Shown here piece by piece: positions 1-26,734 of a DNA stretch of 26,734 nt; the first letter of the stretch is position 1; each line of letters opens with the position of its first letter. A program made the translations under genes and the position numbers. A model generated the notes under the pieces. That model was not told where the DNA came from, did not search any database, and worked only from the letters and a program-made list of their open reading frames with translations. Origin of the DNA: a virus; the IMG/VR virus record IMGVR_UViG_3300037882_000341, positions 1 to 26,734 of that record. One strand, written 5' to 3'.

Positions 1-126
1 GGCTTCGCCTCGCGCGACAAGCGCGTTGAGACGGTCGGTGTGTTCGATCAAAGTTGCCATTGCTTGCTCCCAGGCGGGCCCGCCGCCGTAAATGTGGATG
101 TGCTCGAAATTGACTCGCCGTGTCAC
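1..126 (-). CDS. Start of a further gene cut by the window edge (partial)
   Basis: A GTG at 126 overlaps the stop of the 73-aa gene (GTGA) and opens a frame that runs off the window after 42 residues: MTRRVNFEHIHIYGGGPAWE, then QAMATLIEHTDRLNALVARG. An internal ATG at 60, preceded by GGGAGC, could be the true start instead. The visible part ends in a helical segment (ATLIEHTDRLNALVAR). The function cannot be told from this piece. Confidence 0.45.
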   Translation of the reverse strand, partial: MTRRVNFEHIHIYGGGPAWEQAMATLIEHTDRLNALVARGEA

Positions 127-344
127 GGCTTCATGCCCGCCTTGTAGCTGGGCGCCCGCGCGACAGCCTCCGGCGTTGCCCGTTCCAGCGGGCCGTAGAG
201 GAAGTCGTCGGCCAGCCGGTAGCGGTCAGCCTTGGGGCTGTCGCCGGGCAACTCATAGGTGCCGCGGTTGAAGACGACGGCGCCGGTCGGCAGCTTCGGG
301 TGAGGCACGTCGCGCACGACGTACACGATGGTTTTGCTTCCCAT
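123..344 (-). CDS. Hypothetical 73-aa protein
   Basis: It starts MGSKTIVYVVRDVPHPKLPT at an ATG one base after the preceding stop (TGATATG), then GAVVFNRGTYELPGDSPKAD, and ends ARAPSYKAGMKP. It is basic and Pro-containing, with no membrane segment or known domain. The stop overlaps a following GTG (GTGA). Part of the same operon by spacing; function unknown. Confidence 0.6.
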   Translation of the reverse strand: MGSKTIVYVVRDVPHPKLPTGAVVFNRGTYELPGDSPKADRYRLADDFLYGPLERATPEAVARAPSYKAGMKP

Positions 345-345
345 A

Positions 346-756
346 TCAGTCCTTCGAAAGTTTGTTGATCAGTCGCTGGTGAATGCCAGTTCCCCGCCAC
401 AGCACATACAAGTGCACGTCTGCGCCAGCGTGGCCCTGCCGCATCACGTAGTCTAGATTTGCGCCCATGACGTGCATAAGTCGCAAACAACGCCGATTAT
501 CCGCTTGCACCCACATTGACACGCGGTTAACGCCAAGTGTTACAAACACGAAGTGCGCCGCTGCGATGATCCATTCTCGAGCGGGAAGGCTGACCGCGAT
601 GTGCGCCCAGACATTGGAGCCGGTCCAATCGTGGATTCCCAGGGCCGCAAGCATCCGCCCGTTGACTTCCCAGCCGACGCCTTCTACCTGCTGATCGAAA
701 TAGGAACCATGCTCCGCCAGACAAGCGGTTATCTTGGCGCCGTCGTAGGTGATCAC
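346..756 (-). CDS. GNAT-fold protein resembling T7 gp13-type internal virion protein
   Basis: This is 136 aa from a GTG overlapping the preceding stop. It shows a GNAT-like pattern: a strand-rich centre (NVWAHIAVSLPAREWIIAAA), FVFVTLGVNRVSMWVQADN and RRCLRLMHVMGANLDYVMRQ, where RV-x-x-x-V-x-x-x-N matches the later GNAT beta-strand/helix region. Proteins of this size and kind (acetyltransferase-like, often without the full acetyl-CoA loop) are common near structural and lysis genes of podoviruses, and T7 gp13 is the reference. I do not see a clear R/Q-x-x-G-x-G/A loop, so catalysis is doubtful. It ends with a TGATATG junction. Confidence 0.6.
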   Translation of the reverse strand: MITYDGAKITACLAEHGSYFDQQVEGVGWEVNGRMLAALGIHDWTGSNVWAHIAVSLPAREWIIAAAHFVFVTLGVNRVSMWVQADNRRCLRLMHVMGANLDYVMRQGHAGADVHLYVLWRGTGIHQRLINKLSKD

Positions 757-872
757 ATCGATATGCTCGCTGGCATGTGTTCAGATTCTGGCGTTTTCTG
801 TACAGGTTTTGTCGACGTGTATAGAAGCGGTGCCATTGCTCGCTGCCAGCGGTTAGCGTCGCAGTCGGTCAT
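753..872 (-). CDS. 39-aa coupled small ORF between Rz and the GNAT-like gene
   Basis: It starts MTDCDANRWQRAMAPLLYTS, with an ATG overlapping the Rz stop (ATGA), and ends MPASISM with a TGA overlapping the next gene's GTG (GTGA). Both overlaps match the junction style of neighbours, so it is probably translated, perhaps only to couple the downstream gene to Rz. It has no membrane segment or recognisable motif. It fills what would otherwise be a 112-base gap. Confidence 0.5.
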   Translation of the reverse strand: MTDCDANRWQRAMAPLLYTSTKPVQKTPESEHMPASISM

Positions 873-1363
873 GGCGCCGTTGCTCTAACGTATTCCTGAA
901 GCCCCATCAAGCGGGAGTTGCAGGCGTCAGCAGCTTCTGCCACTTGCGATAGAGATGCTGCACACTCTCGGACCACGACCCGGAGGCCGGCCGCTCCATC
1001 AGTTCCGCCGGGGGCGCTGGCACTTGCACTGGACGCACTGGCGCCGGGGGCAGCGGCAACGGCGTCGCGCAGGCGGTCAAGGTCAGCGCGAACAGAAGCG
1101 GCAGCAGCCTGGCGCTTGGCAAGATCAGCACGGTACGCATCGGCGGCCTTTCCGGTTGCTTCGACAAGGGCTGTTTCGCGCTCGCGAGCCTTGGCTTGCT
1201 CGGCTGCGGCTGTTGCCTGGACTGCGGCAGCCTTCTCGGCTTCGGCGCGCTTGGCGGCTTGGCGGCCGGCGTCCAAGCGGTTGTATCCGCCCCAGGCCAA
1301 GCATGCGATCAGCGCCCAGACCCAAAGCGGCACCACCCTGGCGATGCCAAGCAATGCAGTCAC
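869..1363 (-). CDS. Rz: i-spanin, Rz-like (DUF2514 type)
   Basis: This is 164 aa from the GTG overlapping the endolysin stop (GTGA). The N-terminus has a single membrane segment (about 10-27, VVPLWVWALIACLAWGGY), then a periplasmic coiled coil rich in Ala, Glu, Lys and Arg (about 28-115), and an Ala/Ser/Gly linker followed by a CxxSLSQVAEAADACNSRL segment, typical of DUF2514 Rz-like proteins. As an inner-membrane spanin it links with the outer-membrane lipoprotein and fuses the membranes in the last step of lysis of a Gram-negative host. The partner gene lies inside it in another frame. Confidence 0.85.
   Translation of the reverse strand: MTALLGIARVVPLWVWALIACLAWGGYNRLDAGRQAAKRAEAEKAAAVQATAAAEQAKARERETALVEATGKAADAYRADLAKRQAAAASVRADLDRLRDAVAAAPGASASSASASAPGGTDGAAGLRVVVRECAASLSQVAEAADACNSRLMGLQEYVRATAP
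907..1140 (-). CDS. Rz1: o-spanin, Rz1-like lipoprotein nested in Rz
   Basis: This is 77 aa from the ATG at 1140, with GGAAAGG six bases upstream; a longer TTG start is not needed. The signal peptide is MRTVLILPSARLLPLLFALT and the lipobox LTAC, with the lipidated Cys at residue 24. A Pro-rich stretch (PLPLPPAPVRPVQVPAPPAE) follows, as in other Rz1 proteins. The gene lies entirely within Rz in a different frame, the classic embedded spanin arrangement. It would sit in the inner leaflet of the outer membrane and bind Rz through the periplasm. Confidence 0.88.
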   Translation of the reverse strand: MRTVLILPSARLLPLLFALTLTACATPLPLPPAPVRPVQVPAPPAELMERPASGSWSESVQHLYRKWQKLLTPATPA

Positions 1364-2151
1364 GCCCAACCGCCCGCGCGCTGCTTGCGGCGCCAGTAGA
1401 TCACTGCGCAGCCGCAGCCGATCAGAATCAGTGGCAGCACAGCGCCCGGCGTGATGCCCAGCGTTTCGGTGATCAGGCTGCGGGCCGTGTCGAGCATTGG
1501 CTTCAAACCGGTCAACTGGCCTCCCCATTCCGAAATGGCCGCCACTGCTCCGGTAATGGTCATGCCGGCGCCGGCCTTGTTGATCTGGCTCGATGCCGGC
1601 TTGCTTTCGGGCTCCACCTCTTGCGGGATGGACGGCGGTTCTTCAGTAGCCACCTGCTCGGCATGATGGTCGGGCAGCGCGTAGATGGCTGCTTCGCGGG
1701 CGCGGCGAGCCTCAAGCGCCTCGGACACCACCAATGCAGTTCCAGGGCCGTCCGGCCGGTACTTGTTCCACAGGCTGAAGGCTCGACGGGCCGCCGCGTA
1801 GTCCCCGCGACGGTGCGCCTTGATCATTGAAGACCCGGCTAAGCCAGGCCACCCGATGTTGAAGCCGCAGACCACCAAGGCAACGAGCTGGTTCGTGCCG
1901 ACTTTGCCGCCGGTCATCTCCATCACCTTGTTGATGCCTTCGGTGAGCTTGTAGTCCAGCAGGGATTGGCCACGCCCCTTGTCGATGGGGGCGTCGCGCA
2001 GCGTCACCTTGCGGCCGTCTTCGTAGGTGGTGCAACCCCAGCCAATGGTGGGCCTGGCAGCAATGCAGAGGTACGGACGCGCCCGCCAGCCTTCTTCGGC
2101 CTTGGTCATGCGGTCGATTTCCGACCGGGCAGCGTCTACGTCGGGCTTCAC
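1360..2151 (-). CDS. Endolysin, GH24 (T4-type) lysozyme with C-terminal membrane segment
   Basis: This is 263 aa from the GTG that overlaps the previous stop (GTGA); a longer frame to 2259 is rejected. The catalytic region has the E-8-C-5-T triad of phage lysozymes: Glu20 in KAEEGWRARPYLCI, Cys29, and Thr35 in PTIGWG. It continues with LVALVVCGFNIGWPGLAGSS and ALVVSEALEARRAREAAIY, as in GH24 enzymes. After about residue 165 comes an acidic/Pro-rich linker, and residues about 236-253 (GAVLPLILIGCGCAVIYW) form a transmembrane helix followed by RRKQR. It cuts peptidoglycan. The C-terminal membrane anchor is unusual compared with the usual N-terminal signal-arrest form. The stop overlaps Rz as GTGA. 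Confidence 0.88.
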   Translation of the reverse strand: MKPDVDAARSEIDRMTKAEEGWRARPYLCIAARPTIGWGCTTYEDGRKVTLRDAPIDKGRGQSLLDYKLTEGINKVMEMTGGKVGTNQLVALVVCGFNIGWPGLAGSSMIKAHRRGDYAAARRAFSLWNKYRPDGPGTALVVSEALEARRAREAAIYALPDHHAEQVATEEPPSIPQEVEPESKPASSQINKAGAGMTITGAVAAISEWGGQLTGLKPMLDTARSLITETLGITPGAVLPLILIGCGCAVIYWRRKQRAGGWA

Positions 2152-2480
2152 GGCTTGGCGTGGATAGCGTCTTGCGTGCGCACGATGTACGCCACCCCAG
2201 CCCACAGAGCAACACAAACACCGAAGATCGCCATGACAGAAGTGGCGATAGCACCCCACCGAGATAGCTTGCTGACGGCGGTTTCGTCGTCAATGCTTTT
2301 CTTCAGGCGGTCAAGTTCCTCCTTGGTCGCAAAGGTATCCATTCGCGCCGCGAGGTCGGTGATGTCCTGCTTTGTCGCCATGCCTGCCACGACCCGTTGC
2401 AAGTCGCCGATGGCCTGTTGGACGTAGCCAAGATGCACGTCCAGTTCTGGGATGGTGGCCGCCGGCCGTCTGTCAGACAT
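2148..2480 (-). CDS. Coiled-coil plus single membrane segment protein (holin-like)
   Basis: This 110-aa protein has an N-terminal soluble part with heptads (VQQAIGDLQRVVAGMATKQD, TDLAARMDTFATKEELDRLK) and one membrane segment at about 75-98 (WGAIATSVMAIFGVCVALWA). The layout resembles XhlA-type or other single-span lysis accessory proteins. It starts inside the end of the upstream membrane protein gene and its stop overlaps the endolysin GTG (GTGA). It probably takes part in timing or triggering of lysis; either this or the multi-pass protein could be the true holin. Confidence 0.6.
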   Translation of the reverse strand: MSDRRPAATIPELDVHLGYVQQAIGDLQRVVAGMATKQDITDLAARMDTFATKEELDRLKKSIDDETAVSKLSRWGAIATSVMAIFGVCVALWAGVAYIVRTQDAIHAKP

Positions 2481-2877
2481 TCTCGTGTCCTTTGGTATCT
2501 TGAGACCTGTAAGAGCTAACAGCTAGCGCCAGACCTGCAACTATGATCACGGTAATGGCCCCAATGTCGAACCCAGCCCTGGCGCTGCACATGGCCTGCC
2601 CTTCAGGCACATGCCACGGCTCGATTGCCCATGCCGCTGTACAAAGCACGACCTGCAGTTCCTCGAACGACCACCAAGCCAGGACAGCCAGCAACAGCCG
2701 GCCGCCGCCTGCAAAGTGGTAGACAAGCCACATCAGGGCCAAGATTGCCGTTGCGCCAAGCCCTTTGGACGCCACGCCAGCAAGCTCTGCAGGGACAAGC
2801 GCCCAGCCGTAGTGCCGGGTTGCGCCGATCAGCAGCATGACGCCCGCCAAATTACTTGGGTTCCACCGGCCCGCCAC
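2473..2877 (-). CDS. Small multi-pass membrane protein (possible holin)
   Basis: This 134-aa protein uses a GTG at 2877 with AAGGGGG about five bases upstream; an ATG 13 codons further in is an alternative. Three to four hydrophobic segments are visible: about 9-20, 40-56 (LGATAILALMWLVYHFAG), 60-82 (RLLLAVLAWWSFEELQVVL) and 103-121 (FDIGAITVIIVAGLALAV). The short polar C-terminus ends TKGHENV. Size, membrane spans and its position two genes before the endolysin fit a holin or antiholin, but no family signature was recognised. It overlaps the next gene by eight bases. Confidence 0.6.
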   Translation of the reverse strand: MAGRWNPSNLAGVMLLIGATRHYGWALVPAELAGVASKGLGATAILALMWLVYHFAGGGRLLLAVLAWWSFEELQVVLCTAAWAIEPWHVPEGQAMCSARAGFDIGAITVIIVAGLALAVSSYRSQDTKGHENV

Positions 2878-2983
2878 CGCCGCCCCCTTGCGGTTGATTA
2901 CCGCCTGACAGTTGTTGCCGCAGCGCGTTGATTGCCGCGGTCAGTTCGCGGATGGCCTGGATCAGTTCGCGGATGGTTTTCAT
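2852..2983 (-). CDS. 43-aa coupled small protein with doubled helix motif
   Basis: It starts MKTIRELIQAIRELTAAINA, overlapping the previous stop (ATGA), and ends GGGGGGPVEPK before TAA. The segment IRELIQAIRELTAA comes from a direct repeat of ATCCGCGAACTG, making an amphipathic heptad-like helix, followed by a Gly-rich linker. Its 3' end overlaps the next gene's GTG by 26 bases. A short amphipathic helix between virion and lysis genes might act on membranes or assemble as a coil. Overlapping junctions support its being translated; function is unknown. Confidence 0.55.
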   Translation of the reverse strand: MKTIRELIQAIRELTAAINALRQQLSGGNQPQGGGGGGPVEPK

Positions 2984-3276
2984 TTGCCGTACCTGTTGTA
3001 AAGACCTTCACCGATGCCAAGCAATCCCTGTCCCATTTGCGACAGGCTTGGAGCACTGCGGGATTTGGTCATCCCGCCCAGTTTTGCAAGCTGATATGCC
3101 GGCGTTGCGACAAGCAGCGACAGTGCCATCAGGGGATCATGCTGTACCGTCTCGCGGGCATAGGCGCGGTGCTCGCGGCCTGCCAGCAGCGCTTGCATTT
3201 GCGGGTCAGTCGCCAGCTTGCGGCGACGCAGCAATTCAACCTGGTCCGCGGTGTCGATGCCGTCTAGGAGTCCCAT
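2980..3276 (-). CDS. Hypothetical small protein after the ejection proteins
   Basis: This 98-aa protein has AAAGG six bases before the ATG. It begins MGLLDGIDTADQVELLRRRK, sharing the MGLLD start with the 390-aa protein encoded at 5755-6927. A middle hydrophobic stretch, LMALSLLVATPAYQLAKLGG (about 49-68), could be membrane-associated, and the end is MGQGLLGIGEGLYNRYGK. It may be an internal virion protein or an early component of the lysis cassette. It ends with an ATGA overlap into a 43-aa ORF. Confidence 0.6.
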   Translation of the reverse strand: MGLLDGIDTADQVELLRRRKLATDPQMQALLAGREHRAYARETVQHDPLMALSLLVATPAYQLAKLGGMTKSRSAPSLSQMGQGLLGIGEGLYNRYGK

Positions 3277-3568
3277 GTGTTACCTTTGGGGGATGGAGTT
3301 CATCGATTACGTGCTGCTCAAGGCCGTCGTCTTGATCGTTGCCGCGTTCGTCTGGAACTTCTTTTGTGCGTTCACTGGTCGGTCGCCAGGATCGGGGCGG
3401 AAAGAAGGCCGCCACGACCAAGCAAAGGCAGGGCGTAGCTCTGCGGCATGTTCAGCAGTCCCCCCAATTGCTCTGCAGCCAAACCAGAATCGCCCAACAG
3501 ACCCGCGAGCCTTTCGGCCTTTGTCTTGCGCGCCGTCGACCGCAAGCCCTCAAGCGCCGGCCCGGTGA
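3275..3568 (+). CDS. Candidate small membrane protein on the opposite strand
   Basis: From the ATG at 3275 the frame gives 97 aa starting MCYLWGMEFIDYVLLKAVVL and continuing IVAAFVWNFFCAFTGR, a well-formed transmembrane helix (about residues 12-32) followed by a basic tail. AGGAG lies four bases before this ATG; an internal ATG at 3293 follows a GGGGG run. The first third lies in the 95-base gap between two minus-strand genes; the rest is antisense to the end of the 798-aa gene, and the tail past about residue 50 has shadow-like composition. It could be a real divergent gene with an overlapping end, a degraded remnant, or chance. It is the only plus-strand candidate worth keeping. Confidence 0.3.
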   Translation: MCYLWGMEFIDYVLLKAVVLIVAAFVWNFFCAFTGRSPGSGRKEGRHDQAKAGRSSAACSAVPPIALQPNQNRPTDPRAFRPLSCAPSTASPQAPAR

Positions 3569-5768
3569 ACGACCCAAGCACCGGGATACGATTTGCAGCC
3601 GCGTTGACAAGCGGGCTATCCAGCAGGCCAAGACTCAGCGCATTTGATGCGTTCTGGTAGGTATTCGACCCGCGCGACATACCGGCCGCTGCCGCCGACT
3701 CTGCCCGCTTGATGTCCGCCGCAATGCGCTGCAAGGTGCGCACCTGTTCGGGCTCAAATGCTTGTTTCAGACCAGGCAAAGTGTTGTCAACCCATCGAAC
3801 AAACTTGCTGGTCAGGTTGCCAGAGGCCGCAGCCGTCGACGCGCCTTCAGTCGTGACCATGCTTCTGAATTGGCCCAACAACTTCGGGTTGTCGCCGATC
3901 AGTCGCTTGAACGATGACACATCGTCGGCAAGGCCAGGCCGTGCGCCCCAGAATTTAGCCGCAGCCTCACCGCCCTGAACCAATGGGGCGCCGTTTCCAG
4001 CTTGTCGGAAAATGTCGGCCTGTGGGCCGGTGCGAAACTGCGCCACTTGGTCGCGCTTTGATTTCAACGCCTCAGACAGCGAGTTGGCCCAGTCAATCGG
4101 CAAGTTCTCATCTGGCAAACCATCGCCCCGGACAACCTGATTGATCTTGTCGTCAATGGCTTGCTTCATCTGGCCTAGCGCCGCCGCCGCTTGATCGTTG
4201 CCCTCACGGCCCATCATTCGCTGATTCTTGCCAAGCGAACTGCGCAGATTCTGAATCTCTCGCAAAGTGGCTTGCTTTGGCACATCAACAGCGCCCGGAG
4301 CTTCGCCCATCGCCGCATCACGCGCTGCCGAATAGCTGCGCGTCATGTCGTCATACATGGATGTCGACGGCGCCCCGAAGGCATCGTTTCTCAGCGCATT
4401 CAACAAGGTGTCAACCCCATCGTCTGCAATGTAGCCAGCCTCATACATGCGTCCGGCCATGTTGGCAGGCGACAAACCGCCGTTCTGCCGAACAAGGTTT
4501 TTCAGATCGCCCCGCAGTGCGTCGACTTCGCCTCGCCGCCCGCTTGCGTTGTTGATTGCAAGACCCCCAGCCTTACGAACAGCCTGAGACAGCGACGGAG
4601 CATCAGAGCTACCACGCGCAGCCTTCATGGCCGGCGCAACCTCAATACCTAGCTCTCTCGCCTTTGCCACAGCTTCGTCAACCGCGCCGCGCGGGCCAAA
4701 CGACCCAGGACCGAAGAACTTGCTTCTTGCTGCTGCAATCTCTTCGACTGGCACGTAGATTGATGCCGCATCAAGCGGCACAGCATTAAACAAGTCGCGC
4801 GTCCTCTGCTTAGCAGCTGCATCGCCCCGCTGTGCTTGGCGGATGATGGCCTCGCCCATGTCTTGCTGCGCGCTGCGCAGCCCAACGGGAGAAGTCGGCG
4901 CAACCCCTTCAAGCGCAGCCAAGCGCGCTGCATTCTGGCCTGCCAGCACGTCGCGCAACGAGCTCCCGCCCGCGCTGTCACTCACGACACGCTGCAAGAT
5001 TCCAGCATCAGGCGTTTGCAATGCTTGCGCAACTGTCGGTCGCGCACCAGGCACCAGTTCGTCAGCAGCATTCAACTTTGCAATGGCCGCCTCAACGGCT
5101 TTCCTGTCGCCCAGGTTGAGCGCCTGCGCCAAGTCTTGCGCCGCCTTCTTCCTGCTGCTCGCAAACGCAGACCCGACAGCAGAACCGGCCTTGCCAGCGA
5201 CTTGCAACGCACCTGGAAGCGCAGCGCCTACAGCCGCACCAAGCCCGATATCTTCAGGGCTGACAATCGCAGCCGACGTGCCGCCAGTGACGCCTCCCCC
5301 AAGTGCCCGCAGGCCAGCGCCACCTGCGCCTGTCACGCCGCCAGCACTGAAACCGGCCGTCCGCACCGCATCAAGCGCCGGCGCCACCCTTGCCGCACCC
5401 GGAAGCAAGCGCGCAGTGTTGGCAAGCACGCCACCGGCGCCGGCAGTTCCGGCAATCTCGCCAACCAACTTGCCGCCGCCATACAGCATGCCCTCTGTGT
5501 CGACGCCCATCATCTTCATGGCATCGTCCATCGCCTGCCGACGCTCTGGATTGCCGATTGACTTGGTGTTGCCCACTGCCAAGTCATACGGGGTCAACAG
5601 CGTGGCGCCAATTGACCCAGAGCCGCGCACCAAGCCAGCCGGCCCGTCTTGCAGCAGTCGCTGGATGAAAGGACGCTTGTCTTCCGCCTTTGCTGGCTTG
5701 TTTTCATCATCCCAAGTGATGCCCGCCGGCTCATCCCATGTGATCGACGCGGGGTCAATCTTTGCCAT
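3372..5768 (-). CDS. Large internal virion / DNA-ejection protein (putative)
   Basis: This 798-aa protein is the largest in the window. The N-terminus has a doubled motif, SITWDEPAGITWDDEN, the ITWDE/ITWDD repeat seen at the start of many phage internal proteins. Residues 50-220 are Gly/Ala-rich with weakly hydrophobic helices (GGGKLVGEIAGTAGAGGVLA, LGAAVGAALPGALQVAGKAG). The remaining 580 residues are helical, with several long Ala/Arg/Gln stretches. No lytic transglycosylase motif was seen. Length and composition suit a pore- or channel-forming ejection protein that is packed with DNA and delivered across the envelope. The C-terminal end faces a plus-strand ORF candidate at 3275-3568. Confidence 0.65.
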   Translation of the reverse strand: MAKIDPASITWDEPAGITWDDENKPAKAEDKRPFIQRLLQDGPAGLVRGSGSIGATLLTPYDLAVGNTKSIGNPERRQAMDDAMKMMGVDTEGMLYGGGKLVGEIAGTAGAGGVLANTARLLPGAARVAPALDAVRTAGFSAGGVTGAGGAGLRALGGGVTGGTSAAIVSPEDIGLGAAVGAALPGALQVAGKAGSAVGSAFASSRKKAAQDLAQALNLGDRKAVEAAIAKLNAADELVPGARPTVAQALQTPDAGILQRVVSDSAGGSSLRDVLAGQNAARLAALEGVAPTSPVGLRSAQQDMGEAIIRQAQRGDAAAKQRTRDLFNAVPLDAASIYVPVEEIAAARSKFFGPGSFGPRGAVDEAVAKARELGIEVAPAMKAARGSSDAPSLSQAVRKAGGLAINNASGRRGEVDALRGDLKNLVRQNGGLSPANMAGRMYEAGYIADDGVDTLLNALRNDAFGAPSTSMYDDMTRSYSAARDAAMGEAPGAVDVPKQATLREIQNLRSSLGKNQRMMGREGNDQAAAALGQMKQAIDDKINQVVRGDGLPDENLPIDWANSLSEALKSKRDQVAQFRTGPQADIFRQAGNGAPLVQGGEAAAKFWGARPGLADDVSSFKRLIGDNPKLLGQFRSMVTTEGASTAAASGNLTSKFVRWVDNTLPGLKQAFEPEQVRTLQRIAADIKRAESAAAAGMSRGSNTYQNASNALSLGLLDSPLVNAAANRIPVLGSFTGPALEGLRSTARKTKAERLAGLLGDSGLAAEQLGGLLNMPQSYALPLLGRGGLLSAPILATDQ

Positions 5769-6927
5769 AGCGAATGCTCCCGTCGCTCATCTGCTCGACC
5801 TTTCTGCCCTGGGCATCTCGGCCAGTTCGCACCACAGTTGCGCCGCCAGAAATTGGGGCGCCATTGATGGCTGCATAGCGCTGCTGCAACGTTCGAACCG
5901 TGCCGAGCGCCGCCAGTCGCTCTGCAATGGGGACCGTCGGGTCGCCAATCTTGCCGGCCATGGTGGTGTAGTTCTGCACGTCAAAGTTTGACTGTGGGCC
6001 TTCCATGCGCGGCACGTTCGCCACCAGCCAACCTGACAAGGCCTGTAGCCGGGCCGAATCCTGCGCGCCAGTGGTGGTGATGCCGACCGCCCGCGCTCCA
6101 GCGTCCATGACGTTTCCAATGCCGCTAGCAGTAGCCTTGCCCCCCTTCAGGATCTTTTCAGCCGCTGTCAGCGCCTCATTCATCTGCTGGCCTTGACGCG
6201 CTCTCGTTCCTTGTTCGGCTTCTGCGCGTTCTTCTGCGGCTGTCTTTGGCGGACGAATGCCTTGCATCACCATGGCCGGCGAACCGTCTTTTGTCGGCTG
6301 CACGAACACCGGCAGCCCTTGCGCGTCTTGCGCCGCAACCGGGCTTCCGTAAGTGGTCAACCCAACGTTTGTGGCGCCAGCCCTAGCCAGTTGCTGCTTA
6401 GCGTCAAACAGCGCCTTGTTCAACATCGGCTTGCCGTCCGGCCCCGGAATAATCAGGCTGTTCAGATCGGGCTTCTCAGGCGCGGCGTATGCCTCGCGCA
6501 CGTCATCGCCTTGGATGCGCACCAGCCGCCCGCCCACTACCTTGAACTCTGGCGCCCTGGCCCCCTGTGGCTGAAGCGCCCCAATCTCAGGCAGGCTCAG
6601 CCCAGCCGACAGCGCACGCGGCACGCTCAGCGGCATTGCCGGCCCCTGTTCGGCGTCGATGGCGCCAAGGTAGCTCATGCGCTGCTGCTGCTGTTCCTGC
6701 GCTTGCTTGCGCGCAGCTGCTGCTTCCTGAAGTTGCTGCACTTGCATTTGCTGCATCTGCTGCTTTGCCTTGCGGTCTTCTTCTGCTGCCCGCTGCGCCT
6801 GCACGGATTGCAGGGCACCGAGCAAGCCTTCGCCGAAGCCCGTGCGGACAGGCCTTGCAGAGCCGGCCGCCATGAGGTTCAGGCCGAGCAGGCCGGTGTC
6901 GCTTCCCAGGATGTCGAGTAGTCCCAT
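5755..6927 (-). CDS. Internal virion / ejection protein with Gln-rich coiled coil (putative)
   Basis: This is 390 aa from the ATG at 6927 (TGATATG junction); a longer frame to 6939 is rejected. It starts MGLLDILGSDTGLLGLNLMA, then a Gln-rich coiled coil at about 45-85 (KAKQQMQQMQVQQLQEAAAA, KQAQEQQQQRM). A beta-rich region (FKVVGGRLVRIQGDD), a helical region (MNEALTAAEKILKGGKATAS, MDAGARAVGITTTG) and a short beta end (VVRTGRDAQGRKVEQMSDG) follow. Gene order between two other probable ejection proteins supports this role. It overlaps the next start by 14 bases. Confidence 0.6.
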   Translation of the reverse strand: MGLLDILGSDTGLLGLNLMAAGSARPVRTGFGEGLLGALQSVQAQRAAEEDRKAKQQMQQMQVQQLQEAAAARKQAQEQQQQRMSYLGAIDAEQGPAMPLSVPRALSAGLSLPEIGALQPQGARAPEFKVVGGRLVRIQGDDVREAYAAPEKPDLNSLIIPGPDGKPMLNKALFDAKQQLARAGATNVGLTTYGSPVAAQDAQGLPVFVQPTKDGSPAMVMQGIRPPKTAAEERAEAEQGTRARQGQQMNEALTAAEKILKGGKATASGIGNVMDAGARAVGITTTGAQDSARLQALSGWLVANVPRMEGPQSNFDVQNYTTMAGKIGDPTVPIAERLAALGTVRTLQQRYAAINGAPISGGATVVRTGRDAQGRKVEQMSDGSIRYGKD

Positions 6928-6928
6928 A

Positions 6929-7933
6929 TCAGCCCCCAAAGCGCCCGTAAGTCTGCGGGTTCCACTGGGCAGCGGTCGGGTTGAAGCTCGACCCGATCAG
7001 CCCTTGCTGCTGCCCGCGGCGGAATTGATTCGCGCCCGATGCGTTGGCCTGGAAGCCTGACAACAGGCCCCCAGCGTTGCTGTTCACCAGATCCAACAGG
7101 CCGGCCATGTTGTTGTAGCCAGCCTTTTGCGACCCGCTGAACGGCTGCGCCTGATACTGCTGCGACAGTTGCTGGCCCTGGCCGATCTGCTGCTTGAGGA
7201 AGTCTTGCGCCGGCGCCCACGGGTCGCGGTTTGTGCTCTGGGTCTTGTCGCCGCCGTCCATGGCACCCGCAACGCCACCCAACAGCGCAGCCACACCGCC
7301 GCCACCGCCCAGCGCGTCAACGCCTGTTTTCAGGCCGCTGGTAATCTGCTGCACGGTCAGGCCGCCGCCAGAACCTGCACCGGCCCCCGCGCCCGCACCA
7401 GCACCAGCACCATAAGCCGCCGTCTCAGCGCCAGTCATGCCCGCGCCGTAGCCTTCAGCCCCAAACAATGCGGCTTTGTCAGCAGACGACAGGCCAGCAG
7501 ATGCCGCCCCGCCGCCCCCAGCTTCTGCGCCACCAGCGGTCAGGGCTTGGGTCCAGTCCATGCCGTTCAGGGCCTGGGTGCCGTAGTAGCCGCCCACCGC
7601 CGAAGCAATGAACTTGGCAAGGCTCAGTGCTTCGCTGTCGCCGCTGCTTGGGCCGATGTAGTTGCCCTGCGCGTCAAACACGTTCGCCGTGTCCTGACCC
7701 CAGGTTTCGTGCCCAGTCTGCTGATACAGGCGGGTGATTGGGTCGCCGTAGATTTCAGAGCTAGACTCGCCGCCGCCACCAGTCCGCCCGATCACGTCGC
7801 GCCGCGTGTCAACGGTCCAGTCGGACAAAGGGCCCGCGCCGCTGAACTGCTGCCCGCCGTTGTTCGCCGTGCCGGCCCCTTGGGCCATCGCCAAGATCTG
7901 CGCCAGCAAGTCGGGGTTGATGCTTTTTGCCAT
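6929..7933 (-). CDS. Gly/Ala-rich internal virion protein (putative)
   Basis: This 334-aa protein starts MAKSINPDLLAQILAMAQGAG. It has disordered Gly/Ser stretches, an alternating Gly-Ala run (GAGAGAGAGAGSGGG around residues 175-190) and a C-terminal Gln-rich helical region (FLKQQIGQGQQLSQQYQAQP) ending NPQTYGRFGG. The C-terminal part resembles the preceding gene's product in composition, so both may belong to one structure. It is probably an internal or ejection protein based on place and composition. It ends with TGATATG into the next gene. Confidence 0.6.
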   Translation of the reverse strand: MAKSINPDLLAQILAMAQGAGTANNGGQQFSGAGPLSDWTVDTRRDVIGRTGGGGESSSEIYGDPITRLYQQTGHETWGQDTANVFDAQGNYIGPSSGDSEALSLAKFIASAVGGYYGTQALNGMDWTQALTAGGAEAGGGGAASAGLSSADKAALFGAEGYGAGMTGAETAAYGAGAGAGAGAGAGSGGGLTVQQITSGLKTGVDALGGGGGVAALLGGVAGAMDGGDKTQSTNRDPWAPAQDFLKQQIGQGQQLSQQYQAQPFSGSQKAGYNNMAGLLDLVNSNAGGLLSGFQANASGANQFRRGQQQGLIGSSFNPTAAQWNPQTYGRFGG

Positions 7934-7934
7934 G

Positions 7935-8831
7935 TCAGCCGCCTTTGTTCCAGTTCTGGTACAGGTTGTATCCCGTCATCGCGCCGCCCAAGCCCGACAA
8001 CCACGGGTTGCCCTGCATCTGCTGCGAGTTTGTGCCGCCCATTCCACCCAACTGGCCCGCGCTGTTGCTGAACTGCTGCCAGTAGTTCATGGGCGTGTTC
8101 TGCACATTCGTGGCGTTTTGGATGCCCTGCTGGTTCCAGCCCATCATTTTGTCGATCAGACCAATCTGATTCTGCTGGCCCTGGTTCATCCAGTTCTGGT
8201 TGGCGTTATACACGCTCAAGTCCAGCGCATCAGACTGCAAGCCGTAGTTCCTGTCGGTGTTGAATTGCCCGCTGTACAGGTTGCCCAAAGCCCCGGCCAG
8301 CGCGTCGTTCGTGTCGCCGACTGCGATGCCTTCAGCGATACCCTGCCGGGTGCTGCCGAGCGTGCCGTTCGCAACTTGACCGCGCCGCAGACTCGGCAAG
8401 ACATTGCGCTGCAAGTTGTTGTTGACCTGCTGCGTCATCCGGTCGGCGACTTGCTGTGTATAGGGATTCTGCTGGCCAGGACCGCCACTTGGCCTGCCGC
8501 TTGCCATCGGCTGCATGGGGCTGTTCGTCGGGTTCGGGCTGTAAGGGTTCGGGCCTTGCGCGCCAGGCATGCCGGTCTGCTGCGTGGGCTGCGAGCGAGC
8601 CTGCGGCGGCGGGCTCATGTACGCATTGGGGGGCCGCTGCGGCTGGCCTGGCATTGACAAGCCCTGTTCCTGAATCCACTTCTGAGACGTGCCGGCGTCG
8701 TAACCCATGGCCTTGTCAACCTGATCGGCTCCGACCCCGTATTGCTGGGCGTAGCTGTACATGGCATATGGGTTGTTGCCGATGCCTTTATCGGTGATGA
8801 ACTGCTTGATTTGGTCGTCTGTGTATGCCAT
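7935..8831 (-). CDS. Gln/Asn/Pro-rich internal virion or ejection protein (putative)
   Basis: This 298-aa protein has GAGG eight bases before the ATG. The first 60 residues form a small helical domain (MAYTDDQIKQFITDKGIGNN, then DQVDKAMGYDAGTSQKWIQE). Residues 60-120 are Pro/Gln/Gly-rich and disordered, and the rest is Gln/Asn-rich and helical (QVADRMTQQVNNNLQRNVLP, GTLGSTRQGIAEGIAVGDTN). This style is common in phage proteins carried in the head and injected with DNA. No membrane segment or lytic motif is visible. Separated by one base from the next gene (TGA-C-ATG). Confidence 0.6.
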   Translation of the reverse strand: MAYTDDQIKQFITDKGIGNNPYAMYSYAQQYGVGADQVDKAMGYDAGTSQKWIQEQGLSMPGQPQRPPNAYMSPPPQARSQPTQQTGMPGAQGPNPYSPNPTNSPMQPMASGRPSGGPGQQNPYTQQVADRMTQQVNNNLQRNVLPSLRRGQVANGTLGSTRQGIAEGIAVGDTNDALAGALGNLYSGQFNTDRNYGLQSDALDLSVYNANQNWMNQGQQNQIGLIDKMMGWNQQGIQNATNVQNTPMNYWQQFSNSAGQLGGMGGTNSQQMQGNPWLSGLGGAMTGYNLYQNWNKGG

Positions 8832-8848
8832 GTGTCGTCCTCAGTCTG

Positions 8849-9466
8849 CTAGGCCGCAAGAATTTCAACGGCTATATATGACCCATATCCGCTGCCCCCA
8901 GACCAGGTTGTCGTCTGGCTTGACCACGACGCCACGCCATCTGCCGTATCCCATGATCGGCAGTCGCCACCGCCAAGCGTGTCGTCTATCTCACCGCGGA
9001 ATGTAAGCCCCGTAGGTGTTGATTGAGCGTAGGGCTGGTTCAGTGTGCCAAACGCAGCAACTACAGACGTTCCGTTTGTCTCAGTAAGCGTCAGCGCAGG
9101 GATTGTGCCCGGCGGACCTAATGCCTCTGTGTTTGTCGCACTCGACCCGATACCGCTTGCGCCAGAGTAAACATGGATCATTAACTGGAATGCATTTACG
9201 CTGGTGACGCTATTGATAGTTCCTGCCGAATCTATCACCCACGAAACTCGCCATCCATTACCAAACAGCCGCGCTTCACTTGAGATAGAAGTAAATCCAC
9301 TGGGCGTCGATGGCACCGTAGCTCCAGCGGACCTAGAAAACACCAGAAGCAGCGCACCAGCCCCGTGGGCAGGAACACTCAGAGTGTCGGCGTTGACCAA
9401 AGTCGTATAGGCATAACCCTCACCTACGATGCCGGCCGATGCCCCTGGATATTCCAGATAGATCAC
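8849..9466 (-). CDS. Putative receptor-binding/tail-spike tip protein
   Basis: This 205-aa beta-rich protein begins MIYLEYPGASAGIVGEGYAY and includes SVPAHGAGALLLVFSRSAGA, RVSWVIDSAGTINSVTSV and SVVAAFGTLNQPYAQSTP, with a Trp- and Gly-rich end (WSGGSGYGSYIAVEILAA). This is a style of concanavalin-like or galactose-binding-like beta sandwich seen in phage tip proteins. It follows a fibre-like gene with ATGA overlap. Base composition is lower in GC than neighbours in its middle (two lines near 9181-9300 count to 45-47%), suggesting exchange of a host-range domain. The fold call is tentative. Confidence 0.6.
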   Translation of the reverse strand: MIYLEYPGASAGIVGEGYAYTTLVNADTLSVPAHGAGALLLVFSRSAGATVPSTPSGFTSISSEARLFGNGWRVSWVIDSAGTINSVTSVNAFQLMIHVYSGASGIGSSATNTEALGPPGTIPALTLTETNGTSVVAAFGTLNQPYAQSTPTGLTFRGEIDDTLGGGDCRSWDTADGVASWSSQTTTWSGGSGYGSYIAVEILAA

Positions 9467-10077
9467 GTCGGCGCCCTCGTCCAGAGAAATGTAATCTTCA
9501 CGCCAGTGCCGGCCACGGTCGACCCCACCTGATCGAAGTCGATAGTGATTTCGTCGTCGATTGCCAGGGATGAAACACTGATGACCACTGGCGTTGCTGC
9601 GGTGTAGCTGGTCTTTTCGGTGGCATCAATCGACAGCTTGGTGGACAACATCGTTGCGCCGTTTTTGTTGATGTCGAAAACTGCCGTTGAACCAGTAGGC
9701 GCGGTGTTCATGGCGGCCCGCACTGCAACCAAGGTTGCCGCGTAGGGCATGCGAAACGTGCGCTTGGCCGTGCCAATGGTGATGTTTGATGTCTCATCAC
9801 TGCACGGGATGATGGCCGACTCCAGCACGTCGACAGATGCCCCGAACATTGGCACAAACTGCCCGTTGAAGTACAGGTATGGGCCGGGCCCATACCCCGG
9901 GTCCCAGTTCGTGCCGTCGGCCACGTAGAACTGCCCGTCCCGCGGCTTCTCTGGCGATGTCGCCAGGATGTCGTAAGCCGACAACTGGCGAGGAACTTCG
10001 AAGGCCTGGCTGATGGACTGCAGTTCCCGCACCAGCCAGGGGTCCGCCTCTTTCGGAAGTGACGCCGGGAAGTACAT
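9463..10077 (-). CDS. Tail-fibre-like or nozzle-associated structural protein
   Basis: This is 204 aa from the ATG at 10077, overlapping the nozzle stop (TAATG). The start YFPASLPKEADPWLVRELQS, then SISQAFEVPR, is a helical attachment segment like those at the N-terminus of fibre proteins that bind the tail hub. The DGQFYVADGTNWDPGYGPGP segment and the beta-rich tail (FDINKNGATMLSTKLSID, VVISVSSLAIDDEITIDFDQ) form a jelly-roll-like C-terminal domain. It could be the short tail fibre or its adaptor. It overlaps the following gene (ATGA). Confidence 0.65.
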   Translation of the reverse strand: MYFPASLPKEADPWLVRELQSISQAFEVPRQLSAYDILATSPEKPRDGQFYVADGTNWDPGYGPGPYLYFNGQFVPMFGASVDVLESAIIPCSDETSNITIGTAKRTFRMPYAATLVAVRAAMNTAPTGSTAVFDINKNGATMLSTKLSIDATEKTSYTAATPVVISVSSLAIDDEITIDFDQVGSTVAGTGVKITFLWTRAPT

Positions 10078-11618
10078 TAGAAGTCCCCCATGGGAACAAC
10101 GTCCCAGCCCATGGACTTGATGCGCCAAGCCCCTGCGCCTGCGCTTGAGATGCGGACCCCCAGCGCCCGGCCGTTGGCAAAGAAGTCAGCCTTGCGGGTT
10201 GTGCCCACGGTGTAGGAGACTGCCGCTCCGAAGTCGTGCGGGTCTTCCACGTCGTCAGCCGTGGCTGGTTCAAAGCTCAACACAGTCCCAGGCGCAGCAT
10301 CAACCCGCGGCGTGATGCCTTTGCAGAGTTTGATGATTTCAGCGTCGCCAAAGGTCAATCCAGTGCGCGTGACACTTGCTGCAATCTGCGCGCCGTCAGC
10401 GGTGTCGCCTTCGTCCATGACGTAAATCTTCGTGTTGCCGCTGGACATGAGAAGCCGGTCTTCAACGTCGAAAGAGTCCCACGGCTCATCGTCAGACTCC
10501 CACGTCGCCTCGTCGCCCTCCCAGGTTAGATCGGTCGACGGCAACAGGCCCATGCTTCCAGCTGTGGTGTTGGGCAGCGCAACAATGGACCATGTGTCCT
10601 GCTCGTAATTCCAGACGAGCGCGCGGTTGCAGTAGCTCGCCCCGGTTGTCGGGATGCAGACCCAGACCTCGGCCTTTGTGGTGTTCGCAACCACAAACGA
10701 CATGCCATAGTTGTTTGGGTCGATGTTCGTCCGCAGCCACGTCCTCAATCGGCCGGTGATGATCGATTGCGGTTCGTTGGCGTAGTGGATGATCACGTCA
10801 GGCCCGTTCGTCAGCACAACGTGACCACGGGGGATGATCCCTATGCAGTTCTGCGTCAACGCCCCGTAGTTTCCAGGCAGCCGGAAGAAGCGAAAGATGT
10901 CGCTGTTCTGCACATACTGCATGCCGTACATGGAGCGCTGTTTGTAGACCACAAACACGTTTCCCAGCGGCAGACCGTCCACCACGTCATCATCGGTCTC
11001 TGCAATGCTGTACTCGCCAGCATCGCGGGTTGCGTCTGCGGTGTCCCATGAATCGGGCACAGACCCAGGGTCTGCCACGTCCGACCACTTGACCATCGAT
11101 CCGAAATTGGTCGACCCCTTGGTGACGTTCAAGGCAATCACGTAGTTCAGATACGTGCGAATGGACTGGCAGCGGTGCGTCGATGTCCAGCCCGGTATGT
11201 TGGCCGTGTTTCCAGACCCGCCCCAATAGCGGGGCACGTCGGCTTGGTTGTTGACGATCAGCACGCCATGAAGCACCGCCGATGTGACCTTGTTTGCCTG
11301 GGTCGCAGTGAGTGCGGTAGATCCCGTGATGTCTGTCTGCGCCGTGCCGGTGTCGCTGTAAATGGCCGAATTGCTGGTGTAGACCCAGTAGTTGACGCCC
11401 CCGACTTGCAGGTTTGCAATGTGCGTCGTGACCGCTGGCGGGGTGCTCAGAGTGGTTAGATAGCCCTCAGTCTTGCGCAGGTAGCCGTCACGAAACCGAA
11501 CATTCAGGCCGATGGTCCACTGCGGTTCGCTGGCCTCGTGCGATACCTCGTCGGCCACGATCCCGCCGCCCGCAGGCTGCTCGATGATCCCCTTGCGCGA
11601 ACGGCCCTGGATTGCCAT
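10077..11618 (-). CDS. Tail nozzle / tail-hub structural protein (putative)
   Basis: This is 513 aa from the ATG that overlaps the preceding stop (TAATG); a longer frame to 11633 is rejected. It is a large, mostly beta protein without repeats of composition. Trp- and Tyr-containing strands recur at regular spacing (VNYWVYTSN, VPRYWGG, PGWTSTH, RALVWNYEQDTWSIVALP), resembling beta-propeller nozzle proteins of short-tailed phages. The N-terminus (GLNVRFRDGYLRKTEGYLTTL) is the loop-and-strand start typical of such proteins. It probably forms the ring below the adaptor. Followed by TAATG overlap. The propeller reading needs a structure prediction. Confidence 0.7.
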   Translation of the reverse strand: MAIQGRSRKGIIEQPAGGGIVADEVSHEASEPQWTIGLNVRFRDGYLRKTEGYLTTLSTPPAVTTHIANLQVGGVNYWVYTSNSAIYSDTGTAQTDITGSTALTATQANKVTSAVLHGVLIVNNQADVPRYWGGSGNTANIPGWTSTHRCQSIRTYLNYVIALNVTKGSTNFGSMVKWSDVADPGSVPDSWDTADATRDAGEYSIAETDDDVVDGLPLGNVFVVYKQRSMYGMQYVQNSDIFRFFRLPGNYGALTQNCIGIIPRGHVVLTNGPDVIIHYANEPQSIITGRLRTWLRTNIDPNNYGMSFVVANTTKAEVWVCIPTTGASYCNRALVWNYEQDTWSIVALPNTTAGSMGLLPSTDLTWEGDEATWESDDEPWDSFDVEDRLLMSSGNTKIYVMDEGDTADGAQIAASVTRTGLTFGDAEIIKLCKGITPRVDAAPGTVLSFEPATADDVEDPHDFGAAVSYTVGTTRKADFFANGRALGVRISSAGAGAWRIKSMGWDVVPMGDF

Positions 11619-12037
11619 TACTCTTCCAGCCACCCGCGGGTGCTGTCAATGTAGCGCCAGCTTGTCAACGTGCCCGCCACGTAGCCAGAAAGCGTCTTGT
11701 CAGATGCCGCGGTCTGGATAGGCGAACCGTTGCGGGCGAGCACGTTTGTCGTGCCGCCGTTCGTGAAGATGAAGGCGCACAAATCCCCGGCCGTGGGGCT
11801 GGCTGGCAGCGTCATGGTGACGGCGCCAGCATTGGTGCATAGGTTGATTTGCCCAGCAACTGCCGTGCCCGTGGTGCCGCTGTGGGTCGTGACGGCGCCA
11901 TAGAGCACCGTCCTAGACAGCGCCACAAGGCACGTTTTGATCATGCGCAGATGGTCGTCACCCTCTTTGCGCTTGTCGCTTGTCGTCGGGTTTGTTGCCA
12001 CCAATGCGGCAATCGTGGTCGCGGTTTCAAGTGCCAT
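11618..12037 (-). CDS. Short tail-fibre-like protein
   Basis: This is 139 aa. It starts MALETATTIAALVATNPTTS, then DKRKEGDDHLRMIKTCLVAL, the N-terminal pattern of many podoviral fibre proteins (LETATYI-x-LVATNPT, GDDHLRLIK). The remainder is a beta-rich Gly/Thr region (TNAGAVTMTLPASPTAGDLC, FTNGGTTNVLA) ending WRYIDSTRGWLEE. Compared with a full fibre it is short, so it may be an adaptor or attachment protein for a longer fibre, or a minimal fibre. It ends at TAATG, overlapping the nozzle gene. Confidence 0.7.
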   Translation of the reverse strand: MALETATTIAALVATNPTTSDKRKEGDDHLRMIKTCLVALSRTVLYGAVTTHSGTTGTAVAGQINLCTNAGAVTMTLPASPTAGDLCAFIFTNGGTTNVLARNGSPIQTAASDKTLSGYVAGTLTSWRYIDSTRGWLEE

Positions 12038-12612
12038 CAGATCACCCGGATGTCAGGACGGACGACAGGCATTCGATACGCCAGCCGTTCGAGGTTTTCA
12101 AGGTTCGCCACTTCGGCCCGGTATCGCTGATTCCAGGTCTGCGGATCATCGCGGGTCCAGACCGCGGCCTCTGCAACACCGGAAAACAGGTAGATGCCCG
12201 GGTAATTGGTCAGCAACCAGTTCGTGTCGCCATCGGCGCTGAAGGCCGCGAAGGCTTGGTAGTAGCTGATCGAGTAGTCGCCAGTCTTGCCAAACTCGAA
12301 GTTGTCGCCCCGTAGCGTGTAGTACAGGTGCGTTTGCGATGTCAGCAGGTCAAACTGCTGTGGCGATAGATACTGGATGACCTGATCCGCCACGGAAACA
12401 GAGATTGCCTCCAGAAACCGCGTAGGCGTTGCCAGCGTTGCGCCGGACAGGGTGCCCGTAACGGTCTGCACCATGGCGCGGCACCGAACGTCGGCGCGGA
12501 TGCGGGCCTCGGCCAATGCCACGAAGTCGCCGACAACCGAAGAAAGTGCCGAGCCGCGCTGCGACCAAGATTGGATCGCGGTCTTCAGCTCGGCAAAAGT
12601 GGAGATCGCCAT
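12037..12612 (-). CDS. Head-to-tail adaptor protein (SU10/P22-type)
   Basis: This 191-aa protein has AGGGG seven bases before the ATG. It starts with a helical segment, FAELKTAIQSWSQRGS, followed by VGDFVALAEARIRADVRCRA, the signature start of phage adaptor proteins that sit under the portal. A beta segment (TRFLEAISVSVADQVIQYLSP, trimmed) and a long C-terminal helix (RYRAEVANLENLERLAYR) follow. It would form the ring joining portal to nozzle. It overlaps the next gene (TGATG). Confidence 0.8.
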   Translation of the reverse strand: MAISTFAELKTAIQSWSQRGSALSSVVGDFVALAEARIRADVRCRAMVQTVTGTLSGATLATPTRFLEAISVSVADQVIQYLSPQQFDLLTSQTHLYYTLRGDNFEFGKTGDYSISYYQAFAAFSADGDTNWLLTNYPGIYLFSGVAEAAVWTRDDPQTWNQRYRAEVANLENLERLAYRMPVVRPDIRVI

Positions 12613-12626
12613 TCAAGCCCCTGGCA

Positions 12627-12671
12627 GGGCCTTCCGGCCCCGCATTACGCGAAGCCGGCCCCGAGCGGGGT
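12627..12671 (-). other. Structured intergenic region before the adaptor gene
   Basis: The 82-base gap between the glycosyltransferase stop and the adaptor start (12613-12694) has two perfect short stem-loops, CCCC-GCTC-GGGG at 12660-12671 and GGGCC-GGAA-GGCCC at 12627-12640, and a repeated CCGGCCCCG word at 12635-12643 and 12655-12663. Neither hairpin has a T-run, so it is not a classic terminator; RNA processing or attenuation is possible. AGGGG just before the adaptor ATG is its ribosome site. Confidence 0.45.
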
Positions 12672-12694
12672 AGTCGGCGCACGCATTATGCCAT

Positions 12695-13381
12695 CTAGTC
12701 GGTTACGTGATTGACCTGCTTCAACTGCAGGAAGAACTCGTTTGCATGGGCGGCCTGTGCGTAGCGCTCGAATGCCGGGGTGCCGGCCGTCCAGTGCAGC
12801 AGCTTTGCTTGATCGTTGGGGCCGTACTCATCGGCCAGCCAGTTCCACGCAACAGGCAGCGCACCGACAAACTCGGGCCGCATCCACGAGAAACGGTGCA
12901 GCTCGGGGCCGCTCATCTTCTCGACGTTCTCTGGCGTCATCTGCCGCCAGGCGTAGTGCCCGCAGTTGATCAGCATCACGCTTGACCAGTTCTTCCGCGG
13001 GTAGTCGTGATTGGGCGCCTCCATCTTGGTGCCAACGTACTTGCGCGGGTGCTTGGTCGTGTAGTCGTGCTGCACGACTTGCACGGCTTTGTAGTGGTCC
13101 CGCAGCGCCCACAGTTCGGACACGTCGGCCCGCATCATCATGTCCGAGCCGTCCAAGAACAGCGCCCAGCCCTTGAAGTCCTGCAAGAAGGGGATCAGGA
13201 ACCGGGTGTAAATGAATGCGTTTGTGCCGTCCCTGTGGCCTGCCGCGTAGAACGACTTGAACAAGTCAAGGTGCAGCGGAATGATGCTGACTGGACTTGA
13301 CGCGCGGTTGATCAGCGAAGACGAGAAGACGTGATACCCAGCCTCTTCGCGGGCGTCGAAGCCGGCGTAGACCGGGATCAC
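12695..13381 (-). CDS. GT8-like glycosyltransferase
   Basis: This is 228 aa from the GTG that overlaps the methyltransferase stop (GTGA); the longer frame to 13534 only overlaps that gene. It starts IPVYAGFDAREEAGYHV, the nucleotide-sugar binding strand of GT8-type (glycogenin/galactosyltransferase-like) enzymes. FLDGSDMMMRADVSEL (about 75-90) gives the acidic metal-binding motif in a Dxx-D form, and SSVMLINCGH (about 133-142) and LLHWTAGTP (about 194-202) match later donor and acceptor loops. It transfers a sugar with retention of stereochemistry if the family call holds. Proteins like this occur in many phages beside virion genes. The substrate cannot be told from the sequence. Confidence 0.75.
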   Translation of the reverse strand: MIPVYAGFDAREEAGYHVFSSSLINRASSPVSIIPLHLDLFKSFYAAGHRDGTNAFIYTRFLIPFLQDFKGWALFLDGSDMMMRADVSELWALRDHYKAVQVVQHDYTTKHPRKYVGTKMEAPNHDYPRKNWSSVMLINCGHYAWRQMTPENVEKMSGPELHRFSWMRPEFVGALPVAWNWLADEYGPNDQAKLLHWTAGTPAFERYAQAAHANEFFLQLKQVNHVTD

Positions 13382-13905
13382 TTTGGCGTCACCAGCACGT
13401 TGAACCCGCCTGGCACTCGCTGGAAGGTCTGCAGGCTGAATCGGTCCGTGAACTTGGGCAGCCACCATTCCGGCTCTTCCTGGATCAGGTGCGCATTCCG
13501 GCCGTCTGGCAGCACCTTGGATGCAGGCACGCACGACACCGTGAAGAACCCGACCCGCAGCGTTACCCGCTTCAAGTCATCCAGCACGTTGTCCAGCAAG
13601 TCAGGTTCGATGTGCTCCAGCACGTCGATGCAGGCCACCATTTCGGCGGGCTCAGGCGTGGCGCTGTGCTTTTCAATGGCCGGCTCATAGGGCACGTAGT
13701 CGAACTTGGATTCGCACAGCCTGCGGTCTGCAATGGCGTTGATCAGCGTGAGCTTTGACCCGGCGCCGTAGTCCAGCAGCCGCTTGATGCCGTGCGTATC
13801 GATGAGGCGCGCAACAATCGGCGCGTACTTGGCGGACACCACGCCGTAGCTTCCCTCATCGTGCAAGGCTTTCTGCTGGGCGCGGTAGTGGTCAGTGATC
13901 AGCAC
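13378..13905 (-). CDS. SAM-dependent class I methyltransferase
   Basis: This is about 175 aa from the GTG at 13905, which overlaps the preceding stop; a TTG at 13917 would add four residues. Motif I is RLLDYGAGS (glycine-rich SAM loop), and motif IV is the acidic CIDVLEHIEPD. These are typical of Rossmann-fold methyltransferases related to sugar, small-molecule or nucleic acid enzymes. The C-terminal half contains PEWWLPKFTDRFSLQTFQRV. It is a short single-domain protein without a DNA target-recognition domain. Lying between two glycosyltransferases, it may methylate a sugar. Overlaps the next start as GTGA. Confidence 0.75.
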   Translation of the reverse strand: MLITDHYRAQQKALHDEGSYGVVSAKYAPIVARLIDTHGIKRLLDYGAGSKLTLINAIADRRLCESKFDYVPYEPAIEKHSATPEPAEMVACIDVLEHIEPDLLDNVLDDLKRVTLRVGFFTVSCVPASKVLPDGRNAHLIQEEPEWWLPKFTDRFSLQTFQRVPGGFNVLVTPK

Positions 13906-15260
13906 GATGCAACCCAATCGCGGATGCTTTCAATGGGCCATTGATCCGTCTGCCGGAACAAGCGAACGCTGGCGTACCAAGGGATTTTTGATCCTTGCGT
14001 GCCGTAGCGCCATTGCGAAGTCTTGGGGATGCCCGCCGCGCATGGGATGCCCAGCGCACCGGCTGTATGAACCGCAGTGCTCTGCATGGCCACAACGCCG
14101 TCAAGCGAAGCAACAAGCCCGGCCATGTCGTCGTAGTCCTTTGACAGCGTGGTTGCTTGATACAAACCGATGTCGATATCGGGGTACTTGGCGCGAAACT
14201 CTGCGACCTCTGCGGCAGCGTCCTTGTATTGCAGGCACACCCAATGCGCATCTTTGGCGCGCATGATCTGCGCCAGTTCCTCTTGGCTCCATCTGCGGTG
14301 CATGGATGCCGTTTCCCGGATGCCGCCAGACCACGCAATGCCGATTGCCGGCTTGCCCTTCGACTTCCACAACGCCCGCCACATCAGCACGCGGTCAGGG
14401 TCAGCGGTCAGAAACGGCTTGCCAGGGAACGCTGCCGCGCTGTTCCTGAACAAGCCCCCGCACTGCATCGACGCAATGGAGTAGTCAACGGTCTGGTCGT
14501 CGTCAGCCCAGTTCAGCACCTTTTGGTTGCGGGTGCCGTAGACCTTGGCGCGCGGGAAAGACCGCGCAAACAGGCCTTGCAGCCTGACATCGCAATCAAT
14601 GATGACCTTGCCGGCCACCTCGATAGCATCAGGGATCATGGACGCGGCGCAGATTTCGTCGCCGATGCCCTGCTCGCCAAAGATCACCACAGTGCCGCCC
14701 GGCTCGCCTTTCCACGTCGGTTCGCCGGTGTAGTTCCAGGCGATGCGCGCGGAAGACCCGACAGACGCCTCGTACTGCTTCCACCCTTCGGCCCACTCGC
14801 CAGCGGCCAACAGCGATATGCCCAGGTTGTGCCGGGCTTTCAGGTGTTCGCGGTCAATGTCGAGCGACTTTTCGGCGTACTTGCGCGCCTTGTCGAAGTT
14901 GCCAAGCTGCAGATGCAGCGCCGCAAGGTTGTTCCACAGCATCAGCTTGGCGTCAGTGTCGCCGGCCTTGGTCTGATTCAGCGCCCGGTTGTAAGCCGCC
15001 TCGGCTTCGTCCATCCGCCACAGCGTGTCGCACACCTTACCCAGATTGGCCCAGCCGCCGCTGAATGAAGGATGTTTCGCGGTCAGCGACTTGCAGACGT
15101 GGTACGCGATGGGGGCCTGCCCTTGCTTCTCAAGCATGTAGCCGGCCAGCATCATTGCCATCGGGTCGTCGGGCTTGTCCATCATGTACGGCGTCACGAT
15201 GCGCCAGGCATCGGCGTACTTGCCCTCTTCGGCGTACTCTTTTGCTTTGTGCAGACTCAC
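13899..15260 (-). CDS. TPR-repeat glycosyltransferase (GT9/heptosyltransferase-like)
   Basis: This is about 453 aa from the GTG at 15260, which overlaps the previous stop (TAGTG) and has GGAGG eight bases upstream; the in-frame ATG at 15275 overlaps that ribosome site. Residues about 1-165 hold four to five TPR repeats (for example GGWANLGKVCDTLWRMDEAE and LWNNLAALHLQLGNFDKARK). From about 185 a glycosyltransferase fold starts with VVIFGEQGIGDEI, a GDE-type nucleotide-sugar loop, followed by GIAWSGG and GVVAMQSTAVHTAGALG, the acceptor/donor pattern of GT9-like enzymes. It probably adds a sugar to a protein or surface glycan, using the TPRs to bind the partner. It is the first of three coupled enzyme genes between capsid and adaptor. 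Substrate unknown. Confidence 0.75.
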   Translation of the reverse strand: MSLHKAKEYAEEGKYADAWRIVTPYMMDKPDDPMAMMLAGYMLEKQGQAPIAYHVCKSLTAKHPSFSGGWANLGKVCDTLWRMDEAEAAYNRALNQTKAGDTDAKLMLWNNLAALHLQLGNFDKARKYAEKSLDIDREHLKARHNLGISLLAAGEWAEGWKQYEASVGSSARIAWNYTGEPTWKGEPGGTVVIFGEQGIGDEICAASMIPDAIEVAGKVIIDCDVRLQGLFARSFPRAKVYGTRNQKVLNWADDDQTVDYSIASMQCGGLFRNSAAAFPGKPFLTADPDRVLMWRALWKSKGKPAIGIAWSGGIRETASMHRRWSQEELAQIMRAKDAHWVCLQYKDAAAEVAEFRAKYPDIDIGLYQATTLSKDYDDMAGLVASLDGVVAMQSTAVHTAGALGIPCAAGIPKTSQWRYGTQGSKIPWYASVRLFRQTDQWPIESIRDWVASC

Positions 15261-15607
15261 TAGACCGGCCTCCAAATGCGTTTTTCAGTGAGCTTCAGAT
15301 CTGGATAGTTCGTCTCAATCTCGCGGGCAACAATCGTTGCGTCCTTGCCTTCAAGGCGCGTCACGTCGATGCCCTTCTTGAGCATTTCAGCCATCACCAT
15401 TGCGGGTATGACTGCTTGCGGAAACCACTTCTCATCGGATTGCCCGATGTAGCTGCCCGGCTGCATGGCGCGCGTTTCTGCTGCAACCTTCAGGATGCCG
15501 GACACGTCCTCTGACCGATGAAAAAGCGCGGTGTCTGTCTCTTCATCGTAGTCATATTGGGTTGTGATCCCTGTCAGGGGATCGTAAGAGAAGAACTCAT
15601 AAGCCAT
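15260..15607 (-). CDS. Conserved small capsid-linked hypothetical protein
   Basis: This is 115 aa from the ATG at 15607; an in-frame TTG two codons upstream is also possible. It begins MAYEFFSYDPLTGITTQYDY, then DEETDTALFHRSEDVSGILK, and has WFPQAVIPAMVMAEMLKKGID and a C-terminal IWRPV. The same layout (YDPLTGI..., a paired-Trp or Phe segment near the middle) is common in a family of small phage proteins encoded directly after SU10- and P22-like capsid genes. Function is unknown; a head-completion or virion role is inferred from position. Its stop TAG overlaps the next GTG. Confidence 0.7.
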   Translation of the reverse strand: MAYEFFSYDPLTGITTQYDYDEETDTALFHRSEDVSGILKVAAETRAMQPGSYIGQSDEKWFPQAVIPAMVMAEMLKKGIDVTRLEGKDATIVAREIETNYPDLKLTEKRIWRPV

Positions 15608-15615
15608 AGGCAAAT

Positions 15616-15635
15616 GAGGGGGCCGAAGCCCCCTC
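15616..15635 (-). terminator. UUCG-capped hairpin after the capsid gene
   Basis: On the minus strand GAGGGGGC-TTCG-GCCCCCTC forms a perfect 8-bp stem closed by C(UUCG)G, one of the most stable RNA tetraloops. It is followed only by ATTTG, so the U-tract is weak. It occupies the 33-base gap between the capsid stop and the next start, six bases upstream of a TTG codon. It may be a partial terminator, an RNA-processing site or a 3' stabiliser that keeps capsid mRNA abundant while letting some transcription through. Confidence 0.7.
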
Positions 15636-15640
15636 CCCAG

Positions 15641-16612
15641 TTAGGCGCAGGACACAACCTTTGCCGACGCCGCTTCGTTGCGGCAGACCAGGCCAAACTC
15701 AGTGATGAGCATGTACTTGTCGCCGTCGCCCGTCTTGGCGAGCTTTTCCATCATCGGTTTGTCAACGAATGAAACGGCCCACATATCCGGGTCCAGGCAC
15801 AGCACAACGCTTGAACGCACATGCCGGTGCAGGCGCACGGTGTGCCGCCCGTAGCTCGACACGTACAGGTTTGCCGCGTTGATGATGGACGCCTGCGCCG
15901 CCTTGTCCACGTCCACAAAGCGCGTCGCAACGCCGGTGAACTGGTCAATGGCAGCCTTCTGCAGCGGCCCCACCAGGATCTGCGTTGCCTGCCCACCAGA
16001 CGACCAAGAGCCCTGCAACGCAGAGTTCAGCGCGCCGACAGTCAGGGCGCCGGTCGTGGTGCCGTCAGTCGGCGCAGCAACCGCGCCGGAAGCAAACCCG
16101 GGAGTCGTCGCCGATGACGTGGTGGTTGCCAGCACTTCGTTCGTAGCGAGCCACGATTCAATGCTTGCCGTCGAGCGGGCCGTTGCAGAGCCGCCGGCAG
16201 ACGATGCCTGATTGCGAACGATGGCGTATTCCATCTCGTTCTTCATCTCGCGCATCTGCTTGGTCAGTTGCCGGGTCGATTCGCGCTTGCGGCCGGCCTT
16301 GGCGTACTTGTCCTGCGAACGCGAAATCAGGAAGGTCTTTCGGCTGATCTGCTGGTAGTTGCCGACGCGAACGGCGTTGACCACCGTCACGAAAGCCGCA
16401 TCGTCGCCTTCAATCTGCCGGTTCGAAGTCGGCGCCACGATGGTGTCAGTCAGCCACTCGTGGTAGCTGTTCGACGCCTCAACGCGGTCGAAGTTGGTCA
16501 GGCAGTAGGTCTCATCGGGGAACAAGTCCCAGATGACATCCTCCAGGTCTTCACGATTGCCGCCAGCCGCGCCGACGCGGTAGCTGTCAGTGGTTCCAGT
16601 CAATTGGGCCAT
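15641..16612 (-). CDS. Major capsid protein (SU10-type, HK97 fold)
   Basis: This 323-aa protein has GAGG before the ATG. It has the pattern of the SU10 major-capsid family (DUF5309): the start GNREDLEDVIWDLFPDETY, then HEWLTDTIVAP, NAVRVGNYQQISRKTFLIS, and a long helix, TRQLTKQMREMKNEMEYAI, matching the HK97-fold spine helix. The C-terminal half has LVGPLQKAAIDQF, YVSSYGRHTVRLHRHVR and WAVSFVDKPMMEKLAKTGD. Length is normal and no separate protease gene is seen. It builds the icosahedral or prolate shell and should be the most highly expressed late protein, in keeping with the hairpin just after the gene. Confidence 0.9.
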   Translation of the reverse strand: MAQLTGTTDSYRVGAAGGNREDLEDVIWDLFPDETYCLTNFDRVEASNSYHEWLTDTIVAPTSNRQIEGDDAAFVTVVNAVRVGNYQQISRKTFLISRSQDKYAKAGRKRESTRQLTKQMREMKNEMEYAIVRNQASSAGGSATARSTASIESWLATNEVLATTTSSATTPGFASGAVAAPTDGTTTGALTVGALNSALQGSWSSGGQATQILVGPLQKAAIDQFTGVATRFVDVDKAAQASIINAANLYVSSYGRHTVRLHRHVRSSVVLCLDPDMWAVSFVDKPMMEKLAKTGDGDKYMLITEFGLVCRNEAASAKVVSCA

Positions 16613-16620
16613 TATTTACC

Positions 16621-17568
16621 TCAGAAGCGAAACTTGTTCGCCAGGCGCTCGCCAATGAGTACAGCTTTTTGCGAATCAGACTTGGCAGCCTTCATCGACT
16701 TCTTGAACTGCATTCGCTCGGCAAACGCTGAATTGCCTTGACCAGTGACCCCAGGTTTCAACACCGGGGGCGCGCTGGCCGCTGATTTGATGGCTGACGA
16801 CTTCCCAGACTGCAACTGATCCCACTTGGCCGCCTTGAACACCGCCATCAGAAACCGCGGGTCGGCGAACCGGCCCTTCAGTTCCTCTGTCGAGAATCCA
16901 AGTTCCTGCACCTGTTTCAACATCGCCGTGTCGTCTTGTTGCGACACGGTGCCAAGGGCCTGCTTCACGCCTTCGACTGCCAGCGTCCACTGCTTTTCGC
17001 GGTGTTGCTTCAGCGATGACTCAATGTGCTGGGCCTTGCCTTGCAGGGTGCGCTGGCCGTCTGCAACTTCGCGCTCGAGCGTGCGAATCTGCTGCTGGAT
17101 GCTGAACACCTGGCCCGGGTCTGCGTTGTAAAGCGCCCCCAGGTCAAGGCCGTTCAACTGCGCCAAGCGGGCCTGCTTCTCTTGCAGCCCCGCGTAGTCC
17201 TGCATGATGGCCGTTAGAACCTGCTCTTTCGCCTCAGCGAACTGCATGCGGTCTTCCGCAGCTTTGGACAGCGTGGCTGCCTGCTGCGTCTTGCGCGTGT
17301 AGTCCTGCTTGTGCGCGAACTGGTCTTTCAGCGCTGCTGGGATCAGGTGCTTGTTGCCTTGGCCGTCTTCGACCTCGACAACATCGGCTTGGGGTGGTGG
17401 CGCTTCGTCGCCGTCTGTTTCGTCGCCTTCCGCTTCCGCGGAAACGCCTTCATCGCTTGCAGTCTCGGGCGCCGCTTCAGGCGCATCAGACTCCGGCTCG
17501 CTGTCAAACAGCGAACCTATGCGATCTTCAACGGATGCAGGTGAGCCCTGATCGGGTAGGTCAGCCAT
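16621..17568 (-). CDS. Scaffolding protein (putative)
   Basis: This 315-aa protein has GGAG before the ATG. The N-terminal 70 residues are very acidic and disordered (EDRIGSLFDSEPESDAPEAA). The middle (about 75-215) is a long Gln/Glu/Lys coiled coil. The C-terminal part ends with a basic helix, MQFKKSMKAAKSDSQKAV, and LANKFRF. An acidic disordered head, a coiled coil and a basic C-terminal capsid-binding helix, directly before the major capsid gene, form the classic scaffold arrangement. It would guide prohead assembly and then leave or be degraded. No protease motif was seen in it. Assignment is from composition and synteny. Confidence 0.8.
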   Translation of the reverse strand: MADLPDQGSPASVEDRIGSLFDSEPESDAPEAAPETASDEGVSAEAEGDETDGDEAPPPQADVVEVEDGQGNKHLIPAALKDQFAHKQDYTRKTQQAATLSKAAEDRMQFAEAKEQVLTAIMQDYAGLQEKQARLAQLNGLDLGALYNADPGQVFSIQQQIRTLEREVADGQRTLQGKAQHIESSLKQHREKQWTLAVEGVKQALGTVSQQDDTAMLKQVQELGFSTEELKGRFADPRFLMAVFKAAKWDQLQSGKSSAIKSAASAPPVLKPGVTGQGNSAFAERMQFKKSMKAAKSDSQKAVLIGERLANKFRF

Positions 17569-17616
17569 GCGTCACTCCAAGGGCAATGATGTCCCGTAAT
17601 TGACTGGCCCTATCAG

Positions 17617-17895
17617 TCAGCGGGAAGCGATTGATTGTTTCATGTTTTTGATGAACGCATCTTGCTTTGCGCGGCTTTCATCGATTTTCACGTCGTCAAC
17701 CATGCGCATCAGCTCGCTGCGCACCCGTTTCAGCAGTTGCAGACTGATCGCCGCCTCGTGGTGCGTGTCCCGGTCGCCGATGGGGCTGCCCTCGATTTTC
17801 AGCACGATGCCGTCTCGGATGGAGTCAAGCGCATGACGCAACACCGGGTCATCAAGCAGGCGTTTCGCGTGGTCGCCACGTTCGCGGGGGGTCAT
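17617..17895 (-). CDS. Hypothetical helical protein upstream of the scaffold gene
   Basis: This 92-aa protein has an ATG overlapping the stop of the repeat protein (ATGA). It is almost entirely helical and highly charged, starting MTPRERGDHAKRLLDDPVL, with a VLRHALDSIRDGIVLKIEGSP segment, then LQLLKRVRSELMRMVDD and a basic end, IKNMKQSIASR. Small helical proteins with a DxxxRxAL-type start often lie near capsid genes in phages. No function can be assigned. It ends 48 bases before the scaffold start. Confidence 0.65.
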   Translation of the reverse strand: MTPRERGDHAKRLLDDPVLRHALDSIRDGIVLKIEGSPIGDRDTHHEAAISLQLLKRVRSELMRMVDDVKIDESRAKQDAFIKNMKQSIASR

Positions 17896-18818
17896 AGCAG
17901 CAGCATCACCTCTTCGTCGTCTTCATCAATCTCGGCCTCACGTCGCCGCATGGCGGTCTCAATCTCAATAGCCTGGGCGGCCTGCTCGTACAGCGCGCGG
18001 ATCTGTTGCAGCACGGCATCGGCGGCATCCTGCAGCTCGGCCGGCGCCTGGATGTCGGGCAGTTGCAGGGCTTTCTGCGCATCCGCGATGACCTTGCGAG
18101 GCTCACGCTTGCGCGCCTTCACTGCGCGCTCTACGGCCTTGTCTGCGACGGCCTGGGCTTGTTCCTTGGCCTTTTGCAGGATATCTAGAGCCTGGTCTAC
18201 CGAATCGGCGTCGAACACCTCGCCGTCAATCTCGACCTCGTACCGCTGCCGGCGCTTGCGCTTTGACCGCCCGCCGCCTGATTGCGCGGTTGACGGGCCG
18301 CCAGACCCGCTTGCAGATACGGTGTCGTTCGCATTGGTGTATGCAACCGTGCCAGACACGGTTCCAGCGGCCCCACTAGCTGAAACGCTATCGTCAGCAT
18401 TCGAATAGGCGACAGTGCCGGTAACCGTGATCGTGCCAGCGGCTGATGCGGTGTCATTGGCGTTCGTGGCCGCCAGCGAGCCAGTAACGGTCGTCGTGCC
18501 CGCTGCGCTTGAAGTGTCGTCGGCATTGGTAGTTGCCAACGCGCCAGTGACGCCAGACCCACCACCGACCGTGCCCGATGCGGCAGAGGTGTCTGCCGCG
18601 TTCGTGGTGGAACTGGTGCCAGTGACGGTTGTTGTGCCGCTGGCTGACGATGTGTCGTCGGCATTGGTTCTGGCAAGCGCGCCAGTAACCGTCGTCGTTC
18701 CGCTGGCGCTGCTGGTGTCGTTTGCGTTGGTGTACGCAACGGTTCCTGTAACACCCGCTGCCGCCGCAACAACTTCGCCCGATATTGGGGCGCTGCTGAT
18801 CGGATGGCCGGAAATCAT
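17892..18818 (-). CDS. Repeat-containing structural protein (seven TNAxDTxSASG repeats)
   Basis: This 308-aa protein is coupled to the previous gene by ATGA. Residues about 22-172 hold seven repeats of roughly 20-25 aa, consensus VTGxxAxTNAxDTSSASGTT, predicted as short beta strands with Ser/Thr-rich turns. A basic patch, RSKRKRRQR (184-192), follows, then a YEVEIDGEVFDADS segment and a long helical, Ala/Gln-rich tail with an acidic end (AEIDEDDEEVMLLL). The repeats suggest an extended fibre or surface appendage, while the helical tail may anchor it. The Ser/Thr-rich repeats might be sites of sugar attachment, given the glycosyltransferases downstream, but that is speculation. Repeat-number variation would be expected between relatives. 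Confidence 0.6.
   Translation of the reverse strand: MISGHPISSAPISGEVVAAAAGVTGTVAYTNANDTSSASGTTTVTGALARTNADDTSSASGTTTVTGTSSTTNAADTSAASGTVGGGSGVTGALATTNADDTSSAAGTTTVTGSLAATNANDTASAAGTITVTGTVAYSNADDSVSASGAAGTVSGTVAYTNANDTVSASGSGGPSTAQSGGGRSKRKRRQRYEVEIDGEVFDADSVDQALDILQKAKEQAQAVADKAVERAVKARKREPRKVIADAQKALQLPDIQAPAELQDAADAVLQQIRALYEQAAQAIEIETAMRRREAEIDEDDEEVMLLL
18303..18755 (-). repeat. Seven tandem coding repeats of about 60-75 bp
   Basis: At DNA level the array corresponds to the TNAxDTxSASG units of the repeat protein. The units differ mostly by silent or conservative changes, and one is extended by a GGGSG linker. Unit core residues: TNANDTSSASG, TNADDTSSASG, TNAADTSAASG, TNADDTSSAAG, TNANDTASAAG, SNADDSVSASG, TNANDTVSASG. 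Divergence between units shows the array is not a recent perfect duplication. Confidence 0.8.
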
Positions 18819-19219
18819 GCCGGCCAGTCACCCCGCCAGTCATAGGCAAATGCCTGGGCCGGGGTCATCGTTGCAATGGCGGTTTTGTGCTTGTTGCGCG
18901 CACCCTTGACCGCGGCTAGGTACGCAGAGAAACCTGCCGTGTTTGCGACAACCCGCGCAATGACGGTCTCAAGCGTGAGATTCGACGAAGTTGCTTCGGC
19001 AACGCAGAACGGGCAGTCTGCCGTGTTCCCACTGGCTGCGTAGGCCCTGACCTCGCTGGCCAGAACAGCCCATGAGGCCATTTCAGCGGGCGCATACTGA
19101 TACTGCGCGACGAAGCGCTCCAACAGACGACGCGCGTGCTGCTCAATCTCACGCCTGACCTCGGCCGGATCTTCCGGGTCTTCGGCGTTTACAAACTGCG
19201 TGCCGTCGTGTCGGATCAT
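18815..19219 (-). CDS. DUF4376-like tail-fibre-associated protein
   Basis: This 134-aa protein starts two bases after the fibre stop. The centre reads WAVLASEVRAYAASG, then ADCPFCVAEA, LTLETVIARVVANTAGFSAYLAAV and GARNKHKTAI, which matches the DUF4376 pattern of small helical domains found in or next to phage fibre genes, often in fibre-assembly proteins. The pair of cysteines in CPFC could be structural. Its place right after the Gly-rich fibre suggests it assists fibre folding or attachment. Overlaps the next gene as ATGA. Confidence 0.6.
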   Translation of the reverse strand: MIRHDGTQFVNAEDPEDPAEVRREIEQHARRLLERFVAQYQYAPAEMASWAVLASEVRAYAASGNTADCPFCVAEATSSNLTLETVIARVVANTAGFSAYLAAVKGARNKHKTAIATMTPAQAFAYDWRGDWPA

Positions 19220-19221
19220 GA

Positions 19222-20205
19222 TTACAGCCAGACAAAGAGGAAGTAAGCCGGGCCACCGGCACCCCCAGCGCCGGCAGTGTTGGCGGTGAGGGCTGCGCCG
19301 CCCCCACCACCGCCAGAACCTGGGCCAGCAGCACCACCAGCGCCGCCATTGGTGCCGGTTGAAGAAGATCCGCCACCGCCAGAACCACCAGTCGCGTAGA
19401 ACTTCACGCGGTCACGGTTCATGCCGGCGTAGAAGCCAGGGTTGCCAGGGTTGCCAGCATTTCCAGCCGTGCCGCCCGTGCCGCCAGCGATAGACGTGAG
19501 GCCAAGCGGGACCGTGCTGTTTGCATGGGCCACTGCCCCGCCATTGCCACCAGTGCCTGCCGTTCCGATTGCCCCGCCGCCTGCGCCGCCGCTGCAGTAG
19601 AGGCCGGTCGTCGGAAAAGTGATCGCACCGCCAGCGCCCGCAGTGGTAGCCGCACCCCCCGCTGCGCCAGCTTGCCCAACAAGGAAAGACGAGTGGCCGA
19701 AAGCAGCCATGTTAGATCCGCTGCCGCCGTTGATGGTCGGCACCGTTCCAGCGATACCCGCAGTCGCAGAGCCTGCACCGCCGCCAGCAGCCCCACCGCC
19801 ACCGCCGACCAAAGACAACAGTGTGTCAGTTCCTTGCGGTGCGGCGGCAGTCTGCCCGTAATACACGATTGACGTTGTGCCAGCCGTTCCGGCTGCGCCA
19901 GAAGCGCCACCAGGCCCGCCACGGCCGATGGAAACATACAGCACATCGGGCAACATGAACGATGGGACCAGAATTGCGGCTTGCGAGCCTGAACCACCGC
20001 CAGCGCCACCGCCAGCCGCTGAAGCAGCGGCCACAAACCCACCGCCCCCGCCCCCACCCGCACCAATGGCGAACAGATAGAGGAACCTCGCCCCGCGTGG
20101 CTTTGCGATGGGCCGGCGATCTACGCCCACGACGTTACCAGTGCCGAACACCTCCTCATACCGGAGGCATTCCAGCAGGTTCGGCAGATACGCGGCGTCA
20201 AGCAT
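19222..20205 (-). CDS. Glycine-rich fibre-like structural protein
   Basis: This is 327 aa from the ATG at 20205, which overlaps the preceding stop (TGATG); a longer frame to 20238 is rejected. Residues 1-50 are ordinary (MLDAAYLPNLLECLRYEEVF, then PRGARFLYLFAIGAG). The rest is dominated by Gly, Ala, Ser and Thr with blocks such as GGGGGAAGGG and GGAGGAAGPGSGGG, ending in the hydrophobic tail PAYFLFVWL. Such proteins are widespread in phages as putative fibre components; polyglycine-type packing is known in some phage fibres and snow-flea-like folds. A receptor-binding or shaft role is likely but unproved. The low complexity makes this DNA GC-rich and prone to slippage. Confidence 0.65.
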   Translation of the reverse strand: MLDAAYLPNLLECLRYEEVFGTGNVVGVDRRPIAKPRGARFLYLFAIGAGGGGGGGFVAAASAAGGGAGGGSGSQAAILVPSFMLPDVLYVSIGRGGPGGASGAAGTAGTTSIVYYGQTAAAPQGTDTLLSLVGGGGGAAGGGAGSATAGIAGTVPTINGGSGSNMAAFGHSSFLVGQAGAAGGAATTAGAGGAITFPTTGLYCSGGAGGGAIGTAGTGGNGGAVAHANSTVPLGLTSIAGGTGGTAGNAGNPGNPGFYAGMNRDRVKFYATGGSGGGGSSSTGTNGGAGGAAGPGSGGGGGGAALTANTAGAGGAGGPAYFLFVWL

Positions 20206-20651
20206 CAGTAGTCGCCCCCGATGACGGTCGCCTTCCACTGCGTGTTTGCCGCCGGGGCCACGCTAGACGTGACGAGGATTGTGTAACCAGCCGGCAACAT
20301 GAAGTTGAGCGGGATGCAGACCGGCGCACCGGCAGCGGTCGCTGAAGGCGTCTGCAACGGCACCGCGGCCTCTTGCCATAGATGCGTGTTGCTGGTTGTC
20401 GTGCTGCCGCTGGTCACAGACGAGATAAACACCCGCATGACACCCGCTGTCGAGGCTGTGCCAATGGTCGTTTCACCCAGCGTAAACCGCACCTCACGCA
20501 CGAAACTACCATTGGTCGCGTCCGCTTCGAAAGCCTTGAAAATGTCCGTGCCAATCGTCCCGCCGCCCTGGCTGGAAGTGTTGGCCGCACTAATTCCAAC
20601 TGCCTGGATTTGACCGCGGCGGCTGTAAATCGGGTCGCTATTGGCTGGCAT
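20205..20651 (-). CDS. Hypothetical structural protein (beta-rich)
   Basis: This 148-aa protein starts one base after the preceding stop (TGA-C-ATG). It begins MPANSDPIYSRRGQIQAVGI and continues with alternating beta strands (FVREVRFTLGET, AGVMRVFISSV, LPAGYTILVTSSV) and a WKATVIGGDY end. The architecture resembles small jelly-roll or Ig-like structural proteins that sit beside fibre genes. It is coupled to the Gly-rich fibre gene downstream (TGATG). No enzymatic motif is visible; a virion role is inferred from position and composition. Confidence 0.6.
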   Translation of the reverse strand: MPANSDPIYSRRGQIQAVGISAANTSSQGGGTIGTDIFKAFEADATNGSFVREVRFTLGETTIGTASTAGVMRVFISSVTSGSTTTSNTHLWQEAAVPLQTPSATAAGAPVCIPLNFMLPAGYTILVTSSVAPAANTQWKATVIGGDY

Positions 20652-20652
20652 G

Positions 20653-21021
20653 TCAGTTCATCGCCTGTAGGTTTGCAGTGGCGACAATCCGCCCCGCGCT
20701 TTGCACACGATCAAAGTCATAGCCGGGGTACGTGATGAACACGTCCTTGGTCCCGGCGCTGAAGTTGATCAGACTTGTGGTGCTTGAGTGGTTCGAGTAG
20801 ACCGTGACGCGCGACAGCGTTGAAGGGGCCGTGAACACACCCTCTCCGACTTCCCACTCGGACCCGCTTTGCTGGGCGATGCAGTATCTCACCGACGTGC
20901 CGCTAGTCAGCGCAGCCGCGAACGTGCGATAGCCCGTTGCAGCACCCGCAAGCGTGACGGAGCCCGTGCCCGTCGTGGTGCTGGTCTCTTTGACCCGATC
21001 AGGGTATTGGCCGATGGACAT
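20653..21021 (-). CDS. Putative tail/fibre-associated structural protein
   Basis: This 122-aa protein has GGGGG in the leader before the ATG. It starts with DRVKETSTTTGTGSVTLAGA, followed by a YCIAQQSGSEWEVGEGVF segment and LSRVTVYSNHSS, LINFSAGTKDVFITYPG. This pattern recurs in many phage fibre, baseplate and hypothetical structural proteins as a compact beta module. It probably contributes to a fibre or its attachment. The pattern is recognised from general familiarity with phage proteins, not from a search. Confidence 0.65.
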   Translation of the reverse strand: MSIGQYPDRVKETSTTTGTGSVTLAGAATGYRTFAAALTSGTSVRYCIAQQSGSEWEVGEGVFTAPSTLSRVTVYSNHSSTTSLINFSAGTKDVFITYPGYDFDRVQSAGRIVATANLQAMN

Positions 21022-21033
21022 TGCCGCCCCCGC

Positions 21034-21432
21034 TTACGGGTTGCCTTCAGTGATGACAAAAGAAGTGACAGACACCGGCTGGCCAGAAACGATGCTTGTC
21101 GTGGTCAGGTTCAGGTCGCTGCCGCTGGTGCCAACGTTGCCATCAAGAACAAAGGTCGTGCCGTCGCTCTGCACAATCCTGAACCATGTGGCCGTGCCGG
21201 TTGCATTGGCGCTTGAGTCCTGCGTGATGGCGCCCAGGGTCAACACGCCGTTGACAGCGGCAGCAGCAAACGGAGTGCCGCAGGTCAGTTCTGCGAGCAA
21301 CGTTGTTGCTGATCCGCCCGTGGCTGGCCGGCTGCCGTCATAGATGCGCAACAGCGCGGCATTGCCTGCCCGCGTGGTAATTGCGTCCAACATGGCATCC
21401 CGGAGGGTTGCCGCTTCGTATGCCAATGCCAT
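21034..21432 (-). CDS. Putative small structural (head decoration-like) protein
   Basis: This 132-aa protein has an ATG overlapping the portal stop (TAATG). It starts MALAYEAATLRDAMLDAIT and then has YDGSRPATGGSATTLLAELTCGTP, a sequence style common in small phage structural proteins near the portal. The remainder is a Gly/Ser/Thr-rich beta pattern (GTATWFRIVQSDGTTFVLDG, SGSDLNLTTTSI). No signal peptide or membrane segment is seen. It is probably a virion surface or decoration protein; the exact place in the particle cannot be told from sequence. Confidence 0.6.
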   Translation of the reverse strand: MALAYEAATLRDAMLDAITTRAGNAALLRIYDGSRPATGGSATTLLAELTCGTPFAAAAVNGVLTLGAITQDSSANATGTATWFRIVQSDGTTFVLDGNVGTSGSDLNLTTTSIVSGQPVSVTSFVITEGNP

Positions 21433-23795
21433 TACTGAACTCCCACGGCCCGACCATCCGGGCCTCTAACGATTGATCGGGTTTTGCTACCGCGCTTGAT
21501 GCCCATGGCCTTGCCGGTGTTTGGGTCGCGCACGATTTCCGCGGGCTGGTTGGCCTCTTCCATCAACTGCTGCAGCATCTGCACCACTTGGCCGATTTGC
21601 GGGTCTGCCTTGGGCTGCGCGGTGTCCATCGCGGTCTGGTTGCTGGCGTTTGCAATCTCCAGCTTGACGCTGGCATCAAGGCTTGCTTTCCACTGCTCAA
21701 ACTCGATGCGCCGCTGATCCTGCTGGGCCTGATACTGGGCCTGCAGTTGCGCCAGTTGCGCCTGTTGTTCAAGCTCCAACTGCTTCTGACGCGCCTGCAT
21801 TTCCTCACGCTGCGCGTCGACCTGCGCCTGCATCTGCATCTTCTGGGTCTCGAACTGCTGTTCGGCCTGGAAGCGCATCTGATCCTGCTGCGCCTGGAAC
21901 TGCATCTTCTGCTGTTCGGTCTGCGCCTTGATCATCTCAGGCGATGGCGGCGGCTGGGCCGGAGGCATGTTCGTCGGGTCTTGCCAGAACTTGGCAGGGT
22001 TCGCGAAGCCAGCCATCTTTGCCATTTCCGTGACCGTGGCGTGGATCTGCTGCGGACCCGCAAGGTTCATCGGCAGTAGTTGCATCTGCGCGCCGAAGAT
22101 GTTGCCAAGCTGGGCCATCATCGACTCTTTGTTGCCGGCCCCGACGCCGACACTGATACGCATGTCGCGCTTGGTGCGCCAGGCCTGCGGGTCGACGGTC
22201 TGCCAGTTCCCGGCCACCTTGATCGTCAGTGCCTTGTTTTCGTGCTTGGCGATGACCTCTTGCACGATGCTGAACAGGTTTTCGACCGCGGGCGCCATCA
22301 TGCGGGCGATGTGCTCGACCCGCATCGCAGCCGCGTTCTGCAACATTCCAGTCCCGGCTGCGGTCTTGTTGATCGCCCCGGCATCGGTGCCGCTGAAGTA
22401 GCGCGTGGCCCCAGTCCTGTTCTGGCGGACCTGATCGAAGTATTCAAGCGAGCCGATGACCTGCTCAAACACCACCGGATGCGTCAGGGGCATGATGTGC
22501 CCCTCGGCCGGCAGGGCATCGCCTTGCATCCGCACAACGCCACCTGGGCGCGCGTCTAGGAAGTCTTCAAGGTTGACTTGCGAACTGATCGCATGTCGGC
22601 CCGCGTTGGCGAGGTAGAGATTGTCCAGGCCGCCGCGCGTCACTGCCGTGCGGATGTCCTGGATGTCCTTCACCGTCTCAGCAACAGGCAAGCCCGGGTG
22701 ACGGTGCGGCATGGCCTGCGACACCATCGACGAGACAGGGATGCGCGATGTCGGTTCGGCGTACAGGATCGTCCGGCCCACTGCGATGACGTAGTGCAGC
22801 CGGCTCGCCCCGTCGTCGTCGGCGTCGCAGCGCACCCAGATCATGCGCGACCAAACCCGACGCATCACACCGCGTGACGATCCCTCATCGCCGAAGGACT
22901 GCTCATCGTAGAAGTCGCGGACCTGATCCTCTTCAGTCGTTGGGTCTTCGTCGTCGTTGATGTCGTCGGGCACGTCCAGGCCCATCGCGCGCAGGTCAGC
23001 AATGGTCTTCTCGCACCGATATTCGAAGTACGGGCACTCGTCCAGCAGCCAATTCGGCGTGTCGATGCTGACCATGCAATGCTCTGCAGGCAGAACCTTG
23101 ATGCACACCTTGCCGGTGTTCTCGACCCGCTCGATCACCAGATCGTGAAGCATCACCGGGCCTGGCTGCGGCGGCTGTTCAGGCGGCGACATGCCCTGCA
23201 TCTGTGCTTGCTGCGTTGCCATCTGCCACTGTTGCATGGCCTGTTGGAAGGCCTGGGCCTGCTCTTGCGTGGCCTGTTCGTCAACGGTGCTTGAGTGCTG
23301 CACGACTTTGACGCCAGTGTCGGACATCAGGGCTGCCACTTGGTCGTCTGATTGCCCGTCGTACCGCTCACGGATGGAGTTCTGCGACTCGTCCCAATAC
23401 GCGATGCAGTACGCATTGGGGAACATCATTGCGTCGAACGTCCAGTCTGCGACGATCTGTTCCCAGTTGTTCAACTGGGTGACAACGTGATTCAGGACTG
23501 CCGTCTGCTGACCTGCGCCCTGTTCGTCTTCGGGGCCGACAGGGGTAGCCTTACAGACCTCTTCGCTTGAGCTTGCGAAGATGCGCACCAATGCCGGATG
23601 CATGGTGGCAATGGTCTCGTACACGCTACGGTCGACGATCTGACTGCGCCCCTCGGGGGCAGGATCGCGGTTCAGGCCGTAGTAATACTCAAGCGTCTCT
23701 GCGCGGACCTGGCCGATGAACGAGTGGTGATCGGTGCCGTAGCTCCGCTCTCGTCCTTCGTCGATGGCGGCCAGCAGTCTGTCGTGATCCGGCAT
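21432..23795 (-). CDS. Portal protein
   Basis: This 787-aa protein has GGAA eight bases before the ATG. The N-terminal two-thirds has portal features: EYYYGLNRD near the start, the region SQIVDRSVYETIATMHPALV, the WTFDAMMFPNAYCIAYWD strand-helix segment, and RTGATRYFSGTDAGAINKTA, which are typical of large portals of short-tailed phages (P22-like length class). From about residue 600 to 730 it is an extreme Gln-rich coiled coil (repeats such as QMRFQAEQQFE, QLELEQQAQLAQLQAQ), comparable to the long C-terminal barrel of some podoviral portals. It forms the dodecameric ring at the capsid vertex and docks with terminase, then the adaptor. Its stop overlaps the next start as TAATG. Confidence 0.9.
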   Translation of the reverse strand: MPDHDRLLAAIDEGRERSYGTDHHSFIGQVRAETLEYYYGLNRDPAPEGRSQIVDRSVYETIATMHPALVRIFASSSEEVCKATPVGPEDEQGAGQQTAVLNHVVTQLNNWEQIVADWTFDAMMFPNAYCIAYWDESQNSIRERYDGQSDDQVAALMSDTGVKVVQHSSTVDEQATQEQAQAFQQAMQQWQMATQQAQMQGMSPPEQPPQPGPVMLHDLVIERVENTGKVCIKVLPAEHCMVSIDTPNWLLDECPYFEYRCEKTIADLRAMGLDVPDDINDDEDPTTEEDQVRDFYDEQSFGDEGSSRGVMRRVWSRMIWVRCDADDDGASRLHYVIAVGRTILYAEPTSRIPVSSMVSQAMPHRHPGLPVAETVKDIQDIRTAVTRGGLDNLYLANAGRHAISSQVNLEDFLDARPGGVVRMQGDALPAEGHIMPLTHPVVFEQVIGSLEYFDQVRQNRTGATRYFSGTDAGAINKTAAGTGMLQNAAAMRVEHIARMMAPAVENLFSIVQEVIAKHENKALTIKVAGNWQTVDPQAWRTKRDMRISVGVGAGNKESMMAQLGNIFGAQMQLLPMNLAGPQQIHATVTEMAKMAGFANPAKFWQDPTNMPPAQPPPSPEMIKAQTEQQKMQFQAQQDQMRFQAEQQFETQKMQMQAQVDAQREEMQARQKQLELEQQAQLAQLQAQYQAQQDQRRIEFEQWKASLDASVKLEIANASNQTAMDTAQPKADPQIGQVVQMLQQLMEEANQPAEIVRDPNTGKAMGIKRGSKTRSIVRGPDGRAVGVQ

Positions 23796-23825
23796 GGGCG
23801 GCTTCCTGTTGCCGCCTCAGCCGCT

Positions 23826-23999
23826 TCAGGCCTTTGGCGGGCGCCCTCGCTTCTTCGGGGGCGCCGCCATGCTATCAGAAACTATCGTTCCACGTGAAAC
23901 GATAGCCGCAACACATGACTCAAGCGCATCAAGCCGAGCCTTCAACGCCTCGATGTCCTCGCGCGCCTTCCTCATGGCCTGGGCTTGGGCAATGCTCAT
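23826..23999 (-). CDS. Small coiled-coil protein with RGRP (AT-hook-like) C-terminus
   Basis: This 57-aa ORF starts MSIAQAQAMRKAREDIEALK, overlaps the preceding stop as ATGA, and ends with TGA 30 bases before the portal ATG. Residues about 5-28 form an amphipathic helix with a Leu/Ala heptad-like pattern. The tail APPKKRGRPPKA contains the RGRP core of AT-hook minor-groove binders. A DNA-binding accessory role is plausible but inferred; short RGRP tails also occur by chance in basic proteins. The gene contains the parS-like palindrome at 23882-23905, which codes for IVSRGTIV, so the coding sequence alone does not require that symmetry. Both neighbouring junctions and the reading frame support it as real. 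Confidence 0.65.
   Translation of the reverse strand: MSIAQAQAMRKAREDIEALKARLDALESCVAAIVSRGTIVSDSMAAPPKKRGRPPKA
23882..23905. promoter_or_regulatory. parS-like: 24-bp near-perfect palindrome with a parS-like core
   Basis: The two 12-base arms (CTATCGTTCCAC and GTGAAACGATAG on the plus strand) pair at 11 of 12 positions around a central CACGTG. The inner 14 bases, GTTCCACGTGAAAC at 23887-23900, fit the bacterial ParB-binding consensus TGTTNCACGTGAAACA at every specified inner position; only the outermost bases differ (C and G instead of T and A). There is no loop and no T-run, so a terminator is unlikely. It lies inside a small ORF between terminase and portal. It could be a true binding site for host or phage ParB, another dyad-binding protein site, or a packaging signal. 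Confidence 0.6.
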
Positions 24000-24199
24000 A
24001 CGATCCTCGCAATCTCTGCATCAGTCATCAGACCATAGGGAGCATCTAGCCGGCGTTTCGCGGCGTCAATGCGGAGGCAAATCCGGTCATTGATCTGCCC
24101 GCCATGCGCAATCGTTCCGTCCCACTTCGACCATTCATTGCCGCATCTTGGGTTGTCGGCCTGCAGCCAGCGGACAAAGCGTTCGCGGGCTTCGTTCAT
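23996..24199 (-). CDS. Hypothetical small protein between terL and the RGRP ORF
   Basis: This 67-aa protein has an ATG overlapping the terL stop (ATGA) and its own stop overlapping the next ORF start (ATGA again), so it is probably translated in series with terL. It is soluble and charged, with a Trp-rich middle (FVRWLQ, EWSKWDG) and a C-terminal helix, DAEIARIV. I do not recognise the family. Its position between terminase and portal suggests a packaging accessory role, but nothing in the sequence proves it. Confidence 0.7.
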   Translation of the reverse strand: MNEARERFVRWLQADNPRCGNEWSKWDGTIAHGGQINDRICLRIDAAKRRLDAPYGLMTDAEIARIV

Positions 24200-25536
24200 A
24201 CGATCCCCTTCGTGCTGTAGTTGATCCGGCCCAGCTTCTGGCGCGGCCCGCTGACCACGCTGGGAAACAGCTCTGTCAGCGCCCAGATGACCGCATCCGC
24301 CCGGTTCGGACTGCCGCCACCTAGATAGCCTACAGTCGAGAAAGCCGCTAGTTCGTCTTCCAGCGCGTTGAAGTAGCCGACATGCCGCACCTTGCCTTGC
24401 TCGTACAGGGCGCTGATCGGCTCTGCACGAACCACCTTGCCGCGCGTCGCGGTAACGGCCTTGTATGGCGCCTTGCGCTGGCCCTTGTCGCGCCTGGCGG
24501 TCTGAATCGTGGCCTCGACCATCGCGCCGCCATAATTGGTCTCGCCTACGATGCAGTCTGCCTCGTGCCGCTCATAGGCTGTAACAGCCACGCTGCCCCA
24601 GGTGGCCGGGCCGGCCTTTACGGTGCAGTCCTCAAGCACGTAGGCATTGCCATCGGTGCCAAGGCCGACAACCGCAATGCCGATGGCGTCATTGTCCGCG
24701 TTGTCGATGTCGCCTGATCCGCTTGGGTCGACTGCAACCACAATCCGCACCATGTCAGGCACAACGCCATCCATGACGCGCCACTTGTCCATGGCTTCGT
24801 CGCTGAATAGTTGGTTCGGCGTCGCGTCTGCGAAGTCTCCCTTGTAAAACCGCTTCTGAAGCCTGGCGCTCAGGCCCTGCAGGGTCTTCAGGTACTCAGG
24901 GCTAAGGTTCTCTGCGTTGTCGCCCGGGTTCATCTGGAAATGCGCGTAGTCCGTCGCATTCGCCATGGGCCGCTTGGTTTCCGGGTCGACGCCTAAGACA
25001 AACCGCTTGTAAGTCCAGTGCGCTTTGCTTGGCGGGTTGCAGTCATAGTAGGCGCGGGTCTTGAGCGTACCGGGCGCCCTGTTCTGCACTTCTGTCGGCG
25101 CCAGTTGCGCCAGCCGGGTCAGTGCCGTGTCAACAGAACTCATCGGGATTTGGCTGCACTCGTTGAAGTACAGCGTGGCGAATTCCTTGCCGAGAATCTT
25201 CTCTGTCCGCTCTTTGTCGTCCAGGCCAGCAAACCAGATTTGTGACCCGTTGGCGAACTCCGCATACCCGTCTTGAACGTGCATGTGGGATTCGACGCCC
25301 TGGAATGCCAGCCGCATCACCTTGGGAAAGGTGTCGAGCACGATTGATGCCTTCAGGTGGTTGTACCTGAATCGGAACACGGCATGCCTGCTGCTTGGGG
25401 CCTTCAGCGCTCGGAATATCGTGTTGCGCACGTGCAGGAAGGTCTTGCCGCTTCTCGACCCGCCAAACAGCATGATGTGCGTTGCATCGCCCGAGCACAC
25501 CGCCTGGGCCAGTTCCTGCCGCTCTGTCAGCTTCAC
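24196..25536 (-). CDS. terL: Terminase large subunit (packaging ATPase/nuclease)
   Basis: This is about 446 aa when started at the GTG that overlaps the terS stop (GTGA, 25536). An ATG at 25638 is possible but would overlap terS by about 100 bases. The N-terminal ATPase shows Walker A GGSRSGKT (residues about 25-32), Walker B with catalytic acid LYFNE (about 122-126) and a coupling-type segment YYDCNPPS (about 163-170). The C-terminal nuclease begins at VAVDPSGSGD (about 267-276), with the first metal-binding Asp, and ends near NRADAVIWAL, where a further metal-binding Asp is expected. It powers DNA translocation into the prohead and makes the headful or terminal cut. Length is normal. It is followed by a coupled small ORF (ATGA). 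Confidence 0.95.
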   Translation of the reverse strand: MKLTERQELAQAVCSGDATHIMLFGGSRSGKTFLHVRNTIFRALKAPSSRHAVFRFRYNHLKASIVLDTFPKVMRLAFQGVESHMHVQDGYAEFANGSQIWFAGLDDKERTEKILGKEFATLYFNECSQIPMSSVDTALTRLAQLAPTEVQNRAPGTLKTRAYYDCNPPSKAHWTYKRFVLGVDPETKRPMANATDYAHFQMNPGDNAENLSPEYLKTLQGLSARLQKRFYKGDFADATPNQLFSDEAMDKWRVMDGVVPDMVRIVVAVDPSGSGDIDNADNDAIGIAVVGLGTDGNAYVLEDCTVKAGPATWGSVAVTAYERHEADCIVGETNYGGAMVEATIQTARRDKGQRKAPYKAVTATRGKVVRAEPISALYEQGKVRHVGYFNALEDELAAFSTVGYLGGGSPNRADAVIWALTELFPSVVSGPRQKLGRINYSTKGIV

Positions 25537-25931
25537 AGCTTCTCGTCGTGCGGCGTTGCTGTAATCACCACGCGGCCCTTGTGCTCGTGCTCGATCTTGT
25601 CGCCGTAGACCTTGGGCAGCATCTTGGACAGCATCCACTTGCGAGTGTCAACCCGCAGCCGCGACCGGGCTGCAAACTCGGCATTGGCAACCGGCCCGCG
25701 CTCTGTCTCGATAACGTCGCCGCTGCTGTCGTCTGCAATCTCAATCAGTTCGTCGGCCAGCAGCTTGTAACCCGTCGCGCGCGCGTGGGCGTACTGTTGC
25801 GCAAACTCCGGGTCTGCATCTTCCCACTTCAAAACAGTGGACGGATCAATCCCAGCCTCAGCCGCAGCCTTGCGCAAGCTCAGCCCCTCGGCCAGCCGCT
25901 GCAGCACTAGATCAGCCTTAGCGCGGTCCAT
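25533..25931 (-). CDS. terS: Terminase small subunit
   Basis: This 132-aa protein starts MDRAKADLVLQ at the ATG that follows the pilin stop (TGATATG), with AAGGG upstream. A longer frame to 26036 would run deep into the pilin gene and is rejected. Residues about 8-40 (LQRLAEGLSLRKAAAEAGID, then STVLKW) form a helix-turn-helix of the kind that binds packaging initiation DNA. The rest is helical and ends with basic segments (RSRLRVDTRKWMLSKMLPKVYG, split here by context) seen in many TerS proteins of this type. It probably forms a ring that recognises phage DNA and hands it to the large subunit, whose gene overlaps its stop codon. Confidence 0.88.
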   Translation of the reverse strand: MDRAKADLVLQRLAEGLSLRKAAAEAGIDPSTVLKWEDADPEFAQQYAHARATGYKLLADELIEIADDSSGDVIETERGPVANAEFAARSRLRVDTRKWMLSKMLPKVYGDKIEHEHKGRVVITATPHDEKL

Positions 25932-25932
25932 A

Positions 25933-26403
25933 TCAGCCCTTACAAGAGCCTGGCAGGTACTTTGCCGGAATATCCGTGCCGTCAATCGTGCTGCCGCAGC
26001 GCCAGGCCCTGACATCAGACCCCGCCACCGGCTCAACAGTCAGCGCAACGTCCTGGAACGGCTTTAGCGTAACCTGCTTGCCGTCAATCGTCGGCTCACC
26101 CGTGCCCGTCACAGTCACTGCAATCGAGCCAGTCGCGCTTGTCTCGACCGATCGCACGTACTTCGTGCCAGCGCCAGCAGCCACCTCGCACCCCCAGCCC
26201 CCGGCCAAAGGCAGCGTCGATGCCGTCTGCACGGTCTCGGTGATAGCCGTTCGACAGGCCGATGCGGCCAGCAGCACTTCGGACACCTTAGCCTTGAGCG
26301 TGTAGTCCCGATAGGCCGGCAGCGCAACGGCGGCAAGAATGCCGATGATGGCGACCACGAGCATCAATTCTATGAGCGTAAAACCGTCTTGAATGCGTTT
26401 CAT
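25933..26403 (-). CDS. pilA-like: Type IV major pilin (PilA-like) encoded in the phage packaging operon
   Basis: This 156-aa protein has a class III (prepilin) signal: leader MKRIQDG, cleavage Gly7|Phe8, and mature start [20 protein letters not shown] with the conserved Glu at mature position 5. The hydrophobic alpha-1 helix runs to about residue 30, followed by PAYRDYT. Four cysteines (50, 72, 136, 154) suggest two disulfides; the last pair closes a C-terminal D-loop that includes [10 protein letters not shown], typical of proteobacterial major pilins. Length matches a complete pilin, with no frameshift. AAAGGG lies five bases before the ATG. The gene is on the same strand as its neighbours, 32 bases after the nuclease and one base before the small terminase (TGA-T-ATG), so it is probably co-transcribed with late genes. 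Identity as a pilin is secure; its role in a phage is unknown. It could be incorporated into, or compete with, host pili. Confidence 0.93.
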
Positions 26404-26435
26404 GGTTTCCCTTTCATTGACCAGTCAGTTGGCGT

Positions 26436-26708
26436 TTACTTACACACAGCCCGCAATGCCTCATCCACACAAGTAACCGTGATCACCTTCGGCCCCGTCC
26501 AGTCCCGCATGAACTGCACCTGAGCCGGCGTCAGCTTCCTGGCACTTGGCACCTTGGCGCCGTCCTTGATTTCGATCATCCACGCGTTGCCCGCTTTGCT
26601 TGCCAACAAGTCGACCGGCTGCCGCAGATCGTACACATAGCAGCCGACCTGTCGAAGCGCGGCCACGATGTCGTCTTTGTTCGCGTCTTTGCGGGCTGCG
26701 TATCTCAC
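26436..26708 (-). CDS. VRR-NUC-like (PD-(D/E)xK) nuclease
   Basis: This 90-aa protein starts MRYAARKDAN when read from the GTG at 26708, which overlaps the preceding stop as GTGA and has AGG/GG-rich sequence just upstream. A GTG at 26717 would add three residues. The core has a conserved Asp in PVDLLAS, then the WMIEIKDG strand (Glu-x-Lys) and KLTPAQVQFM. This is the pattern of small stand-alone VRR-NUC or Holliday-junction-resolvase-like nucleases, which phages often carry in the replication or packaging region. The likely role is cutting branched or replicating DNA before packaging. The length fits the single-domain family. The fold call rests on motif spacing only; the substrate is inferred. 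Confidence 0.7.
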   Translation of the reverse strand: MRYAARKDANKDDIVAALRQVGCYVYDLRQPVDLLASKAGNAWMIEIKDGAKVPSARKLTPAQVQFMRDWTGPKVITVTCVDEALRAVCK

Positions 26709-26734
26709 CCCAGCCACCTCGCCAACAGCGCCAC
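26705..26734 (-). CDS. C-terminal end of an unknown upstream gene (partial)
   Basis: An open frame enters from the window edge and reads VALLARWLG before a TGA at 26707-26705. That stop overlaps the GTG proposed as the start of the nuclease gene (GTGA junction), the same coupling seen at many other junctions here. Only nine residues are visible, so no function can be assigned. It may also be a chance open frame. Confidence 0.3.
   Translation of the reverse strand: MALLARWLG

Follow-up and report, generated by a model that had tools for sequence, protein, structure and literature searches.

The flagellin O-glycosyltransferase of Caulobacter, FlmG, joins a TPR domain to a GT-B domain; flagellins are bound through the TPR domain, without which the GT-B domain is inactive (PMC7591256). 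Among phages, glycans occur on capsid and tail-tube proteins of mycobacteriophages (Freeman et al., 2023, as cited in PMC12619734), and the Caulobacter jumbo phages CcrColossus and CcrSC carry adjacent genes for a GT8 glycosyltransferase and a methyltransferase. Virion glycosylation itself is thereby already known. A search of the literature, mostly of openly readable papers, found no description of a module such as the one reported here, in which a TPR-bearing glycosyltransferase (TPR-GT), a methyltransferase (MT) and a GT8-like glycosyltransferase are encoded between the capsid and adaptor genes of a phage. On balance, we read it as a virion-protein glycosylation system carried by uncultured podoviruses of an SU10/LUZ24-like clade, in which the TPR-GT would start a glycan that the other two enzymes extend or cap.

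The window, meaning the whole stretch of DNA analysed, is an IMG/VR virus record of 26,734 bases with its head-tail block on the minus strand. Read along that strand, the gene for an SU10-type major capsid protein (MCP; 15641-16612; PF17236, 7.7e-74; phrog_1328) is followed by that for the small protein p117 (15260-15613; phrog_3982, 5.2e-5), which sits between the MCP and the TPR-GT, and then by the three enzymes (12695-15260). These are the TPR-GT, of 453 aa (13899-15260; TPR_12, 4.8e-11; phrog_36377), the MT, of 175 aa (13378-13905), and the GT8-like GT-A glycosyltransferase, of class GT8a and 228 aa (12695-13381; phrog_28018, 4.5e-32; PF01501 weak). An SU10-type head-tail adaptor (12037-12612, minus strand; PF24175, 4.9e-22) forms the right border of the MCP-adaptor interval. 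The start/stop overlaps given in a preliminary description were confirmed from the sequence: the GTG start of the TPR-GT (15260) uses the G of the p117 stop codon TAG (15262-15260) in TAGTG, the MT start GTG at 13905 lies in a 7-nt overlap, GTGCTGA, across the TPR-GT stop, and the GT8 start GTG at 13381 lies within the MT stop in GTGA. All three GTG starts were picked by overlap, the mechanical open reading frames being longer. Overlapping genes are ordinary in phage operons; the feature of this locus that goes beyond chance is its conserved gene neighbourhood and not the overlaps.

Between the GT8-like gene and the adaptor start lies a gap of 82 bp (12613-12694), which had been called structured. 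GC-rich hairpins are present, but the predicted RNA fold does not stand out (z -1.39; 15 of 200 shuffles were equally good) and a search of the gap for an intrinsic terminator found none; on that search and the weak fold, the reading of the gap as a terminator was set aside. The hairpin-rich gap partly recurs at 8685-8768 of the locus L003 (fold z -2.29), although the hairpins of the two gaps could not be aligned in register. The window and L003 are diverged phages that have such a gap in common and are also close in GT8 and adaptor.

The question of how widely the module is found was addressed through the MCP. A search of IMG/VR gave 125 confirmed relatives, the best 80 of which were kept as loci; the interval from MCP to adaptor was complete in 52 of these, and the other 28 gave none. 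Within the 52 complete intervals (from the best 80 of 125 MCP relatives), p117 is present in all 52, the TPR-GT in 47, the MT in 43, a GT8-family gene in 39 and the full enzyme set in 38; when this sample of the best 80 is reduced at 97% MCP identity, the TPR-GT is found in 40 of 42 and the complete set in 34 of 42. The five intervals in which the TPR-GT is absent (L137, L138, L140, L142, and L144) belong to phages with MCPs 36% identical to that of the window. When all loci gathered are considered, 84 non-redundant intervals show the order TPR-GT, MT, GT8a in 33 cases, TPR-GT, GT8b, MT in 18 and TPR-GT, GT8a, MT in 11, with 13 other arrangements containing a TPR-GT and nine intervals without one; in six of the 84 the TPR-GT is accompanied by neither MT nor GT8. 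This larger set includes loci found via GT8 or TPR-GT, together with seven hand-picked phage records, and is thus partly ascertained by the genes in question, so that only the 52-interval figures are free of that bias. In one relative, L139, the MCP match is split in two parts about 700 bases apart (3982-5657), as if interrupted by an insertion.

The seven hand-picked records come from eight that were opened, the eighth (L150) having no adaptor match, and the TPR-GT is absent from all seven in which both interval ends were found. The comparison with relatives devoid of the module that the preliminary description had called for is available in LUZ24, where the MCP is followed by a single small p117-family gene and then the adaptor, but most MCP relatives do carry the TPR-GT. 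phiM5 has a GDSL/SGNH hydrolase in the interval, recorded in its particle proteome, and two Manatee Spring genomes have an annotated glycosyltransferase there, Anp1-like below cut-off in one of them. Three TPR-GT queries against 50,697 phage records gave 3, 7 and 2 matches. Among the records opened, annotated MCP and tail genes flank TPR, methyltransferase and GT8-like genes only in the environmental assembly MW202512, a placement that follows the record's own annotation since its MCP gave no match to the model used; searches of the 50,697 records turned up no cultured phage with the complete module. Other intervals encode methyltransferases, of the FkbM type and others (L211, L011), a protein matching a PHROG glycosyltransferase family (L197) or a 2OG-Fe(II) oxygenase (L137), and this variety marks the MCP-adaptor interval as a gathering place for sugar-acting genes. 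A further interval family of 15 members had been considered GT29-like (E 0.031, below cut-off); its representative has no similarity to the GT29 protein of the Stenotrophomonas phage DLP6, in which MT, GT8, GT29 and GT1-type genes are grouped, and we therefore leave the family unnamed. Some carriers may be temperate, since seven of 24 relative records encode a phage integrase.

The preliminary description had taken the three genes for a transferred cassette within the virion operon. Composition gives no sign of foreign origin, GC being about 60% across the window, and the divergence of the genes points elsewhere. Pairwise protein distances were compared with those of the MCP over 63 common loci, giving Spearman coefficients of 0.85 for the TPR-GT, 0.64 for p117 and 0.33 for the adaptor; further coefficients were 0.65 for the scaffold (59 loci), 0.82 for the portal (33 loci) and 0.27 for a tail-side protein of 518 aa (33 loci). 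Cutting MCP and TPR-GT to 105 columns each lowered their coefficient to a mean of 0.73 (20 draws), and restricting the comparison to pairs with adaptor identity above 30% (531 of 1953) gave 0.89 for MCP and TPR-GT versus 0.73 for MCP and adaptor; these controls for length and saturation reduce the contrast and do not remove it. Since the portal tracks the MCP about equally (0.82, n=33), the correlation may reflect simple co-inheritance of the head block. In FastTree analyses, the only tree method used, 39 phage TPR-GTs form a single clan relative to 30 bacterial homologues (support 100), and the GT8a tree, with other phages and bacteria included, requires 13 changes of the label that marks this clade. 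Of 325 pairs with an MCP identity of at least 60%, 140 have different GT8 classes or gene orders. As judged from these distances and trees, the outer enzymes are exchanged among close relatives and the TPR-GT is co-inherited with the MCP.

The window itself is a mosaic. Its MCP (83%), p117 (73%), TPR-GT (59-68%) and MT (71-74%) are nearest to L066 and L153, and its GT8 (74%) and adaptor (49%) are nearest to L003; L066 has the other GT8 class, its best match to the window GT8 being 31%, and the switch between the two sets of nearest relatives lies close to the junction of MT and GT8 at 13381. On interval content, distances and trees as well as this comparison, TPR-GT and MT are residents of the phage clade that travel with the MCP, and GT8 alone of the three looks recently exchanged, jointly with the tail-side block. 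A single recent transfer of all three genes is ruled out by interval content, co-divergence with the MCP, the TPR-GT clan and the mosaic of nearest relatives; the data are better explained by a conserved, clade-wide, capsid-linked module than by a transferred cassette.

The enzyme classes assigned earlier are borne out by profile matches and models. In an AlphaFold model of the TPR-GT (56-row alignment; pLDDT 96.2), roughly five helical hairpins precede a GT-B-like domain of GT9/GT41-like fold, so that, by profiles and model alike, an N-terminal TPR domain and a C-terminal GT-B domain lie within one chain, as in FlmG, with which it was compared by published description (PMC7591256). Foldseek placed SPY and OGT, which are TPR-bearing protein O-glycosyltransferases, at the top. 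In VIA-align comparisons the model matched the GT9 structure 3tov (Z 17.9, 3.2 Å, 254 aligned), OGT 2vsy (Z 17.3, 9.8 Å, 364 aligned, covering both domains), heptosyltransferase II (Z 16.8), WaaC (Z 16.5) and TibC (Z 15.7); the GT-B, GT9-like fold is thus shared with TibC and the GT9 heptosyltransferases (Z 15.7-17.9), but TibC and WaaC align only from residue 174 or 189 on, the TPR part being extra in the TPR-GT. PF01075 (Glyco_transf_9) was found in 14 of 56 family members (best 1.7e-6), the window's TPR-GT having no match at E 0.01, and TPR_2 was found in all 56. The GT-B domain superposes on GT9 structures and has a conserved N-terminal Asp, D201, invariant in 56 of 56 members, a putative counterpart of the catalytic Asp13 of WaaC, as read only from the start of the aligned range. 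We propose that the TPR-GT is a putative initiating protein O-glycosyltransferase, and the OGT/SPY-like architecture supports the earlier suggestion of a protein partner for the TPR domain.

The GT8-like protein (AlphaFold pLDDT 95.0) is modelled with a GT8-type GT-A fold with an Asp motif and a C-terminal His, matching 3tzt (Z 17.6), GlyE (17.2), LgtC (17.1) and WbbM (17.0). It shares this fold with GlyE, LgtC and WbbM (Z 17.0-17.2) but is shorter, at 228 aa, and its DGSD is one residue longer than DxD; DGSD stands in place of the DGDM of others, and the longer motif is common to several relatives. Pfam Glyco_transf_8 scored 12.7 bits on it, below the cut-off of 24.3, and it is therefore called GT8-like and not a Pfam member. 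Across 51 GT8a rows D80 and H196 are invariant and D77 is conserved in at least 90%; we presume D77 and D80 to form the GT8 Asp motif and H196 to be its C-terminal His. The MT, a class I SAM enzyme, matches the PHROG family phrog_24759, 'methyltransferase' (2.9e-21), and falls below the Pfam cut-off for PF13489 (E 0.0017; 18.5 bits against 27); D45, G47, D94 and a DGRNAH run are invariant over 49 rows. We propose these two as a putative second-sugar transferase and a putative glycan cap enzyme. With modelled folds that match known enzymes and active-site residues conserved in the alignments, the catalytic motifs are intact. The genes do lie amid virion genes, and the products might be catalytically dead structural or assembly factors; the conserved metal, catalytic and SAM motifs and the exchange of whole enzymes make this very improbable. 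We give equally little credence to hypermodification of phage DNA: certain phage glycosyltransferases target DNA (as cited in a passage of PMC12619734), but the genes occupy a late structural operon and none of the structure matches listed is a DNA glycosyltransferase.

A more serious competitor, which we nevertheless consider unlikely, is that the enzymes alter the LPS core or O-antigen of the host late in infection and so block re-adsorption of progeny or superinfection. The GT9 fold is that of LPS heptosyltransferases, which are among the closest rigid-body matches of the GT domain as well as protein glycosyltransferases; GT8 includes the LPS enzymes LgtC and WbbM; and, in the part of a review consulted, polymorphic glycosyltransferase clusters of cyanophages are assigned to diversification of outer polysaccharides (PMC7824862). 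Against this stand the TPR domain, found by TPR_2 in every family member, within a SPY/OGT-like architecture, the location beside the MCP and the co-divergence with it, and three genes that include no flippase or membrane protein. No transmembrane-like stretch was found in the three enzymes (top 19-residue hydropathy 1.52, 1.32 and 0.95). A Gtr-type seroconversion cassette consists of a membrane flippase and a transferase (GtrA/GtrB); the module genes, with the hydropathy maxima just given, matched neither family. As acceptor, a virion protein is favoured over the host surface: the module is conserved along with the head genes, its proteins are predicted to be soluble, and the architecture of the TPR-GT resembles that of OGT and SPY.

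The MCP is the leading candidate among virion proteins, by adjacency, co-divergence and abundance. Its Ser/Thr content averages 0.190 in phages with the module (n=75) and 0.169 in those that lack it (n=9), a small difference, and no clear difference between carriers and non-carriers was found in MCP, p117 or adaptor, so an acceptor signature was not found. It is improbable, in our judgement, that the acceptor is instead another phage protein, such as p117, a tail protein, a repeat protein or a pilin. Between portal and scaffold the window encodes a 308-aa protein (17892-18818, minus strand) with Ser/Thr-rich tandem repeats of the NANDTSSASGTTTVTG type, with similar proteins in L067 and L012; it came from a listing of Ser/Thr-rich open reading frames, out-of-frame ones included, for which the threshold was 35 per 100 residues. 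A type IV pilin gene (25936-26403, minus strand; PF00114, 1.1e-16; N_methyl, 6.8e-9) sits immediately upstream of the gene for the small terminase (25533-25931); the pilin had no match in the 50,697 phage records at 1e-5, though PHROG pilin families exist, and a pilin 53% identical to it is encoded on an unrelated GT8-bearing viral contig (L037:4018-4485) near a match to the PHROG alpha-2,3-sialyltransferase family. The NANDTSSASG-type repeats, the pilin in the window, and bacterial clusters in which module families adjoin T2SSE/GAF genes (L236, L218) would suit such acceptors, but the module is general, whereas N_methyl occurs in only two of 43 relative records and full-length close matches to the repeat protein only in L067 and L012; neither was retained as a general acceptor.

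Bacterial homologues offer a further comparison. Phage head or tail families were found in none of 77 bacterial TPR-GT loci, which were chosen by TPR-GT and not by MCP, and prophages were accordingly set aside as evidence of the host. MT- and GT8-family genes occur together in nine of the 77 (L219, L223, L228, L236, L237, L249, L265, L266, and L274), each with more than one TPR-GT match, the MT match of L228 being weak (5e-9); a flagellin-like open reading frame lies nearby in just six of the 77. L236 and L218 adjoin T2SSE/GAF/HD genes, and L249 and L223 hold FkbM methyltransferases. The loci L218, L219, L236, L237, L249 and L274 are bacterial chromosomal clusters, mostly from betaproteobacterial assemblies, with several TPR-GTs and GT8, mostly with a methyltransferase.

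Taken together, we envisage that late in infection the TPR domain would bind one of the phage's structural proteins, the MCP from the adjoining gene being the likeliest, and that the GT-B domain would place a first sugar on Ser/Thr from a host nucleotide sugar, for which the GT9 fold makes ADP-heptose a plausible guess. Epimerase and NTP_transferase matches were found in none of 24 relative records, so the donor sugars probably come from the host. The GT8-like enzyme would attach a second sugar and the MT methylate the glycan; the short capped glycan proposed earlier is the likely product. FlmG acts in the cytoplasm on an abundant self-assembling protein (PMC7591256), and the TPR-GT may be likened to it on that point, given its putative acceptor; unlike FlmG, it is a phage gene beside a capsid gene, with donor and acceptor both putative. 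Glycans on virion proteins are common to the mycobacteriophage case, there reported and here predicted from genes, but that case concerns another phage group, and the citing passage makes no mention of a TPR-GT9/GT8/MT set (PMC12619734). The GT8 and MT of CcrColossus and CcrSC are of the same families as those of the module; their late glycan cluster, however, follows the tail genes and is not beside the MCP, and includes a gene annotated as a sialyltransferase, and the GT9 gene next to GT8-MT in CcrColossus (PF01075, 4.3e-8; 276 aa) has no profile similarity to the TPR-GT.

A conserved, MCP-linked initiator with swapped extenders would give particles a variable outer sugar, by which the particle might be shielded or its recognition altered. 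We hold only tentatively the bolder proposal of a clade-wide, FlmG-like machine for capsid O-glycosylation, in which a capsid-matched TPR reader and fast-exchanged extenders (GT8a, GT8b, methyltransferases and other glycosyltransferases) would produce a lineage-specific particle 'serotype'. If the glycosylation reading is true, virion glycosylation would be a conserved trait of a mainly metagenomic phage clade and not a rare moron, a separable TPR reader could explain how a phage enzyme selects its own capsid, and the swapping of extenders would be the phage equivalent of surface-antigen variation; the outer steps can be tested through the GT8-MT relatives that cultured Caulobacter phages carry.
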